Part shown: in pieces, positions 1-64,000 of the stretch | How the letters are laid out: every line of letters begins with the position of its first letter | How positions within the stretch are numbered: the stretch's first letter is position 1 | Origin: Halolamina pelagica | GTDB taxonomy: Archaea; Halobacteriota; Halobacteria; Halobacteriales; Haloferacaceae | NCBI RefSeq assembly: GCF_900115675.1 | Contig: NZ_FOXI01000006.1 | Span: forward strand, 124,001 to 188,000 | Reading direction: 5' to 3' | Length of the DNA: 64,000 nt | Made by a program: the position numbers and the translations under genes | Notes under the pieces: generated by a model | What the model was told of the DNA's origin: nothing | Seen by the model: the letters and a program-made list of their open reading frames with translations, nothing else | The model's database searches: none

Positions 1-401
1 TCGGTGAGGCCGCCGTCCGGCGCGAGGGCGCGGACGTGTCGGTGTTCACCTACGGCGCGATGACCCGGCCGACGCTCGAGGCCGCGGAGACCCTCGCCGA
101 GGAGGGCGTCGACGTCGAAGTCGTCGACCTCCGGACGGTGTCGCCGATGGACCGCGAGGCCGTCGTCGAGTCGTTCAAGAAGACCGGCCGCGCGGTCGTC
201 GTCCACGAGGCCCCCAGAAACGGCGGCCTCGCCGGGGAGATCACCGCCCTCCTGCAGGAGGAGGCGCTGGTCTACCAGGAGGCGCCGATCGAGCGCGTCA
301 CCGGCTTCGACGTGCCCGTGCCGCTGTACGCGATGGAGGACTACTACCTGCCCAACGCCGCGAGAGTGGAAGACGGTATCCGTGAGGCGGTGGAGTTCTG
401 A
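1..401 (+). CDS. 2-oxoacid dehydrogenase E1 component, beta subunit (C-terminal part)
   Basis: The reading frame is open from the left edge of the window (first full codon at base 3), so this is the last 132 or so residues of a gene that starts upstream. It is the C-terminal transketolase-type domain of the thiamine-diphosphate E1 beta subunit: it contains VEVVDLRTVSPMD, the conserved turn VVHEAPRNGG and the ending VPVPLYAMEDYYLPN typical of these subunits. E1 decarboxylates a 2-oxoacid and passes the acyl group to the lipoyl arm of E2. The E2 gene begins 3 bases after this stop, so the genes are one operon. Whether the substrate is pyruvate, branched-chain or another 2-oxoacid cannot be decided from this fragment. 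Confidence 0.93.
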   Translation, partial: GEAAVRREGADVSVFTYGAMTRPTLEAAETLAEEGVDVEVVDLRTVSPMDREAVVESFKKTGRAVVVHEAPRNGGLAGEITALLQEEALVYQEAPIERVTGFDVPVPLYAMEDYYLPNAARVEDGIREAVEF

Positions 402-404
402 GCC

Positions 405-1916
405 ATGACGGTCAAAGAGTTCAAGCTACCCGACGTCGGCGAGGGCGTCGCCGAGGGCGAACTGGTCTCGTGGCAGGTGTCCCCCGGCGACACCGTGAGC
501 GAGGGCGACATCGTCGCCGAGGTCGAGACGGACAAGGCGCTGGTCGAGGTGCCGTCCCGGTACGACGGCACCGTGAAGGAGCTGTTCGCCGAGGAGGGCG
601 ACATGGTCCCCGTCGGCGACGTGATCATCTCCTTCGAGGTCGGTGGGACCGAGGGGGGCGACGCCGAAGCGGAAGCGCCCGATACCGAGGGCGAACCCGG
701 CGCGCCCGCCGAGGAAGCCGAGACCGACACCGAGGAGGCGACGTCAGCGGAGACGCCCGACGGACGCGTGTTCGCGCCGCCCGCGGCCCGCAAGCTGGCC
801 CGCGAACTCGACGTCGACATCGGTGAAGTCGAGGGGAGCGGCCCCGGCGGCCGCATCAGCGAGGCCGACGTGCGCGCCCACGCCGAGTCGGCCGAGGTAC
901 ACGACGAGACTGCCGACGGGACGGCCGTCACGCCCGGCGAGGGCGAGGCGCCGGCGGAGCCGACCGGCGCCGACGCGAGCGAGACGGTGAGCGCCGACGC
1001 CGGCCCCCGGGCCGAGCGCGACACCACGCTCGCGGTGCCCGCGACGCGCGCGCTCGCCGAGGAGCTCGGCGTCGACATCCACGCCGTGCCGACCGAGAAA
1101 ACCCGCGACGGCGAGGCGTTCGTCGAAGAGGCGGACGTGCGTGCGTTCGCGGAACGCGAGGAGGAGGGAGCGACGGCGGCGGGCGCCGAAGCCGCCGGCG
1201 CCGACGCGACCGCGGAGCCGGCCCGGGAGGAGACGGTCCCCTACCGGGGCGTGCGCCGGACCATCGGCGAGCAGATGGCGACCTCGAAGTACACCGCGCC
1301 GCACGTCACCCACCACGACACCGCGGAGATCGACGAACTGGTCGAGACCCGCGAGGAACTCAAGCGGACCGCCGAGGAGAAGGGCGTCCGCCTGACCTAC
1401 ATGGCGTTCGTGCTCAAGGCCGTCGTGGCCGGGCTGAAGGAGTACCCCATCCTCAACTCCGAACTCGACGAGGAGGAGGAGGTCATCCGCCTGAAGAACT
1501 ACTACAACATCGGTATCGCCGTCGCGACCGACGCCGGCCTGATGGTGCCGGTCGTGAAGAACGTCGACGAGAAGGGGCTGCTGGAGATCGCCGACGAGGT
1601 GCAGGAGTTGGCGACGAAGGCCCGCGAGCGCACCATCTCGCCCCAGGAGATGCAGGGCGGGACGTTCTCGATCACGAACTTCGGCGCCTTCGGCGGCGAG
1701 TACGCCACGCCGATCATCAACTACCCCGAGACCGCGATCCTCGGCCTCGGCGCCATCGAGGAGCGCCCGGTCGTCGAGGACGGCGAGGTCGTGGCGGCCC
1801 ACACGCTGCCGCTCTCGCTGGCCATCGACCACCGGGTCATCGACGGCGCCGAAGCCGCGAAGTTCACGAACACCGTGAAGGAATACCTGGCCGAGCCGAC
1901 CAAACTACTACTCTAA
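405..1916 (+). CDS. Dihydrolipoamide acyltransferase (E2) of a 2-oxoacid dehydrogenase complex
   Basis: 503 aa. An N-terminal lipoyl domain (about residues 3-80) carries the lipoylated Lys44 in ETDKALVEV. It is followed by an acidic Ala/Glu-rich linker and a peripheral-subunit-binding domain at about 121-160 (APPAARKLARELDVD). After another linker there is a second, similar segment at about 207-250 (VPATRALAEELGVDI). The acyltransferase domain (about 275-503) contains the catalytic HRVIDG motif, with H476 and D480. E2 moves the acyl group from the lipoyl arm to CoA and forms the core of the complex. The ATG is 3 bases after the E1 beta stop, and E3 follows 2 bases after this stop. Two binding-domain-like modules are more than the usual one. 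Confidence 0.96.
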   Translation: MTVKEFKLPDVGEGVAEGELVSWQVSPGDTVSEGDIVAEVETDKALVEVPSRYDGTVKELFAEEGDMVPVGDVIISFEVGGTEGGDAEAEAPDTEGEPGAPAEEAETDTEEATSAETPDGRVFAPPAARKLARELDVDIGEVEGSGPGGRISEADVRAHAESAEVHDETADGTAVTPGEGEAPAEPTGADASETVSADAGPRAERDTTLAVPATRALAEELGVDIHAVPTEKTRDGEAFVEEADVRAFAEREEEGATAAGAEAAGADATAEPAREETVPYRGVRRTIGEQMATSKYTAPHVTHHDTAEIDELVETREELKRTAEEKGVRLTYMAFVLKAVVAGLKEYPILNSELDEEEEVIRLKNYYNIGIAVATDAGLMVPVVKNVDEKGLLEIADEVQELATKARERTISPQEMQGGTFSITNFGAFGGEYATPIINYPETAILGLGAIEERPVVEDGEVVAAHTLPLSLAIDHRVIDGAEAAKFTNTVKEYLAEPTKLLL

Positions 1917-1918
1917 CA

Positions 1919-3343
1919 ATGGTTGTCGGAGACGTCACGACGGGAACGGAGGTACTGGTGATCGGCGCGGGGCCGGGCGGCTACGTCGCCGCCATCCGCG
2001 CCGCACAGAACGGACTGGACACGACGCTCGTGGACCGGGACGCCTACGGCGGGGTCTGTCTGAACTACGGCTGCATCCCCTCGAAGGCGCTGATCAGCGC
2101 GACGGACGTGGCCTACGACGCCCGCAACGCGACGGAGATGGGCGTCCACGCCGACCCCGTCATCCACACCGACGAGATGCAGGAGTGGAAGGAGGGGGTC
2201 GTCGACCAGCTCACCGGCGGCGTCGAGAAGCTCTGTAAGGCCAATGGCGTCAACCTCATGCAGGGCGAGGCGACGTTCGTCGACGACTCCACTGCCCGGA
2301 TCGCCCACGGCGGCGAGGGGCAGGGCTCCGAGACGATCGCGTTCGAGCACGCCATCGTCGCCACGGGCTCCCGGCCGATCGAGGTGCCCGGCTTCGAGTT
2401 CGAACACGACCCGATCTGGTCCTCCCGCGAGGCGCTCGAGGTGGAGGAGCCGCCCGAGAAGCTGCTGGTCGTCGGCGCGGGCTACATCGGGATGGAGCTC
2501 TCGACGGTGTTCGCCAAGCTGGGCGTCGACGTGACCGTCGTCGAGATGCTCGACGGCATCATGCCGGGGTACGAGGACGACGTGACGCGGCCGGTCAAGC
2601 AACGCGCCGACGAGTTGGGCATCGACTTCAACTTCGGCGAGGCCGCGAGCGAGTGGGAGGAGACCGAGGGCGGGGTCGTCGTCACAACCGAGGACGAGGA
2701 CGGCGAGGAGTACACCTACGACGCCGACAAGGTGCTCGTCGCGGTCGGCCGCCAGCCGGTCTCCGAGAGCCTCGACCCCGAGGCAGCGGGCGTCGACGTC
2801 GACGAGAACGGCTTCATCCGGACCGATGATCAGGCCCGGACGAACGTCGACAACGTCTACGCGGTCGGCGACGTGGCCGGCGAGCCGATGCTGGCCCACA
2901 AAGCCAGCAACGAGGGCATCGTCGCCGCGGAGGTCATCGCCGGCGAACCCGCGGCGCTGGACCAGCAGGCGATCCCGGCAGCGGTGTTCACCGACCCCGA
3001 GATCGCGACCGTGGGCATGACCGAAGCCGAGGCCGAAGAGGCCGGCTTCGAGCCCAAGATCGGCCAGTTCCCGTTCCGCGCCTCCGGGCGCGCGCTCTCG
3101 ACGGGCGAGAGCGAGGGGTTCGTTCGCATCGTCGCCGAGCAGGAGGCCGGGTTCGTGCTCGGCGCCCAGATCGTCGGCCCCGAGGCCAGCGAACTGATCG
3201 CCGAACTCGGGCTCGCCATCGAGATGGGCGCGACCCTGGAGGACGTGGCGTCGACGGTCCACACCCACCCGACGCTCGCGGAGGCGGTGATGGAGGCCGC
3301 CGAGAACGCCAACGGCGAGGCGATCCACACGCTGAACCGGTAG
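1919..3343 (+). CDS. lpdA: Dihydrolipoamide dehydrogenase (E3)
   Basis: 474 aa, the normal length. The N-terminal FAD-binding GAGPGGYVAAI lies near residue 18. The redox-active disulfide is Cys47-Cys52 in CLNYGC, a second dinucleotide fold (VVGAGYIGMELS) binds NAD, and the C-terminal HTHPTLAE supplies the catalytic His450 and Glu455 from the dimer interface. The flavoenzyme reoxidises the dihydrolipoyl arm of E2 with NAD+. It ends the E1-E2-E3 operon; the next gene has no obvious metabolic link. Confidence 0.97.
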   Translation: MVVGDVTTGTEVLVIGAGPGGYVAAIRAAQNGLDTTLVDRDAYGGVCLNYGCIPSKALISATDVAYDARNATEMGVHADPVIHTDEMQEWKEGVVDQLTGGVEKLCKANGVNLMQGEATFVDDSTARIAHGGEGQGSETIAFEHAIVATGSRPIEVPGFEFEHDPIWSSREALEVEEPPEKLLVVGAGYIGMELSTVFAKLGVDVTVVEMLDGIMPGYEDDVTRPVKQRADELGIDFNFGEAASEWEETEGGVVVTTEDEDGEEYTYDADKVLVAVGRQPVSESLDPEAAGVDVDENGFIRTDDQARTNVDNVYAVGDVAGEPMLAHKASNEGIVAAEVIAGEPAALDQQAIPAAVFTDPEIATVGMTEAEAEEAGFEPKIGQFPFRASGRALSTGESEGFVRIVAEQEAGFVLGAQIVGPEASELIAELGLAIEMGATLEDVASTVHTHPTLAEAVMEAAENANGEAIHTLNR

Positions 3344-3383
3344 GTAGCGGTACGTTTTCGACGCCGCGGGCCACACGCCCGGG

Positions 3384-3683
3384 ATGGCCCTCTTCGACGA
3401 CGAGGACGAGTCCGACGACACGACCGAGAGCGACGCGTGGGGCGTCGACGAGGATCGGCGATCCTCGTCTGATCCCGACGGAGCCGGCGGCCCCGGGGAT
3501 GCGGACCCGCTCGCGGACCTCGAGACCGCGACCGTCGCCGCCGACGACCCCAACGGGACGCTCAAGCGTGCCGTCGATCCCGAGGCCGGCGTGGTGATCT
3601 ACGCCTACAAGAACGGGAACGCCGGCGGGCTGTCGACGGTCCCCCTCGCCGAGACCGACCTCGCGACAGAAGACGGGACGTAG
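3384..3683 (+). CDS. Conserved-looking hypothetical acidic protein
   Basis: 99 aa, family not recognised. The first half is a disordered-looking acidic segment (DDEDESDDTTESD, then Ser/Asp/Gly-rich). The second half looks folded: about residues 50-90 read like two or three beta strands around GVVIYAYKNGNAGG. The ATG at 3384 is 40 bases after lpdA, so readthrough from that operon is possible. The coding sequence contains a perfect 11-base inverted repeat at 3447-3469. Acidic composition and codon use match the neighbours, so I take it as a real gene of unknown function. Confidence 0.7.
   Translation: MALFDDEDESDDTTESDAWGVDEDRRSSSDPDGAGGPGDADPLADLETATVAADDPNGTLKRAVDPEAGVVIYAYKNGNAGGLSTVPLAETDLATEDGT
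3447..3469. repeat. Perfect 11-bp inverted repeat inside the 3384-3683 gene
   Basis: GACGAGGATCG at 3447-3457 and its exact complement CGATCCTCGTC at 3459-3469 are separated by one base. It lies in the disordered, acidic N-terminal coding part, where codon choice is free. It could be an operator-like palindrome or an mRNA hairpin; the sequence does not say which. Confidence 0.85.
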
Positions 3684-3764
3684 CGGGGGTCACCCCACGG
3701 CTCGAACCGGGTTCCGTCTCCGCCAGCCCTACATCTTTCCGGCTGGGGCGTGTTTCGAACCGTA

Positions 3765-5663
<1,899 letters not shown>

Positions 5664-5777
5664 CCCGGCCTCCCGACGGCGTGACCCGTAGAGCTAGCGG
5701 GGGCACGACACGACCGCGAAATCAGTTCCTGCAGCCTTCGGAACCGCTTTGAACCCGGACACTCCACCACCACCTGA

Positions 5778-7148
5778 ATGAAGGTCTTCGGCTCCAGCGG
5801 CACCCGCGGGGTGGCCGGCGAACAGCTCACCGCCGAGTTCGTCCTCCGGGTCGCCAAGGCTGCCGGCACCGTCTGGGACGCCGACCGCGCGGCGATCGCT
5901 CGCGACACGCGAACCACCGGCGAACTGTTCGCCAACGCCGCCGACGCCGGCCTGACCGCCGTGGGCGTCGACGCCGACCGCCTCGGCGTGCTGCCCACGC
6001 CCGCGGCCGTGCGCTACGCGGAGGTCGAGGAAGTCCCGGCCGTCGTCGTCACCGCCTCCCACAACCCGCCGGAGTACAACGGGATCAAGCTCGTCGGCGC
6101 GGACGGCGTCGAACTGTCCGTCAGCGAGCTCGAACGCGTCGAGGACTGCCTGCTGGGCGAGGCGTTCGAGGAGGCGGGCTGGGACGACACCGGCGCCTCC
6201 CGGCACATCGACGGCGTCGCCGACGACTACGTCGACGACCTGCTCGCGAACGTGGACCGCACGGCGATCGCCGACGCCGACCTCACGGTCGCGCTCGACC
6301 CCGGCCACGGCGCGGGCGCGCTCACCAGCCCCGGGTTCTTCCGCCGGCTGGGCTGTGACGTGGTGACCGTCAACGGGCAGCCCGACGGCCACTTCCCCGG
6401 ACGGAACCCCGAGCCGGTGTCGGAGAACCTGGGCGATCTGGGCCGACTCGTCCGCGCGACCGACGCCGACGTGGGGGTCGCCCACGATGGCGACGCCGAC
6501 CGCGCGATCTTCTTCGACGAGGACGGCGAGTACATCGAGGGCGACGCCTCGCTCGCCGCGCTGGCCGCCGAGGCCCTCGAACCCGGCGACGCGACCGTCG
6601 CCGCGGTGAACGTCTCCCAGCGGCTCGTCGACGTCTGCGAGGAGGTGGGTGCCGACCTCGAACTCACCCCCATCGGTGCGACCAACATCATCACCCGGAT
6701 CCAGGAGCTACAGGCCGGCGAGCGCCGGGTCCCGATCTCCGGCGAGGGGAACGGCGGGATCTTCTTCCCGAACTACCGGCTCGTCCGCGACGGCGCGTTC
6801 ATCGCCGCGAAGTTCCTCGAACTGCTGGCGACGACGGGCGAGACGCCAGGGGAGGTCGTCGCGCCCTACACCGCCTACGAGAACGTCCGCCGGAACCTCA
6901 GCTACGACGAGGAGGCCGAACTCAGCGCGATGCTCGGCGCGGCCGAGCAGTACGCCGCCGACGCCGACGTGGAGGCCGAAACGGTCGACGGCTACCGCCT
7001 CGACTACGGCGACGCGTGGGTGTTGGTCCGCCCCAGCGGCACCGAACCGAAGGTGCGGATCTACGCCGAGGCTCGGGAGCGCCAGCGCGCGGTCGAACTC
7101 GCCGACGCAGTCGAGGGCGAACTCGCCGCGGCGCTCGCCGACGCCTGA
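5778..7148 (+). CDS. Phosphohexomutase (phosphoglucosamine/phosphoglucomutase/phosphomannomutase family)
   Basis: 456 aa. The active-site phosphoserine is Ser94 in TASHNPPEYNG. The Mg2+ loop is DGDADR (Asp237, Asp239, Asp241), sugar-binding GEGNGG is in domain 3, and phosphate-binding PSGTEPKVRIYAEA closes domain 4. The enzyme moves phosphate between C1 and C6 of a hexose or glucosamine phosphate, feeding nucleotide-sugar and glycan synthesis. Halophilic archaea carry several paralogs (GlmM-, ManB- and Pgm-like) and the sequence alone does not assign this one. A TATA-like CTTTGAA lies about 28 bases before the ATG. It converges on the next gene with a 21-base gap. Confidence 0.93.
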   Translation: MKVFGSSGTRGVAGEQLTAEFVLRVAKAAGTVWDADRAAIARDTRTTGELFANAADAGLTAVGVDADRLGVLPTPAAVRYAEVEEVPAVVVTASHNPPEYNGIKLVGADGVELSVSELERVEDCLLGEAFEEAGWDDTGASRHIDGVADDYVDDLLANVDRTAIADADLTVALDPGHGAGALTSPGFFRRLGCDVVTVNGQPDGHFPGRNPEPVSENLGDLGRLVRATDADVGVAHDGDADRAIFFDEDGEYIEGDASLAALAAEALEPGDATVAAVNVSQRLVDVCEEVGADLELTPIGATNIITRIQELQAGERRVPISGEGNGGIFFPNYRLVRDGAFIAAKFLELLATTGETPGEVVAPYTAYENVRRNLSYDEEAELSAMLGAAEQYAADADVEAETVDGYRLDYGDAWVLVRPSGTEPKVRIYAEARERQRAVELADAVEGELAAALADA

Positions 7149-7169
7149 TCGTCAGCGGGGCTGTTTCTC

Positions 7170-8303
7170 TCAGTTCAGTGCCTCGGTCAGCCGCTCGCGC
7201 GCCTCCCGGAGCCGTTCGGCCTCGGCTTCGATCTCCCCCTCTCGGAGCGCCTCGCGCTGGTCCGCAGTGAGTTCCGCCTCGGCGACGACGGCGTCGCGCA
7301 GGCGGTCGTAGTCGTCCCGCCGGGCCAGATCCCGCAGGTCGCGGGCCAGCGCGACCGTCTCCTCGTCGGCGAACCGGGCGACGACCGACACCAACTCGGT
7401 CGCGAGGTAGCGCAGTTCGGCGGCCGGCGGCGGCGAGCCGACGGTCAACGGCCCGGCGTCGATGCGGTCGAGGTAGGTCCGGTGGACCGGCACCGTGGTC
7501 TCGAACGCGGTGGGGTCCTCGACGTAGTGGGAGAGCTTCGAGCCGGAGTAGTCGGCGTAGGACAGGAGGGTCGGTAAGGGCTCCTCGCCCGCCGGGTGGT
7601 TTCGCACGTACTCCAGGAGGTCCTTCGGCGGGCGCTGGTAGTCGATCAGGGGGTAGTGCCGGGTCGTCTCGACGAACCCGAGCAGCTCCCGGACCGGCGC
7701 CTCGTCGACGAACGCCGCGAAGTCGTCCCGGACCGCCTCGTCGTAGCGCTCGATTGGGGCGGTCAGCTCCGCGGTCGGCGCCGAGAGGTCGGCGTCGCCC
7801 AGCCGGCGGAGCTCCGCGAGTTCGTCGAGGCGGCGCTCGATGGCGGCGCGCCGCTCGCTCACTGCGCGTTCGGCGTCGTCGACGCGCCGCTGGGCGGCTT
7901 CGCGACGATCCAGCAGGTCGGCGATCTCGCGGGCGCCCTCGATGGCCTCCCGGGCGCGCTGGAAGTCGCTCTCGGAGATTGTGCGCTGGTCGACCGCCTC
8001 GTTGGCTTCCTCGAACCCGTCGCGGTCGGGCAGTTCCTCGGGGAGGTTCTCGACCAGTTCGGCGAACTGGCTCTGGAACTCCAGGTAGGCCTCGAAGTCG
8101 CCGGTCCCAGTCGCGGAGTCGACGTAGCGGTCGAGCAGTCGGGTGGCCTCGTCCACCGCCTCGGCGACGTTCTGGACGGCCGCCTCGCCGTGGCGATCGA
8201 TCTCGGCGGCGATCTCCTCGCGTTCGGCGCGGGCCTCGCCGAGCTCCGCGAGCAGGTCGTCGGTCGTGGGCTCCGCGGGCACCGGCTCGTCGGCCACGCT
8301 CAT
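7170..8303 (-). CDS. Conserved haloarchaeal protein with coiled-coil segments, function unknown
   Basis: 377 aa. The first 180 residues are charged and helical with clear heptad-like stretches ([38 protein letters not shown]). A more globular middle contains [15 protein letters not shown] and [19 protein letters not shown], and the tail is again helical. The start codon overlaps the hisI stop by four bases (ATGA), so the two genes are translationally coupled. No catalytic motif is visible and no function can be inferred from hisI. I believe it belongs to a haloarchaea-specific DUF family but cannot name it with certainty. Confidence 0.82.
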
Positions 8304-8713
8304 TCGTAGACGATATCGGGGTCGAACACCTGCTCGCCGGCCGTCTCCACGTCGACGGTCGTGCCGTCGTCGTCGATCGCCTCGACGGAGCGGTGGAAGC
8401 AGGAGCGATAGCCCGTGTGGCAGGCGCCGCCCTCCTGCTCGACGACGTAGAGCAGGGTGTCGGCGTCGCAGTCGACGCGCAGGTCGACGACCGACTGGGT
8501 GTTGCCGCTGGTGGCGCCTTTCTCCCAGAGTTCGTCGCGGGAGCGGGAGTAGTAGTGGGCGCGGCCGGTGTCGACGGTGCGCCGGAGCGCCTCGGGCGAG
8601 ACGTACGCGAGCATCAGCACCTCGCCGTCGTCGGCGTCCTGCGCGACTGCGGGGACCAGCCCGTCGTCGCCGAAGTCGATGTCGATCGTCGAGCGGTCGG
8701 AGGTTTCAGCCAT
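8300..8713 (-). CDS. hisI: Phosphoribosyl-AMP cyclohydrolase (histidine biosynthesis)
   Basis: 137 aa. It hydrolyses the ring of phosphoribosyl-AMP in the third step of histidine synthesis. Recognisable parts are [16 protein letters not shown], the substrate-binding [18 protein letters not shown], and the zinc/magnesium centre DCDADTLL with [12 protein letters not shown], the usual Cys set. The ATG at 8713 is chosen because the conserved N-terminus ([15 protein letters not shown]) starts just after it; the frame stays open further upstream but with unrelated sequence. hisI overlaps the following gene by four bases. Other his genes in the window (hisA, hisB) lie 29 kb away. Confidence 0.95.
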
Positions 8714-8786
8714 ACCGGTGTCTGGGCGCTCGGAGTGAAAAGCCCGCGGCCCCCAGAACCTTGAGGCTAGCCACGAATGTGAAAAC

Positions 8787-9263
8787 GTGACTGACGAGGA
8801 ACAGGACCCCGTCGGGGGGCGAGTCGAGACGGGCGACGCCCTCGACGACCGCCTCCTGGCGTTCAGCGAGACGCTGATCCGGTACACCGAGGTCGTCGCC
8901 GCGGTGGTACTCGGCGCGCTGTTCGCCATCGGCGTGTTCGACCTGGGCCTACAGATCGTCCAGACCGCGGTCGCGGGCCCCATCACCGATCCGCTCGTCG
9001 TCGTCGGGTTCATCGACACGGCGCTCCTGCTGTTCATCATCGTCGAGGTGTACCAGACCGTCGTCGCCTACACGCAGGAGTCGAACACGCGGCGCATCGT
9101 CCGGCTCGTCATCTATACCGGCGTGATCGCGATGGTCCGGAAGGCGATCATCTTCCGGACCGGCGAGTACGCGTCCGAGCGGGCCGCGCTGCTCGCCGCG
9201 ACAGCGTACACGCTCCTCATCGTCGGTCTCGCGGTGTTACTCGTCGTCGAGCGTCGGGAGTGA
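8787..9263 (+). CDS. PsiE-like four-helix membrane protein
   Basis: 158 aa from a GTG start. After a 25-residue acidic N-terminus there are four predicted membrane helices: about 38-62, 70-92, 105-122 and 132-153. The spacing and a cytoplasmic loop rich in Arg ([20 protein letters not shown]) fit the PsiE family, named for phosphate-starvation induction in bacteria. The molecular role is unknown in archaea, and no phosphate-regulon gene is adjacent. The gene is divergent from hisI, with both promoters inside a 73-base gap. Confidence 0.75.
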
Positions 9264-9266
9264 GAG

Positions 9267-10328
9267 TCAAGCCAGCCCCGCCGCGGTCAACAGCCCGTAC
9301 AGCACGTCGCCGTAGGTCAGCCCGACGAGCAGGCCGACGAACATCGGGACGATGAACGGGAGGCCGGGCGAGAGCCACACCTCGTCGGTCCCGGTTACGG
9401 TCTCCAGCCCCGCACGAAGCGTCTCGGGGTCGGTCCCGTACGCTGACCCCTCGATCTCGTCGAGGAAGCGCTCGGCGGCCCAGGGGTCCGCGTGGTCGCC
9501 GCCCCCGGGGTCGTCGACCTCCGGGGCGTCAGAGACCGGCCCGTGTTCGACGGCCACCGGATCGACGGCGCCGTCGGTCGCGTCGAACGTCTCGTCGACG
9601 CTCGCGGGGTTGCGGTAGCGGTCGGGGGCCGCGCGCAGTTCCGCGAGCGAGAGCCCGCGCCAGCGCAGGTACATGCGCAGGGCGTCGAGGTCCAGCCCGG
9701 ACCGCGTGAACCCCGAGCGGTCCTCGAACAGGCGGCCGTGGTGGACCGGCAGGCGCTCGACGGGAACCACGCGGGCGAGGAACATCACGGGGGCGAACTG
9801 CCCCGCCAGCGCGTTCCGAACCGTCAACGCCACCGGGAACAGCGCGCCGACGAGGACGGTGTTTGTCAGCACCGTCAGCGAGAACACGCCGACGAGCGTG
9901 GGTTCGGCCGGGAGCACCGGCGGCAGGTCGACGCCGAAGGGCGTCGTCGGGGGGTAGTAGGCCGGGTAGGTCGGGAACAGCACCGCGAGCGCCATCAGCG
10001 CCTTCGCGTCCGCGCCCCCGAAGCCGCCCAGCCGCCAGAAGCCGTAGGCCAGCGGGACCACCAGCCCCAGACTCAGTATGATCCGGATCAGTTCGAGGCG
10101 GGCGAAGGAGTCGTCAAAGGGCGCCAACCGCACCAGATCCGCGGCCAGCAGGACGACGCCGAGGCCGCCGAGGACGTACCAGACCCAGTTGGGCACTCGG
10201 CGCGTGCGGATGTCCCGCAGCGCGGCCCACCCCAACAGCGGCACCGCGAGCAGGCGCGCGAGGTCGCCGAGCGAGGCGACGGTCCCCAGCGAATCGAGCA
10301 CGTCCCGCACCCCAGCGGCGACGGTCAA
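9267..10328 (-). CDS. A24-family prepilin/preflagellin peptidase
   Basis: 353 aa if translation begins at the TTG codon ending at 10328; an in-frame GTG ending at 10310 is an equally good start. The membrane aspartyl protease of this family cleaves type IV pilin and archaellin signal peptides on the cytoplasmic side. The first catalytic Asp is in WAALRDIRTRRVPNW and the second in GGADAK, the GxGD-type motif, with helices between. A hydrophilic insertion of about 130 residues (rich in Asp, Glu and Pro) separates the catalytic part from the last two helices (PFIVPMFVGLLVGLTYG). That makes the protein longer than bacterial homologs, as is usual for haloarchaeal PibD. No pilin gene is near. Confidence 0.88.
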   Translation of the reverse strand: MTVAAGVRDVLDSLGTVASLGDLARLLAVPLLGWAALRDIRTRRVPNWVWYVLGGLGVVLLAADLVRLAPFDDSFARLELIRIILSLGLVVPLAYGFWRLGGFGGADAKALMALAVLFPTYPAYYPPTTPFGVDLPPVLPAEPTLVGVFSLTVLTNTVLVGALFPVALTVRNALAGQFAPVMFLARVVPVERLPVHHGRLFEDRSGFTRSGLDLDALRMYLRWRGLSLAELRAAPDRYRNPASVDETFDATDGAVDPVAVEHGPVSDAPEVDDPGGGDHADPWAAERFLDEIEGSAYGTDPETLRAGLETVTGTDEVWLSPGLPFIVPMFVGLLVGLTYGDVLYGLLTAAGLA

Positions 10329-10425
10329 AGCGTTTGGGGAAACTCGGCGAGCGGGACTGATCCCGCAGTGGGGTCAGAGTTACCGCGGGAGGTAGCCTTA
10401 TTACCACTCGTTCGAACTTCCCCAC

Positions 10426-11175
10426 ATGTCGACACGTTCGGTTCGTGGCACTGTCAGTGGGTTAGGGACCAGAGCCAACCCCGCGTTCGCGGGCGCCGTC
10501 GTCGCCGTCTCGGTGCTGGCGGTGGGCTACATCGTCTCCGGGATGGCCTCCGTGGAGGTGCACACGTACGTCCACGTGATGGCGGGGCTGCTCTGGACCG
10601 GGACGGACCTGTTCATCGGCGCGGTACTCGGGCCAGCTATCGGTGGGTTAGACGAGGAGGAGAGCGCCGCAGTGTTCACGCGGCTGACGCCGAAGACCAC
10701 CTTCTTCCTCCCCTCGATGGCGTTCGTCACCATCGTCGGCGGCATCACGCTGGCCCAGCGGCTCGGCCACTTCCCCAACAGCGAGCCGTGGCTGGCGCTG
10801 TTCACCGCCGCGAACCTGCTGCCGGCGCTGCTGCTGGCGGGGTGGCGGCTGAACGCCTTCGACGACCGGCGGTGGCAGGGGCTGTTCGCCGTCTCGGCGG
10901 TCGGCTCGCTGGCGTGGGTCGCGACGACGGTCGGGAGCCTCCAGTCGATCCCGCTGCTGATCTCGCTCTCGCTGGGGGTCGTGACGCTGCTGTCGGTGCA
11001 GGGGTTCGGCTTCCTGCTGCCCGGCGAGATCCGGATGTATCAGGAGATCACCTCCGCCGACCCGGACGCGAGCGTGATCTCCCGGATCGGCGCGCGGAAC
11101 GCCAAGCTCGGCGGCGTGCAGGGCGTGATGCAGCTGACGCTGATCGGGCTGATGGTGTCGCTGCGGTGGGTCTGA
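10426..11175 (+). CDS. Polytopic membrane protein, function unknown
   Basis: 249 aa with about seven membrane helices. The second helix begins VHTYVHVMAGLLWTGTD and another segment reads GFGFLLPGEIRMYQEI. A conserved His near the outer face of a helix and the pattern VHVMAGLLW are reminiscent of CopD/DUF2269-type integral membrane proteins that may bind haem, but the resemblance is loose. A TATA-like CTTATTA lies about 30 bases before the ATG at 10426. It is divergent from the prepilin peptidase gene. I do not assign a reaction. Confidence 0.75.
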   Translation: MSTRSVRGTVSGLGTRANPAFAGAVVAVSVLAVGYIVSGMASVEVHTYVHVMAGLLWTGTDLFIGAVLGPAIGGLDEEESAAVFTRLTPKTTFFLPSMAFVTIVGGITLAQRLGHFPNSEPWLALFTAANLLPALLLAGWRLNAFDDRRWQGLFAVSAVGSLAWVATTVGSLQSIPLLISLSLGVVTLLSVQGFGFLLPGEIRMYQEITSADPDASVISRIGARNAKLGGVQGVMQLTLIGLMVSLRWV

Positions 11176-11268
11176 CGCGACGAGAAGACGGCGGGAGGAG
11201 GCTCCGAGCGACGTGCTTGTGCTTCCTCACCCCGGCAAAAAGGCGCGGTCGACGGACGCAGTCCCGCG

Positions 11269-11658
11269 TTAGATGACGCGGTTCTGGAGGTAGTCGAGGT
11301 GCTTCGCGTTGTAGACGATCTTGACCTCGTCGGCGGCCGGCGAGCCGATACAGGTCAGGCGGACGTTCTTCTCCTCGACCTCCTCGTCGCTGAGGATCTG
11401 CTGCATGTCCATGTCGATCTCGCCTTTCCTCACGATGGCGGCGCAGTTCGCACACGCGCCGGCCCGGCACGAGAACGGCCAGTCGTACCCCTGGGCCTCC
11501 GCGGCCTCGAGGATGTACTCGCCCTGGTTCACTTCGAGCGTGCCGTAGTCCTCGTCGTCGAGGCCCGCGTCCGCGGCCTGCTCGAACAGGTCGTCGTCGT
11601 CCATCGACCAGCCGTGGTCGTCAAGCACTTCGTAGTTGAGGTATTCGACGGTTGGCAT
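11269..11658 (-). CDS. fer: [2Fe-2S] ferredoxin, halophilic plant type
   Basis: 129 aa and almost collinear with the well-studied halophilic ferredoxins of Haloarcula and Halobacterium: an acidic N-terminal extension ([16 protein letters not shown]...[11 protein letters not shown]), then the plant-type fold. The cluster Cys residues are three in CRAGACANC and one in RLTCIGSP. It carries electrons from pyruvate and 2-oxoglutarate ferredoxin oxidoreductases. The ATG at 11658 matches the known N-terminus; an upstream ATG would add five residues. A CTATAC element on the minus strand near 11681-11687 gives a leaderless transcript. Confidence 0.97.
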
Positions 11659-11784
11659 CACCCCGATGTTCACCTGCCACCGTATAGGGTTTTGTGGTTC
11701 TCCCCGAAAAACGGGCGTCTCAGTCGATTAGGGGGACCAAAATCCGCCAAACCGCTTTTCCGGGTAGCGAACGAAGCTCGGGAA

Positions 11785-12285
11785 TCAGCCGCGTAGCCGG
11801 AAGCGATCGACCGCCTCGCGGTGTTCGCGGTCCCACGTCAGCGCCCGCTCGGCGGTCCACTCGACGGCGTCGATCTCGGTCCCGGCGACCTGCTCGGCGT
11901 CGGCGACGCTGCCCCCGCGGGCGAGCGTGACGTGCGGCACGTAGTTCTCCCCCTCCAGGTCGTCGACGACCGGGAACTCCCGGCAGAGCCGCCGGTGGAG
12001 CTGGCGGATCCCCTCGCTCTCGACGGCGAGGTACACCACGGGACCGCGGCCGTCCGGCGGATCGGCGAAGTAGTCGACGCCGTCGATCCGGACGGGGAAC
12101 GGCTTCGTCTCGTCGAGGATCCGGCGGAGGCGCTCGCGGACGCCACCGCCGCCCCGCTGCCACGTGTCGGCCTCGATGCGCTTGACGACGAGGGTGTGGC
12201 GCTCGCGCACCCGCTCGAAGGGGGTGAGTTTCGGGTGGAGACGATCGGCGAGCCGTTCGACCGCCGGGGGGACGCGGAGGTTCAC
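11785..12285 (-). CDS. 2'-5' RNA ligase / cyclic phosphodiesterase-like protein
   Basis: 166 aa from a GTG. The 2H phosphoesterase fold shows one intact H-x-T-x motif, HVTL in the C-terminal half, and an N-terminal motif that reads HTLV rather than H-x-T-x. Family members ligate or open 2',3'-cyclic phosphate RNA ends. Because one of the two catalytic motifs is changed, full activity is uncertain. It is the first gene of its strand here; fer follows 126 bases downstream with its own promoter. Confidence 0.75.
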   Translation of the reverse strand: MNLRVPPAVERLADRLHPKLTPFERVRERHTLVVKRIEADTWQRGGGGVRERLRRILDETKPFPVRIDGVDYFADPPDGRGPVVYLAVESEGIRQLHRRLCREFPVVDDLEGENYVPHVTLARGGSVADAEQVAGTEIDAVEWTAERALTWDREHREAVDRFRLRG

Positions 12286-12403
12286 CGCGGGCGGGCGACG
12301 GCGGTGCTGTCGGCGCGACGGTTCACGGCGGGAACTGGACGGTCGGCAGTGAAAAGCGCGTCGTCGGCGTCGGCGTGACGGCCCGTGACCGCGTCGACGG
12401 GCG

Positions 12404-12595
12404 TTAGATCCGGTCGAGCAGCCAGAGGATCACCAGCACGATGATCACGATCCCGAGCAGGTCCGGGATCAGGCCGAGCAGGCCGGTGAACAGCTGGAGC
12501 ACCTCGCCGAGCAGTTCGATGGCCAGCCACACCACCACGAGCAGCAGTATCAGCTTCAGTAAGTCCTCGGCCTCGAGGCTCCCTCGCGTGTCCAT
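12404..12595 (-). CDS. Small membrane protein, function unknown
   Basis: 63 aa from the ATG at 12595. After SLEAEDLLK it is almost wholly hydrophobic, with two closely spaced membrane segments (about 12-32 and 36-60) and a charged end LDRI. Small two-helix proteins of this kind are common in haloarchaea. A start nine codons upstream is possible but adds an Arg-rich stretch that does not look native. Nothing in the context suggests a role. Confidence 0.68.
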   Translation of the reverse strand: MDTRGSLEAEDLLKLILLLVVVWLAIELLGEVLQLFTGLLGLIPDLLGIVIIVLVILWLLDRI

Positions 12596-12742
12596 GCGAG
12601 TCGCGTCGCGGCGAGCACGCAAAAGGGCTATGGCCGTTTCCGGGCCTTCGGCGTCGAACGTGACGGGTTCGAAACACGCGGGGCGGCGGCCGGAACCTGG
12701 GACGGCAACGCATTTACTCCGGGGCGACCCACGTTCGGGCGA

Positions 12743-13894
12743 ATGGATCCACGGACCGTCTTCCCCGGCACGTCCTGTCGCCGGGACGCCGCCCCGTCCG
12801 ACACCTCGTGCTGGGGGGCTCGTGTGTTCGCGGTCGTGCTGACGGTCCTGCTCGTCAGTTCGGGCGTCGGCGCCGCCGCGGAGTTCCCCGCGCTCCAGAC
12901 CGGCGACGTGGAGACGGACACGGTCGTGCTCGAGGCCGCCGTCGACGAGGACGGCGACGCCCGGTGGAGCATCGAGTACCGCGTCGCGCTCGACGACCAG
13001 AACACCACCGAGGCGTTCGAGAGCCTCCAGCAGGACATCGAGCGGAACACCAGCGACTACCGGGGGCAGTTCGCCTCACGCATGGAGTCGACGGTCGCGG
13101 CCGCCGAGAACGCGACCGGCCGGGAGATGGCCGTCGAGAACGTCACCGTCGAGGCGCAAACCAGCCCGCTCAGCGGCGAGTACGGTATCGTCCGCTACGG
13201 CTTCGACTGGGTCGCGTTCGCGGAGGTGTCCGACGGCCAGATCGCCGCGGGCGACGCGCTGGCGGGGCTGTTCCTCGACGCCGACACCGAACTCACGATC
13301 AGTTGGCCCGAGGGGTACGTCACGAACGTGGTCGAGCCGGAGCCCGACCGCGAGGGCGAGAACTCGGTGACCTGGACCGGGCCCCGCGAGTTCGACGTGG
13401 GCCAGCCCCGGGTCGTGGTTCGCCCGGCGGGCGGGACCCCGCCGTTGGGCGCGATCGTCGGCATCGTGCTGTTCGCCGCCGCCGGCATCGTCTGGTACTA
13501 CCGCCGACAGCAGGCCGCCCGGGCCCGCGAGGCGTCCGAAGGGGGTGCTCCCGGCAGTGGCGCGTCCGGGAGTGACGCCCCCACTGACGCGGAGGCGGAC
13601 AGCGACGGAACGCCCGCCGCAGTCGGCGGCGCGACGGACGAGCCCCAAGCAGCCGACGATACCTCCGAGGAACTGCTCAGTCCGGAGGAGCGCGTGATGC
13701 GCCTCCTGGAGCGCAACGGCGGCCGGATGAAGCAGAAGGCGGTCACGGAGGAACTCGACTGGAGCGCCGCCCGCACGAGCCAGGTCGTCAGCGACCTGCG
13801 CGACGAGGGGGAAGTCGAGTCGTTCCGCCTCGGCCGGGAGAACGTGCTGAAGTTCCCCGACGACGAGGACGATCCCCCGCCGTCCGGGCGTTAA
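12743..13894 (+). CDS. Membrane-anchored winged-helix regulator with an extracellular domain
   Basis: 383 aa. A Sec signal-like hydrophobic segment (about 26-48) is followed by a roughly 180-residue extracytoplasmic beta-rich domain with N-glycosylation sequons (NTT, NTS, NAT, NVT). One membrane helix follows (PPLGAIVGIVLFAAAGIVWYY, about 232-253), then an acidic linker. The C-terminal winged helix, about 310-375, includes SPEERVMRLLERNGGRMKQ and SAARTSQVVSDLRDEG. This topology places the DNA-binding domain in the cytoplasm and a sensor outside. A TATA-like CATTTACT is 30 bases before the ATG. The secreted protein gene that follows 72 bases later may be a partner. Confidence 0.85.
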   Translation: MDPRTVFPGTSCRRDAAPSDTSCWGARVFAVVLTVLLVSSGVGAAAEFPALQTGDVETDTVVLEAAVDEDGDARWSIEYRVALDDQNTTEAFESLQQDIERNTSDYRGQFASRMESTVAAAENATGREMAVENVTVEAQTSPLSGEYGIVRYGFDWVAFAEVSDGQIAAGDALAGLFLDADTELTISWPEGYVTNVVEPEPDREGENSVTWTGPREFDVGQPRVVVRPAGGTPPLGAIVGIVLFAAAGIVWYYRRQQAARAREASEGGAPGSGASGSDAPTDAEADSDGTPAAVGGATDEPQAADDTSEELLSPEERVMRLLERNGGRMKQKAVTEELDWSAARTSQVVSDLRDEGEVESFRLGRENVLKFPDDEDDPPPSGR

Positions 13895-13936
13895 GCTGGG
13901 TTAATCGGGGTGAAGCCGAGTGGAGCGAGTGGACGG

Positions 13937-13942
13937 TTTTTA
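13937..13942 (+). promoter_or_regulatory. TATA element for the secreted protein gene
   Basis: TTTTTA is centred 27.5 bases before a GTG at 13967. This spacing, the same as at other leaderless genes here, supports 13967 rather than the upstream in-frame ATG at 13910, which would leave 19 extra residues before the signal peptide. Confidence 0.7.
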
Positions 13943-13966
13943 CCGGTGGGTCACCACCTGACTCGT

Positions 13967-14961
13967 GTGAACCGAACCGCTATCGTCGCCATCACGCTCG
14001 CCGTGGTCCTCGGCAGCGTCCCGGCCGCTGCGACGCTGTCCGGAGCCCAGACCACGCCGGAGGCGGGACCGGCACCCGGTGCCGCGTTCGCGGGGGTCGT
14101 CGACGTCCAAGAGGCCGAAGTCGACAGCGAGGTCGCCCAGCGCTCGCTCGACCGACAGTTCGCGGCCGCCGAGTCCAACGGCTCGAAGGCCCGGATCGTC
14201 GCCGAGCAGCAGGGTCACCTCCAGGAACGACTGAACGAACTCGAGGCAGAGAAGGCTCGCCTCGAGCGCGCCCACGAGAACGGCAGCATCGGGCAGGGGC
14301 AGTACCAGGCCCGACTCGCCGCGCTGGCCGCCCAGCTCCGGGCGGTCGAGCGCCGAGCGAACCAGACGGCGACCGTCGCCGACTCGCTGCCCGAGCAGGC
14401 ACTCCGGGAGCACGGCGCCGACGTGAGTCAGATCCGGTCGGTGGCCCAACAGGCCAACAGCACCGGCGGCGGTGAGGTCGCCGAGGCGGCCCGGGCCATC
14501 GCCGGCGAGAGCGTCGGGAACGGGCTCGGCCCGCCCAACGCCTCCGCGCGCGGCCCGCCCGAGAGCGTCGACCCGTCCGAGAGATCAAGACCGAACCGGA
14601 ACGACTCCACGACGGGGCCGCCCGACGGGGCCGGACAGGACGTCCAGAACAGCACTGAGAACCGCCCGTCGCCAGCCGACGTTAACGGATCCGTGACGGG
14701 GGACAGCCCCTCGAACGCGGTCGGCAGTCAGACGAACGGGACGGGCGGAAACGGCAGCGGTGAGGCGCCGAACGGCGGCAGCGAAGTGCCGACTGGCGGC
14801 AACGAGGTGCCGAACGGAACCAACGAAGCGCCGAACAGCAGCACCACGGGGACGCCGGTCCCGGACACTGAGGGCGACTCCGAACCGGAGGACGAATCCG
14901 GGACGGAGGACGACCGGGTCCCGCGTGGCGGAAACACGACGGTGACGGCGACCCCGGCGCC

Positions 14962-14965
<4 letters not shown>
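13967..14965 (+). CDS. Secreted, low-complexity, probably glycosylated protein
   Basis: 332 aa from the GTG at 13967. The signal peptide is [24 protein letters not shown] helical, coiled-coil-like domain (about 35-150; [22 protein letters not shown]) is followed by a disordered tail of nearly 190 residues. The tail is rich in Asn, Gly, Pro, Ser and Thr and has many N-x-S/T sequons, including four tandem seven-residue repeats at 14762-14845. No membrane anchor is visible at the end. The neighbouring membrane-anchored regulator gene suggests a shared cell-surface function, but this is inference. It ends four bases inside the convergent uvrB gene. Confidence 0.78.
14762..14845 (+). repeat. Four 21-base in-frame tandem repeats
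   Basis: Four successive heptapeptides of the form E-[A/V]-P-[N/T]-[G/S]-x-[S/N/T] begin at 14762. They read [21 protein letters not shown] and EAPNSST. They form part of the disordered tail of the secreted protein and are a likely site of copy-number change. Confidence 0.8.
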
Positions 14966-17022
<2,057 letters not shown>

Positions 17023-17114
17023 TACCGGATGCAGGGGCTCGTAGAACTTGAGGAGCCCGGTCGCGGGGGTGTCCGTCCGAACGGCTTTGGCGCTCCGGAC
17101 CGAACCCGCCGCGT

Positions 17115-17387
17115 ATGCCCCGAGAGCAGCTCCAGACGGCGAGCGAGGAACTGCGCCAGGCGAGCGCCGCTGCGTCGGACGCGGAGGCACAGCGCCGACT
17201 GTACGACCTGTCCGATCAGTTCGCCACGCTGGCCTCCGCGGACAGCGGCCCCGACCACGGCCGCCTCGCCCGCCACCTGAACGCGCTCACGGAACTCCGC
17301 GAGGGCGCCGGCGAGGACGTGACTACCCACATCGACGCCGCCGAGGAGGCGATCACGGCCTACCGCGAGACGGTCGAGGGCGTGTAG
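17115..17387 (+). CDS. Small helical haloarchaeal protein, function unknown
   Basis: 90 aa, almost entirely amphipathic helix ([35 protein letters not shown]), then [34 protein letters not shown]. It looks like a helical bundle of a haloarchaeal DUF family. It is divergent from uvrB, with both promoters in about 90 bases. No catalytic residue pattern is visible. Confidence 0.75.
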
Positions 17388-17444
17388 CACGTCGGTCGCC
17401 GGACACCCCCCGATTTCGAGTGGAGAAGTTGAAACGTTCCGGCG

Positions 17445-18065
17445 TCAGCAGACGTTCTTCGGTTCGACGCCCATCGACTCCAGCGTCCCGACGTACCAGT
17501 CGTAGGCGCCGTCGACGACGGCGGTGCCGGCGTCGCGGGCGGCTTCCTCGTCGGCCTCGCTCTCACAGCGTGCGGCGAGCAGTTCGGCCGCCTCGTCGCC
17601 GTAGTCGGCCAGTTCCGCGCGGAACGTCCGGAACTCGTCGGCGCTCTTTCGGTCGGCGTCGCCGACGAAGAAGCCGACCAGTTGGCCCGCGAGCTCGTCG
17701 AGAACGAGGAGGGCCGCGGCGGCCCCGGCGAGTCGCTCCACGTCGTTCCCGGGGGCGTCGAGCGCGTCGGCGACGACGTGACGGGAGTCGTCCCCGTCGG
17801 ACGCCTCGGCGTCGAAGTTGTCGGCGAATTCTGCCGCGAACTCGGCGGCGTCGGCGAACAGGTCGGCCGCGTCGCCGTCGGCGTCGTCACGCCAGCGCTC
17901 CAGAATCGGGGCGAATGCGCGGAGTTCGCGCGCGGTACCGGTCCGGACGGCGTCGCCGTCCATCTCGCCGCCGGTGAGCGCGTAGACGGCTTTCGAGGAA
18001 CTCAATCGGGAGAGTTCGGTGTCGCGGGCGGCCCGGAGGTCGTCGCGGAACGAGTCCACGTTCAT
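17445..18065 (-). CDS. Conserved all-helical haloarchaeal protein, function unknown
   Basis: 206 aa from the ATG at 18065. The start of the protein, NVDSFRDDLRAARDTELSRL, followed by SSKAVYALTGGEMD, is a pattern seen in a haloarchaeal family sometimes labelled a transcription antitermination protein without experimental basis. The rest is helical with conserved acidic residues and ends in ESMGVEPKNVC. An upstream in-frame ATG would add twelve residues. I cannot support a function. Confidence 0.78.
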   Translation of the reverse strand: MNVDSFRDDLRAARDTELSRLSSSKAVYALTGGEMDGDAVRTGTARELRAFAPILERWRDDADGDAADLFADAAEFAAEFADNFDAEASDGDDSRHVVADALDAPGNDVERLAGAAAALLVLDELAGQLVGFFVGDADRKSADEFRTFRAELADYGDEAAELLAARCESEADEEAARDAGTAVVDGAYDWYVGTLESMGVEPKNVC

Positions 18066-18141
18066 GCTTCGGGAGTGGACGAGCAGCGGCTTGTAGCCCA
18101 CGGAAGCGGGGGGTCGGGGTCGGGAGCCGCGGTCGGCGTCG

Positions 18142-19011
18142 CTATTCGGCGTCGCCGGTCTCGACGGGCGCGCCGACGAGGTTGCCCCACTCGGTCCAGG
18201 AGCCGTCGTAGTTCACCGTCGACTCGTAGCCGAGCAGTTCGTGGAGCGCGAACCAGGCGATCGAGGAGCGCTCGCCGATGCGGCAGTAGGCGACGACGGA
18301 TTCGTCGCCGTCGATCCCCTTCTCGGCGTACAGGTCGCGGAGCTCCTCGGCGGACTTGAACGTCCCGTCGTCGTTGACCGTCGCGGCCCAGGAGACGTTC
18401 TGGGCGCCCGGGATGTGGCCGCCGCGCTGGGCGGTCTCGTTGAGTCCCGGCGGCGCCAGCACCTCGCCGGAGAACTCCTCGGGCGAGCGCACGTCGACGA
18501 GGGGCACGCCGCGCTCGATGGCGTTCTCCACGTCCTCGCGGTACGCGCGGATGTCCTCGAAGGGGCCGCGGGCGGTGTAGTCCTGCTCGGGGAAGTCAGG
18601 CACCTCCGTCGTGGTGGGGTAGTCGTTCTCGAGCCAGTAGTCCCGGCCGCCGTCGAGCAGGCGCACGTCCTCGTGGCCGTAGTACTGGAACTGCCAGTAG
18701 GCGTAGGCGGCGAACCAGTTGGAGTTGTCGCCGTAGAGCACGACCGTCGAGTCGTTAGCGATGCCGTGGGAGCCGAGCAGGTCCCCGAAGTCACCCTTGC
18801 TCAGGATGTCCCGCGTGGTCTGGTCCTGCAGCTGTGTCTCCCAGTTGAAGCCGATGGCGCCGGGCGCGTGTTCGTCGTCGTAGGACTCGGTGTCGACGCT
18901 CACTTCGACCAGGCGCAGGCCAGGGTCGTCGCTCTGGAACTCGTCGAGCCGATCCGCCACCCAATCGGCGGAGACGAGCGCGTCAGTCGCGTACTCGGGG
19001 TCTGAAACCAT
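18142..19011 (-). CDS. Thiosulfate sulfurtransferase, two rhodanese domains
   Basis: 289 aa. Two tandem rhodanese domains: the N-terminal one (about 10-150) is structural and lacks a catalytic Cys; the C-terminal one has the active-site loop CRIGERS, whose Cys takes up the sulfane sulfur. The CRxGxR pattern is typical of thiosulfate:cyanide sulfurtransferases. Acts in the cytoplasm in sulfur-transfer or detoxification reactions. A second two-domain rhodanese gene is divergently placed 150 bases away at 19162. Confidence 0.93.
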   Translation of the reverse strand: MVSDPEYATDALVSADWVADRLDEFQSDDPGLRLVEVSVDTESYDDEHAPGAIGFNWETQLQDQTTRDILSKGDFGDLLGSHGIANDSTVVLYGDNSNWFAAYAYWQFQYYGHEDVRLLDGGRDYWLENDYPTTTEVPDFPEQDYTARGPFEDIRAYREDVENAIERGVPLVDVRSPEEFSGEVLAPPGLNETAQRGGHIPGAQNVSWAATVNDDGTFKSAEELRDLYAEKGIDGDESVVAYCRIGERSSIAWFALHELLGYESTVNYDGSWTEWGNLVGAPVETGDAE

Positions 19012-19161
19012 GATTCGCTCGTTTGTTGGGGCGCTATCAACTTAAGCGGGGAGTCCCCGGTCGCTCTCGCCGGCCTCTCGGACGGTCAGTTCGGTGGCGC
19101 GATGGCGGTCGAGCGTGACGCGAACCCGAGGGCTAAGTCCGGGCGGTCCCTGGGTTCGTCC

Positions 19162-19944
19162 ATGCAGCCGTTCGTCCCCGCGTCGTGGGTCCGGGACCGC
19201 GACGTAGCGGTCGTCGACGTCCGGGAGCCCTGGGAGTACGACAGCATCGGCCACCTGCCGGGCGCGGTGAACGTCCCGTTCGACGCCTTCCGCTCCGACG
19301 AGGGCGAGGCCGGGAAACTCCCGCCCCGGGGGGAGTGGGAGGCCCTGCTCTCCGAGGCAGGTATCGGCAGCGACGCCGAGATCGTCGCCTACGACGACAC
19401 GCAGGGCGTGTTCGCGGCGCGGTTCGTCGTGACGGCGCTGCTACTGGGTCACGATCCCGGGCGGCTCCACGTCCTCGACGGCGACTTCAGTTCCTGGCAG
19501 CGCGAGTACGGGACGACCACCGACCCGGTCGACCCCACACCCGCCGAGTACGAGAGCGATCCCGACGCCGAGACGCCGCTGGTGGACTTCGAGACGGTGC
19601 GGGACCTGCTTCCGGCGGTCGATGCCGGCGACGTGACGCTCGTCGACACCCGCGAGGAGTGGGAGTTCGAGGAGGGCCACCTCCCCGGCGCGGTCCAACT
19701 GGACTGGCGCGAGCTCGTCGACGAGGGGACGCGGGGACTGCGCCCCGAGAACGAACTCCGGGCGCTGCTCACGGATCGGGGGATCGTCCCGGAGAAACGG
19801 GCAGTGCTGTACTGTAACACCGCCCGGCGCGTGAGCCACACGTACCTCGTGCTCCGGCAGCTGGGATACGGGACCGTCGACCTGTACGAGGGCAGTCTGA
19901 CGGAGTGGCGGGAGCGCGGCGGCGAACTGGTGGGCAACGAGTAG
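19162..19944 (+). CDS. Sulfurtransferase, two rhodanese domains
   Basis: 260 aa from the ATG at 19162. Both halves are rhodanese folds (VVDVREPWEYDSIGHLPGAVNVP; LVDTREEWEFEEGHLPGAVQLD). The first half has Asp where the catalytic Cys would be (AYDDTQG); the second has the Cys in LYCNTARR, a loop unlike the CRIGERS loop of its divergent neighbour, so substrate preference probably differs. The stop is eight bases from the convergent membrane protein gene. The specific sulfur donor is unknown. Confidence 0.9.
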   Translation: MQPFVPASWVRDRDVAVVDVREPWEYDSIGHLPGAVNVPFDAFRSDEGEAGKLPPRGEWEALLSEAGIGSDAEIVAYDDTQGVFAARFVVTALLLGHDPGRLHVLDGDFSSWQREYGTTTDPVDPTPAEYESDPDAETPLVDFETVRDLLPAVDAGDVTLVDTREEWEFEEGHLPGAVQLDWRELVDEGTRGLRPENELRALLTDRGIVPEKRAVLYCNTARRVSHTYLVLRQLGYGTVDLYEGSLTEWRERGGELVGNE

Positions 19945-19952
19945 CGGTCCGC

Positions 19953-20999
19953 CTACTCGATCCCGGCGTCGCGGTCCGACTGGATCACGTCGTCGGCGTC
20001 GGCTGCCTCCTCGACCCCCGGTGCCGTCGACAGCAGTTGCACCGTCTCGACGAGCAGTCCGACGGCCAGCGGGCCGAGAACGAACCCCAGCGGCCCGATC
20101 GTGAGCACGCCCCCGACGAAGCCGACGAAGTAGAGTGTCATCGGGAGTTCGCCGGCGAGCGAGGCCAGTCGGGGGCGAACGATCGCGTCCGGGAGGAAAC
20201 CGACGACGACGAGGCCGACGATCAGGACCGTCGTCGCCCGCGTCACGTCGCCGTTGACCACGTCGACGGCCGCGAGCGTGACGATCACGACGCTCGGTCC
20301 GACGACGGGGACGAACTGGAGCAGGCCGGCGACGATCGCGAGCGTGAGCGCGGCCTCGTACCCCAGCAGGGCGAACACGACGTAGGCGGCGACGCCGGTC
20401 GCGGCCGCGGTCGCCGCCTGAACCAGATAGATCCCGGCCAGCGTGGCCTGGATCCGCTCGTGGTAGCGCTCGAGCGCGTCGTGGAACTCGACGGGGACGA
20501 GTCCGACGGCGACCGTCCTGAACGAGCCCGGACGGGCGAGCAGCCCGTACACCACGATGGCGAACAGCAGCCCCTTCAGCGAGAGCACGGTCGCGGCGCT
20601 GGCGATCGAGAGCGCGGCGTCCTGCAGCACGTCGCTGGCGGCCGTGGTCAGCGGCCTCGTCCGGATCAGGTACGAGAACTCGCCGATCTCGATGGGGATC
20701 GTCGCCGGCAACGCGCGGGCGATACCGATCAGCGCCGAGCGTCGCTGGTAGAGCACGTACGCCGCCGGCACGACGGCGGCGACCACTGCCAGCGCGGCGA
20801 CGCCGGTGATCGCCCCCGTCGCGACCCGCCGAGAGAACCCGCGGTGGACCAGCAGCTTCCGGAACGGGAACAGCGTGTACGCCACCGTGATGGCGAACAC
20901 GACCGTGTAGAGCACCTCCGAGAGCACGACCGCCGACAGCGCAGTCAGGCCGACGAGCGCGACCACCAGTAGTCGAGTCTCTCCCCAGTCGCTGTTCAT
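19953..20999 (-). CDS. AI-2E family (PerM/TqsA-like) membrane protein
   Basis: 348 aa from the ATG at 20999. Paired helices near the N-terminus, a soluble middle segment (about 75-140), and a helix-rich C-terminal half with GLLQFVPVVGPSVVI, GLVVVGFLPDAIVRPRL and VGGVLTIGPLGFVLGPL fit this family. Members have been linked to autoinducer-2 export or Na+/H+ exchange. The role in haloarchaea is not established. It is divergent from the solute-binding protein gene. Confidence 0.88.
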   Translation of the reverse strand: MNSDWGETRLLVVALVGLTALSAVVLSEVLYTVVFAITVAYTLFPFRKLLVHRGFSRRVATGAITGVAALAVVAAVVPAAYVLYQRRSALIGIARALPATIPIEIGEFSYLIRTRPLTTAASDVLQDAALSIASAATVLSLKGLLFAIVVYGLLARPGSFRTVAVGLVPVEFHDALERYHERIQATLAGIYLVQAATAAATGVAAYVVFALLGYEAALTLAIVAGLLQFVPVVGPSVVIVTLAAVDVVNGDVTRATTVLIVGLVVVGFLPDAIVRPRLASLAGELPMTLYFVGFVGGVLTIGPLGFVLGPLAVGLLVETVQLLSTAPGVEEAADADDVIQSDRDAGIE

Positions 21000-21094
21000 A
21001 CGGCCCCCGGGAACCCGAGCGGGCAAAACCGTTGTCCCGTCGACGGCGTCCCGGACCGTGCGGCTTAACTACCATCCGGAGAAACAACCGAGTA

Positions 21095-22252
21095 ATGAGC
21101 GAAGACCGGATCGACAGGCGGCGGTTCATCCAGACGGCCGGTGCGGCGGGCGTCACGCTGCTCGCGGGCTGTTCGGCCGACCGGGTCGACTCGCCGACCG
21201 ACACCACCTCGACCGAACCCACCGAGCCCACGTCGACGACCGTCGGCACCAGCGACGGCCGCAGCGACACGCTGGTGGTCGCGACGTACAGCTCGTTCAT
21301 CGACGCCGTGAGCACCAGTCCCGGCGCCTGGATCAAACAGCAGTTCGAGTCGGAGTTCGACGCCGACCTGGTCTGGCAGACGCCGCCGAACGAACTCGAC
21401 CAGTACATCCAGCGGGCCAACGCCGGCGTGGAGATCGACGCCGACGTGTACGTCGGCCTGAACGTCGACGGCCTGATCCGGCTCGACGACAACCTCGAGA
21501 GCGGCTCGCTGTTCGCCGAGGCGCCCGACCTCGACGGCGCCGGCGACATCAAGGAGGGGCTGCAGTTCGACCCCCAGGGCCGAGCCGTCACCTACGACAC
21601 GGGGTACATCAGCCTCGTCTGGAACGCCACCGCCGACGGCGGCGAGTTCGTCGCCCCGGAGACGTTCGACGGGCTGCTGGAGTCGGAGTACGCCGGCGAC
21701 CTGCTCGCCCAGAACCCCTCCTCGTCGGCGACCGGCCGGGCGTTTCTGCTGCACACGATCCAGGCCAAAGGCGAGGAGAACTACCTCGACTACTGGGCGG
21801 ACCTGCAGGCGAACGACGTGCGGATCCTCGACGGCTGGGACGCCTCCTACAGCGCCTACGGCAAGGACGAGGCGCCGATGGTCGTCTCCTACTCGACGGA
21901 CCAGGTGTACGCCAACCGCGCGGGGCAGGACATGGACCGCCACCAGATCCGGTTCCTGAACGATCAGGCCTACGCCAACCCGGAGGGGATGGCCCGGTTC
22001 GCCGGGACCGACAGCCCCGACCTCGCGCAGTCGTTCATGGAGTTCATGCTCCGGCCGGAGGTGCAGGCCGAAATCGCGGTCCGGAACGTCGCGTTCCCCG
22101 CCGTCACCGACGCCGAGTTCGGCGACGAACACGCCGAGTACGAGCAGTACGCGCAGGTCCCGCCGGAGGCGGTCAGCTTCACCTACGACGAGCTCCGGGG
22201 GAACCTCCAAGGCTGGATCGAGGAGTGGAGCCGCCAGATCGCGGGTAACTGA
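21095..22252 (+). CDS. Tat-exported lipoprotein, thiamine-type ABC solute-binding protein
   Basis: 385 aa from the ATG at 21095. The N-terminus carries a twin-arginine motif (DRRRFIQ, Arg8-Arg10) and a lipobox with Cys26 (LLAGC), so it is a Tat-exported lipoprotein, as usual in haloarchaea. A Thr/Ser/Glu linker is followed by a type 2 periplasmic-binding fold resembling ThiB: YDTGYISLVWN, QNPSSSATGRAFLL, DGWDASYSAYG and PMVVSYSTDQVY. It would bind thiamine or a related compound outside the cell. No permease or ATPase gene is adjacent. A TATA-like CTTAACT is about 30 bases before the start. Confidence 0.88.
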   Translation: MSEDRIDRRRFIQTAGAAGVTLLAGCSADRVDSPTDTTSTEPTEPTSTTVGTSDGRSDTLVVATYSSFIDAVSTSPGAWIKQQFESEFDADLVWQTPPNELDQYIQRANAGVEIDADVYVGLNVDGLIRLDDNLESGSLFAEAPDLDGAGDIKEGLQFDPQGRAVTYDTGYISLVWNATADGGEFVAPETFDGLLESEYAGDLLAQNPSSSATGRAFLLHTIQAKGEENYLDYWADLQANDVRILDGWDASYSAYGKDEAPMVVSYSTDQVYANRAGQDMDRHQIRFLNDQAYANPEGMARFAGTDSPDLAQSFMEFMLRPEVQAEIAVRNVAFPAVTDAEFGDEHAEYEQYAQVPPEAVSFTYDELRGNLQGWIEEWSRQIAGN

Positions 22253-22328
22253 TTCGGTCGTGGCGACCGGTCCCCACCCCGTACGCCGCTAGCCGAACCG
22301 TTTTCTCCCGCAGTCCCCGCCGTCCGGT

Positions 22329-23357
22329 ATGAAGCTCTCCGCCGTCGACCTCTCGCCGGTCCCCGAAAACGGCACCGCAGCCGAGGCGTACGAGAACACC
22401 GTTGACGCCGCCCAGCAGGCCGATCGACTCGGGTTCGCGCGGTTCTGGGTCGCCGAACACCACGGGATGGCCAGCCGGCTCGCCGGCACGACGCCCGAGG
22501 TGCTGTTGGGCCACCTCGCCGCCGAGACCGAGTCGATCCGCCTGGGTTCGGGGGCAGTGTTGCTGAACCACTACAGCCCGTTCAAGGTCGCCGAGCAGTT
22601 CGCCGCCCTCGACGCGCTCGCGCCTGGCCGGATCGACGCCGGGCTGGGGCGCGCGAACGGCTCGCCGGCGGTGGACCGCGCGCTCGGCACCAGCCGACGC
22701 GTCCAGAACCCCGACGCGGACCACACCGAGAAGATCGAGGCCGTCGTGAACCACCTCTACGACGACTTCCCGGAGGGGCACCAGTACGCCGACATCGAGA
22801 TCCCGAGCTCGGGGGGCGACGAGCCGGCGCCGTGGGTGCTTGGGTCGAGCGCCGCCAGCGCGAAGATCGCCGGGAAACTCGGCCTGCGGTTCTGCTTCGC
22901 GGCGTTCATCCGCCCGCAGTTCGCGGTGCCGGCGTTCGAGGCCTACCGCGAGACGTTCGAGCAGTCGTCGCTCGCGGGGGGCGTCGACGAGCCCGAGGGG
23001 ATGGTCGCGGTGAACGCCGTCGCCGCCGAGACGGACCACGAGGCCGCGCGACTGCGGGCGGTCGCGGAGGCCTCGTTCAAACGGATGCAGCGCGGGGAGG
23101 TCGGGTCGACGCCGTCGGTCGAGGAGGCGATCGACGAACTCGGCGGCGTTCCGGAGCCGACGCCGTCGACGCTCGACGAGGACGAGTGGCCCCGCGCGAT
23201 CTCCGGGAGCCCGGAGACGATTGCGGGGCTGCTGGAGCAGTTGACCGACCGCGTCGGCGTCGACGAGGTGATGCTCCAGCACGTGGTGCCGGACCACGAG
23301 CGGGCGCTGCGGTCGCACGAACTGATCGCGGAGGGGCTCGGGATCGAGTCGCGGTGA
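22329..23357 (+). CDS. Luciferase-like flavin-dependent oxidoreductase
   Basis: 342 aa, a single TIM-barrel domain of the luciferase-like monooxygenase family. Family marks are FARFWVAEHHGMASRLAGTTPEVLLGHLAAETESIRLGSGAVLLNHYSPFKVAEQFAALDALAPGRID in scattered order, the barrel turn GLGRANGSP, and the C-terminal GSPETIAGLLEQL flavin-phosphate region. It uses FMN or F420; the sequence does not decide which. Substrate unknown. It stands alone between the lipoprotein gene and a convergent methyltransferase. Confidence 0.9.
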   Translation: MKLSAVDLSPVPENGTAAEAYENTVDAAQQADRLGFARFWVAEHHGMASRLAGTTPEVLLGHLAAETESIRLGSGAVLLNHYSPFKVAEQFAALDALAPGRIDAGLGRANGSPAVDRALGTSRRVQNPDADHTEKIEAVVNHLYDDFPEGHQYADIEIPSSGGDEPAPWVLGSSAASAKIAGKLGLRFCFAAFIRPQFAVPAFEAYRETFEQSSLAGGVDEPEGMVAVNAVAAETDHEAARLRAVAEASFKRMQRGEVGSTPSVEEAIDELGGVPEPTPSTLDEDEWPRAISGSPETIAGLLEQLTDRVGVDEVMLQHVVPDHERALRSHELIAEGLGIESR

Positions 23358-23405
23358 GAAGACGGAGTCGAGCCGTGCTGCGGGGACGATGTCGTCGCGA
23401 CGCGC

Positions 23406-24083
23406 TCAGGGCGCGACGCCGACGGTCAGCAGCGTTCCCCAGGTCCGATAGCGCTCGACCATCGCCTCGCGGCTGTCGAACTCCTCGTGGGGGAACTCGG
23501 ACGCGGGCGGGATCTCGATCTCGCGGTCCGGGACGTTGTCCTGCTCGGCGACGTGCAGGCCGGCGTCGCGGAACGCGTCGCGGTACTCGCTGCGGTCCCA
23601 GCGGGTCATCTCGATCTCGATGTTCGCCTGCCACCCGTGGGAGGCGACGTTCTCCTCGTAGTAGTTGACCGCGCAGTAGAACGTCCCGCCGGGTTTCAGC
23701 ACGCGCCGGATCTCCTCGAGCGTGTGGTGGGGGTCGTTCGCGTAGTAGAACGCCTCCATCGAGAAGGCGTGGTCGATCGAGCCGTCGGCGAACGGCAGGT
23801 GGTCGAAGTCGCCGACGAGGAAGCCCACGGCGTCGTCCTCGCTGTAGCCGTCGGCCTTCCGGGCCATCTCGGGCGAGCCGTCGAGGCCGTAGGCGGCGCC
23901 GATGCCCCGCTCGCGCAGCGCCCGCAGCGCGTAGCCGCTGCCGGTCCCGAGGTCGAGGACGGTGTCGCCGTCCTCGACGGGCATGCGAGCCAGGATCGGC
24001 CGCGCGGTGTGCCAGTGGCGGTCCTCCATCCCCTGCTCGCGACCCTCGGCGGCCCAGGCGTCGAACTCCTCGCGAACGCTCAT
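23406..24083 (-). CDS. Class I SAM-dependent methyltransferase
   Basis: 225 aa. The SAM-binding glycine loop is VLDLGTGSGYAL (motif I). YGLDGSPEMARKA is motif II, GDFDHLPFADGSIDHAFSMEAFYYAND is the motif II/III region (split here only for reading), and LEEIRRVLKPGGTFY is the post-III motif. The N-terminus (REEFDAWAAEGREQGMEDRHWHTA) is distinctive of a haloarchaeal subgroup. Substrate unknown; the context gives no clue. Confidence 0.9.
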   Translation of the reverse strand: MSVREEFDAWAAEGREQGMEDRHWHTARPILARMPVEDGDTVLDLGTGSGYALRALRERGIGAAYGLDGSPEMARKADGYSEDDAVGFLVGDFDHLPFADGSIDHAFSMEAFYYANDPHHTLEEIRRVLKPGGTFYCAVNYYEENVASHGWQANIEIEMTRWDRSEYRDAFRDAGLHVAEQDNVPDREIEIPPASEFPHEEFDSREAMVERYRTWGTLLTVGVAP

Positions 24084-24204
24084 GGGCGGGGTTGGACCGT
24101 CCCCGGCAAAACGGGTTCGGCTCCCGGTCGGACCAGGTCCCGAGGGGCGACTCCGGCCCGTCCCTCGCCGCGAGTTTCAAGTCGCCGCCGGTGTACCACC
24201 GCCT

Positions 24205-24789
24205 ATGGAGTACGACCTCGCCATCGACGGCGCACCCGAGACCGTCCCGGCCGGCACCGCCCTGCTGCTTCTGCACCCCAGTATCGGGGAGACCGACCGC
24301 GTCGACACGGACTTCCTCAGCGCCGACACAGACCGGTTCCTGGTGATCTCCACCCGAACCACCGCCCGGGAGGTCGAACAGAAACTCGACTACTACGAGG
24401 TCGACGAGTCCCGCGCGGTGATCCTCGACACGCTCTCGATCGAACGCGGCTACTCCCGCCGCTCGGCGCCGAACATCCACTACGCCGCCGGCCCGGACGA
24501 CGTGGAGGGGATCGTCGAGGACGTGGAGTCGTTCCTCGAAACGACCGAGGGACACCGCCGGATCACGTTCGACTCGCTCAGCGAACTCGCCTACTACGGC
24601 GACGAGGCCGCCGCGCTGGAGGCCGCCGAACGACTGATCGAGCTCGTCCGCGAACACGGCGCCGTCTGCCTGTTCCATCTCTCCAGCGAGGTCCACGACG
24701 ACGACACCGTCGCCGCCTTCGCCGAGCTGTTCGACGGGACGGTCACCCTCGACGACGACGGGACCGTGAGCTACGAAGCCGCCGAGTAG
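24205..24789 (+). CDS. KaiC/RecA-like protein lacking a Walker A motif
   Basis: 194 aa from the ATG at 24205. The beta-alpha pattern resembles the haloarchaeal RecA/KaiC-like DUF7504-type proteins: LLLLHPSIGETDRV stands where a P-loop would be, with no GKT; FLVISTRTTAREVEQKL follows; and RITFDSLSELAYYGDE matches the Walker B region of KaiC-type ATPases (F-D-S-L). VCLFHLSSEVHDD and a beta-rich end complete it. Such proteins are thought to be signalling or DNA-related but are untested. The 18-base repeat array begins about 85 bases after the stop. Confidence 0.72.
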   Translation: MEYDLAIDGAPETVPAGTALLLLHPSIGETDRVDTDFLSADTDRFLVISTRTTAREVEQKLDYYEVDESRAVILDTLSIERGYSRRSAPNIHYAAGPDDVEGIVEDVESFLETTEGHRRITFDSLSELAYYGDEAAALEAAERLIELVREHGAVCLFHLSSEVHDDDTVAAFAELFDGTVTLDDDGTVSYEAAE

Positions 24790-24872
24790 GTCCGCCACCC
24801 CGCCGGTTTTCGGTGTCCTCGCCAGTTCCTCCGTCGGTTCCACCCGAAGCGCCGGGGGTCGTCAGCGGAGGT

Positions 24873-25068
24873 GAAGGAGTCGTTCCAGTCGAAACGGTAC
24901 GTGCAGTCGAAGCGTTCGAAGGGGACGAAACGGTGGAAAGAGACGAAACGGTCGACGGAATCGAGACGATCGAACGAGGCGAAACGAGCCACGGAGGCGA
25001 AACGGTCGGTTGAATCGAGATGATCGACCGGGCCGATACGCCCGAACGAGTCGAAACCGTCCCGTAAG
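24873..25068. repeat. 18-base degenerate tandem repeat array, about ten units
   Basis: Units with consensus GAAACGGTCGAACGAGTC repeat in exact 18-base register from 24891 (starts at 24891, 24909, 24927, 24945, 24963, 24981, 24999, 25017, 25035, 25053), with a weaker unit at 24873. Every unit from 24891 begins with GA, and most have ACG at positions 4-6. The first copy with its left flank reads TTCCAGTCGAAACGG (24884-24898), the 5' half of an ORB without the G-string. The array fills the gap between two convergent genes, so it is outside coding sequence on both sides. It has no spacers and is not CRISPR. Confidence 0.85.
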
Positions 25069-25079
25069 CGGCGATGCCG

Positions 25080-25862
25080 CTACTCCGCCAGCGCGTCGAC
25101 GGTCTTCTCGGCCCACCGGACCGCGTACTCCGCGCCGTGGTCGCGGTAGGCCAGCGTATCCAGCGCCGCGAACGGCGCCGGCAGGTCGAGCCCGTGTTTC
25201 ACTGCCGAACACGCCAGTTCCGTCGCCGCGGGGAACGTCGTCTCGCCGCGGGCGACCTCGCCAGGCAGGTCCTCGATCCGGCCGACGAGTCGGTCGCCGG
25301 CGTCGGCCCACGCCGCGTGGAGTTCATCGTGCTCGCCCTCCCACGCGCGGAACCGCTCGCGGGTATGGAGGCCGACCCAGGCCTCGAACAGCGCCATCGC
25401 GACCTGGTACGTCGCCGCGCCGCCGAGGCCGAGCGCGTCGTCGAGTTCGGGGTAGCGCTCGCCGAAGAAGGGGAGGAAGCTCTCCGGGACGCCCTCGTCG
25501 ATCTCGACCAGCGCCTCCGCGAGCAGGAACGAGCGGAATCCCTCGGGAGTTCCCGCGGCGCGGGCCTTGACGAGCACCGTCGGCGGCTCCGTCTGTCGGG
25601 TCCGGACGACCGTGCCGTCGCCCGGCAGCCCGACCGTGAACTGCGCGCCGGCGTAGTCCGCCAACTGCGAGGGCGCGTTCGCCGGGAGCCACGACTCGGG
25701 GTAGGCGGCGGGGTCGAGCGCGTCGACGAGCAGGCCCAGCTCCTCGGCGACCGCGGGCGGGAGCGTCTCGAAGTCCTGCTCCACGTCGAGAACGAGGACC
25801 TCGGGGGTGAGGTCGCGATGCAGTCGCTGAACCGGCGGGGAGAGCGTCCGCTCGGTGAACAT
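25080..25862 (-). CDS. Conserved haloarchaeal protein of unknown function
   Basis: 260 aa, family not recognised. It is mostly helical with two aromatic, conserved-looking segments (ADYAGAQFTVGLPGDGTVV; YQVAMALFEAWVGLHTRERFRAW) and an end reading LAYRDHGAEYAVRWAEKTVDALAE. No membrane segment, signal peptide or metal site is clear. Its ATG overlaps the stop of the 32-aa membrane gene by one base (TGATG), so the two are co-translated. The 3' end faces the tandem repeat array. Confidence 0.78.
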   Translation of the reverse strand: MFTERTLSPPVQRLHRDLTPEVLVLDVEQDFETLPPAVAEELGLLVDALDPAAYPESWLPANAPSQLADYAGAQFTVGLPGDGTVVRTRQTEPPTVLVKARAAGTPEGFRSFLLAEALVEIDEGVPESFLPFFGERYPELDDALGLGGAATYQVAMALFEAWVGLHTRERFRAWEGEHDELHAAWADAGDRLVGRIEDLPGEVARGETTFPAATELACSAVKHGLDLPAPFAALDTLAYRDHGAEYAVRWAEKTVDALAE

Positions 25863-25960
25863 CAGGCGCCGCTCGAGAGAACGATCTGGAAGACCAGAGC
25901 GAGCGCCAGAAGCGCCGACAGGCCGACTGTGCTGGTGACGATCTTCGTCGGGGTGCTCAT
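25862..25960 (-). CDS. 32-aa single-helix membrane protein
   Basis: A very short gene from the ATG at 25960: MSTPTKIVTSTV followed by one hydrophobic helix (GLSALLALALVFQIVLSSGA). It overlaps the next gene by one base in the TGATG arrangement, which is common in genuine haloarchaeal operons and argues against a chance reading frame. Longer in-frame starts add Arg-rich sequence unlike the rest. Role unknown; it may anchor or assist the downstream protein. Confidence 0.6.
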   Translation of the reverse strand: MSTPTKIVTSTVGLSALLALALVFQIVLSSGA

Positions 25961-26050
25961 GCTCGGTGCTGCGACCGCGTCGCTGTTAACAGTTGCTGTC
26001 AGCGATCGACGCGGACGCGACGGAAGGGTCGCCCAGTGATCGACGGCCAC

Positions 26051-26932
26051 TCAGTCGTCGATCCCGTAGTCGTCGGCCATCTCGATCACGTACCGTCCGT
26101 CCTCCTGGAGCGAGATGATGTACTCCTTCCGGTCGTACAGCTCCATGAGGTTGAGTTCGTACTGGCCGGGGGCGGTGATCTTGATGCTCTCGAACTGCTG
26201 GTTGAGTTCCTCCCGGAGCGCCCGCAGGTCGGTGTCCTCGTCGGTCACGGGCTCCTCGCGCTCCGGCGCCGAGCCGGCGACGGGCTGCTTCTCGACCGGC
26301 TCGTCGTCCTCGGGGCCGAGGGCACCCGAGAGGGCGAACTCGTCGGGGTCGGCTCCCGACGGCGTCTCTGTCGGCGGCCCCTGTGGCGTCCCGCGGCCGC
26401 GGCCGTCCGATGGTACCTCGCTCTCGCCATCCGACGGCGCCTCGCTCTCGGCGTCGGCCACCCGGCGACGCGCCTCGTCGATCTCGTCGGGGCTGGCCGC
26501 GGCCGAGCGCGCGTCGCGCTGGGCGCTGTTCTCCGCGCCCGTGTCGTCGGCGATCTCCGCGTCTCGGAACTCCTCGTCGGCGGGCGTCGACTCCGCGGGG
26601 GCGGCGTCGACAGCGTTGTCAGCGGGACCGGTACCTCCAGTCGGCTCCACGTCCCCCGCGGACTCCGGGTCCGACACGGGTTCGGCCGGCTCAGCTGCGG
26701 CTGCCGTTTCCCCGGGCTCCGCCGTCGATGGCGCGTCCGACTGGTCGGTCAGCGACGGTTCCTCCGACTCGACGGGGTCAGTGTCGGCCGGCGACGCCGG
26801 CTCGTCGGGCTCGGGGCTCCGGTCCGGCGGCTGGAACTGGAACTTGTTCCCGCCGCAGTTCGGACAGCCCGAGAGCATCTCCTTGGAACCGTCGTCGAAC
26901 TGCCGGCCGCAGGTGGTACACTCGTGGGGCAC
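26051..26932 (-). CDS. oapC: Origin-associated zinc-ribbon protein OapC
   Basis: 293 aa from a GTG. The N-terminal zinc ribbon has two Cys pairs (CTTC and CPNC) in HECTTCGRQFDDG and GCPNCGGNKF. About 180 residues of acidic, Ser/Glu/Asp-rich disordered sequence follow. The C-terminus is a small conserved domain (FESIKITAPGQYELNLMELY, then KEYIISLQEDGRYVIEMADDYG). This arrangement and the position after oapB fit the OapC/ArvC family found beside haloarchaeal oriC1. Its molecular role is not established. It is the last gene of the oapA-oapB-oapC operon leading away from the origin. Confidence 0.9.
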   Translation of the reverse strand: MPHECTTCGRQFDDGSKEMLSGCPNCGGNKFQFQPPDRSPEPDEPASPADTDPVESEEPSLTDQSDAPSTAEPGETAAAAEPAEPVSDPESAGDVEPTGGTGPADNAVDAAPAESTPADEEFRDAEIADDTGAENSAQRDARSAAASPDEIDEARRRVADAESEAPSDGESEVPSDGRGRGTPQGPPTETPSGADPDEFALSGALGPEDDEPVEKQPVAGSAPEREEPVTDEDTDLRALREELNQQFESIKITAPGQYELNLMELYDRKEYIISLQEDGRYVIEMADDYGIDD

Positions 26933-26936
26933 GGGC

Positions 26937-27359
26937 CTACTTGCGGGAGACGAGCGTGCTGATGAGGTTCTCGTCCTTGTGCAGCGTCTCGATCTGGTTG
27001 GCCGGGCCGATCACCGTCAGCTTCTGGGTGTCCTCCTTCCCCATCAGTCGGTCGAACAGCCCGGGGTTGGTCGAACTCGACTTGGGGTACGTCTCGATCT
27101 CGATGCCGTTGAACTCGTCCGGGCTGATCTCCGTCATCGTGACCTCGATCAGCTTCGACTCCTCGTCGGGGGTGAGCCCCTCCTCGAGGATCACGATGTT
27201 GCCCTCGCGAACCCCGTCGAGGATCAGCCGGATCTTCTCCATGCTCGTGAGCCCCTCCATCCGGGCGCCGCTGATCATGTCGACCCGGACGCCGTCGTCG
27301 GGGCCGTCCTCACCCTCGGTGGGTCCTCCGTCGCCGTCGCCGCTGGTTACTTCGGGCAT
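26937..27359 (-). CDS. oapB: Origin-associated DUF2073 protein OapB
   Basis: 140 aa. After a 25-residue acidic lead, a compact alpha/beta domain reads VRVDMISGARMEGLTSMEKI, RLILDGVREGNIVILEEGL and KLIEVTMTEISPDEFNGIEI. The sequence near 85-100 (YPKSSSTNPGLFDRLMG) is also typical of the DUF2073 (OapB/ArvB) family. The gene follows oapA with two bases between stop and start and precedes oapC by four bases. The three always travel together next to haloarchaeal origins. The function is unknown but probably depends on the OapA GTPase. Confidence 0.92.
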   Translation of the reverse strand: MPEVTSGDGDGGPTEGEDGPDDGVRVDMISGARMEGLTSMEKIRLILDGVREGNIVILEEGLTPDEESKLIEVTMTEISPDEFNGIEIETYPKSSSTNPGLFDRLMGKEDTQKLTVIGPANQIETLHKDENLISTLVSRK

Positions 27360-27361
27360 TG

Positions 27362-28003
27362 TTAGGAGAAGTACTCCGCGATTTTCTCGTACACTTCGTC
27401 CATGTTCTGTCCCTCCAGGGCCGACAGGGGGATCGTCTCGTGCTGCGGGAACGCGTTCGCGATCCGCTGGATGTCCGACTCCTCCTTGTCGATCTTGTTC
27501 GCGAGGATCAGTACCGGGAGCTCCTGGCTCTCGATGATGCCGATCAGCATCGTGTTCACCTGGGTGAACGGGTCGTCGGTGCTGTCGAGCACGTAGATCA
27601 CGCCGTCGACGTCCTCCCGGAGCCAGTGCATCGCCTCCGCGACGCCCTCGGTGGCCTCGCGGGAGCGCCGGACGGCGTCCTCCTTCTCCATGTCGTGCTC
27701 GAGGAACTCCTCGTAGTCGACTTTCGTCGCCACGCCGGGCGTGTCGACGATGTCGATGGTGACCTCCTTCCCGTCGCGCTCGATGGTCACCCCCTCCTTG
27801 CGGCGGGCGCGTCGTGTCTCGTGGGGGATGTGACTCTCCGGGCCCACCGCGTCGCCGGTCCAGTCGCGGGCGATCCGGTTCGCCAGCGTGGTCTTCCCGG
27901 CGTTGGGCGGGCCGTATATCCCGATTCGCTTCGGCTCCTCTGAGGCAAACAGGCCGTCGGTGACCCGCGTAATGCTGTCTTTTAGACTCGTGAGCAGACC
28001 CAT
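27362..28003 (-). CDS. oapA: Era-like GTPase OapA, origin-associated
   Basis: 213 aa from the ATG at 28003. The G motifs are all present: G1 GPPNAGKTT near residue 30, G3 DTPG, G4 NKID and G5 SALEGQN. The N-terminus MGLLTSLKDSITRVTDGLFASEE is characteristic of the origin-associated family; the frame remains open upstream into the origin but that part is not protein-like. A GGAG lies close before the ATG. OapA heads the operon transcribed leftward from oriC. Links to replication initiation or chromosome segregation are inferred from position only. Confidence 0.93.
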   Translation of the reverse strand: MGLLTSLKDSITRVTDGLFASEEPKRIGIYGPPNAGKTTLANRIARDWTGDAVGPESHIPHETRRARRKEGVTIERDGKEVTIDIVDTPGVATKVDYEEFLEHDMEKEDAVRRSREATEGVAEAMHWLREDVDGVIYVLDSTDDPFTQVNTMLIGIIESQELPVLILANKIDKEESDIQRIANAFPQHETIPLSALEGQNMDEVYEKIAEYFS

Positions 28004-28196
28004 CCTTATCTCCTGCCCCCGCTGCTGTAGGGGGCTGTTACTCTGAGTACCACCGGCGACACACTTAAGAATGGCGTCAGACGGGGTGGAACCCCTGAGC
28101 CGCGTCGACGAGCGAAACGCCGGTCGAGTCGACGATTCATCAAAACGTAGGTAAATCGAGTGTCGTCCTCGGGAGAACGTCAGCGAGGGGTACTGT

Positions 28197-28220
28197 TTCC
28201 ACTCGAAACGGAGGTGGGTG
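28197..28220 (+). other. Origin recognition box 1
   Basis: Reads TTCCACTCGAAACGGAGG and then TGGGTG. It is the left member of the convergent pair left of the A+T-rich element; its G-rich end points right. Confidence 0.88.
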
Positions 28221-28315
28221 TTCGCTCGAACACGGTTGCGAATGCGGAGTTTTCCCGAACGAGGTCGGTACACCGGCGATCGAACGGGATACCGATCTCC
28301 CGAACCGACGGTGAA

Positions 28316-28344
28316 CACCCCCACCCCCTCGTTTCCCGTGGAGC
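28316..28344 (-). other. Origin recognition box 2
   Basis: On the minus strand it reads GCTCCACGGGAAACGAGGGG and continues with a long G-rich tail. It faces box 1, and its 5' end is nearest the A+T-rich element. Confidence 0.88.
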
Positions 28345-28346
28345 GA

Positions 28347-28371
28347 CACGGTAGGGGAGGGGAGGGGTGTC
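28347..28371 (+). other. G-rich tract beside the unwinding element
   Basis: Three GGGG runs separated by single A residues, preceded by GG, lie between box 2 and the A+T-rich block. It is not an ORB. It could form a two-tetrad quadruplex or act as a spacer; this is only a possibility. Confidence 0.5.
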
Positions 28372-28387
28372 GAGCTGGCGGCAACAC

Positions 28388-28480
28388 ACGTAACTAATCA
28401 AATCATATCTCCAATAAAGAAAGAACGAAGATTGCAGTACGGACTAATCTATCGTCGTGCGTAGTAAAACTACCGTTCGA
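28388..28480. other. A+T-rich duplex unwinding element
   Basis: From 28391 to 28440, 35 of 50 bases are A or T, by far the most A+T-rich stretch of the window; A+T richness continues less strongly to 28480. It is bracketed by the two convergent ORB pairs, as expected for the site of initial strand opening. Confidence 0.85.
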
Positions 28481-28529
28481 TAGGTGGCGGTTTCTGCCGC
28501 TTCTCGACCCCACCCCCCACCGTTACCGT

Positions 28530-28558
28530 GTTCCAGGCGAAACGAAGGGGTGGGGGGG
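28530..28558 (+). other. Origin recognition box 3
   Basis: Reads GTTCCAGGCGAAACGAAGGG followed by a long G-string with one T. It is the first box right of the A+T-rich element. A weak inverted half-match (28508-28527, minus strand) abuts it. Confidence 0.9.
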
Positions 28559-28563
28559 TTTCG

Positions 28564-28588
28564 ACCTCCCCATCGTTTCCAGTCCACC
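28564..28588 (-). other. Origin recognition box 4
   Basis: The minus strand reads GGTGGACTGGAAACGATGGG and then GAGGT. It faces box 3 with five bases between the G-rich ends, making a compact convergent pair. Confidence 0.8.
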
Positions 28589-28688
28589 AAGGATTCCCGA
28601 CGATCGAGGCACCATGCCGTCAGTGAATTCTGTTCCGGATCGTATCCCGCCAGCGTCGGGATGGTTCCGTCGCCGTGCAGTCCGGTCT

Positions 28689-28709
28689 CGACCCTCCGTT
28701 TCACCTCTG
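28689..28709 (-). other. Weak origin recognition box 5
   Basis: The minus strand contains AGGTGAAACGGAGGGTCG, a core match with a poor 5' half. Binding is uncertain. Confidence 0.5.
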
Positions 28710-28754
28710 TGCGGCGACGCCCCGTGTGAGGGCACCCAGGGGCGCTCTCGGGTC

Positions 28755-28781
28755 GTCGACTAACACGCTCAGTCGACTAAC
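28755..28781 (+). repeat. Direct repeat GTCGACTAAC in the origin
   Basis: GTCGACTAAC occurs at 28755-28764 and 28772-28781 (17-base spacing), followed by a third GTCGAC near 28785 and related CGACCAAC words near 28808 and 28825. It is a separate word from the ORB and could be a binding site for another factor. Confidence 0.65.
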
Positions 28782-28868
28782 CCAGTCGACCGGCCAGTTC
28801 CACCTGCCGACCAACTGGCGCCATCGACCAACGCCAGCTACCGTGGCCCTCGACGGCATCGACGGGGA

Positions 28869-28897
28869 ATCCAGTCGAAACGGAGGGGAAGGCGGGG
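28869..28897 (+). other. Origin recognition box 6
   Basis: ATCCAGTCGAAACGGAGGGG followed by AAGGCGGGG. A near-consensus box between the origin core and orc1. Confidence 0.85.
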
Positions 28898-29088
28898 ATT
28901 CCCGTACAGGGTCGCGGTGTCCGATGGCCCGTAACCCGTCGCGCAGTGCCGGTCCAACAGGGACAGGTTTTTGGTACCCCTATTCATTTGGTTCGAGTGC
29001 ATCAACTGGACGGCGCCTCGGAAAACTTCGCGACGAATCGGGCCTTGCAGGCGGTTGCACGGCAGATATTCCGATTCCGGCTGCCGTT

Positions 29089-29110
29089 CTCCACACGAAA
29101 CGCAGGGGTA
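29089..29110 (+). other. Origin recognition box 7 on the orc1 promoter
   Basis: CTCCACACGAAACGCAGGGG ends six bases before the orc1 ATG at 29116 and covers the likely transcription start given a TATA-like GATATT at 29064-29069. Orc1 bound here would block its own transcription. Confidence 0.8.
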
Positions 29111-29115
29111 TCCAA

Positions 29116-30927
29116 ATGAACGACACCGACGACACAGGTTCGGAGGAAGAGGGCGGTCCGAGCGATAGCTGGCCGATCGCGGACGACGGCGAGGGCGACG
29201 ACGAGCCCGCTCCCGCGGACGCTGCCACCGCAACGGGCGACGCCGGGGACAGCGACGGCAAACCGGCCGACGCCGACGAAACGGTCGCCGACGAAACTGA
29301 CGCCGACCCGACAGACGCCAACGCCGCGACCGACGCTCCCGATCCCGCGGCGACCGAGAGCGCGACTGACGGCGACGGCGATGGGGACGACAGTGCGCCT
29401 AAGGAGGACGGGACGGATCCGGCTTCGGTCCTCGACACCGGGAGCGAGACCGTGACCGACGGCGTCGACGGCTCGATCGACAGCTCGGTCGACCTCGACA
29501 CCGGCGGCGTCGACATCGACCGGATGCTGGAGGACGACGGCGACAGCCAGGGGCTGTTCGACGACCTGATGGCCGGGGAGCCGATCTTCAGCAACAAGGA
29601 GGTCCTCAGACCCTCCTACACGCCCCACGAACTCCCCCACCGGACCGACCAGATCAACCAGATGGCCACCATCCTGGTGTCGGCGCTGCGCGGGGACACG
29701 CCGTCGAACATCCTCATCTACGGCAAGACGGGGACCGGGAAGACCGCGAGCGCGAAGTTCGTGAGCCAGGAACTGGAGTCCACCTCCCAGAAGTACGACG
29801 TGCCCTGCGAGGTGGAGTACATCAACTGCGAGATCACCGACACGCAGTACCGCGTGCTCGCCCAGCTCGCGAACAAGTTCATCGAGAAGAACCGCGAGAT
29901 CGTCACGGACCGACTCGAGGATCTCCGCGAACTCCGCTCGGCCGCGGCCGACGACGCCGACGTGCTCGCGGACACCGAGTTCGGTTCGGTCGAAGACGTC
30001 GACGAGGAGATCGCCGAACTGGAGGCCGACCGCGACGAGATGGAGGAGGTCCCCATGACCGGGTGGCCCACCGACCGCGTGTACACCAAGTTCTTCGACG
30101 CCATCGACTACCACGAGCGCGTGGTCGTCATCATGCTCGACGAGATCGACAAGCTCGTCGAGAAGTCCGGCGACGACACGCTGTACAACCTCTCCCGGAT
30201 GAACTCGGAGTTGGAGAACTCCCGGATCTCGATCATGGGCATCTCCAACGACCTGAAGTTCACCGACTTCCTCGATCCCCGGGTCAAGTCGAGCCTGGGG
30301 GAGGAGGAGATCGTCTTCCCCCCCTACGACGCCAACCAGCTCCGGGACATCCTCCAGCACCGCTCGGACGTGGCGTTCAAAGACGACGCGCTGACCGACG
30401 ACGTGATCCCGCTGTGTGCGGCGTTCGCGGCGCAGGAGCACGGGGACGCGCGACGCGCCCTCGACCTCCTCCGGACGGCGGGCGAACTCGCCGAGCGCAG
30501 TCAGGCCGAGACCGTCGAGGAGCAGCACGTCCGGCAGGCCCAGGACAAGATCGAACTCGACCGGGTCGTCGAGGTCGTCCGCACCCTCCCGACCCAGAGC
30601 AAGATCGTCCTGTTCGCGACCATCCTGCTCGAGAAGAACGGCGTCCACAACATCAACACCGGCGAGGTGTTCAACATCTACAAGCGCCTCTGCGAGGAGA
30701 TCGACGCCGACGTGCTGACCCAGCGCCGGGTCACCGACCTCATCAGCGAACTCGACATGCTGGGGATCGTCAACGCCGTCGTCGTCTCGAAGGGTCGCTA
30801 CGGCCGCACGAAGGAGATCTCGCTGTCGGTTCCGATCGAGGAGACCGAACACGTCCTGCTCTCGGACTCCCGGCTCGGCGACATCGAGAACGCCCAGCCG
30901 TTCGTGCAGGCCCGGTTCGACAACTGA
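29116..30927 (+). CDS. orc1: Orc1/Cdc6 origin-binding initiator
   Basis: 603 aa from the ATG at 29116. An acidic, Ala/Asp-rich N-terminal extension of about 145 residues precedes the conserved protein. The AAA+ domain starts near FDDLMAGEPIFSNKEVL, with Walker A GKTGTGKTASAKF, Walker B VVIMLDEIDKLV and sensor FTDFLDPRVKSSLGEEEI. An acidic insertion of about 35 residues sits between them. The C-terminal winged helix (about 500-590; GEVFNIYKRLCEEIDADVL, QRRVTDLISELDMLGIV) reads the ORBs. Orc1 binds the adjacent origin and loads the MCM helicase. The ORB over its promoter suggests autorepression. Confidence 0.97.
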   Translation: MNDTDDTGSEEEGGPSDSWPIADDGEGDDEPAPADAATATGDAGDSDGKPADADETVADETDADPTDANAATDAPDPAATESATDGDGDGDDSAPKEDGTDPASVLDTGSETVTDGVDGSIDSSVDLDTGGVDIDRMLEDDGDSQGLFDDLMAGEPIFSNKEVLRPSYTPHELPHRTDQINQMATILVSALRGDTPSNILIYGKTGTGKTASAKFVSQELESTSQKYDVPCEVEYINCEITDTQYRVLAQLANKFIEKNREIVTDRLEDLRELRSAAADDADVLADTEFGSVEDVDEEIAELEADRDEMEEVPMTGWPTDRVYTKFFDAIDYHERVVVIMLDEIDKLVEKSGDDTLYNLSRMNSELENSRISIMGISNDLKFTDFLDPRVKSSLGEEEIVFPPYDANQLRDILQHRSDVAFKDDALTDDVIPLCAAFAAQEHGDARRALDLLRTAGELAERSQAETVEEQHVRQAQDKIELDRVVEVVRTLPTQSKIVLFATILLEKNGVHNINTGEVFNIYKRLCEEIDADVLTQRRVTDLISELDMLGIVNAVVVSKGRYGRTKEISLSVPIEETEHVLLSDSRLGDIENAQPFVQARFDN

Positions 30928-30957
30928 TCGCGTTTCGGCTGACTCGGTCGTCGACGC

Positions 30958-30980
30958 GCTCCACTCGAAACGGTGGGGGT
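30958..30980 (+). other. ORB-like box after orc1
   Basis: GCTCCACTCGAAACGGTGGG with two more G residues lies in the 66-base gap between the convergent orc1 and signal peptidase genes. It matches the origin boxes as well as those in the core. A weaker copy (GTGGACCCGAAACGGTGGCG, 31062-31081) is inside the 3' end of the signal peptidase gene. Confidence 0.75.
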
Positions 30981-30993
30981 ACGGGCGAACGAG

Positions 30994-31812
30994 TTAGCCC
31001 ACTGCTGCCGTCGCCGTTGCCGTCCCAGCCGTCTGAACCTCGCCGACCACCTCGATTTCGTGTGGACCCGAAACGGTGGCGTTCTCGGACAGCACTGATT
31101 CGGCAGTCGTCACGCCCGCGGCACTACCGTCGACGGGTCCGGTCGTCGCTGCACCCGAAAAGCCCAGCCGGACCCAGCCGAGGTACGGGATCCGGACGCG
31201 GGCGGTGCCGACGACCCACTCGGCTTTCACCGGCGGGCTGATGTTGTTCGTCTGGTCGTAGTACGCGTTGTTGTCGCCCTTCGTGATGAAGCCGTCGTGG
31301 GGGGCCGGACAGTTGTCCATCTGCTCGCAGTTGTCGGCGCCCTGCACCCACGCCTTGTTGGCCTCGTCGTACCAGTTCTCGCCCTCCCCGACCCAGAATC
31401 GGGCGCGGTGGATGATCGGCGGACCGACGTTGCCCGCGCTGTCGTAGACGATCACGGTCCCGTAGTCGTTGAACGTCTCGTAGCCCACCTCCTCGCCGAC
31501 CTGGTGTGTGACGACGCCGGTGCCCTCGCGGGCGGCGTCGGGCGCGAACCGGCCGGGTTCGGTGACGAAGATCAGGTCCCCCTTCTGCATGTTGGGGTCC
31601 ATGCTCCCGCTCTCGACGGCGACCATCGGCGGCCAGACGCCGCTGATCGCGAACAGCAACAGCCCGACGGCGGCGACGGTCGCCATGCTGGTCAGCATCT
31701 CGCGGGCGAACATCAGCGGGCCGCTCTCGGCGGTCAGAAACCGTCTGAGCAGGCCGTCCGGTTCGTCGTCCCCGGCGGACGGCTCCGGCGGCGGACCCTC
31801 GCCAGCACTCAT
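30994..31812 (-). CDS. Signal peptidase I (S26, archaeal type)
   Basis: 272 aa from the ATG at 31812; a GTG further upstream is possible. One N-terminal membrane helix (about 40-60) precedes the catalytic Ser70 in VESGSMDPNMQKGD. The His of the archaeal Ser-His dyad is in PIIHRARFWVG, and Asp residues in GFITKGDNNAYYDQ correspond to the third catalytic box. A C-terminal Thr/Ala/Val-rich tail follows. The enzyme removes Sec signal peptides at the outer face of the membrane. A signal peptidase gene beside orc1 is a recurring feature near haloarchaeal origins. Confidence 0.92.
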   Translation of the reverse strand: MSAGEGPPPEPSAGDDEPDGLLRRFLTAESGPLMFAREMLTSMATVAAVGLLLFAISGVWPPMVAVESGSMDPNMQKGDLIFVTEPGRFAPDAAREGTGVVTHQVGEEVGYETFNDYGTVIVYDSAGNVGPPIIHRARFWVGEGENWYDEANKAWVQGADNCEQMDNCPAPHDGFITKGDNNAYYDQTNNISPPVKAEWVVGTARVRIPYLGWVRLGFSGAATTGPVDGSAAGVTTAESVLSENATVSGPHEIEVVGEVQTAGTATATAAVG

Positions 31813-31924
31813 CTGCTCCCGGCTTGTCGGGGGGCCGGCATAGGCCTTCTGACTGGTCGAGGGGACGTTGTCGTCGTTGTCCGTAACCGACACCCTTTCG
31901 GTCCGAAGGGCCGCCCGTGAGTGT

Positions 31925-34066
31925 ATGGCACGCATCGAGGCCGCGGACTTCCACGACATCGCCAAACCCGGCGACGTCCGGCTCTCCCCGGACGGCGAGC
32001 GGGTCGCGTTCGTTCGGCAGATCCCCGACGACGACGAGAGCTACGAGTCGACGATCCACCTGGTCCCCAGCGACGGCAGCGAGGACCCCCGGCAGTTCAC
32101 CGTCAGCGAGGGCGGCGACAGCCAGCCGCGCTGGTCGCCCTCCGGCGACCGCCTCGCCTTCGTCTCGAACCGCGGGAAGGACGACGACCGCCCCCAGCTC
32201 TGGATCATCCCCGTGGGCGGCGGCGAGGCCCGGCAGGTCACCGAGGTCCCCGCCGGCGTGGAGGGCATCACCTGGTCGCCCGACGGCACCCGCATCGCGT
32301 TCACGCAGTCCACCACCGAGGACGAACGCGAGGAAGGGCTCGACGTGGACATCGGCGACGAGGATGAGTACGAGCGCGAGACGCCCGACCCGCGGGTCAT
32401 CGACCGCACGGTCTACCGCTCGGGCCAGCAGTACTTCGACGGCACGCGCTCGCACGTCTACGTCGCCCACGTGGGCGAGGGCCTCGCGGACGCTGCGGAC
32501 GTCGCGGTCGACCGGGTCACGGACGGCGACGTGGACCACAACTCCCCCGAATGGGGCGACGAGTCGACGCTGTACTACACCGCACAGGACGTTGGCGAGG
32601 ACCCCGACGACTCCCACCGCTACTCCATCTACGCCTACGACACCGACGACGAGTCGGCCGGGAAGGTCCACGAGTCCAGCGGCTGGGGCGCGGGCGTCGC
32701 CGCCAACGCCGACGGCGAGGTCGCGTTCCTCTACAGCGAGGAGGAGCAAGTCAGCATCCAGCCGACCGAACTGAAGGTCGTCGACGCCGACTCCGGCGAG
32801 GTGGCGTGGCTCACCGAGGAGCTCGACCGCGGACTGGGCTACGAGGCCGCCCCCCAGTGGGGCCCCGACGGCGACCGCGTCTACTTCTCCACGCCCGACG
32901 AGGGCAAGACCAGCCTCTGGTCGGCCCCCAGCGACGCCGGCGAGGCGCCCCGGCGCGTCGTCCGTCCCGGCGCCGTCAGCGCCGCTCACGTCGGCGACGA
33001 GCGCGTCGCCTTCGCGATGAGCGAGTGGGCCCACCCCGGCGACGTGTTCGCCTGTGAGCGTGCACACGCCGACGCGCCCGGCCTCGACGGCGGAAGCGGC
33101 GCCGAGCGAGACGACTGCGTCCGCCTCTCGGAGCTCAACGCCGACTACTTCGAGGACGTGTCGGTCCAGGAGCCCGAGGAGCTACACTTCGAGTCCGAGG
33201 GGGGCGAGATCCAGGGCTGGACCATCACGCCGCCGGAGTTCGACCCCGAGGAGGAGTACCCCCTCGCGGTCGAGGTCCACGGCGGTCCCCACGCGATGTG
33301 GACCACCGCTGGCACGATGTGGCACGAGTTCCAGACCCTCGCCGCCCGCGGCTACGTCGTCTTCTGGTCGAACCCCCGCGGCTCGACGGGCTACGGGACC
33401 GACTTCATGCAGGCGATCGAGCGCGACTGGGGCGACGTGACGCTGACCGACGTGATGGCCGGCGTCGACCTGCTGACCGAGCGCGACTACGTCGACGCCG
33501 ACGACGTGCACCTCACGGGCGGCTCCTTCGGCGGCTACATGACCTCCTGGACGGTCGGCCAGACCGACTTCTTCACCTCCGCGGTCTCCCAGCGGGGCGT
33601 CTACGACCTCACGGGTTTCTACGGCTCGACCGACGGCGCCTACGCGCTCGTCGAGGGCGACTTCGACGCCGACCCGTGGGAGGAGCCGGAGTTCCTCTGG
33701 GAGCAGTCCCCGACGGGCCACGCCCACAACGTCGAGACGCCGACGCTGGTGATCCACTCCGAGGACGACTACCGCACCCCGGCCTGCACGGCCGAACTCT
33801 GGTACCGGATGGTCCGAAAGCAGGGCACCGACACCCGGTTCGTGCTCTACCCGCGCGAGGGCCACGAGCTCTCCCGCTCGGGTGAACCGGGCCACATCGT
33901 CGACCGCATCGAGCGGATCGCCCGCTGGTTCGACGGCTACAGCGACCACCACGACGTGCCCCGCGCACTCGACCGCGACGACGACGACGGACTCACCGCG
34001 GGCGAGGAAGACGAGGACGAGAACGGCGACGACGGAGACGCGGATTCCGACGAAACCGACGAGTAG
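31925..34066 (+). CDS. S9 family peptidase (acylaminoacyl/prolyl oligopeptidase type)
   Basis: 713 aa from the ATG at 31925. The first 400 residues form a beta propeller with repeats such as DIAKPGDVRLSPDGERVAF, QPRWSPSGDRLAFVSNRGKD and GITWSPDGTRIAF. The C-terminal alpha/beta hydrolase has the nucleophile Ser534 in GGSFGGYMTSW, the acid in IHSEDDYRTP and His in YPREGHELSRSGEP. The last 40 residues are almost all acidic (DDDDGLTAGEEDEDENGDD), a salt-adapted tail. No signal peptide, so it acts on peptides in the cytoplasm. Confidence 0.94.
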   Translation: MARIEAADFHDIAKPGDVRLSPDGERVAFVRQIPDDDESYESTIHLVPSDGSEDPRQFTVSEGGDSQPRWSPSGDRLAFVSNRGKDDDRPQLWIIPVGGGEARQVTEVPAGVEGITWSPDGTRIAFTQSTTEDEREEGLDVDIGDEDEYERETPDPRVIDRTVYRSGQQYFDGTRSHVYVAHVGEGLADAADVAVDRVTDGDVDHNSPEWGDESTLYYTAQDVGEDPDDSHRYSIYAYDTDDESAGKVHESSGWGAGVAANADGEVAFLYSEEEQVSIQPTELKVVDADSGEVAWLTEELDRGLGYEAAPQWGPDGDRVYFSTPDEGKTSLWSAPSDAGEAPRRVVRPGAVSAAHVGDERVAFAMSEWAHPGDVFACERAHADAPGLDGGSGAERDDCVRLSELNADYFEDVSVQEPEELHFESEGGEIQGWTITPPEFDPEEEYPLAVEVHGGPHAMWTTAGTMWHEFQTLAARGYVVFWSNPRGSTGYGTDFMQAIERDWGDVTLTDVMAGVDLLTERDYVDADDVHLTGGSFGGYMTSWTVGQTDFFTSAVSQRGVYDLTGFYGSTDGAYALVEGDFDADPWEEPEFLWEQSPTGHAHNVETPTLVIHSEDDYRTPACTAELWYRMVRKQGTDTRFVLYPREGHELSRSGEPGHIVDRIERIARWFDGYSDHHDVPRALDRDDDDGLTAGEEDEDENGDDGDADSDETDE

Positions 34067-34172
34067 CGCTCCCGAGGACTCCGGAGCGCTCCGGGGGAGG
34101 CTTTCACGTGGTCGTCAGACGTGCTCCCCGGCTGCGGTTTCGAACTGAAGCGAGGGGGTTCGCCGTAACGCC

Positions 34173-34192
34173 CTTCGGCGCCGGCGCCGAAG
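34173..34192. promoter_or_regulatory. Perfect 20-bp palindrome just before a zinc-finger gene
   Basis: CTTCGGCGCC at 34173-34182 is followed directly by its complement GGCGCCGAAG (34183-34192). It ends seven bases before the ATG at 34200, where a transcription start of a leaderless gene is expected. It may be an operator or a hairpin in the leader; it could also terminate transcripts from the S9 peptidase gene. Confidence 0.75.
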
Positions 34193-34199
34193 GAGCGGT

Positions 34200-34385
34200 A
34201 TGGACTGCGTGTACTGTGGCTCGGCGGTCGAGGAGCATGATCCGGTGTACGTCGCCGAGGGCGCGATCGACGCCGACCCCGTGCCGTTCTGCAACTACGC
34301 CTGTCTCACCACCTACGTCGAGGAGCAGGGGCTAACCGACGACGCGTGCTGTCACTGGTCGCCGGACGGCGAGCGCGCCGACTGA
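34200..34385 (+). CDS. Small zinc-finger-like protein
   Basis: 61 aa. Cys pairs MDCVYCG (residues 3 and 6) and FCNYACL (about 34 and 38) form a treble-clef-like site; a further CCHW near residue 50 is conserved-looking. The protein resembles small haloarchaeal zinc-binding proteins of unknown function. A perfect 20-base palindrome lies immediately upstream. No partner gene is evident. Confidence 0.78.
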   Translation: MDCVYCGSAVEEHDPVYVAEGAIDADPVPFCNYACLTTYVEEQGLTDDACCHWSPDGERAD

Positions 34386-34448
34386 AGCGACGGGAAGCGC
34401 GCCGAGCCCACAAAAGACACTTACAGCGAGCGCGACCAATTTCGGGCG

Positions 34449-35228
34449 ATGGACCGTCGCCGAGTCGCCCTCCTGCTCGTCGTCGTCGGGCTACTCTGCC
34501 TCCCGGCGCCGTACTACCTCGGCTGGGCAGCTGAGGCCACGTCCCCGCCCGCACAGAGCTCCCAGATATACGTCGCCGAACCGGTCGACCTCGACAACGC
34601 CTCCGACCGGAAGCAGTTCGTCGACGCCCACGGCCACGAGGTCGCGCTGGCGGACTACCGGATCACTGCACGGTACAGCGACGAGTACCGCGCGCCGAAC
34701 GCCACCCTCGACGCGCTGGTGACCGCGATGCGAGAGGGCTCAGCGAGCGTCGACGACCCCGACGCCCGCGCGGACCTGCGCGGGATCGACGCCGAGTACG
34801 AGTTCGTCCGCGACACCAACGAGAACACCGAGCCGGACGGCTACTACCGTCTCACCGTCGCTGACGACGGGGCGACCGTTCGCGCCGAGAACGTCTCCGA
34901 CCGCGCGGTCGCGAACGCGATCGCCGAGCGGGCGCCCCGCTACGGGAACCTCTCGGCGGGCGAGCAGCGAACCGTCGACCGGGTTCTCGAGAACTCGACG
35001 GGCGACGATCTCGGCTACCGCCCGCGAGTGAACGAGCCGTACGTCGATCAGTTCCCCACCGCGATCCGGAAGGGCGACACGCTGTACAGCGTCACCGTCT
35101 ACGGCCACGTCGACGACTTCGGACCCGGGTTCGGCGGCTTCGTCGTCGGCCTCGGCGTCGCGGCGGTGGGCGTGGTGCTGGTGATCGTCGGTGGTGGGCT
35201 CTACGCCTACGACCGCTGGAGCGGGTAG
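34449..35228 (+). CDS. Membrane protein with a large extracytoplasmic domain, function unknown
   Basis: 259 aa. An N-terminal signal-anchor helix (VALLLVVVGLLCLPAPYYLGW, about 6-27) and a C-terminal helix (about 225-250) flank an extracytoplasmic domain of some 190 acidic residues with sequons NAS, NAT, NVS, NLS and NST. No catalytic motif is visible. The gene lies between the zinc-finger gene and convergent upp. Family not recognised. Confidence 0.75.
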   Translation: MDRRRVALLLVVVGLLCLPAPYYLGWAAEATSPPAQSSQIYVAEPVDLDNASDRKQFVDAHGHEVALADYRITARYSDEYRAPNATLDALVTAMREGSASVDDPDARADLRGIDAEYEFVRDTNENTEPDGYYRLTVADDGATVRAENVSDRAVANAIAERAPRYGNLSAGEQRTVDRVLENSTGDDLGYRPRVNEPYVDQFPTAIRKGDTLYSVTVYGHVDDFGPGFGGFVVGLGVAAVGVVLVIVGGGLYAYDRWSG

Positions 35229-35262
35229 TCATGCCGGGCGAAATCAACGACCGTCAGCCGGC

Positions 35263-35943
35263 TTACGTCGTCCGGAACGAGCGGTCGCCCGCGTCGCCCA
35301 GCCCGGGGACGATGAACCCCTCCTCGTTGAGTTCGTCGTCGATGGCGACCGTCAACAGGTCGGCCTCGGGGAACGCCTCGTTCACCCGGATCAGCCCCTC
35401 CGGCGCCGACACCGCCGAGAGGACGAACAGGTCCTCGGGGTCGTCGGCGGCGGCGTCGAGCACGTTGTCGAGCACGGTGCACATCGTCGATCCCGTCGCG
35501 AGCATCGGGTCGGCGACGATCACGGTGTCGTCCTCCGTGATCTGGGGGAGCTTCTCGTAGTCGACGCTGATGGGGAAGGTGCCGTCGTCGTCCATCCCGG
35601 CCTCCTCGTCGCGGCCGGCGGAGATGACGCCCTGCTTCGCGCGGGGGAACGCCTTCAGCAGCCCCTCGACGAACGGGGTCGCCGCCCGGAGGACGTTGAT
35701 GATCACCACGTCGTCGAGCCCCTTGACGCGCTCGCCGGTGGTCTCGGTCAGGGGGGTCTGGACGGGGACGTACTCCGTCTCCATCGCGCCGTCGATGATC
35801 TCGTAGCCACAGATGCGGCCCAGTTTCACGAGTCCCTTGCGGAACGCCACCTGTTCGGTCTCCACGTCGCGGATCTTCGAGAGGGTGTCCTTCGCCAGCG
35901 CGTGCGTGACCAGGGACGCCTGGTCGCGGTCCTCGATGGGCAT
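35263..35943 (-). CDS. upp: Uracil phosphoribosyltransferase
   Basis: 226 aa from the ATG at 35943, the length usual in haloarchaea. The PRPP-binding loop is [14 protein letters not shown], and other marks are [15 protein letters not shown] and the uracil-binding end [13 protein letters not shown]. It converts uracil and PRPP to UMP in pyrimidine salvage. A second ATG at 35970 is in frame, but the TATA element at 35968-35973 would then lie on the start codon, so 35943 is preferred. Confidence 0.96.
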
Positions 35944-35967
35944 TATCGACTCTGGGTCTGCGAGCGG

Positions 35968-35973
35968 CATAAA
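35968..35973 (-). promoter_or_regulatory. TATA element of upp
   Basis: TTTATG on the minus strand is centred 27 bases before the ATG at 35943. This spacing matches other leaderless promoters in the window and decides the start. Confidence 0.75.
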
Positions 35974-36024
35974 CTCGGGCGGTTCACTCCCTCCGTGTGG
36001 ACGCGGCACGAACGACCGCCCGGA

Positions 36025-37743
36025 CTACACGAACTTCCGGACGGTCATGTCCAGCGTGTCCAGGTCGAGGATCGGCGCGTAGCCGTAGTCGGGGTCGATG
36101 TTGACGGACTTCTGGAAGTCGGTCTGCTCCTGCCAGCAGCCGGAGTTGACCGCGAGGACGTTGTGGTACTTCCCCCACCCGAGCTTGTGGACGTGGCCGG
36201 TGTGGAACACGTCCGGCACCTCGTCGATCACGAGGTAGTCCGTCTCCTCGGGCGCGACGCGGGTGTGGCCGCCGTACTGCGGGGCGACGTGGCGCTTCTT
36301 CAGGAGTTGGTACATCGCCTTGTGCGGCTCGTCGTAGCTCGCTTTCTCCTCCGGGAGTTCGGCGATCACCTCGTCCAGCGAGACGCCGTGGTACATCAGC
36401 ACCGAGACGCCCTCGACGGTGACCGTCGACGGGTTGCCCGTAAACCGGGCGTCGTGGGCGCTCATGATGTCCCGGAGTTCCTCGGTGAAGGCCGGTTGGG
36501 GTTCGGCGAGCCGCACCGCGTCGTGGTTCCCGGGGATCATCACGATCTCCATGTCGCCGGGCACCTTCTTGAGCTCCTCCGCGAACGCCTCGTACTGCTC
36601 GTAGATGTCGACGATGTCGAGTTCCTCGTCCTGGTCCGGATAGACGCCGACGCCCTCGACCATGTCGCCGCCGATGAGGAGGTACTCGACGGACTTGGCC
36701 TCGGGGGTGTGGAGCCACTCGGCGAAGCGGTCCCACGCCCCCTGCGCGAACTCCTGGCTGCCGACGTGGACGTCGGAGATCAGCGCCGCCTGGACGTGTC
36801 TGTCGGCGGTGTTGGGCTTGTGGGTCCGGGGGACGTCGGGGAAGTGCAGCGAGTCGACGAACATGATCCCGCCGTCGTCGGCCAGGGTCCCCTGTACCGC
36901 GAGACACTCGTCGAGCAGCAGGTCGTCGACGAGCGGCGCGAACGCGCGGTCCTTCATGATCAGGCAGGGGAAGGTCCCGGTCGTGTCCTCCAGTTCGACG
37001 ATCCAGTGACCCGACGCAGTCGAGCGGATGTCGTCGACGAGCCCGATCATCTCGGCGTCGCTCCCGCCGGGCATCGACTGGATCGCCTCGGCGGGTCGGT
37101 GGTTCACGCGACCGCGCAGGAGCCCCGAGAGCCGCTCGTAGCGGTCCTGAAAGGTCCCGACGAACTCCTCGTACTGGCCGGTCCCGGTCGAGCGGCCGGT
37201 CACGTCGTTGGCGATCTCGGGTGCGGGCGGCGAACGGTTGCCCACGGCGTCGGCGGTCGCGGTCGGCGATGACGAATTAGTGGACCCCTCCGTTTCGACT
37301 CCGCTACCCGCCTCCTTCGACCGATTTTCAGAATTTTTCGCTCCAGTCGAAACGACGCTCCCGTCGCGGCCCGCCTCGGCGGACTCCGGCGACGAGTCAC
37401 CGTCGTCGGTCAGCAGTTCCTCGGCGGGAGTGGGGTCGTTCTCCCCGCCCATGTCCGTCGGCACCTTCTCCGCGAGGTCCGGCGCGCCCTCGGGCGTTTC
37501 GGGGTGGGAGAGCTCGTCCGGAGTCGCCTCGCTGTCGGGGTCGCCGCCGAGCAGGTCGTCCTCGAGTGCCGTGCGGGCGTGGTCGACGGTCACCACGAAC
37601 GCGTCGCCGGCGGCGTCGGCGGCCGCCTCCGCGGCGAGTTCGGGGTTGCCGGCGTTCGCGAGGAGGGTGACCGCCTCGCGCTCGGCGTTGTACCCCCGGC
37701 TCGTGAGTTCCTGCACGAGCCGTCGGTGGGACTCCTGTGGCAC
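36025..37743 (-). CDS. polB: DNA polymerase D small subunit DP1 (3'-5' exonuclease)
   Basis: 572 aa from the GTG at 37743; the open frame above it lacks conserved sequence. The N-terminal 60 residues are a small helical domain (VQELTSRGYNAEREAVTLL). Some 130 residues of acidic low-complexity linker follow, then an OB fold and a calcineurin-like phosphoesterase domain. Its metal motifs are SDVHVGSQ, GGDMVEG, GNHDA, YHGVS and HTGHVHK, all intact, so the proofreading exonuclease should be active. DP1 partners the large subunit encoded at 44670. The linker coding region contains two ORB-like sequences. Confidence 0.95.
   Translation of the reverse strand: MPQESHRRLVQELTSRGYNAEREAVTLLANAGNPELAAEAAADAAGDAFVVTVDHARTALEDDLLGGDPDSEATPDELSHPETPEGAPDLAEKVPTDMGGENDPTPAEELLTDDGDSSPESAEAGRDGSVVSTGAKNSENRSKEAGSGVETEGSTNSSSPTATADAVGNRSPPAPEIANDVTGRSTGTGQYEEFVGTFQDRYERLSGLLRGRVNHRPAEAIQSMPGGSDAEMIGLVDDIRSTASGHWIVELEDTTGTFPCLIMKDRAFAPLVDDLLLDECLAVQGTLADDGGIMFVDSLHFPDVPRTHKPNTADRHVQAALISDVHVGSQEFAQGAWDRFAEWLHTPEAKSVEYLLIGGDMVEGVGVYPDQDEELDIVDIYEQYEAFAEELKKVPGDMEIVMIPGNHDAVRLAEPQPAFTEELRDIMSAHDARFTGNPSTVTVEGVSVLMYHGVSLDEVIAELPEEKASYDEPHKAMYQLLKKRHVAPQYGGHTRVAPEETDYLVIDEVPDVFHTGHVHKLGWGKYHNVLAVNSGCWQEQTDFQKSVNIDPDYGYAPILDLDTLDMTVRKFV
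37283..37305 (-). other. ORB-like box inside the DP1 gene
   Basis: The minus strand reads CGGAGTCGAAACGGAGGGG, which keeps the ORB core and G-string. It lies in the coding sequence of the disordered linker, where codon choice is free. Confidence 0.65.
37340..37360 (+). other. Second ORB-like core inside the DP1 gene
   Basis: GCTCCAGTCGAAACGACGCT has a perfect TCCAGTCGAAACG core but no G-string. It lies 35 bases from the box at 37283-37305 and is oppositely oriented. Confidence 0.5.
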
Positions 37744-37867
37744 GACACTCTCTCGGCGAGGCCCGGGCAAAAGCGTGACGACGCGTGCGCGGTCGCGTCG
37801 CCGAAGCTCGCGTGACGCCCGTTCCGGGTTCGGCACGGCTAAGCGAGCGGCGGCCCCAGCCTCCAGC

Positions 37868-38596
37868 GTGAGCCAGTTCCCGACGTTCGAGGTGATCCCC
37901 GCGGTCGACGTACAGGACGGCGAGGCGGTCCAGTTGGTGGCGGGCGAGCGCGACTCCGGGAAACGCTACGGCGACCCCGTCGCCGCCGCGGAGCGCTGGC
38001 TGGACGAGGGGGCGGAGACGCTGCATCTCGTGGACCTCGACGGCGCCTTCGAGGGCGAGCGCGCGAACGCCGACGCCATCGCGGCCATCGTCGACGCCAC
38101 CGGCGACGACGTGGACGTACAGGTCGGCGGCGGCATCCGGACCGTCGCGGACGCGACCTCCCTGCTCGACGCCGGCGTCGATCGCGTGATCCTCGGCACC
38201 GCGGCGGTCGAGACCCCCGAGATCGTCGAGGAGGTCAGCGCCGAACACCCCGGCAGCGTGATGGTCAGTCTCGACGCGAAGGAGGGGGAGGTCGTCGTCT
38301 CCGGTTGGACCGAGGGGACCGGCCTCGACCCCGCCGAGGCCGCGGCGCGCTACGAGGAACTGGGCGCCGGCTCGGTCCTGTTCACCAACGTCGACGTGGA
38401 GGGGCAACTGTCGGGGATCGACCGCGAGGCCGTCGAGCGCGTCGTCGACGCGGTCGACATCCCGGTCGTCGCGAGCGGCGGCGTGACCGATCTGGACGAC
38501 GTGGCGGCGCTCCGGGACGCGGGTGCGGCCGCCGTGGTGGTCGGGACGGCGCTGTACGAGGGTCGGTTCTCGCTGCGCGAGGCGATGGATCGCTGA
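37868..38596 (+). CDS. hisA: ProFAR isomerase (histidine biosynthesis)
   Basis: 242 aa from the GTG at 37868; the open frame extends far upstream as antisense of DP1. The (beta/alpha)8 barrel shows IPAVDVQDGEAVQL with the catalytic Asp, phosphate-binding VGGGIRTV, and the second half ASGGVTDLDDV plus VVGTALYEGRF. It opens the ribose ring of ProFAR in step four of histidine synthesis. hisB follows 48 bases later, so the two are probably one unit. Confidence 0.95.
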   Translation: MSQFPTFEVIPAVDVQDGEAVQLVAGERDSGKRYGDPVAAAERWLDEGAETLHLVDLDGAFEGERANADAIAAIVDATGDDVDVQVGGGIRTVADATSLLDAGVDRVILGTAAVETPEIVEEVSAEHPGSVMVSLDAKEGEVVVSGWTEGTGLDPAEAAARYEELGAGSVLFTNVDVEGQLSGIDREAVERVVDAVDIPVVASGGVTDLDDVAALRDAGAAAVVVGTALYEGRFSLREAMDR

Positions 38597-38644
38597 GTCC
38601 GGCCAAGCACAATCGCTTTCCTCCCCGCGCCCGCGTGTCCGCCC

Positions 38645-39232
38645 ATGAGCGACCGGCACGCGACCGTCACCCGGGAGACCGCCGAGACCGAAATCGACTG
38701 CACGCTCGTCGTCGACGGCGACGGGGAGAGCGACGTCGACACGGGTATCGGCTTCCTCGACCACATGCTCGATGCCTTCGCCCGGCATGGTCTGTTCGAC
38801 CTCGAACTGGCCTGCGACGGCGACCTCGAGACCGACGACCACCACACCGTCGAGGACGTGGGGATCGTCCTCGGGCAGGCGTTCGACGAGGCGCTGGGCG
38901 ACCGCGCGGGCATCCGCCGCTTCGCCGACCGCCGGGTCCCGATGGACGAGGCGCAGGCTAGCGTCGTCGTCGACGTGTCCGGGCGCCCGTACTTCCGGTT
39001 CGACGGCGAGTTCTCCCAGGAACGGGTCGGGGGGTTCACCAGCGTGCTCGCCCGGCACTTCGCGCGCTCGCTGGGGCAGCACGCCGGGCTCACGCTCCAC
39101 TGCGAAGTCGAGGGGGAGAACGCCCACCACGAGGTGGAGGCGCTGTTCAAGGGCCTCGCCCGCGCGCTCGACGACGCCACCCGACTGGACGATCGTCGGA
39201 GCGACACGCCGAGCACGAAGGAGACGCTCTAG
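38645..39232 (+). CDS. hisB: Imidazoleglycerol-phosphate dehydratase
   Basis: 195 aa. The manganese-binding histidine clusters [25 protein letters not shown], and [15 protein letters not shown] are all present. This is the monofunctional dehydratase with no HAD phosphatase domain. It forms imidazole-acetol phosphate in step six of histidine synthesis. The TAG stop shares the palindrome CTAG with the stop of the convergent gene, so the two coding regions overlap by four bases. Confidence 0.96.
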
Positions 39233-39771
39233 GGCTCCCGGAGCTGGCCGTTCTCCGCGACCAGCCGCCCCTCGTCGACGGCGTGGTCGAGTATCGCGTC
39301 GATCTCCTCGCGTTCGAGGTCGTAGGCGTTCGCGAGCATCGACTCCACCTCGCTCCGGTCGACCGGGAACGGCCGGTTCGACAGCATTCGCATCGCTCGA
39401 TCGTACTGCGGCGGCGAGTCGGCGTCGTCGCCGGTTGCGGGGGTCGACGGCGTGTCGCTTGCGGGTGTCGGATCCGCGGGACCGGACCCCGTCTCGCCGC
39501 CACTACTCGCGTCCGCCGTGCCCATCGTGATGCCGCCGCCGTCGGATCCTGAGCCGGCGTCCCCGTTGGATCCCGGCCTAGAAGCGTCGGCGTTCGCGGC
39601 ACCCTGCTCCGCGCGCTCGATCAGCGGGTCCATCACCCGCAGCAGTTTGGTCTTACAGTCCGGACAGAGCACGACCGAGCGGTCGCCGCCGCCCAGGCGC
39701 GGGGGGACCACGGCGTACTCACCCAGGTCTTCGGGACTCGCACAGAAGTAACACGACTGGAGGTCGGCCAT
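39229..39771 (-). CDS. Zinc-finger and winged-helix-like protein, function unknown
   Basis: 180 aa from the ATG at 39771. The N-terminal zinc finger has Cys pairs in [11 protein letters not shown] and [11 protein letters not shown] disordered Gly/Ser/Asp linker (about 65-115) follows. The C-terminal 55 residues look like a small helical DNA- or protein-binding module ([35 protein letters not shown]). It could be a regulator but no target can be named. It overlaps hisB by four bases at the 3' end. Confidence 0.78.
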
Positions 39772-39916
39772 GGCTGTCCGGTGGCCCCGGGTGGGCAAAA
39801 AGCTGTGTCGTGGCAGCTCGCGCCCGGCGTGAGACTCTTCACTCACGAAGCACATCTACCGGTACTGAACACTGGACGGGTGGCCGGTAGTTCTGCCCGG
39901 AGAAGCTGACCCCACT

Positions 39917-40285
39917 ATGGATATCCAACCAACCGAGCGGACGGGCCGAAAGATCGTCGTGAAACTGTTCCGCCGCCGGTCCGTCGAGCGTGTCGACGTG
40001 CAGTCCATCGACGACGCCATCGCGACGGTGAAAGCCGAGACCGCCGACGAGGCCAAGATCCTGCAGGACGACGAGGTGGTCTACTACACCGAGCGCAACG
40101 GCGCAATCGAGGACTGGGAGCGCGCGTGGGAACACGAGAAGCGCCGCCTCTCCGCCGAGGAGTCGGCGTGGGACTGTCCCCACGGCGTCGAGTACTGCTA
40201 CGAGGACGACCGCTGTATCGACTGCCAGATCGACCGCGCGGCGGGGAACGTGAGTGACGAGTCGCCCGTCGGGCGAGGCGAGTGA
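39917..40285 (+). CDS. Conserved haloarchaeal protein with a C-terminal Cys cluster
   Basis: 122 aa. The first 85 residues are alpha/beta with RKIVVKLFRRRSVERVDVQS and DDEVVYYTERNGAIEDWERAWE; the end holds four Cys in WDCPHGVEYCYEDDRCIDC, probably a zinc site. Family not named with certainty. It precedes an ACT-domain regulator gene by 33 bases, but that gene has its own TATA element. Confidence 0.72.
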   Translation: MDIQPTERTGRKIVVKLFRRRSVERVDVQSIDDAIATVKAETADEAKILQDDEVVYYTERNGAIEDWERAWEHEKRRLSAEESAWDCPHGVEYCYEDDRCIDCQIDRAAGNVSDESPVGRGE

Positions 40286-40292
40286 CTTTAAC
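40286..40292 (+). promoter_or_regulatory. TATA element for the ACT-domain gene
   Basis: CTTTAAC is centred 30 bases before the GTG at 40319, and overlaps the region just after the preceding stop codon (40285). Confidence 0.6.
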
Positions 40293-40318
40293 ACCGCCGC
40301 CCGTTTTCTCCCGGTAAC

Positions 40319-40819
40319 GTGTTCGACGAGATCATGGAGAAGTTCGAGGGGTCGCCCTCCCAGCAGGCGGTGGTGCGACTGCTGCTCGAACGCGGCTTCT
40401 CGATCAACGACGAGGGCCGGGTCGTCTCCGGCGGGATCGAGATCCCCAACACCCAGATCGCCCGCGAGATCGGCGTCGACCGGCGCGTCGTCGACTCCAC
40501 CACGGGGGCGCTGCTCGACGACGACGAGCTCCGGGACATCTTCCGGAACATCTCGGCGGTGCCGAGCCTGATGGATCTCGCACCCGTGCTCGACTTCACG
40601 GTCGTCCGGGTCAAACCCACCGACGCCGACGCCGCGGGCATCGTCGCCCGGGTCACCGAGATCGTCGCCGAGGAGGGGCTCTCGATCCGCCAGGTGCTCT
40701 CGGACGATCCGGAGTTCGCGGACGAACCGATGCTCTACCTCATCCTCGACAGTGAACCCTCCGGCGAACTGCTGAAGGCGATCCACGACCTCCCCCACGT
40801 CCGGGAAGTGAGCTTCTGA
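40319..40819 (+). CDS. ACT-domain regulator with an N-terminal helix-turn-helix
   Basis: 166 aa from a GTG. Residues 1-75 form a helix-turn-helix-like unit (QQAVVRLLLERGFSINDEG, TQIAREIGVDRRVVDSTTG). Residues 90-166 are an ACT domain (VLDFTVVRVKPTDADAAGIVARVTEIV, split here for reading; then LSIRQVLSDDPEF and LYLILDSEPSGELLKAI), which binds amino acids. This is a plausible amino-acid-responsive transcription regulator. The next gene starts directly at its stop, so they are coupled. Confidence 0.82.
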   Translation: MFDEIMEKFEGSPSQQAVVRLLLERGFSINDEGRVVSGGIEIPNTQIAREIGVDRRVVDSTTGALLDDDELRDIFRNISAVPSLMDLAPVLDFTVVRVKPTDADAAGIVARVTEIVAEEGLSIRQVLSDDPEFADEPMLYLILDSEPSGELLKAIHDLPHVREVSF

Positions 40820-41452
40820 ATGGCCGACCCCGAGCCGTTCCGCACCGTCGCCGGCCGCGGCGAGGCCCGCTTCGAGATCCGCGGCTCGGAGTTCCTCGGC
40901 CACGTCGACCGCGCGGACACCGTCGACGCGGCCGAATCGTTCGTCGACGCCGTCCGCGAGCGGTTCGACGACGCCACCCACAACGTCCCGGCCTACCGCG
41001 TTCCCGCGGGCGAGGCGTCGCCGGACCGCGTGAACGAGGTCATGATCCGCGAGTACCAGAGCGACGACGGCGAACCCACGGGGTCCTCGGGCAAGCCCGC
41101 GCTGAACGTGCTCCAGCAGCGCGACCTGCGCAACGTGGTCGCGGTCGTGACGCGCTACTACGGCGGCACGAACCTCGGCGTGGGCGGGCTCGCCCGGGCG
41201 TACTCCCGGGCGGTGAAGGAGGCCGTCGACGACGCCGGGGTCGAGGAAGTCCGGCCGCGCCACCGCTTCACCGTCACCGTCGAGTACGACGACTCCGGCA
41301 CCGTCCGGGGAATCCTGGACGGCGCGGACTGCGAGTTCGACGCCGCCTACGAGGCGGAGGTCGTCTTCGACGTGTCGACGCCGGTCACCGAGAGCGACGA
41401 GTTGCGCGACCGGATCCAGTCGGCGACCAGCGGTCGCGCGCGGATCGAGTAG
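40820..41452 (+). CDS. YigZ/IMPACT family protein
   Basis: 210 aa. The ATG touches the stop of the ACT-domain gene with no gap. The IMPACT domain (about 15-120) contains THNVPAYRVP, EYQSDDGEPTGSSGKPALN and VVAVVTRYYGGTNLGVGGL, the family's most conserved segments. A C-terminal ferredoxin-like domain follows. Family members are linked to translation control and nucleotide or RNA binding; no reaction is proven. Coupling to an amino-acid-sensing regulator is consistent with a starvation-related role, which is inference. Confidence 0.92.
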   Translation: MADPEPFRTVAGRGEARFEIRGSEFLGHVDRADTVDAAESFVDAVRERFDDATHNVPAYRVPAGEASPDRVNEVMIREYQSDDGEPTGSSGKPALNVLQQRDLRNVVAVVTRYYGGTNLGVGGLARAYSRAVKEAVDDAGVEEVRPRHRFTVTVEYDDSGTVRGILDGADCEFDAAYEAEVVFDVSTPVTESDELRDRIQSATSGRARIE

Positions 41453-41521
41453 CCCGGGCCGTCAATCCGCCCACCCCCCGACGGGCGCAACCATTTTGCT
41501 CCCGCCGGCGAACCGACGCCC

Positions 41522-42646
41522 ATGATCGAACGAACGGACGTGGTCGTCGTCGGCGGGGGCGTCGTCGGCACGGCGGCCGCGTACCACCTCTCCGAGCGCG
41601 GTGTCGAGACGGTTCTGGTCGACGACGACCGGGAGGGGAGCGCGACCGCCGCTGGCGCGGGGATCGTCTCCCCGCCGACCAGCAGCCGACGCGAGAACGA
41701 CGACTGGTTCGCGTTCGCCGAGTTGGCCGCGGCCCACTACCCGGAGCTGATCAGTAGCCTCGAAGCGGCGGGGATCGACGACCACGGCTACAAGCAGGGC
41801 GACATGCTCTCGGTCGCGCTCACGCCCGCGGAGGCCGAGACGATCGGGACCGACCGCGAGCGCGCCCGGCGGCGTGACGCGTCGGTCGAGGAGATATCGC
41901 CCGTCGAGGCCGAGGCGGCGTTCCCCGCGCTCTCGGGCGTCGAGCGCGCCCTGCGGTTCCCCGGCGCCGGCCGGGTCGACGGCGCGATGCTCACGGCCGC
42001 GCTCCGGCGGGCGGCTCACGAGACCGGGCTCACAACGGTCGACGGGCGCGTCGGGGAGATCCTGACCGGGGACGGCGCCGTCTCGGGTGTCGTCGTCGAC
42101 GGGAACGACCGCATCGACGCCGACCGAGTCGTGGTCGCGGGGGGCGCGTGGTCGGGCGGGTTCGGCGACGATCTGGGCTGCTCGCTGCCCGTGAATCCCA
42201 TCCGGGGGCAGATCATCCACCTCGACGGGAGCGACCTGTTCGACGACGCGGCCGACCTCCCGATCGTCGGGAGCGTCGCCGACAACTACATCGTGCCGTG
42301 GCCGGACGGCCGCATCGTCGTCGGCGCCACCCGCGAGGACGACGCCGGCTTCGACCCCCGGATCACCGCCGACGGCGTGCGGGAAGTACTCGACTCGGGG
42401 CTCCGACTCGCGCCCGGCCTCGCCGACGCCACGTTCGAGGAGGTCCGCGTGGGACTGCGCCCGGGGAGCCCTGACGGCCTGCCGATCCTCGGCGGCGTGC
42501 CGGGCGTCGACGGCGCCTACGTCGCGACGGGCCACGGGCCGACCGGACTCACGCTCGGCCCGTACTCCGGCGCGGTGATCGCGCAGTTGCTCGACGGCGA
42601 GGCGCCGGCGGCCGACCTCTCGGCGTTCGACCCGGCGCGGTTCTAG
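41522..42646 (+). CDS. FAD-dependent oxidoreductase, D-amino-acid/glycine oxidase family
   Basis: 374 aa. The FAD-binding motif VVVGGGVVGTAAAYHLSERG is at residues 9-28. The substrate domain contains DGAMLTAALRRAAHETG, VVAGGAWSG and NPIRGQIIHLDGS, and the C-terminus has the FAD-contacting GLRPGSPDGLPILGGVPG and ATGHGPTGLTLGPY. It oxidises an amine or amino acid; the substrate cannot be assigned. Single gene with its own promoter region. Confidence 0.9.
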   Translation: MIERTDVVVVGGGVVGTAAAYHLSERGVETVLVDDDREGSATAAGAGIVSPPTSSRRENDDWFAFAELAAAHYPELISSLEAAGIDDHGYKQGDMLSVALTPAEAETIGTDRERARRRDASVEEISPVEAEAAFPALSGVERALRFPGAGRVDGAMLTAALRRAAHETGLTTVDGRVGEILTGDGAVSGVVVDGNDRIDADRVVVAGGAWSGGFGDDLGCSLPVNPIRGQIIHLDGSDLFDDAADLPIVGSVADNYIVPWPDGRIVVGATREDDAGFDPRITADGVREVLDSGLRLAPGLADATFEEVRVGLRPGSPDGLPILGGVPGVDGAYVATGHGPTGLTLGPYSGAVIAQLLDGEAPAADLSAFDPARF

Positions 42647-42727
42647 CGCGATCGCTCCGGGCGGCCGCTCACCCTGCGGTCGCCACGGAACAGGAAACTT
42701 ATCCGCCCTACAGCCACTACTCGGGGT

Positions 42728-44287
42728 ATGACCAGCGGTTCGCCCTCGAACGTCCTCTTCGTGGTGATGGACACGGTCCGCAAGGACCACCTCGGCCCGT
42801 ACGGCTACGAGCGGGACACGACGCCCGGGCTCGACGCGTTCGCCGAGGAGGGGACCGTCTTCGACAACGCCGTCGCGCCGGCGCCGTGGACGCTCCCGGT
42901 CCACGCGTCGATGTTCACCGGGATGTACCCCTCGCGCCACGGCGCCGACCAGGAGAACCCGTACCTCGAGGGCGCGACGACGCTCGCCCAGTCGCTCTCG
43001 GCCGCGGGCCACGAGACCGCCTGCTACTCCTCGAACGCCTGGATCACGCCGTACACCCACCTCACCGACGGGTTCGACGATCAGGACAACTTCTTCGAGG
43101 TGATGCCGGGTGACCTGCTCTCGGGCCCGCTGGCGCGGATGTGGCAGGTCCTCAACGACAACCCCCGGCTCCGCAAGCTCGCGGACATGATCGTCAGCGC
43201 GGGCAACACCGCCCACGAGTACCTGAGTTCGGGCGAGGGCGCCGACTCGAAGACCCCTAGGGTCATCGACCGCACGAAGGCGTTCGTCGAGGACGCCGAG
43301 GCCGAGGGCGACGACGGCTGGTTCTCCTTCATCAACCTCATGGACGCCCACCTCCCGTACCACCCGCCCGAGGAGTTCCGCGAGGAGTTCGCGCCGGGCG
43401 TCGACTCCACCGAGGTCTGCCAGAACTCGAAGCTGTACAACTCCGGCGCCCGCGACATCGACGACGCGGAGTGGGACGACATCCGCGGGCTCTACGACGC
43501 GGAGATCGCCCACATCGACAGCCAACTCACCCGGCTGTTCGACTGGCTGAAGGAGACGGACCGCTGGGACGACACCGCGGTCGTGGTCTGTGCGGACCAC
43601 GGCGAACTCCACGGCGAGCACGGCCTCTACGGCCACGAGTTCGGGCTCTACGACCCGCTCGTCAACGTCCCGCTGCTGGTGAAACACCCCGAACTCGGCG
43701 CCGGCCGGCGCGCGGACACGGTCGAACTGATCGACCTCTACCACACCGTCCTCGACACGTTCGACGCCGACGCGACCGCGGCCGCGGCCGACGAGGAGGC
43801 GGTCCGGTTCGACGCCACGCGCTCGCTGCTCGCCGACGAGTACCGCGAGTTCGACGGCGTCGACGACGCCGACCCCGCACAGGAGGCCGCACCCGACGGC
43901 GAAACCGGGTTCGTCGAGTACTCGCGCCCGGTGGTCGAACTCAAGCAGTTGGAGGAGAAGGCCGCCGACGCGGGGATCGAACTCGACGAGGACTCCCGGT
44001 TCTACGCACGGATGCGCGCCGCCCGCCGGGCCGACGCGAAGTACGTCCGGATCGACCGCATCGAGGACGAGGCGTACCGGCTGGACGAGGACGCCGAGGA
44101 GACCGAGAACCTCGTTGGCGCCGACGACGAGGCGATCGACGAGGTCGAGGCCGAACTCGCAGTGTTCGAGAACGCTGTCGGCGGCGCGTGGACCAGCGCC
44201 GCCGCGGGCGAGGTCACCGACGAGGCCGTCGAGGAGATGGACGAGGAGATCCAGGACCGGCTACAGGACCTCGGGTATATGGAGTAA
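42728..44287 (+). CDS. Sulfatase-like hydrolase with Thr in the nucleophile position
   Basis: 519 aa of the alkaline-phosphatase/sulfatase superfamily. Metal-binding VVMDTVRKDHLGPYG opens the fold. The usual sulfatase C-x-P-x-R stretch is TLPVHASMFTG, with Thr55 at the Cys/Ser site and His59 at the Arg site. Metal ligands recur in VVVCADHGELHGEHG. Without a Cys or Ser for formylglycine, it is unlikely to be a classical sulfatase; a phosphodiesterase or phosphotransferase acting through Thr, as in lipoteichoic-acid synthases, fits better. No signal peptide. A short acidic C-terminal region follows. Confidence 0.86.
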   Translation: MTSGSPSNVLFVVMDTVRKDHLGPYGYERDTTPGLDAFAEEGTVFDNAVAPAPWTLPVHASMFTGMYPSRHGADQENPYLEGATTLAQSLSAAGHETACYSSNAWITPYTHLTDGFDDQDNFFEVMPGDLLSGPLARMWQVLNDNPRLRKLADMIVSAGNTAHEYLSSGEGADSKTPRVIDRTKAFVEDAEAEGDDGWFSFINLMDAHLPYHPPEEFREEFAPGVDSTEVCQNSKLYNSGARDIDDAEWDDIRGLYDAEIAHIDSQLTRLFDWLKETDRWDDTAVVVCADHGELHGEHGLYGHEFGLYDPLVNVPLLVKHPELGAGRRADTVELIDLYHTVLDTFDADATAAAADEEAVRFDATRSLLADEYREFDGVDDADPAQEAAPDGETGFVEYSRPVVELKQLEEKAADAGIELDEDSRFYARMRAARRADAKYVRIDRIEDEAYRLDEDAEETENLVGADDEAIDEVEAELAVFENAVGGAWTSAAAGEVTDEAVEEMDEEIQDRLQDLGYME

Positions 44288-44390
44288 GGTGACGGCGGGG
44301 AGTAATCGCGCCGATCCCGCAACGTGAAGTCGACCCCACGGTGTGGCTCGTCGGCATCGTACTGGGGAAACCGTTCTACTGTGCCCCACT

Positions 44391-44397
44391 GTTTTTG
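44391..44397 (+). promoter_or_regulatory. TATA element for the small winged-helix gene
   Basis: GTTTTTG is centred 27 bases before the ATG at 44421, supporting that start over an in-frame ATG at 44343. Confidence 0.7.
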
Positions 44398-44420
44398 TTC
44401 GAACGACCACTTGTTGCGCT

Positions 44421-44666
44421 ATGGGCACCTGGCTCGACGCCACTCGCGAGGAACTCCACCGCTACCGGATCGAGACGGGCGACGAGGTGCTGACGCTCCA
44501 AGAGTTCTACCGCTTCTCCGAGTCCTCGCTCGCGGCGGCATTTCCGGAGAACAACCACGTCCGCGACAAGATGCGCCAACAGCTACAGGAACTCCGCGAG
44601 CGTGATGAACTCACGTTCCTAGACGACGACGGCAGCTACCGTATCGAAGACCTCGCACTCGACTGA
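44421..44666 (+). CDS. Stand-alone winged helix resembling the DpnI/Dam-replacing C-terminal domain
   Basis: 81 aa from the ATG at 44421. TLQEFYRFSESSLAAAFPEN, then NHVRDKMRQQLQELRERDEL and TFLDDDGSYRI match the pattern of the winged-helix domain at the C-terminus of DpnI-type and Dam-replacing proteins, which reads modified or specific DNA. The nuclease domain is absent and no restriction-modification gene is near. It may be a domesticated DNA-binding protein. Three bases separate its stop from that of the convergent polymerase gene. Confidence 0.75.
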   Translation: MGTWLDATREELHRYRIETGDEVLTLQEFYRFSESSLAAAFPENNHVRDKMRQQLQELRERDELTFLDDDGSYRIEDLALD

Positions 44667-44669
44667 GCA

Positions 44670-47600
44670 CTACATGAAGTCCGCGATCCCGCTCTGTTTG
44701 TTCTTGTCGTTCTCGAAGATCGACTCCAGCGAGCGCTCCAGCACCTCTAACCGCTGTTTGGTGTAGTCCCGACAGCCGTACTCCTCGGCGACCTCGATGG
44801 CCACGTCCATGTACTTGTTCACGGAGCCGCGGTGGACCGTCAGCGTCATCCGGCCCCCACACTCCCGGCAGTCGCCGGTCAGGGGCACCCGGCGGTACTT
44901 CTCGCCGCAGTCGAGACAGCGCGTCTCCTGCCGGGAGAACGCCCGGAGGTTCCCGATCAGGTCCGGGAGGAAGTGGTTCTCGATCACCCGCTCGGCCACG
45001 TCGGTCTGGTCGACGGCCCGGAGCTTCCGGGAGAGCTCGAGTTGGGCGTCCATCTTCGTCTCCATGTCGCCCAGGGTCTTGTACGCCGAGAGGTCCGGCC
45101 CGAGCGCGAGGTCGCCGGTGTCGTGGGTGTGGTCGAAGCCGTGGTACTCGTCCTCGGTACCGAGCGTGTCCTCGCCGATCCGGATCAGGTCCTCGACCTC
45201 ACCGGGGTCTGCCATCTCCAGCGTGGCCTCGTAGAACTCCGTGGGGTACTGCCGGACGATGTCCATGTTGTGGGCCTCGTCGTCGATCTCCGAAGGGTCG
45301 ATCCGGGAGGACATGACGAGCGGGGCGTCCATCCGGCCCCCGCGCTGGTCGGGGAGGAACTCCTTCGAGAAGTTGAGCAGGCCGTCCAGCAGGAGCATGA
45401 CGCAGTCCTCGTCGCCGTCGCAGTTCCGCCGCTTCGCCGCGTGGAAGTACGGATGGGCGTACCCGACGGCGGCGCTCGTGAACCCCACCACCCGACCGAC
45501 CACCGCCGCGGAGGTGTGGGGCGCCATCCCGAACACGAGTTCGCCCACGAGGTCCTCGCGCTCCTCGACCCCGTAGAACGGCTCCAGCCCGTAGAACTCC
45601 TCCAGCAGGTCGTCGACGAAGTCCGCCGTCCGCATCATGTGCTCGGCGGCGCCGTCGGGGAGGACGATGTCCTGCACCTTCAGTTCGACCAACTGGTCGT
45701 CGTGCCGCAGCCGCTCGCCGTCGATGTCGGTCTCGTAGCCGAGCCGCCGGAACTCCGCGGCGGTGGTGTCCAGCTCCGCGGGCCGGACCGAAGTGACCGG
45801 CAGGTCGGTCATGTCGTAGCGCACCGTGCCGTCCTTGAACGACGACACCCCGTGTTTCGCCCGGAGGATCCCCTTCTCCATCGGCTCCGGGGTCTCGTTG
45901 GCGGACATCAGCCCCTGCACGCCCTTCAGGATGGAGAAGCTCCCCTCGCGCTCGCCGATCGAGTCGAGCGCGTCGTGGTAGACCGCGTTGAGGTCGATCA
46001 CGCGCTCCTCGGGGCTCTCGACCTCCCACTCGCACCGCGGGCAGACGACGCGCCCGGACTCGTCCGGTTCGACCGCGATCCCGCAGTCGTCGCACTCGTA
46101 GTACGGCTCGGTGTGGGACTCACACTCCGGACACCGGTTCTTGTAGGTGTGCTCGCCGCAGTCGGGGCACTCGCGCTCGCCGAGGCTGACCTCGATCTTC
46201 CCGCGGCCGCGGTCGGTGCGGTCCTTCGCGGCCTTGGCCACGTCGCGCTGGCTGCCGCCGGCCTCGCCGATGGGGAACATCGTGTGGACCGCCGGCGAGA
46301 GGTCGCGGCTCTCGGACTTCTCGGGCCGGCCCATCCGGTTGCCGATCCGCGTGGGCGCACGCTCCCGGATCGCGAAGGGCGCGACCTCGTTCACCGCCTC
46401 GATCGCGTTCGTGCCGGGCAGCGGGGCCGTGTCGGCGTCCGACGCGTCGCCGACGGCCGTCCCGTCGGTGTCGTCGGAAACTGCCACCCCACCGTCCGCG
46501 ACCGCGTCTTCGCTCTCGGCGCCCCAGGTCCGCGCGCGCTCGCTCAGGTCCGTGGGCTCCCACTCCCGCTCCAGTTCCGTGGTCACGCCCAGCGACCGAA
46601 GGAGCGGGCGGTACTCGGGCACTCGGAGCGTCCCCTCGGTCGCGGTGTGCTCGACGAGCAGGCGTTCGAGCGCGCGCTGGGCGTCGTCGCTCCGCTCGAT
46701 CAGCAGGCCGTCGTCGTCGATCTCCCCGTCGGCGGCGGCCGCCGCCAGCGCGTCGAACTCGGCGACGGTCACGTCGTGCCAGAGGTAGGTGTACTCGGGG
46801 TGGATCGGGCAGTCGTACCGGCCGGCCCAGTCCAGCGCGGTCCGGGGGTCGGGGGCGTCGAGGTCGACGTGGGGGTCGTCCCGGAGCGCCTGCACGTCGG
46901 CGCCGGCGTCGTCGAACTCCTGCTCCCACCACTCGACGCTGTACGACGCCGGGACGAGCGGGTGGTTGTTCTCGACGAACTCGCCGTAGTTCACGAGGTA
47001 CTCGCCGAGGTCGAGGATCTCGTCGACGCCGTTTCGCACTTCGAGCGCCTCCTGGGGGTCGTCGATCCGGCGCACGTCGCCGTTCGCCAGCTTGACCGTC
47101 GGTCCCTCGATCGAGTCGACCGGCACGACGCCGGCGGCCTTCCCCGGGCGCTCAGTCTTGATCTGGGTCCCCGTTGCGAGGAAGTCGTCGACGAGATGCA
47201 TCGTCGCGGGGTGGACGCCCGCGGTCGCGAACCCGTGGTTCCGCGCGCGGCCGTAGCGCAGGCGGAACCCGCCGGACTCGGAGGGGTGGCCGAACACCGG
47301 CCGGCCGGCGATCAGGTCCCGGAGGTACTTGGTCGCGGGTTCGGCCCGGACCGGCCCTTCGGGCTCGTCCGGTTCGTCGGCGGCCCCGTCGCCGTCGGCG
47401 TCGTCCGGTTCGTCGTCGGCCTCCTCGGCGTCGTCCGCGTCGCCGTCGTAGTACGTGCCGTCGATGAGGTCCTGTAGCCACGGCCAGTCGACCTCGTCGA
47501 GTTGGCGCGTGTAACGCTGGATCTTCGGCGCCTTCAGGGCGATCCCCTCGGCCATGACGAGACACATCCCGCCGCGGGCGGAGTTGGTGTCGACGCGCTC

Positions 47601-48287
47601 GAGGTCGCGGAAGCCCGAGACCTCCTCGTCGCCGGTGGCCTCGCCATCGAGCATGATCGGCATGTGCTCGGCGATGAACTTCGTCTCCTCGTCCTTCGGC
47701 GTGTACTGGAGGCCGGTCTCCTTCTCGTAGAGGGCGATCTCCTCGGCGTAGCGCTCGACCTCGTCGTCGCGGGCGTGGAACTCCTCGATACCCAGCAGCG
47801 AGCGCGCGTAGTCGGCGACGAGCACCGAGAGCGCCTGTGCGGTCCCGCCCGCCGAGCGGATCGGGCCGGCGTAGTAGACGTTCACGAACTCCGTCCCGTC
47901 GTCGTTCTGGAGCAGCTCCGCGCGGTCGATCCCCTCGATCGGCGCGGCGACGACGCCCTCAGTGAGCAGGGCGACCGCAGTTCGGACCGCGCCCTCGATC
48001 TTCCCCTCGCGGCTGTCGTAGTCGCCGACGTTGCCGTCGACGAAGTCCTCCACGAGCTCGAGGGCGGCCTCCTCGCGGCTCATCTCGCCTTCGAGCTCCC
48101 GGACGCGCTCGGCGACGCCGGGGATGCCGAGGATGTTCTCGACGCGGTCGGCCATGTCCCGCGCGACCGGGATCTCGATCTCCGTCTGGGGGTCGTACCC
48201 CTGCGAGCGAGCGGCTTCGGCGCGGTCGAACGCGTCGTCGAGTTGGCTCTCGATGCGCTCGAAGTAGCGCTCGTCGTCGTCTCTCAC
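44670..48287 (-). CDS. polC: DNA polymerase D large subunit DP2
   Basis: 1205 aa from a GTG, uninterrupted by an intein. The catalytic region carries the Asp-rich motif [21 protein letters not shown]. Zinc sites are [16 protein letters not shown], CDDCG with CPRC, and near the end CLDCG with CREC. The C-terminus QSGIADFM is a PIP box for the PCNA clamp. About 75 acidic residues with no fixed structure ([16 protein letters not shown]) interrupt the N-terminal half. DP2 holds the polymerase active site of the main archaeal replicase. The gene begins 25 bases after a PPC-domain gene and is probably co-transcribed with it. Confidence 0.97.
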   Translation of the reverse strand: [1205 protein letters not shown]

Positions 48288-48312
48288 CGGTACTCACCTC
48301 CGGGCGTCGGGC

Positions 48313-48732
48313 TCACAGCCAGAGGTCCAGATCGGTCTCCTCGTCGTGGTCTCGCTCCAGCGGTTCCTCGAACGTCCGCATGTACACCTCGCCGGCGAAC
48401 ACCGTGGCGGCATCGAGGTGCCCCGCGAGCGCCTGCCCGCTCGGTCGCGAGAGCACCGCGTGCGTGTGCGCGAACCGCTCGCCGTCGAGGTAGGAGACGT
48501 TGCCCAGACAGGCCGCCACCTCGAGGGGTTCCTCGAACTCCACGGACTCGTACTCCCCCTCCTGCTGGTCGTAGAACCAGACGACGGCGTCCTGCACCGC
48601 GCCCATGGCGTTGAACCAGGCGGCGTCGACGTCCTCCTCGACCGCCAGCGACTCGATCTCCTCGCGCCAGTCGGCGCCGGTCTCGAGGCGGGCGAGGAAC
48701 TCGCGGTCAGGGGAGAGTTCGCGGTAATCCAT
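48313..48732 (-). CDS. PPC-domain protein, possible DNA-binding
   Basis: 139 aa from the ATG at 48732. The PPC (DUF296) fold is recognised by AAWFNAMGAVQDAVVWFYD, the core VAACLGNVSYLDGE, and HTHAVLSRPSGQALAGHLDA followed by EVYMRTF. In plants PPC domains are parts of AT-hook proteins, while archaeal ones stand alone with unknown partners. A TATA-like GGTTTTTG lies about 27 bases upstream. It is the first gene of the unit with polC, so a link to replication is possible but unproven. Confidence 0.87.
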   Translation of the reverse strand: MDYRELSPDREFLARLETGADWREEIESLAVEEDVDAAWFNAMGAVQDAVVWFYDQQEGEYESVEFEEPLEVAACLGNVSYLDGERFAHTHAVLSRPSGQALAGHLDAATVFAGEVYMRTFEEPLERDHDEETDLDLWL

Positions 48733-48843
48733 ACGCGTATCCAAGCGGCGACGAGGACAAAAACCTTGACTCCCGCCGCGGTCGCTCGGCAGCGACGGCT
48801 CGGCGCGAACGGGTCGGGCAGAAGAATGCGGTGGTCGAGTGCG

Positions 48844-48987
48844 CTACGCCCACTCCGCGACGACTGGCGCGTCGGCCTCCGCGACCGAGATCCAGGCCTC
48901 CTCCCGGCCGAGATCCGCGATAACGAACTCGGCGTCGTCCAGCGAGCCCATCACGTCGTCACCGCCGTGAACCGTGCCCGGTGCCAT
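48844..48987 (-). CDS. 47-aa conserved haloarchaeal protein
   Basis: From the ATG at 48987: MAPGTVHGGDDVMGSLDDAE, then FVIADLGREEAWISVAEADA and PVVAEWA. The pattern of an acidic start followed by EFVIADLGREEAWISV is seen in a family of tiny haloarchaeal proteins of unknown function. A TTTATG element at 49012-49017 is centred 27 bases before this ATG, which decides the start and argues strongly for a real leaderless gene. No partner can be named. Confidence 0.78.
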   Translation of the reverse strand: MAPGTVHGGDDVMGSLDDAEFVIADLGREEAWISVAEADAPVVAEWA

Positions 48988-49011
48988 GCTACAACCTCCC
49001 ACGCAGAGAGA

Positions 49012-49017
49012 CATAAA
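49012..49017 (-). promoter_or_regulatory. TATA element of the 47-aa gene
   Basis: TTTATG on the minus strand, 27 bases before the ATG at 48987. A near-palindrome TGACCATGGTTCA at 49031-49043 lies about 45 bases upstream of the expected transcription start and could be an operator. Confidence 0.7.
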
Positions 49018-49192
49018 CCCGTCGAAACATTGACCATGGTTCACATGGACAGACGACGACCGGCCCTCCCTGCCGGCGGTTGCGGACCCAGGCGTCACAT
49101 CACTTCGGAGTCCCGTCCCCGTCGACGCTCGGTGTGATCGGCCTGCGCACACCTTCGCAGAGTACAAGAGGGGCCCAAGAGAACACGACCCC

Positions 49193-50050
49193 ATGAAGGT
49201 AGCCGACGCCATGACGCCCGAGTCCGACCTCGTGACCGTCTCGCTGCCGGGCTCGCGCGACGACGCCCTCGAGTACCTGCAGGAACGGGAGTTCTCCTCG
49301 GTCCCCGTCGTCCGCGCGACCGACGAGGGCGAGCGGTACCGCGGGCTGGTCTCCCGCGACGACCTGATCGAACACCCCGACGAGGACGACCTCGCGCTCC
49401 TGATGCGGGAGGTGCCGACGACGACCGCCGACGCCACCCTCCACGAGCTCGCGGAACTGATGCTCGAGGCGGGCACGCGCCGGGTGCCGGTCGTCGAGGC
49501 CGACGACGGCGGGACGCTCGTCGGCATCGTCACCATCACCGACGTGATGCGCGCGCTGGCTCGCGAGGACGTCGCCACCGACGCCGGGGTGGGCGACCTC
49601 TGTAACGGCAGCGTCAACACCACCTACACCGGGACGCCGCTCCCGGTCGCCGAGCGGGAGATCGGACTGGCGGACGTGCCCTACACGATCGCGCTCGACG
49701 ACGACACCGAGATGGCCGGCGTGCTCACCGAACCCGACATCGTCGCCGTCGCGGAGGTCGTCGAGGGGGAGGAGGACGCCGGCGCCTCGATGGCCGGCGA
49801 CGACGAGCACTGGAAGTGGGAGAGCATCAAGTCGGTCGGCAACCGCTACGTGCCGACGCGGAACGTCGAGATCCCGGCCGAGCCGGTCTCGGAGTTCATG
49901 ACCGAGGACGTCGTGACAGTCTCGAAGGGCAAGTCCGCCGTCGAGGCCGCACGGCTGATGATCACCAACGACATCGAGCAGATCCCGGTCGTCAGCGGCG
50001 GCGAGCTCGCCGGCGTGCTCCGGGACGTGCACCTGCTGGAGGCCGTCTGA
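49193..50050 (+). CDS. Four-CBS-domain protein
   Basis: 285 aa made of four CBS motifs, at about 5-60, 70-125, 140-195 and 225-285. Strong segments are VADAMTPESDLVTVSLPGS, RRVPVVEADDGGTLVGIVTI and VSEFMTEDVVTVSKGKSAVE. CBS pairs bind adenine nucleotides and act as energy sensors. It is the first gene of a unit with glyS and a kinase-like gene: its stop overlaps the glyS ATG by one base (TGATG). Confidence 0.93.
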   Translation: MKVADAMTPESDLVTVSLPGSRDDALEYLQEREFSSVPVVRATDEGERYRGLVSRDDLIEHPDEDDLALLMREVPTTTADATLHELAELMLEAGTRRVPVVEADDGGTLVGIVTITDVMRALAREDVATDAGVGDLCNGSVNTTYTGTPLPVAEREIGLADVPYTIALDDDTEMAGVLTEPDIVAVAEVVEGEEDAGASMAGDDEHWKWESIKSVGNRYVPTRNVEIPAEPVSEFMTEDVVTVSKGKSAVEAARLMITNDIEQIPVVSGGELAGVLRDVHLLEAV

Positions 50051-51846
50051 TGAACGAGGACGCCGACGTTACCGAGCTCGCGAAACGCCGCGGCTTCTTC
50101 TTCGCGGCCGCGGAGGCGTACGGCGGCGCCGCCGGCTTCTACACGTTCGGCCCGGAGGGCGCGGCGCTGAAGCGCAACGTCGAGGCCGCCTGGCGCGACC
50201 GGTTCGCGCTCAAGGAGGACAACGAGGAGATCGCGGCGCCGACGATCATGCCCGAGCCCGTCTTCGAGGCCTCGGGCCACCTCGACACGTTCGACGACAT
50301 GCTCGTCGAGTGTCCGGAGTGCGGCGAGTCCCACCGCGCGGACCACCTCGTCGAGGACGCGACCGACCTCGAGGACGCCGAGGCCCTGGAGCCCGAGGCG
50401 GTCGCCGACCTCATCGCCGACCACGACCTCACCTGTCCGTCCTGCGGCGCCGCCCTCGGCGGGCAGGAGGTCGATGAGTTCAACCTCATGTTCGAGACGA
50501 GCATCGGCCCCGGCTCGGGCCAGCCGGGCTACCTCCGGCCCGAGACCGCCCAGGGCATCTTCGTCGAGTTCCCGCGGCTGAAGGAGTACGCCCGCGGGAA
50601 GCTCCCCTTCGGCGTCACCCAGATCGGTCCGGCCTACCGCAACGAGATCTCGCCACGCCGCGGCCTGATCCGGGTCCGCGAACTCACCCAGGCCGAACTG
50701 GAGACGTTCATCGACCCCGAGACCGACGAGCCCGACCTCGAGAAGGTCGCGGACGTGGGGCTCCGGCTCTACGCGGCGCCCGAGCAGCAGACTGACGCCC
50801 CCGCGACCGAGGGCTATCAGGAGCTGAGCGTCCGCGAGGCCGTCGACGAGGGCGTCGTCGCCTCGGACTGGATCGCCTACTACCTCGGCGTCGCCCAGGA
50901 GTGGTACGAGCGCATCGGCGTCGACACCGAGCAGCTCCGGTTCCGCCAGCACCTCCCGGGCGAGCGCGCCCACTACGCGGCGGACTGCTGGGACGCCGAG
51001 GCCAAGGTCGAGAGCGCCGGCGGCGACTGGATCGAGATCGCGGGCTTCTCCACCCGCAGCGACTACGACCTCTCGAAACACGCCGCGGGCAGCGGCGAGA
51101 ACTTCACCGTGTTCAAGCAGTACGACGAGCCCCGGACGGTCGAGCGCCCCAGCGTCGACCCCGACATGGCGACGCTCGGCCCCGAGTTCGGCGGCGACGC
51201 CGGCGCGGTCGCCGCGGCGCTCGAGGACTTGGCCGAGCGCGACCCCGACGCGTTCGAGGACGACGAGGTAACCGTCGACGTCGACGGCGAGGCGTACACG
51301 GTCGACACCGACGTGGCGAACTTCGAGGTCGTCGAGGAGACCGAGGCGGGCGAACACATCGTCCCCCACGTGATCGAGCCGTCCTTCGGCGTGGACCGAA
51401 CCGTCTACACCCTGATCGACCACGGGCTCCAGCGCGACGACCTCGGCGGCGACCCCCGGGACTACCTCTCCTTCGCGCCCGAGATGGCGCCGACGGACGT
51501 GGCGGTGTTCCCGCTGGTCAGCAACCACGAGCCGCTCCTGGAGACCGCGAGCGAGGTGGTCTCGACGCTCCGGGCGGCGGGCTTCGACGCCACCCGGGAC
51601 GACTCGGGCTCGATCGGCCGTCGCTACCGCCGGCAGGACGAGGTCGGCACGCCGTTCTGTGTCACCGTCGACCGCGACGGCCTCGAGGACGACCCCGAGT
51701 CCGTGACGCTGCGGGACCGTGACACGGGCGCGCAGGCCCGCATCCCGACTGACGAACTCGTGGGGCAACTCGAGGCGCTCCACGAGGGCGAGACCGACTT
51801 CGAGACGGTACTGGCCCAGTACGAGACCGTCGAGACCGCGGACTGA
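50050..51846 (+). CDS. glyS: Glycyl-tRNA synthetase
   Basis: 598 aa from the ATG at 50050, which overlaps the CBS gene stop by one base. Class II signature motif 2 is RNEISPRRGLIRVREL, motif 3 lies in VIEPSFGVDRTVYTL, and the start KRRGFFFAAAEAYGGAAGFY is typical of the alpha2 archaeal enzyme. Two Cys pairs (CPECGESHRADH, CPSCG) form a zinc site. The C-terminal anticodon-binding domain follows. It charges tRNA-Gly; the unit with a CBS sensor suggests energy-linked expression but that is inference. Confidence 0.97.
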   Translation: MNEDADVTELAKRRGFFFAAAEAYGGAAGFYTFGPEGAALKRNVEAAWRDRFALKEDNEEIAAPTIMPEPVFEASGHLDTFDDMLVECPECGESHRADHLVEDATDLEDAEALEPEAVADLIADHDLTCPSCGAALGGQEVDEFNLMFETSIGPGSGQPGYLRPETAQGIFVEFPRLKEYARGKLPFGVTQIGPAYRNEISPRRGLIRVRELTQAELETFIDPETDEPDLEKVADVGLRLYAAPEQQTDAPATEGYQELSVREAVDEGVVASDWIAYYLGVAQEWYERIGVDTEQLRFRQHLPGERAHYAADCWDAEAKVESAGGDWIEIAGFSTRSDYDLSKHAAGSGENFTVFKQYDEPRTVERPSVDPDMATLGPEFGGDAGAVAAALEDLAERDPDAFEDDEVTVDVDGEAYTVDTDVANFEVVEETEAGEHIVPHVIEPSFGVDRTVYTLIDHGLQRDDLGGDPRDYLSFAPEMAPTDVAVFPLVSNHEPLLETASEVVSTLRAAGFDATRDDSGSIGRRYRRQDEVGTPFCVTVDRDGLEDDPESVTLRDRDTGAQARIPTDELVGQLEALHEGETDFETVLAQYETVETAD

Positions 51847-52460
51847 TGAGCGAACTCGGGCGCCGCGGCGTGCACGCCTCCGGGATCGGGATCCCGGCGC
51901 TGTACCTGCTCGGACTGGTCGACTGGCCGCAGGTCCGCCTGCTGCTGGTCGCCCTCTCCGTGGCCGTCTCGGTGCTCGAGTTCGTCCGGCTGGTGCTCGA
52001 CTACCAGTGGCCGCTGTTCGACACGCTGGCCCGCGAGTACGAGCGCGAGAACGTCGCGGGCTACGCGCTGTACGCCTACTCCCAGACGGCGGTGGCGTTC
52101 GTCTTCGCCCCCGCGGTCGCGCTCCCGGCGATGCTGATGCTCATCATCGGCGACCCCGTCTCGGGCTACCTCGGCTCGAACGACGCCGGGACCGCCAAGC
52201 AGGCGGGCGTCCTCGGCGTGATGTTCCTGGTCTGCTTCGCGCTCGCGGCGCCGTTCACGACCGTGATCACTCCCCTCCCGGTTGGGCTCTCGGCCGCCGC
52301 CGCGGGCGCCGCGGGCGCGACGCTGGCCGACGGCCTGACGCCGGTGGTCGCGGGCTACGTCGTCGACGACAACGCCTCCATCCCGCCGGCGGCGGCGCTG
52401 GGGATCGCGCTCACCTTCGCCGTGGGCGGCACGGGCCTCAACGCGGCGCTGGGCGTCTGA
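51846..52460 (+). CDS. Dolichol-kinase/CTP-transferase-like membrane protein
   Basis: 204 aa with about six membrane helices; the ATG overlaps the glyS stop by one base. RRGVHASGIGIPALYLLGL at the start, MLIIGDPVSGYLGSNDAGTA and the end PPAAALGIALTFAVGGTGLN fit the dolichol kinase/phosphatidate cytidylyltransferase superfamily, whose members use CTP to phosphorylate or activate lipid alcohols in the membrane. A role in lipid-carrier recycling for N-glycosylation is likely by family but not proven. Confidence 0.8.
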   Translation: MSELGRRGVHASGIGIPALYLLGLVDWPQVRLLLVALSVAVSVLEFVRLVLDYQWPLFDTLAREYERENVAGYALYAYSQTAVAFVFAPAVALPAMLMLIIGDPVSGYLGSNDAGTAKQAGVLGVMFLVCFALAAPFTTVITPLPVGLSAAAAGAAGATLADGLTPVVAGYVVDDNASIPPAAALGIALTFAVGGTGLNAALGV

Positions 52461-52508
52461 GTCGGCCACCACGCCCTTCCGTCGCGACGGCGAACCCGCG
52501 CCACGCCG

Positions 52509-52634
52509 ATGGAGATCGGACTGATCGAGATCCTGATCGCCGCGATCGTACTGTTCGTAGTGCTGGGGGTCCTCTACGCCCTGTTCCAGCGCGAGGGCGA
52601 GTCCCTGGAACTCCTGCTGGAGCTGGCGGACTGA
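52509..52634 (+). CDS. 41-aa single-helix membrane protein
   Basis: From the ATG at 52509 the frame encodes MEIGLIEILIAAIVLFVVLG, then VLYALFQREGESLELLLELA and D, stop at 52632-52634. One membrane helix is followed by a charged amphipathic end. The position 48 bases after the previous gene on the same strand, acid-rich tail and high third-position G+C make it believable. Role unknown. An ORB-like sequence begins one base after the stop. Confidence 0.62.
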   Translation: MEIGLIEILIAAIVLFVVLGVLYALFQREGESLELLLELAD

Positions 52635-52657
52635 TCTCCAATCGAAACGAAGGGGTG
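52635..52657 (+). other. ORB-like box 24 kb from the origin
   Basis: TCTCCAATCGAAACGAAGGG plus GTG matches the origin boxes, including the G-string. It lies between the 41-aa gene and the XPD-type helicase gene, in non-coding sequence. Confidence 0.75.
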
Positions 52658-52730
52658 TAGACGGTTCGCTTGCGGGTGGTTTCCTGCCAGTCATTTTTCC
52701 GTTCGGAGTTTCCGGCCTCGCGACCGAGAA

Positions 52731-52737
52731 CTTTTGG
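52731..52737 (+). promoter_or_regulatory. TATA element of the helicase gene
   Basis: CTTTTGG is centred 27 bases before the GTG at 52761, which favours that start over an in-frame TTG at 52734. Confidence 0.65.
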
Positions 52738-52760
52738 CCGAGAACGCCCCACCCCCGGTA

Positions 52761-54950
52761 GTGGCAGAGACGACACGCCGGTTCTTCCCGTACGACAGCC
52801 CCTACCCCAACCAGGGCGAGGCGATGACCCGCATCGCCGCCGCCCTCGACGACGGCGACGACGTGCTGTTCGAGGGCGCGCCCGGGACTGGCAAGACGCT
52901 TTCCGCGCTGGTGCCCGCCCTGGAGCACGCCCGCGAGGAGGACCGCACCGTCGTCATCACGACCAACGTCCACCAGCAGATGCGCCAGTTCGTGGAGGAG
53001 GCCCGCGCCATCGACGACGAGGAGGACATCCGCGCGGTGGTGTTCAAGGGGAAGTCGTCGATGTGTCACATCGGCGTCGACTACCAGGAGTGCCAGACGC
53101 TCCGTGACACCACTCGCGAACTCGTCGAGGACGAAGCCGAGAAGCGCGAACTCGAACAGCAACAGCGCGAACTCCTCGACGCCAGCCGCGAGGGCGACGC
53201 CGCCGCCGCCCAGCGCCGCGAGGCGGTGATGGAGGAGTTGGAGGAGGTCGAGGAGCGCATCGAGGACGTGGAGGGGGCGAACGTCTGTGAGCACTACCGG
53301 AACAACCTGCTGGGCGACAACGACGAGTTCTACGAGTGGCTCTACGACGGCGTCCGGACGCCCGAGGAGATCTACGAGTACGCCGAGCGGGAGAACCTCT
53401 GTGGCTACGAACTGCTGAAGGAGGGGATGGAGGCGGTCGACCTGGTGGTCTGTAACTACCACCACCTGCTCGACCCCACCATCCGCGAGCAGTTCTTCCG
53501 GTGGCTGGACCGGGAGCCCGAGCGCGTCGTGACCGTGTTCGACGAGGCCCACAACATCGAGTCCGCCGCCCGCGACCACGCGAGTCGGAGCCTCACCGAG
53601 AACACCCTCGACAGCGCGCTGGACGAACTCGACGACCGGGACGACTCCCGGGCCGAGGCTGCCGAGAACGTCGTCGGCGCGTTCCGGGACGCGCTGGTCG
53701 ACGCCTACGAGGACGGCTTCGAGTACGGCGAACGAGAGGGGATCGACGAGCACTGGCACGACATCCCCATCGCGAACGACGACGCCCGCGACGACCTGAC
53801 GCTCGCCTTCCTCCGGAACTACGAAGGGCGGGGGATAGACACCGAGATCGAACTCGCGATCCAGTTGGGCGAGGCCATCGACGAGGAGTACGAGGAGGCG
53901 TACAAGAGCGGCGAGGCGACCTCCCGCGCCGAGAGTTCGACGCTCGCGACCGCCCGGTTCCTCTCGGTCTGGATGGACGAGAACGCCGAACTCGGGCAGT
54001 ACCCCGTGGTCTCGGTGCGCCGGAACGAGGGCACCGACGAGGTCTACGGCCGCGCGGAGCTGTACACCTGCATCCCCCGCCGGGTGACCGAGGCGCTGTT
54101 CGACGAGGTGTACGCGAGCGTCCTGATGTCGGCGACGCTCCGCCCCTTCGACGTGGCCAGTGACGTGCTGGGGCTGGACGACCCCGTGACGATGGCCTAC
54201 GGGTTGGAGTACCCCGAGGACCGCCGCCGGACCTACGCCGCCGGCACGCCGGCGCTGTTCGCCAGCGACCGCGGCGACCCGGAGGTGCAGGAGTCGGTCT
54301 CCGGGCTCGTCTCCGACCTCGCCGAGTTCACGCCCGGCAACACCCTCCTCTTTTTCCCCTCCTACGCCGAGGCCGAGCGCTACCACCAGCGTCTCGGCGG
54401 CGGCGACGGCCGGCCCGTGGGCGACGCCGACGGCGGCGACGCCGATCTCATGCTCGACAGTTCGGACGTGGACACCGAGGAGCTGCGCGAGCAGTTCGTC
54501 GGGAGCGAGAACGCCGCGCTGTTCACCTCCCTGTGGGGGACGCTCGCGGAGGGCGTGAGCTTCGACGGCGACGACGCCCGGACGGTCGCCGTCGTCGGCG
54601 TCCCGTACCCCCACATCGACGACCGACTGGAGGCCGTCCAGGACGCCTACGACCGTGCCTACGGCGACCGGAAGAACGCCGGGTGGCGCTACGCCGTCGA
54701 GATCCCGACCGTCCGCAAGACCCGGCAGGCGCTGGGTCGGGTGATCCGCTCGCCCGACGACTTCGGGGTGCGCGTGCTCGCGGACAAGCGGTACACCCGC
54801 GCGGACATGGGTCGGTTCTCGGTCCGCGACACGTTCCCCGAGGGTGAGCGCGACGAACTCATCGACATGAACCCCGAGAAGGTGAAGTTCGGGATGTTGA
54901 ACTTCTACGGCGACCTCGACGCCTACGGCGGCGACCCGCCGCGGCCCTGA
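52761..54950 (+). CDS. XPD/Rad3-type iron-sulfur DNA helicase
   Basis: 729 aa from the GTG at 52761. Walker A is EGAPGTGKTLSAL and the DEAH box is VVTVFDEAHNIES. The four cluster Cys are in SSMCHIG, YQECQTL, NVCEHY and NLCGYEL, spaced by a long coiled insertion, as in the XPD/DinG 4Fe-4S domain. Helicase domain 2 has FTSLWGTLAEGVSFDGDDA and the final RQALGRVIRSPDDFG. It unwinds DNA 5' to 3' in repair. The ORB-like box upstream is a curious neighbour. It stands alone. Confidence 0.93.
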   Translation: MAETTRRFFPYDSPYPNQGEAMTRIAAALDDGDDVLFEGAPGTGKTLSALVPALEHAREEDRTVVITTNVHQQMRQFVEEARAIDDEEDIRAVVFKGKSSMCHIGVDYQECQTLRDTTRELVEDEAEKRELEQQQRELLDASREGDAAAAQRREAVMEELEEVEERIEDVEGANVCEHYRNNLLGDNDEFYEWLYDGVRTPEEIYEYAERENLCGYELLKEGMEAVDLVVCNYHHLLDPTIREQFFRWLDREPERVVTVFDEAHNIESAARDHASRSLTENTLDSALDELDDRDDSRAEAAENVVGAFRDALVDAYEDGFEYGEREGIDEHWHDIPIANDDARDDLTLAFLRNYEGRGIDTEIELAIQLGEAIDEEYEEAYKSGEATSRAESSTLATARFLSVWMDENAELGQYPVVSVRRNEGTDEVYGRAELYTCIPRRVTEALFDEVYASVLMSATLRPFDVASDVLGLDDPVTMAYGLEYPEDRRRTYAAGTPALFASDRGDPEVQESVSGLVSDLAEFTPGNTLLFFPSYAEAERYHQRLGGGDGRPVGDADGGDADLMLDSSDVDTEELREQFVGSENAALFTSLWGTLAEGVSFDGDDARTVAVVGVPYPHIDDRLEAVQDAYDRAYGDRKNAGWRYAVEIPTVRKTRQALGRVIRSPDDFGVRVLADKRYTRADMGRFSVRDTFPEGERDELIDMNPEKVKFGMLNFYGDLDAYGGDPPRP

Positions 54951-55118
54951 ACCGGTTCGCCGTAACGTCTATGTATCCCCTCCCGTACGTCTGACGCGTA
55001 TCCGACACCCGCCAGACGACGGCGGATCGGCGGCTCCACCGACGAACGGGCGATAACGGGCGTTTCGGCGTCGATCTCGCCCGTTCCGGTGCCGTGCCGT
55101 CGGTCCGGTTAGCGCCGC

Positions 55119-55125
55119 CTTTATC
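55119..55125 (+). promoter_or_regulatory. TATA element of the 66-aa zinc-ribbon gene
   Basis: CTTTATC is centred 30 bases before the ATG at 55152. The rest of the 200-base gap (54951-55151) shows no tRNA or reading frame with halophilic composition. Confidence 0.65.
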
Positions 55126-55151
55126 AGACTCCTCCGAGAAGGGATTGGCGC

Positions 55152-55352
55152 ATGGCCACTCAACCCTCCGATCCCGACAACGTTCGAGAGAACTGTCCGG
55201 AGTGTGACGGGGAGACGATCCACGACGTCCGGGTCGAGATCCGGACCGAGAGCGATCAACAGGAGAACTCCGAGTTCTCCAGGGAGCCGTACCGCGTCTC
55301 CGTCTGCCGGACGTGCGACTCGGAGACGGCGACGCGGATGAACAACGCGTAA
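55152..55352 (+). CDS. Small zinc-ribbon protein
   Basis: 66 aa. Cys pairs in ENCPECDGETIHDV and VCRTCDSETATR form a zinc ribbon, with an acidic, Glu-rich turn between them (ESDQQENSEFS). Conserved haloarchaeal family of unknown function, possibly nucleic-acid-binding. Convergent with the methionine aminopeptidase gene; the 109-base gap shows nothing further. Confidence 0.83.
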   Translation: MATQPSDPDNVRENCPECDGETIHDVRVEIRTESDQQENSEFSREPYRVSVCRTCDSETATRMNNA

Positions 55353-55461
55353 CCCCCGGCAGTGGCCGTCGCGGGTGTGGGGGCCCGACGACGAGCGATG
55401 CCGGCTATGCGTCGGAACGGCGCTTCGGCGCCGTCGTTTTTCGAGGATCGAGACCGACCAG

Positions 55462-56367
55462 CTACTCGAACAGCCCTGCGGTCGTCAGTTCGTAGCCGTC
55501 CTCGGTGACGATCAGCGTGTGCTCGGCCTGCGAGACCAGGTTCCCTTCGTCCTCCTGGAGCACGGGGTAGCCCTTGACGGCGCCGTCGGCTTTCAGCCGG
55601 CGCAGCGCCATCGACGGCCGCGGCGTGTCGAGCCAGCGCTCCGCGAAGGGGAGCCCGTCGAACTCGGCGGTGATCTGGTCCATCGCCTGCCGGGCGGCGC
55701 GGTCGCGCACGGAGCGCTCCTCCTGCAGCTCGAAGATCTGCTCGTGGCTCCCCTCGCCCACCTTCCCGCTGCCGTCGGTGGCGAACGGCTCGATGGCGAC
55801 GACCTGCCCGGCCTCCAGTTCGACGGAGCGGTCGACGCCGCGGTTCGGGATCGACGGCCCGGTGTGGGCGTCGTAGTGCTGCAGACCGTGCCCGGAGAGG
55901 TTGAGCACGGGCGAGTAGCCGTAGCCGTCGATCACGTCCTCGATGGCCTCCCCGACGACGCCGACCTCGGCGCCGGCTTCGACCTCGTCGAGCGCGGCGT
56001 CGAGCGCCTGCTCGGCGGCCTCGACCAGTTCGTCGTTGCCCGAGAAGTCGACGGTGACCGCCGAGTCGGCGATGTAGCCGTCGACGTGGACGCCGACGTC
56101 GAGACAGACCATGTCGTCCTCGCCGAACACCGTCTCGTCGTCGGCCTCGGGGGTGGCGTGGGAGGCCTCGTGGTCGATGCTGATGTTGACCGGGAACGCC
56201 GGCTCGCCGCCGAGTTCGACGATGCGCTCCTCCGCGCTCTCGGCGACTTCGAGGTGGGTCACGCCGGGCTCGACCAGTTCCCGAGCCTCCTCCATCACCT
56301 CGACCAGAATCTCGCCGGCCTCGTGGTGCTTCTCGACTGCGTCCTCGCTCAGATCGCCGTAGCTCAT
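55462..56367 (-). CDS. map: Methionine aminopeptidase, type II
   Basis: 301 aa. The five metal ligands lie in VCLDVGVHVDGYIADSAVTV (two Asp), SGHGLQHYDAH (His), EPFATDG (Glu) and EHTLIV (Glu). The helical insertion that marks type II enzymes is present around 180-240. It removes the initiator Met in the cytoplasm. A TATA-like CTCTTTCC lies near 56390-56397, beside a short tandem duplication. Confidence 0.96.
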   Translation of the reverse strand: MSYGDLSEDAVEKHHEAGEILVEVMEEARELVEPGVTHLEVAESAEERIVELGGEPAFPVNISIDHEASHATPEADDETVFGEDDMVCLDVGVHVDGYIADSAVTVDFSGNDELVEAAEQALDAALDEVEAGAEVGVVGEAIEDVIDGYGYSPVLNLSGHGLQHYDAHTGPSIPNRGVDRSVELEAGQVVAIEPFATDGSGKVGEGSHEQIFELQEERSVRDRAARQAMDQITAEFDGLPFAERWLDTPRPSMALRRLKADGAVKGYPVLQEDEGNLVSQAEHTLIVTEDGYELTTAGLFE

Positions 56368-56403
56368 GGCTGTTGGGTTGGCCTGTGTCGGGGAAAGAGG
56401 TTC

Positions 56404-56479
56404 CGGGACGAGGGGCCGTGTGCGGCCACTGCCAGCCGCATCGGGACGAGGGGCCGTGTGCGGCGACGGCCAGCCGCGC
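56404..56479. repeat. 38-base tandem duplication
   Basis: Two adjacent 38-base copies (56404-56441 and 56442-56479) differ at four positions. Both contain CGGGACGAGGGGCCGTGTGC. They fill most of the gap between the asparaginase stop and the map promoter. Confidence 0.85.
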
Positions 56480-56496
56480 CGGGCCGCGAAGCGACC

Positions 56497-57345
56497 CTAC
56501 CGCGTCGCCGTGCTGGTCTGCATCCCCTCGGAGTTGAACGCGGCGCCGGTGCCGTCCTCGCCGCAGACGATGACGCCCGCCGAGGAGCCCGTGAGCTCGT
56601 CGAACTCGGCGATGGCGTCGTCGGCCGCGCTCTGGGCGTCGGCGCCGTTCTCCAGCTTGTCCACCGCGCGCTGGCTCAGCGTCACCTTTGCGATGTCCTC
56701 GCCCGCGCCGGTCGCCGAGGCGCCGCCGGCGGGCGTACAGTAGAACCCGGAGCCGACCTGTGGCACGTCGCCCACGCGCCCCGCGAGCGCCCACGATCGA
56801 CCGCCCGTGGAGGTGGCGGCGGCGAACTCGCCCTCGTGGAACGCGACGGCGCCGACGGTGTCGTGGCCGCCGAACCGCTCCTCGAGCCACTCCAGGTGGG
56901 CTTTCGGTCCCGCCGTCGGCGGGGCCTCGTCCTCGTACTCCTCGCGCTTCTCGGGGGTGAGCAGGTCGACGCCCGTCCCGACGCCGAACTCGTCGGCGAG
57001 ATCGACGGCGTGTTCGCCGGCGACGAAGACGTGCGGGGTCTCCTCCATCACGACCCGCGCCGCGGAGACCGCTTCCTGCACGCCGTCCATGCTGGCGACG
57101 GCGCCGGTCTCGCGGTCTGAGGTCATCAGGCCGGCGTCGGTCCGGACCGCGCCGTCGGACTGGACCGCCCCGCCGTAGCCGGCGTTGAATCGGTCGGACG
57201 CTTCGAGGGCGTTCACCGCGGCCTCGACGGCGTCGACGGGGGTCTCCTCCGCGGCTCCCGCCGCGGCCGCCTCGTCGAGCACTGCCTGTCGCGGTTCGGG
57301 TTCGTCGGGGGTGCCGCCGGCGCCGCCGTGGACGATGATGCGCAT
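56497..57345 (-). CDS. Isoaspartyl peptidase/L-asparaginase (Ntn-hydrolase type)
   Basis: 282 aa from the ATG at 57345. The precursor opens with IIVHGGAGGTPDEPE, typical of plant-type asparaginases. The self-cleavage site precedes the nucleophile Thr in GGHDTVGAVAF, and the substrate-binding segment STGGRSWALAGRVGD with GASATGAGEDI follows. Autoprocessing would give an alpha chain of about 160 residues and a beta chain of about 120. It hydrolyses Asn or isoaspartyl dipeptides. Probably in one unit with map downstream. Confidence 0.92.
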   Translation of the reverse strand: MRIIVHGGAGGTPDEPEPRQAVLDEAAAAGAAEETPVDAVEAAVNALEASDRFNAGYGGAVQSDGAVRTDAGLMTSDRETGAVASMDGVQEAVSAARVVMEETPHVFVAGEHAVDLADEFGVGTGVDLLTPEKREEYEDEAPPTAGPKAHLEWLEERFGGHDTVGAVAFHEGEFAAATSTGGRSWALAGRVGDVPQVGSGFYCTPAGGASATGAGEDIAKVTLSQRAVDKLENGADAQSAADDAIAEFDELTGSSAGVIVCGEDGTGAAFNSEGMQTSTATR

Positions 57346-57474
57346 GCTCGTGTGGGTGTTGCCAGCGCCCATCAATCCACGGGAAACGGTCGCCCGCGCC
57401 GGGTTCGTCCCTCGGGCCGCCGCGGCCGGAAGAACGGCAAGCATTTGGTCCCGCTGTGAGACGTTTTCAGTGCC

Positions 57475-58731
<1,257 letters not shown>

Positions 58732-58746
<15 letters not shown>

Positions 58747-58839
58747 GCGAGTTCGTGCGCCCGGAAACCTTCGATTTCCGGGAAGATCGAGAAGCTGGCC
58801 TCGGCCAGCGTCTGCGGCTCTCCGTTCCGCTTTCTTTTG
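58732..58839 (+). terminator. Triple hairpin and T-rich tract at the icd 3' end
   Basis: Three successive inverted repeats: a perfect 10-bp stem 58732-58741/58748-58757 with a 6-base loop that holds the icd TAG; an 8-bp stem 58760-58767/58775-58782; and a 7-bp stem 58794-58800/58803-58809. TTTCTTTT follows at 58831-58838. The cupin gene converges from the other side, so it may stop transcription from both. Confidence 0.7.
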
Positions 58840-58857
58840 CCGTTCGCCAGCCAGTCC

Positions 58858-59199
58858 CTACTCCGCCCAGTCGGGGTTCGTCCGCGGCGGCGCGAACACG
58901 TCGACGCCGACGACGGTCTCGTCCCCCCGGTTCTCGGCGGCGTGGACCTCGTCGCCGAGGAGGGTGTAGGACTCGCCGGCGCCGACGGTGACCTCCTCCC
59001 CGTCCTCGAGGACGAACGTGAGTTCGCCCTGCGTGATCAGGCCCGCCTGTTCGTGGTGGTGGCTGTGGGAGGGGACCTCCGCGCCGGGTTCGATCTCGAA
59101 GTGCTGGACGCTCGTTTCCTCGCCGCTGGCGCCGACTTTCAGGTGGACGTCGTCGACGGCCTCGACGAAGTCGGCTTCGGTGGGTTGGTAGTGATCCAT
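58858..59199 (-). CDS. Small cupin-domain protein
   Basis: 113 aa, a single cupin barrel. Motif 1 is PSHSHHHEQAGLITQGELTF (three His and a Glu as metal ligands), and motif 2 is YTLLGDEVHAAENRGDE. Such proteins may be sugar isomerases, dioxygenases or sensors; the substrate is unknown. A CTATAC element lies about 25 bases before the ATG on the minus strand. It converges on icd. Confidence 0.88.
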   Translation of the reverse strand: MDHYQPTEADFVEAVDDVHLKVGASGEETSVQHFEIEPGAEVPSHSHHHEQAGLITQGELTFVLEDGEEVTVGAGESYTLLGDEVHAAENRGDETVVGVDVFAPPRTNPDWAE

Positions 59200-59248
59200 G
59201 TGGGTGTGTGGCGGGGGCAGCCGTATAGTTCCTCAGCTTCCGGCGAAG

Positions 59249-60112
59249 TTACTCCAACAGCTCCGGCGGCGGCGACTGCCAGTCGCTCGCGGAGTCCTGC
59301 GGCTCGTACCCCAACAGCTCCTTCGTGTGCTCCAGGTCGAACCAACTCCGCTGGTTGTCGCTGGTCGCGAAGAAGATGCCGAACTCCGTCTCCTCGTCTT
59401 CCAGACAGAGATCCACCAACTGGGCCCAGTCCCGCAGCGAGAGCCACGTCCCCTTCAGCCGCTTCACCTGCTCGGTGTACTGCTCGCTCCCGCGCTCCCA
59501 GTCGCCGTTCTCGACGCCCCGCTCGGCGTCGCCGTAGGGGTTGTCGTAGTTCCCGCCGCGAACGCTGGCGATCCGGGCCGCGTAGAACCGCTTGGGGTAC
59601 TCCCGCGTCTCCACGTAGAACCGACCGATGTCCTCGCCGTAGGCCTTGGAGACGCCGTAGTACGAGTCCGGCCGCTCGTCGTCGTCGACGGTGACGTCGG
59701 TGTCGTCGTCGAGGTCGTACACGTCGGGTTTCCCCTCCTCCTCCCACATCCCGGCGGCGTGGATCGAGGAGGCGAAGAGGACGCGCTCGACCTCGGCGTC
59801 CGACGCGGCCTCGAGCACGTTGCGGGTGCCGGCGATGTTGCTCTCCTGCACCGACTCCCAGGACGCCTCCGTCGTCGGGTTCGCGGCGAGATGGACCACC
59901 GCGTCGACGCCGTCGAACGCCGGGCGGATGGCCTCGTACTCCGCCACGTCGGCGACGTAGTCCACGTCCGGCGCGTCCTCGCGGTCGAGGTAGACGAACT
60001 CGTGGTCCTCGTCTCCCTCGCCGGCCGACTGCGCGCCGGCGAGCGATCCATCCAGGTGTTGCTTGATTCCCGAGGCGACGCGACCCTCCGATCCGGTGAC
60101 CAGCACGCGCAT
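59249..60112 (-). CDS. NAD-dependent sugar dehydrogenase/epimerase, Azf-like
   Basis: 287 aa, extended short-chain dehydrogenase family. The NAD site is VLVTGSEGRVASGI, with VVHLAANPTTEASWESV next. The catalytic Ser and YxxxK are in FASSIHAAGM and YYGVSKAYGEDIGRF. Spacing and the C-terminal WLSLRDWAQLVDLCLED and LGYEPQDSA resemble the archaeal NAD-dependent glucose-6-phosphate dehydrogenase Azf and uronate dehydrogenases more than epimerases. The exact substrate is open. A CTTATC element lies about 27 bases upstream. Confidence 0.85.
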   Translation of the reverse strand: MRVLVTGSEGRVASGIKQHLDGSLAGAQSAGEGDEDHEFVYLDREDAPDVDYVADVAEYEAIRPAFDGVDAVVHLAANPTTEASWESVQESNIAGTRNVLEAASDAEVERVLFASSIHAAGMWEEEGKPDVYDLDDDTDVTVDDDERPDSYYGVSKAYGEDIGRFYVETREYPKRFYAARIASVRGGNYDNPYGDAERGVENGDWERGSEQYTEQVKRLKGTWLSLRDWAQLVDLCLEDEETEFGIFFATSDNQRSWFDLEHTKELLGYEPQDSASDWQSPPPELLE

Positions 60113-60204
60113 ACTCGGAAGTCGGTGGAGGCGGGGATAAGCCTCGGGATGCGCGCGGGGCCCGCGGCGGGGCGTCGACGCCCGCCGCGGCGAGCGGAGG
60201 ATTC

Positions 60205-60747
60205 ATGGCCGAAAGCGCACCACTCCCGTCCATGTACGCGGTCGTCGGCTGCACCGAGTGTGGCACCTACTGGCTGCTCACGGATCCCCAGGAGAGCGAC
60301 TCGGCCACCTGCCCCAAGTGTGGCCGCCGCCACCGGACGAAGAAGCTCAAACGCTTCTACGAGACCGACGACCGCGAGGCCGCCCGCGAGGCCCGCGCCG
60401 CGCTGCTGGCGAAGAAACACGGCGACAGCGCGGCGTTCGACGAGGTGGCACACGTCTCCGAACTCGAAGCGGAGGTCGAGGACAGCGGCATGTCCGAGGA
60501 AGCGTACCTCGAACAGTCCGGACTCGACCCCGACCAGGTGCAGGAGGCGGGCGACGTGTCCACGGAGTCCTCCCGCAGTCGCGACGAGAAGGTTCGTGAC
60601 GCAGTTCGGCAGGGCGGAACCGAGGAGGAGATCGTCTCGCGGGCCGTCGACGACGGCGTGCCGCGCGGCGCGGCCGAGAAACTCTTAGAGCAGCTGCGAC
60701 GGCAGGGGGAAGTGATCCAGTCCGGCGGGGAGTTGCGGTTGGTCTGA
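60205..60747 (+). CDS. Zinc-ribbon protein of the DUF5817 type
   Basis: 180 aa. A zinc ribbon with Cys pairs in VVGCTECGTYWLL and ATCPKCGRRHRT is followed by KLKRFYETDDREAAREARAA, a helical acidic middle and a C-terminal winged-helix-like part (VRDAVRQGGTEEEIVSRAVDDG in two pieces). CGGAGG lies five bases before the ATG at 60205, an unusually clear ribosome-binding site here and the reason for this start; ATG 60232 matches the start of many homologs. Possible nucleic-acid-binding regulator. Confidence 0.83.
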   Translation: MAESAPLPSMYAVVGCTECGTYWLLTDPQESDSATCPKCGRRHRTKKLKRFYETDDREAAREARAALLAKKHGDSAAFDEVAHVSELEAEVEDSGMSEEAYLEQSGLDPDQVQEAGDVSTESSRSRDEKVRDAVRQGGTEEEIVSRAVDDGVPRGAAEKLLEQLRRQGEVIQSGGELRLV

Positions 60748-60764
60748 GTCCTTCGTTCCGCTGT

Positions 60765-61997
60765 CTACCGGCCCAGTTCCGCGTGCGCGCTCGAGAGGTT
60801 CCGCGACGCCAGCGCCGAGAGCAGCGACAGCTCGCCCGCCAGCGCACCCGTCGCCACACACTCCGCCAGCGCGTCGGCGTTCGAGCCCGCCGGGTCGCCG
60901 CCGCCGCGGATCCCCAGCACGTCCAGCCCCTCGGACTGCGTCGGCAGTTTCGTCCCGCCGCCGACGGTGCCGACCTCGATCGACGCCAGCGAAATCGCGG
61001 CGTAGAGCCCGTTCTCGCGGGCTTCGACGGAGACGATCCCGTTGCTCCCCTCGACGACCTGTGCGGCGTCCTGCCCGGTCGCGAGGTACATCGCGGCGAC
61101 GACGTTCGCGGCCTGCGCGTTGAACCCCAGACTGCCCGCTTTCGCGCTGCCGATCAGGTTCTTCCGCGTGTTGACCTCGGCGACGGCCTCGGGCGTGGTC
61201 TTCAGCGTCTCCTCGACGGTCTCTCGGGGGACGAGCACCTCCGCGGTCACGCTGCGTCCGCGCCCCTCGACGGCGTTGATCGCGGCGGGCTTCTTGTCCG
61301 TACAGAGGTTCCCCGAGAGCGCCACGAGGGAGGCGTCGGTCCCGGCCTCGATCACGTCGCAGGCCTCGCCGGTGGCAATGGTGGCCATGTTCATCCCCAT
61401 CGCGTCTGCGGTGTCGTAGCGGAACCGCAGGAAGACGTTGTCACCGACGACGTAGGGCGTCACGTCCAGCAGCTTCCCGTGGCTGGTCGTCGACTCCGCG
61501 GCCTCGCGGAGCTGGTCGGTGTTGTCCCGGACCCACTCCGCGAGCGCCTGTGACTCGGCGATCCCGCTCGTGCGGAACACCGGCGCGCGGGTCATCCCCT
61601 GCTTGGTCACGCGGGCGGTCGCGCCGCCGGCGTCGCCGATGACCGAGCAGCCGCGGTTGACGGAGGCGAGCAGCGCGCCCTCGGTGGTCGCCAGCGGGAG
61701 GTACGTCTCGCCGTCGTACGCGCCGCCGTCGATCTCGACGGGGCCGGCGACGCCCATCGGGATCTGGGCGGCGCCGACCATGTTCTCGATGTTGCTCCCC
61801 GCCGCGCGGTCGGCGGGGAAGCTGTACTCGCCCGTCGTCTCCAGGTCGGCGCCGGAGTGGGCCTCGACGACCCGGCGCCGGGCCGCGGCGGCGGTGTCGG
61901 CGTCGGCGTGGTCCTCGAGCTCGTACAGGCGGAGGTCGCCGCTCCGGACGCGTTCGGCGAGCTCCTCGGCGGCGTCGACGTCGACGCGGTCGGTCAT
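60765..61997 (-). CDS. hmgA: HMG-CoA reductase
   Basis: 410 aa from the ATG at 61997; the frame is open upstream without conserved sequence. Class I motifs: ENMVGAAQIPMGVAGP, catalytic Glu in TTEGALLAS, NADPH/substrate DAMGMNM, Lys region in SGNLCTDKKPAAINAVEGRG, and GTVGGGTKLPTQSEG. The catalytic His is near GSNADALAECVATGALAGEL. It makes mevalonate with NADPH, committing carbon to isoprenoid lipids of the archaeal membrane, and is the statin target. The gene faces the DUF5817 gene with 17 bases between stops. Confidence 0.97.
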   Translation of the reverse strand: MTDRVDVDAAEELAERVRSGDLRLYELEDHADADTAAAARRRVVEAHSGADLETTGEYSFPADRAAGSNIENMVGAAQIPMGVAGPVEIDGGAYDGETYLPLATTEGALLASVNRGCSVIGDAGGATARVTKQGMTRAPVFRTSGIAESQALAEWVRDNTDQLREAAESTTSHGKLLDVTPYVVGDNVFLRFRYDTADAMGMNMATIATGEACDVIEAGTDASLVALSGNLCTDKKPAAINAVEGRGRSVTAEVLVPRETVEETLKTTPEAVAEVNTRKNLIGSAKAGSLGFNAQAANVVAAMYLATGQDAAQVVEGSNGIVSVEARENGLYAAISLASIEVGTVGGGTKLPTQSEGLDVLGIRGGGDPAGSNADALAECVATGALAGELSLLSALASRNLSSAHAELGR

Positions 61998-62112
61998 GCC
62001 CCCGGGTTCCGACGGCGCCGGCAAACCGTTACCGATCCGCGACGGACGTGCCAGCTCGCCCGGGCGCCCGCTTCCCGAACGGTTTTGCCCGATCCGCTCC
62101 CGTCTTCCGCCA

Positions 62113-63657
62113 ATGACCGAGGCCGCCGATACCGTCTTCGTCGACGGCGAGATCCACACGCTGACCGACCCCGACGAGACCCACGAGGCCGTCGCCGTCC
62201 GGGACGGCGAGATCGTCCGGCTGGGCGCCACCTACGACGTGGAGTTCCTCGCGGGCACCGGGACCGAGGTCGTCGACCTCGACGGCCGCGTGCTCCTCCC
62301 GGGCTTCATCGACGCCCACACCCACCTCACGACCGTCGGGAAGTACCTCGTCCACGCCGACCTCTCGGCGGCCGACGACCTCGACTCGGCGGTCTCGACC
62401 CTCCGCGAGCACGCCGCGGAAACCGACGCCCCCGAGGACTCGGCGTGGGTGCGCGGCTACGGCTACGACGAGAGCACCTGGCCCGAGGACCGCTACCTCG
62501 ACCGCGAGGACCTCGACGCCGTGAGCGAGACGCGACCGGTCGTCGCGTTCCGCGAGGACATGCACGTCGCCTCCGTCAACAGCGTCGTCCTCGATCGCTA
62601 CGCCGAGGAGATGGCTTCGGCGAACCTCCACGACGAGGGGGGCGAACTGACCGGCGTGCTCGTCGAGGAGGCCGTCGACGTGCTCTACGAGGCTGTCGCG
62701 CCCGACGCCGAGGAGACCGGCCGCCTCGTCGCGGCCGCGCAGGCCCACGCCAACGAGCGCGGCGTCACCGGGATCCACGACATGGTCCGGGGCTCCTACG
62801 CGCCCGAGGTGTACCGCGAGATGGAGCTCGCGGGCGACCTCTCGCTGCGCGTCCGGCTGAACTACTGGGCCGACCACCTCGACGCGCTGATCGAAACCGG
62901 GCTCAGAACCAACCACGGCTCCGAGATGGTCCGAACCGGTGCGATCAAGACCTACAGCGACGGCTCCTTCGGCGGCCGAACGGCCCGCGTCTCCGAGCCC
63001 TACGACGACGCCCCCGAGGAGCACGGCTCGTGGGTCGTCGATCCCGATGAACTGAACGAGATCGTCCAGCGGGCCGACGACGCCGGCTTCCAGGTCACCG
63101 CCCACGCCATCGGCGACGTGGCCATCGACGCGGTGCTCGACGCCTTCGCGGCGACCGACGACCCGGGCGGGATGCGCCACCGCGTCGAGCACGTCGAACT
63201 CGCCTCGGACGAGGCCATCCAGCGCTTCGCGGACATGGACGTCGTCGCCTCCGTCCAGCCGAACTTCCTCAAGTGGGCGAAAGACGGCGGGCTCTACGAG
63301 TCCCGACTGGGCCCGCGCCGCGCGGAGACCAACCGCTACGCGCTGCTCGACGGGGCGGGGGCTCCCCTCACGTTCGGTTCGGACTGCATGCCGCTCGATC
63401 CGCTGCTGGGGATCCACCACGCCGTCACTACCGACGTCGACGCCCAGCGACTCTCTGTCACCGAGGCGCTGCGGGCCTACACGCTCGGCGCGGCCTACGC
63501 CGGCTTCGACGAGGAGCGACTGGGCACCGTCGAACCCGGGAAGCTCGCCGACTTCACGGTGCTGGAGCGGTCGCCGTGGGAGCACGCCGAGGAGATCCGC
63601 GAGATCGACGTGGCGATGACGGTCGTCGACGGCGAGGTCGTCCACGACGCTCGGTAG
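62113..63657 (+). CDS. Amidohydrolase family 3 protein
   Basis: 514 aa from the ATG at 62113. The metal motif is GFIDAHTHLTTVG. VTGIHDMVRGSY lies mid-barrel, further ligands lie in VTAHAIGDVAID and RVEHVEL, and the C-terminal Asp is in TFGSDCMPLDPLLGIHHAV. It resembles YtcJ-like enzymes whose substrates are mostly unknown. A TATA-like GTTTTG lies about 30 bases before the start. It is divergent from hmgA. Confidence 0.92.
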   Translation: MTEAADTVFVDGEIHTLTDPDETHEAVAVRDGEIVRLGATYDVEFLAGTGTEVVDLDGRVLLPGFIDAHTHLTTVGKYLVHADLSAADDLDSAVSTLREHAAETDAPEDSAWVRGYGYDESTWPEDRYLDREDLDAVSETRPVVAFREDMHVASVNSVVLDRYAEEMASANLHDEGGELTGVLVEEAVDVLYEAVAPDAEETGRLVAAAQAHANERGVTGIHDMVRGSYAPEVYREMELAGDLSLRVRLNYWADHLDALIETGLRTNHGSEMVRTGAIKTYSDGSFGGRTARVSEPYDDAPEEHGSWVVDPDELNEIVQRADDAGFQVTAHAIGDVAIDAVLDAFAATDDPGGMRHRVEHVELASDEAIQRFADMDVVASVQPNFLKWAKDGGLYESRLGPRRAETNRYALLDGAGAPLTFGSDCMPLDPLLGIHHAVTTDVDAQRLSVTEALRAYTLGAAYAGFDEERLGTVEPGKLADFTVLERSPWEHAEEIREIDVAMTVVDGEVVHDAR

Positions 63658-63685
63658 TGACAGTCGCCGGTTCCCGTGCCGCGCG

Positions 63686-64000
63686 CTACCGCTCGAACGC
63701 CGGCTCGCGTTCCCGATCGCTGCCGCGCCCCTCGTCGGTCCGGGCACCGCTCTCGAGCAGTCGATCCATCCGTTCTTCGAACTCCGCGTCGGTGAGCTCG
63801 CCCGCCGCGTAGCGCTGCTGGAGCGTCGCGATCGGGTCGCTCGCCGCTGTGGATGCCGACGACCCACTCGCGGCGGGGTTTTCGTCGTCGGGCGCGGCCG
63901 CGGCTTGCTCGACGAGCCCGGAACCCAGCGAGACGGCCAGTCCGGCCGCCGCGACGGTGAACAGCACCGCGAGCACGATCGCGGGCGTCGAGCCGGCCAT
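63686..64000 (-). CDS. Membrane protein with a C-terminal SHOCT domain
   Basis: At least 104 aa; an ATG falls on the last bases of the window, so the start may be there or further right. One membrane helix (IVLAVLFTVAAAGLAVSLG) is followed by a Ser/Ala/Asp linker. The SHOCT motif DPIATLQQRYAAGELTDAEF leads to EERMDRLLE and a charged tail. SHOCT domains are short helical oligomerisation units. Function unknown. Confidence 0.8.
   Translation of the reverse strand: MAGSTPAIVLAVLFTVAAAGLAVSLGSGLVEQAAAAPDDENPAASGSSASTAASDPIATLQQRYAAGELTDAEFEERMDRLLESGARTDEGRGSDREREPAFER

Follow-up and report, generated by a model that had tools for sequence, protein, structure and literature searches.

The replication origin oriC1 of Halolamina pelagica is surrounded by additional Orc1 boxes (ORBs) that lie up to tens of kilobases away from it, and boxes of this kind, here called satellites, recur around oriC1 in other haloarchaeal genera and families. 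It is very probable that the satellites are real and selected. Most of them lack the extended G-string that marks the two boxes beside the unwinding element of the origin. The DNA analysed, referred to as the window, is a stretch of 64,000 nucleotides from a 205-kb contig, in a draft genome of 37 contigs and 3.16 Mb; the region between 28.0 and 29.1 kb of the window is almost certainly the oriC1 replication origin.

The small GTPase gene to the left of this region is presumably oapA, with oapB and oapC beyond it (Table 1). Orc1, encoded immediately to the right, is 86% identical to that of Halolamina rubra, the closest named relative found. Right of orc1 lies a signal peptidase (sec) gene, with a TIGR02228 score of 45.0 bits that is under the cut-off of 51.85, and the gene for DP1 follows ~4 kb past sec. 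The window thereby has the order GTP-binding protein, cdc6, sec, pol that the legend to Figure 2 of PMC4010727 gives for haloarchaeal oriC1. An earlier note on this DNA had called 28004–29115 a complete oriC1-type origin, and that description is backed by the boxes, by the A+T-rich element and by the genes, which stand in canonical order with an orc1 of the oriC1 family next to the boxes. The origin is a further member of the known haloarchaeal oriC1 family, and its core is ordinary, of the textbook kind. GC skew, which the earlier note had proposed as a check, agreed weakly: there is an inversion, from plus to minus, in both the window and the whole contig, with the cumulative peak at 24021, which is 4 kb to the left of the boxes (0.0004 by permuting 1-kb blocks of the window). 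In a single-contig relative, G005, skew sums to +711 over the 40 kb left of orc1 and to −348 over the 40 kb right of it, and is small, with more than one sign change, elsewhere in the samples. GC skew supports an origin here without proving one.

Boxes were scored with a 31-column weight matrix built from the boxes of 85 oriC1 intergenic regions, the window among them, which introduces a small circularity; the 85 loci are what is left of 89 after removal of L081, L082, L085 and L088, which duplicate the window, L001, L002 and L087. All six near-consensus boxes that had been listed for the origin were recovered by the matrix, with 15 to 38 bits and at positions shifted by at most about 4 bases. 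In 1000 first-order Markov shuffles of 28004–29115, the best score had a mean of −11.3, a 99th percentile of 3.9 and a maximum of 11.0. The exact pattern CCANNNGAAACGNNGGGG occurs seven times in the 3.16-Mb genome, six times on the 205-kb contig and four times inside 28004–29115; with one mismatch allowed, it has 16 matches in the genome, versus 3 for the pattern read backwards. Four boxes beyond those already listed were found as well, starting at 17399(−), 30955(+), 34135(+) and 52632(+). The A+T-rich block reported between the boxes is present, at 62% A+T compared with 30% for the window.

Table 1. Features of oriC1, its neighbourhood and its satellites in the window. Positions count from the first letter of the window.
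Feature	Position	Strand	Details
S3: solitary ORB, 56-base convergent gap, 11 kb left of core	17399–17429	−	23.4 bits
oapC	26051–26932	−	Pfam PF09845 OapC, E 1e-27
oapB	26937–27359	−	Pfam PF09846 OapB, E 3e-43
Small GTPase gene, matching the GTP-binding protein in oriC1 synteny	27362–28003	−	MMR_HSR1, small_GTP; PMC4010727
Left outer ORB, no extended G-string, genus-specific	28193–28223	+	23.4 bits
Core left ORB, extended G-string pointing away from A+T element	28317–28347	−	31.3 bits; 6 G in 8 bases after G4 block
G-rich arm of inner repeat, GGGGAGGGGAGGGG; corresponds to enhancer arm III of H. hispanica	28354–28367	+	Read directly; PMC3936714
A+T-rich duplex-unwinding element	28388–28480		62% A+T; window's most A+T-rich 60 bases begin at 28393
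Conserved sequence within unwinding element	28441–28468	+	Single letter in 94–98% of 81 aligned core gaps at 28441, 28442, 28448 and 28465–28468
C-rich arm of inner repeat, CCCCACCCCCC; corresponds to enhancer arm IV of H. hispanica	28508–28518	+	Read directly; PMC3936714
Core right ORB, extended G-string	28527–28557	+	38.1 bits, window's best; 7 G in 8 bases after G4 block
Right outer ORB, weak, no extended G-string	28561–28591	−	15.0 bits
Additional ORB between core and orc1	28865–28895	+	26.0 bits; 6 G of 8
ORB abutting orc1 start codon, candidate autoregulatory site	29085–29115	+	26.3 bits; last base precedes ATG at 29116
orc1/cdc6, oriC1 family	29116–30927	+	NCBIfam NF001625, 655.7 bits (cut-off 501); Pfam Cdc6_C, Cdc6_lid
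S1: ORB in convergent gap between orc1 and signal peptidase gene	30955–30985	+	24.3 bits
Weaker satellite, 5.8 kb right of core	34135–34165	+	17.8 bits; also at this place in G005 and G006
Gene for DP1, the PolD small subunit, which hosts S2	36025–37836	−	NCBIfam NF003116, 934.5 bits
Degenerate S2 counterpart: inverted ORB pair in DP1 coding sequence, starts 59 bases apart	37278–37367		Scores ~4 and −3
S4: solitary ORB 24 kb right of core, upstream of a gene for a Rad3/XPD-like helicase	52632–52662	+	31.7 bits

The two boxes nearest to the A+T-rich element, 28317(−) and 28527(+), flank it in the inverted arrangement of haloarchaeal oriC1, with a gap of 179 between them, and both carry the extended G-string found in that family. 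An inner divergent pair of this kind, with the G-strings pointing outward, is present in 81 of the 85 oriC1 loci; the four without it are truncated at contig ends and have no oapA. The minimal oriC1 of H. hispanica, as described in PMC3936714, has an A+T-rich region between two inverted boxes with outer extended G-strings and an inner G-rich inverted repeat that serves as an enhancer; loss of a box impairs replication, and mutation of either G-string abolishes function. Of 81 loci, 29 showed both arms of the inner repeat under a strict pattern, a smaller share than the ‘most haloarchaea' stated in PMC3936714. Since the window matches the H. hispanica origin element by element, and since the arrangement recurs in 81 loci, the inner divergent pair is the natural grouping, and by this analogy the firing unit is most likely 28317–28347(−)/28527–28557(+) around the unwinding element.

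The earlier note had grouped the boxes differently, as two convergent pairs of very unequal inner spacing (about 95 and 5 bases). The geometry is as it described, with 93 bases on the left and 3 on the right between the 31-base boxes, but the convergent pairs are probably not the machine, as they are not conserved like the core. The left outer box stands at −153/−154, with a spacer of 92–93 bp, in 7/7 Halolamina, and at this position in none of the 74 other loci that have a core; a right outer box with a score over 8 is present in 4/7 Halolamina. In the window the G count over the eight bases following the G4 block is 3 for each outer box and 0 for the box that abuts orc1; the left outer box in L083 and L087 has 5 G of 8. 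Moreover, the H. hispanica origin is described as requiring the inner pair and the A+T region only (PMC3936714). The left spacer is nevertheless kept in length despite a mean pairwise identity of 0.56 among the seven Halolamina, compared with 0.73 for the core gap (values given without a null), which suggests that the spacing is selected in this genus. That the two convergent pairs are functional units in their own right seems to us very doubtful.

Upstream of orc1, a 44-base block (28969–29012) is conserved and is probably the orc1 promoter. An open reading frame from GTG 28997, overlapping the orc1 ATG, seemed conserved in H. rubra; it ends after 12 codons in L083 (judged by eye), and the idea of an upstream peptide was therefore dropped. 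For the conserved sequence inside the unwinding element, a first, badly chosen motif pattern matched 24 of 81 (null mean 8.5) and was abandoned. A second one, designed after viewing the sequences, matched 34 of 81 (null mean 0.2) and had no match in the window or the other Halolamina; being post hoc and unmatched there, it is a lead only. We know of no binder for the conserved motif in the haloarchaeal unwinding element.

Boxes were divided into two classes by the number of G in the eight bases after the G4 block, five or more defining long-G. With the full matrix, all 162 core boxes were long-G; among other boxes scoring above 20, the class included 5 of the 83 on the plus strand between core and orc1, and 6 of the 77 satellites. 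Because this matrix contained the G-string columns, we recounted with a matrix lacking them: long-G boxes then made up 159/164 of the core, 16/142 of the other boxes in the intergenic region and 9/112 of the satellites. Exceptions to the two-class rule number 25 of 254 non-core and 5 of 164 core boxes, and include 28865(+) in the window. The extended G-string of oriC1-type boxes is thus mainly restricted to the two beside the unwinding element.

Satellites gather around orc1. The exact pattern TCCANNNGAAACGNNGGGGT has 83 sites in 71.4 Mb (20 genomes, 19 genera), 42 of them in the origin intergenic region. The remaining 41 comprise 30 at less than 40 kb from orc1, 5 at 40–100 kb, 6 at 100–500 kb and none farther, while a uniform spread would place 0.9 of the 41 within 40 kb (binomial 3.5e-41); as the genomes are related and not independent, binomial values overstate the number of independent events and are indicative only. 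At least one exact satellite lies within 40 kb in 16 of the 20 genomes, and none does in 4. The same is seen in other families, where 32 of 48 non-core sites fall within 40 kb (1.0 expected; 24 genomes, eight families), the rest being 2 at 40–100 kb, 9 at 100–250 kb, 2 at greater distances and 3 on different contigs. A satellite lies within 40 kb in 18 of the 24 genomes, and in 6 none does. For this set the core was placed in 24 of 33 genomes and eight of nine families; 8 of the 32 genomes with sites were excluded, including the sole genome of family f7, as the exact pattern gave no core pair. Another 15 boxes less than 1.5 kb from the core were not counted as satellites, and one contig (G162) was taken as circular, with an approximate length.

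Ten named genomes hold 46 of 49 exact sites within ~35 kb of the core; the exceptions are one at 184 kb in Halobaculum litoreum, one at 524 kb in Haloglomus halophilum and one on a different contig in Haloarcula amylolytica. In three named Haloferax genomes all 17 exact boxes are inside a 34-kb stretch containing oriC1; in the 4.0-Mb genome of Haloferax massiliensis four satellites accompany the core pair, and all six boxes fit into 34 kb. In Haloarcula sebkhae the total is four, made up of the core pair plus a single inverted pair. Read backwards, the exact pattern has 0 matches in every genome of the 20-genome, other-family and ten-named-genome sets, and 0 among the matches listed in a 147-genome scan, in which at least 141 genomes had a match with the exact pattern and which was left out of the counts. 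In G005 three of the four window satellites recur at similar distances and in matching orientation, and no box above 12 bits is present in 26 stretches (520 kb) sampled at distances of over 150 kb from its orc1. Distant oriC1 boxes were not reported in the portions of the literature searched, which took in passages of PMC3528665, PMC4010727, PMC3936714, PMC12141716, PMC4595724, PMC4441112 and PMC7776575. The family-wide prediction of PMC3528665, as described there, covered the intergenic regions flanking orc/cdc6 genes, so that distant boxes fall outside it by design.

Individual satellites keep their places. A box above 12 bits occupies the orc1–sec gap, the site of S1, in 25 of 73 named loci, and is absent in G005. 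The gap orthologous to that of S3 contains a box in 9 of 11 genomes, and in 7 of 9 genera, in which both genes face each other; these gaps span 45 to 1711 bases, and the orientation of the box relative to the gene pair is kept. One of the genomes, G029, has a second, oppositely oriented box, and G049 and G055 have none. In G062 the gene pair is on the opposite side of the origin, and the box is still there. All 7 of 7 Halolamina have an exact box corresponding to S4 on the orc1 side of the core, 24–34 kb away from it; a box adjoins the helicase gene in all four Halolamina checked and in one genome of genus g24.

The satellite S2 is an inverted pair of boxes. Beyond sec, such a pair occurs in 35 of 70 named loci, with a spacing of 59 bases in 32 of the 35 (counted irrespective of whether each pair lies in DP1, and without a shuffled control). 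Of 22 assemblies scanned, 2 had no DP1 in the stretch; among the other 20, the pair is inside the DP1 coding sequence in 14 (summed score at least 28, some with one weak half). To these can be added G010, where the best-scoring pair is elsewhere yet the 59-base pair is present; G005 and G000 have a degenerate pair at spacing 59, and G007, G012 and G016 have no pair. The encoded peptide is PSVSTG...PVETEGS or similar, and a peptide pattern matches 15 of the 20 genomes. In all 15 its glutamate codon is GAA and its glycine codon GGG, against DP1 backgrounds of 31% and 27%, and the use of these unpreferred codons suggests that the constraint is on the DNA. One may ask if satellites are simply functionless copies of origin boxes, produced by local duplication or rearrangement. 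Their proximity to the origin, the lack of particular satellites in some genomes and the degenerate DP1 pair of the window would fit, but orthologous positions across genera, the 59-base spacing and the retained unpreferred codons would not, and we regard such an origin as highly improbable.

Placement relative to genes bears on function. Among satellites above 14 bits in 22 assemblies, 73 of 104 are intergenic versus 21% of random positions, and 26 of 104 lie between convergent genes versus 3.8%; genes were called with a simple codon-usage caller that leaves long gaps in G012, so the intergenic counts carry error. An outward-orientation rule for satellites fits the window and G005 and was rejected across 20 genomes (left side, 5 plus and 4 minus). 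As a separate observation, satellites on the right side lean to the plus strand (16 plus, 5 minus in the 20 genomes).

The satellites might be Orc1 sites that regulate transcription or mark gene ends, in which case the clustering would reflect an origin-proximal regulon. In favour, one box directly adjoins the start codon of orc1, S4 is upstream of a helicase gene, 46 of the 73 intergenic satellites occupy gaps between tandem or divergent genes, where promoters are possible, and Orc1-2 of Sulfolobus is described as a transcription regulator in PMC9738581. On the other hand, convergent gaps, which have no promoter, account for 26 of the 73, more than the 18% expected (binomial 3e-4), and the DP1 pair sits within coding sequence. 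The preference for convergent gaps makes gene regulation less likely, and we consider it rather improbable as the main role.

The same preference favours a role in organising an origin domain, the main rival to titration. Orc1 bound at the core and at satellites would bridge distant DNA, for compaction, segregation or co-localisation of origin copies. The parS-type sites near bacterial origins are a model for this comparison. The sites gather at one locus and dwindle with distance, they prefer intergenic as well as convergent gaps, and their positions are kept across genera, even with the gene pair across the origin. Further, deleting cdc6A from H. hispanica is much more difficult than deleting oriC1, from which the authors of PMC3936714 infer a vital function other than oriC1 initiation. 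Bridging by Orc1 is only presumed, however, and many boxes are single, their spacing is variable and there is a handful per genome; an origin domain is a somewhat unlikely, if serious, reading of the satellites.

Overall, we think it fairly probable that oriC1 fires from the long-G core pair and that the short-G boxes and satellites bind Orc1, titrating it. By analogy with H. hispanica and Sulfolobus oriC1, Orc1 from the adjacent gene would bind the two core boxes facing outward from the A+T element and recruit the MCM helicase onto this element, leading to bidirectional replication. Only the long-G pair beside the unwinding element would load the helicase, and the short-G boxes (the outer ones, most of those between core and orc1, and the satellites) would hold Orc1 without firing. 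The box at 29085–29115 could mediate autorepression of orc1. After firing, satellites would titrate Orc1, and re-initiation would be delayed.

For the satellites taken by themselves, titration of Orc1 as the main role has, in our estimate, slightly less than an even chance. Lying near the origin, they double early and would soak up Orc1 soon after firing. This early doubling, together with the precedent of H. hispanica oriC2, which according to PMC3936714 is restrained by an ORB-rich region (oriC2D), likely through titration, makes titration the best single reading of the satellites. Titration alone does not require the convergent-gap preference, the orthologous positions or the fixed 59-base pair. 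Haloarchaea are polyploid. Given this, and given that oriC1 of H. hispanica can be deleted (PMC3936714), strict once-per-cycle control may be unneeded.

If the satellites bind Orc1, they would provide a cis element for the puzzle of an initiator that is harder to delete than its origin in H. hispanica (PMC3936714). It is conceivable, and we put it forward tentatively, that a selected, order-wide field of short-G Orc1 boxes extending over tens of kilobases around oriC1, including the ~59-base inverted pair in DP1, rather than the origin proper, is the cis part of the vital function of Cdc6A outside oriC1, either as a counter of origin copies or as a domain organiser, and that G-string length separates firing from non-firing boxes. 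The G-string rule would give a simple prediction of which boxes fire. Satellites that bind Orc1 would also constitute an archaeal initiator-titration or origin-domain system comparable to the bacterial DnaA-box clusters, and may help to limit how often the chromosome is copied.

The origin resembles several known systems. Sulfolobus oriC1 (ORB2-DUE-ORB3 with ucm; PMC12141716) likewise has inverted ORBs around an unwinding element; its ucm and the haloarchaeal motif are alike by their place inside that element, not by sequence comparison. With the haloarchaeal oriC1 family, as characterised for 15 genomes (PMC3528665, PMC4010727), the window shares initiator, ORB sequence and gene order. With oriC1m of H. 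hispanica (PMC3936714) it has in common the order of elements I–IV, an adjacent cdc6A and inverted ORBs with outward extended G-strings. The window differs from oriC1m in having four more boxes in the intergenic region, one of them at a distance fixed in the genus, which are known here from sequence.

In B. subtilis, clusters of DnaA boxes away from the origin limit initiation. A haloarchaeal counterpart is oriC2D (PMC3936714), whose extra ORBs outside the origin are proposed titrators of the initiator, like the satellites here. The ORBs of oriC2D are densely packed immediately downstream of cdc6E, the gene of another initiator, whereas the satellites are mostly single, spread over tens of kilobases and belong to oriC1. 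A layout of the oriC2D type, with several ORBs directly downstream of the initiator gene, was not found in the window, where orc1 is followed by one strong box (S1) and two weak ones within 31041–31088 (11.8 and 10.2 bits). PMC3936714 also names datA of E. coli. The satellites resemble datA and the B. subtilis clusters in being initiator boxes off the origin, with a function that is here only proposed; the bacterial sites belong to another initiator and another domain of life, and the haloarchaeal satellites crowd around their origin.

An exact copy of the oriC1-type ORB (predicted Orc1-binding box) recurs ~185-217 kb from the core ORB pair in at least five genomes of one genus, g3 (G049, G071, G083, G093 and G098), among the matches listed. 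This recurrence suggests, from sequence, that rarer satellites exist farther from the core. Within the coding sequence of DP1, the PolD small subunit, the codons of the linker peptide VSTG...VETEGS look as if they were shaped by the inverted ORB pair S2; in the window this pair has decayed. We also noted a repetitive stretch with five GAAACG copies, partly spaced by 18 bases, which reads ETVERDETVDGIETIERGETSHGGETVG in one frame. These repeats gave no ORB-level score in the ORB matrix scan of the window.

Features in the window
Position	Feature	Location
24889-25005	GAAACG repeats	
28441-28468	conserved columns	unwinding element
28969-29012	44-base block	~104-147 bases 5' of orc1 start
37278-37367	DP1 linker peptide; inverted ORB pair	DP1 coding sequence

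The block upstream of orc1 is ~80-90% identical across many non-Halolamina loci among the matches listed, and is probably the orc1 promoter. In the alignment of 81 oriC1 loci with a divergent core pair, certain columns (GG, T, TAAA) inside the A+T-rich unwinding element were 94-98% conserved; they resemble the Sulfolobus ucm in position only. Across oriC1, GC skew passes from plus to minus, both on C14, the contig carrying the window, and in the single-contig relative G005. Bacterial origins usually show the reverse change, so the sign at these two oriC1 copies is opposite to the bacterial one.

Follow-up and report, generated by a model that had tools for sequence, protein, structure and literature searches.

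ORB-Like Boxes inside the DP1 Gene

The window analyzed here, a stretch of 64,000 nucleotides from Halolamina pelagica, contains the orc1/cdc6 initiator gene on the plus strand (positions 29116 through 30927; domains Cdc6_C, Cdc6_lid, and AAA) and oriC1 at 28197 through 29109, with ORBs at 28197(+), 28323(-), 28531(+), 28869(+), and 29089(+). A further ORB, CTCCACTCGAAACGGTGGGGG, lies immediately 3′ of orc1 (30959 through 30979, plus strand; score 23.2). The gene for DP1, the small (exonuclease) subunit of DNA polymerase D, runs on the minus strand from a GTG start at 37743 to a stop at 36025 (36025 through 37743; NCBIfam NF003116, E = 1e-281) and harbors a pair of ORB-like boxes 7 kb from orc1 and oriC1. 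We refer to these as the left and right boxes in the sense of DP1.

Boxes were scored with a matrix built solely from 139 sites upstream of orc1 (consensus TTCCACTCGAAACGAAGGGGT). The right box, GCGGAGTCGAAACGGAGGGGT (37284 through 37304, minus strand), includes a G-string, encodes G-VETEG-S, and scores 11.5; the left box, CTCCAGTCGAAACGACGCTCC (37341 through 37361, plus strand), has no G-string and scores 6.7, its complementary strand encoding SVVSTG. They are separated by a 36-bp spacer with a GC content of 0.47 (37305 through 37340). The initial annotation had singled out two strings at this place, AGTCGAAACGGAGGGG (37285 through 37300, minus strand) and TCCAGTCGAAACG (37342 through 37354, plus strand); both are present within DP1 and are oppositely oriented as described, with the boxes directed away from one another, but they are 41 bp apart rather than the 35 bases given.

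The window boxes are weak ORBs: each retains the ORB core and lacks one half, the plus-strand box being without its G-string and the minus-strand box having CGGA where TCCA is due. With up to one mismatch allowed, the motif CAGTCGAAACG is found 10 times in the window, where 2.0 would be expected; none of 100 shuffles equals this count, and the score of the DP1 pair was matched by 0 of 5,000 synonymous recodings. The boxes span codons ~128 through 153, ahead of the structured part of the protein; alignment to solved DP1 structures begins only at residue 189.

Box Pairs across Haloarchaeal DP1 Genes

Scanning 124 distinct haloarchaeal DP1 genes with the oriC1-trained matrix revealed a box scoring at least 25 in 89 of them (gene counts in this survey are not phylogenetically independent), and in most of the genes the boxes homologous to those of the window score 25 to 37. 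The core TTCCAnnnGAAACG and the G-string are present in most haloarchaeal DP1 genes, and homologs of the left box reach the full consensus elsewhere, for example TTCCAGTCGAAACGGAGGGGT. Most of the genes have full ORBs in their linker, among them genes of Haloarcula, Natronomonas, Halorubrum, Halobellus, Halogranum, Halopenitus, and Halopiger; the boxes of Haloferax are weaker. Within Haloarcula, the pairs of H. salina and H. pellucida are near-perfect.

The commonest layout is a divergent inverted pair. Start-to-start spacing in 90 scored pairs is 57 bp in 68, 54 bp in 10, 69 bp in 7, and another value in 5; the length of the spacer is thus kept, at 33 or 36 bp for the majority of genera, while its sequence drifts. 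Spacer GC content across the class averages 0.63, compared with 0.65 for the gene, and reaches 0.81. Most Halorubrum DP1 genes carry the right box only, and a few genomes have lost both boxes, including two in which DP1 is linked to orc1 (G007 and G010). Since several linked genomes are short of one or both boxes, the element is not essential. Outside the haloarchaea, none of 11 DP1 loci in other classes of the same phylum contains a box scoring above 15 with this haloarchaeal matrix. This speaks provisionally against a deeper ancestry of the element, as the spelling of ORBs could differ there.

Two further observations concern individual genera. In Halorubrum DP1 genes such as those of L115, L122, L135, and L148, the right box is almost letter-perfect and the left one absent, which offers a natural test of a single box. 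In Halonotius and relatives (L054, L121, L134, and L144), a weak ORB-like sequence, TTGCACCCGAAACRAAGGACT, lies in the catalytic part of DP1 (~1410 through 1455) and may be a coding coincidence.

Codon Choice within the Boxes

Permuting the synonymous codons within each gene produced 24,800 recodings across the survey. A box scoring at least 25 arose in 0.35% of these, compared with 89 of the 124 real genes; a pair scoring at least 40 arose in 0.036%, compared with 50 of 124, and a pair scoring at least 60, found in 21 of 124 real genes, arose in no recoding. Codon usage in the boxes departs from that elsewhere in DP1 (percentages in brackets): valine is GTT in 61 of 61 cases (6%), threonine ACT in 50 of 50 (5.7%), proline CCA in 89 of 90 (7.4%), and glutamate GAA in 100 of 100 (25%), while the glycine counts are GGA in 51 of 52 (8.6%) and GGG in 91 of 95 (23%).

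The boxes in this tally were picked by score, and hold-out checks were therefore added. When genes were picked by the right box alone, the left box still had GTT for valine in 34 of 34 cases, ACT for threonine in 26 of 26, and GGA for glycine in 26 of 27. When sites were picked by peptide alone, valine was GTT in 66 of 73, compared with 9 of 267 for the remaining VS dipeptides in DP1. Residue changes fall mainly at positions where the ORB is tolerant (T/S/G/A/D/P after SVS; V/P/L/H/D/A before ET). Because the box codons are forced to the spelling of an ORB, selection acts on the DNA. The proposals that these sequences resemble ORBs, that they are under DNA-level selection, and that they lie in an otherwise unconserved linker are thus borne out by the Halolamina alignment described below, the class scan, the recodings, and the codon hold-outs. 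Judged from these sequence comparisons, the box pair was already there early in the haloarchaea and is maintained by selection at the DNA level.

Chance was considered as an origin of the boxes and is ruled out by the window shuffles, the synonymous recoding, and the recurrence across the class.

The Partly Worn Pair of Halolamina

Nucleotide alignment of close relatives had been set beforehand as a test of the boxes, and they do not drift like the linker. A 78-bp block holding both boxes is conserved and gap-free in seven Halolamina species, surrounded by linker that is ridden with gaps. Its codons are odd for a GC-rich genome (GTT TCG ACT GGA ... GTC GAA ACG GAG GGG), and the GTT and GGA codons are each kept in 7 of 7 species. 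Both boxes of the genus are partly worn, the left having lost the G-string and the right the TTCCA half. The window boxes are, on this evidence, a weakened example of the class-wide element.

We consider it possible, though on balance unlikely, that the window pair is in decay and has little function left, which would be compatible with any reading of the element in other genera. One half is gone from each Halolamina box, and in Haloarcula hispanica the function of oriC1m was abolished by mutation of the G-string (PMC3936714). Against decay, the block has stayed free of gaps with GTT and GGA invariant in the seven species, and the window gene reached its pair score in none of its recodings.

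DP1 and Other ORBs around oriC1

DP1 follows orc1 on the same strand in most families, ~1.1 kb downstream of it; the Halolamina gene is inverted, sits 7 to 12 kb away, and has both boxes weakened. The distance between the two genes is 1 to 12 kb in most genomes and larger in others. At 14 to 57 kb the boxes are retained, often as one of the two; two genomes of a single genus, with distances of 144 kb and ~220 kb, have none. This loss with distance fits a role in cis and is a hint of one, the far cases amounting to a single event and the linked G007 and G010 also being boxless.

ORBs are rare in the genome. A strict ORB pattern gives one to five matches per genome in 12 genomes, with the DP1 linker accounting for 9 of the 40 sites, and the reversed pattern used as a control gives none; with a relaxed pattern in 30 genomes the reversed control again has no match. 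Among 20 genomes in which oriC1 could be located, 51 of 65 ORBs outside oriC1 fall within 100 kb of it, compared with 4.8 expected under a uniform distribution; the figure is approximate, oriC1 having been positioned by hand from the inner ORB pairs and the positions of orc1, and one contig-end genome with three matches would raise the count if circular. Across 102 orc1 loci, matches number 127 per 100 kb upstream of orc1 and 58 per 100 kb in DP1, where every one falls in the linker; other DNA nearby has 4.3 per 100 kb. The DP1 pair is the sole intragenic member found of this extra-oriC1 set and the most widespread one.

The satellite ORBs that we inspected are mostly intergenic and keep the same gene junction between genera. 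One in the window, CTCCAATCGAAACGAAGGGGT (52636 through 52656, plus strand), is full-length, begins right at a stop codon, and lies 24 kb from oriC1; its counterparts in four other Halolamina genomes (L202 through L205) sit at the same location. Across the five genomes the distance to oriC1 is ~24 to 34 kb, and the flanks drift. Another, the weakened CTCCACTCGAAATCGGGGGGT (17405 through 17425, minus strand), lies between genes, 11 kb from oriC1; its junction is shared by four Halolamina genomes and one other genus (with L206 through L208 and L219), ~8 to 13 kb from oriC1 on the other side. A third junction, with an IMP cyclohydrolase-like gene on one side, is common to five genera, one of them from another family (L209, L210, L212, L213, and L217, at ~1500). 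The satellite neighbors that were checked are not replication genes (e.g., an IMP cyclohydrolase-like and a threonine-dehydratase-like enzyme). Since similar ORBs near oriC1 adjoin unrelated genes, the role of the set looks tied to the origin region and not to DP1. As at an initiator control locus, several initiator boxes lie outside the origin (the DP1 pair and the satellites), and their position near it is conserved.

Discussion

The boxes of DP1 share the spelling of the Orc1 sites in oriC1, and from this we infer that Orc1 binds them; cooperative binding and an effect on initiation are likewise predicted from sequence. We propose that the pair is a DNA-level element overlapping the coding sequence, made up of two divergently inverted oriC1-type ORBs with starts 57 bp (or 54 bp) apart, and that it takes up Orc1 and restrains or times re-initiation at oriC1, and we give this reading a probability of roughly one half. 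Orc1 molecules would occupy the pair in a fixed geometry, and the constant spacing of the boxes points to an interaction between two bound molecules. Within moments of the firing of oriC1 the sites in DP1 would double, and the doubled sites would absorb Orc1, so that a second initiation would be held back or timed. Such a role in the handling of Orc1 near oriC1 is favored because several such sites lie close to the origin, the DP1 pair among them, and the majority adjoin unrelated genes. Unless Orc1 is in short supply, two or three sites may not suffice to titrate it. Haloarchaea are, moreover, polyploid, which dilutes any titration clock.

Comparable arrangements are known for other initiators and origins. 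In H. hispanica, oriC2D consists of 11 ORBs downstream of cdc6E and controls oriC2 negatively, likely by titration of Cdc6E (PMC3936714). The DP1 pair resembles it in being made of nonorigin ORBs near an origin and its initiator gene, and by analogy probably limits initiator availability as well; it differs from that dense cluster in being one ordered, intragenic pair that is associated with oriC1 rather than oriC2 and is found class-wide. Bacterial datA and DARS and the DnaA-box clusters of Bacillus subtilis are also initiator boxes outside oriC and are thought to set initiator availability (PMC5295017); unlike these, the DP1 boxes correspond to Orc1/Cdc6 rather than DnaA, sit inside a replicase gene, and are known from their sequence. 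Compared with the ORBs of haloarchaeal oriC1 (PMC3528665, PMC3936714), they have the same core, the G-string RNGGGGT, and the inverted divergent orientation, but they are intragenic, have the fixed 57-bp spacing, prefer CAGT over CACT, and have no consistent AT-rich unwinding region. On a broader reading, whose chances we regard as evenly poised, the main origin is controlled throughout the class by dispersed Orc1 boxes within ~100 kb, anchored by the inverted pair in DP1 with the linker shaped to fit; this would be an archaeal counterpart of datA and DnaA-box clusters or of parS.

Binding of Orc1 within DP1 could instead govern transcription of the gene, as a roadblock or as an autoregulatory coupling of replicase to the level of initiator, the latter a proposal of the initial annotation. 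That the host gene encodes the replicase and is usually co-oriented just downstream of orc1 would suit such a circuit, and an Orc1 paralog, Orc1-2 of Sulfolobus, is a transcription regulator, acting as a noninitiator in the damage response (PMC9738581). The likeness to its regulon is that an Orc1-type protein works away from origins; the DP1 boxes, in contrast, match initiator ORBs. A regulator site 200 to 500 nt into a gene would be unusual, and the conservation of origin-proximal ORBs beside genes for IMP cyclohydrolase and the threonine-dehydratase-like enzyme speaks against a purpose specific to the replicase. So does the absence of the boxes from the two DP1 genes farthest from orc1, which, being from one genus, count as one event. 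We regard transcriptional control as improbable.

The ORB set, with the DP1 pair in it, might also organize or segregate the origin region, by a parS-like mechanism or by bridging the origin to the site, with Orc1 as a structural protein. Single sites scattered about an origin, the majority no farther than 100 kb from it, and the fixed inverted geometry at DP1 would be expected of such a system. Bacterial parS sites are likewise scattered near oriC, some of them within genes. No archaeon is known to us in which Orc1 takes part in segregation, and we hold this explanation to be quite improbable.

The initial annotation had also raised the idea of a secondary origin, at which Orc1 bound to the divergent pair would melt the spacer. 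Divergent inverted ORBs are found in oriC1, and the spacer of the window is relatively AT-rich. The spacer of 33 to 36 bp (36 bp in the window), however, compares with 183 to 245 bp between the inner inverted boxes of oriC1, and the class-wide spacer GC content, close to that of the gene, shows no AT-richness; on these grounds the idea finds no support and is very improbable. The single box of Halorubrum also argues against it, as does the location, archaeal origins being intergenic and adjoining orc1/cdc6 and the pair lying inside a coding gene. That a conserved linker peptide (SVSTG ... PVETEG) resembles ORBs by accident is hardly credible: the peptides flanking the boxes are recognizably alike between genera, but synonymous positions are locked to codons rare in the rest of the gene, residues at ORB-variable positions vary freely, and recodings of the same protein fail to recreate the boxes.

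An ORB pair in DP1 is probably new. A search of the open-access literature, with subscription papers outside its scope, found no earlier report of ORBs in DP1; the ORB surveys consulted were confined to intergenic regions flanking orc/cdc6 genes (PMC3528665), and a review, in the part available, places DP1 near oriC1 and mentions no ORB in it (PMC7776575). Surveys restricted to intergenic DNA miss such sites. How archaea prevent re-initiation of their origins is largely open, and a conserved nonorigin initiator site of fixed geometry is a direct handle on this question, since the pair can be erased by synonymous recoding without altering the protein. The element would also be a clear case of regulatory DNA that overrides, throughout a class, the codon choice of an essential gene.

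A Further Repeat Array near oriC1

An array of imperfect CGAAACG units, partly 18 bp apart, lies at 24840 through 25055 of the window, 3 to 4 kb from oriC1 in apparently noncoding DNA; a similar array is present in locus L039 (1356 through 1619).
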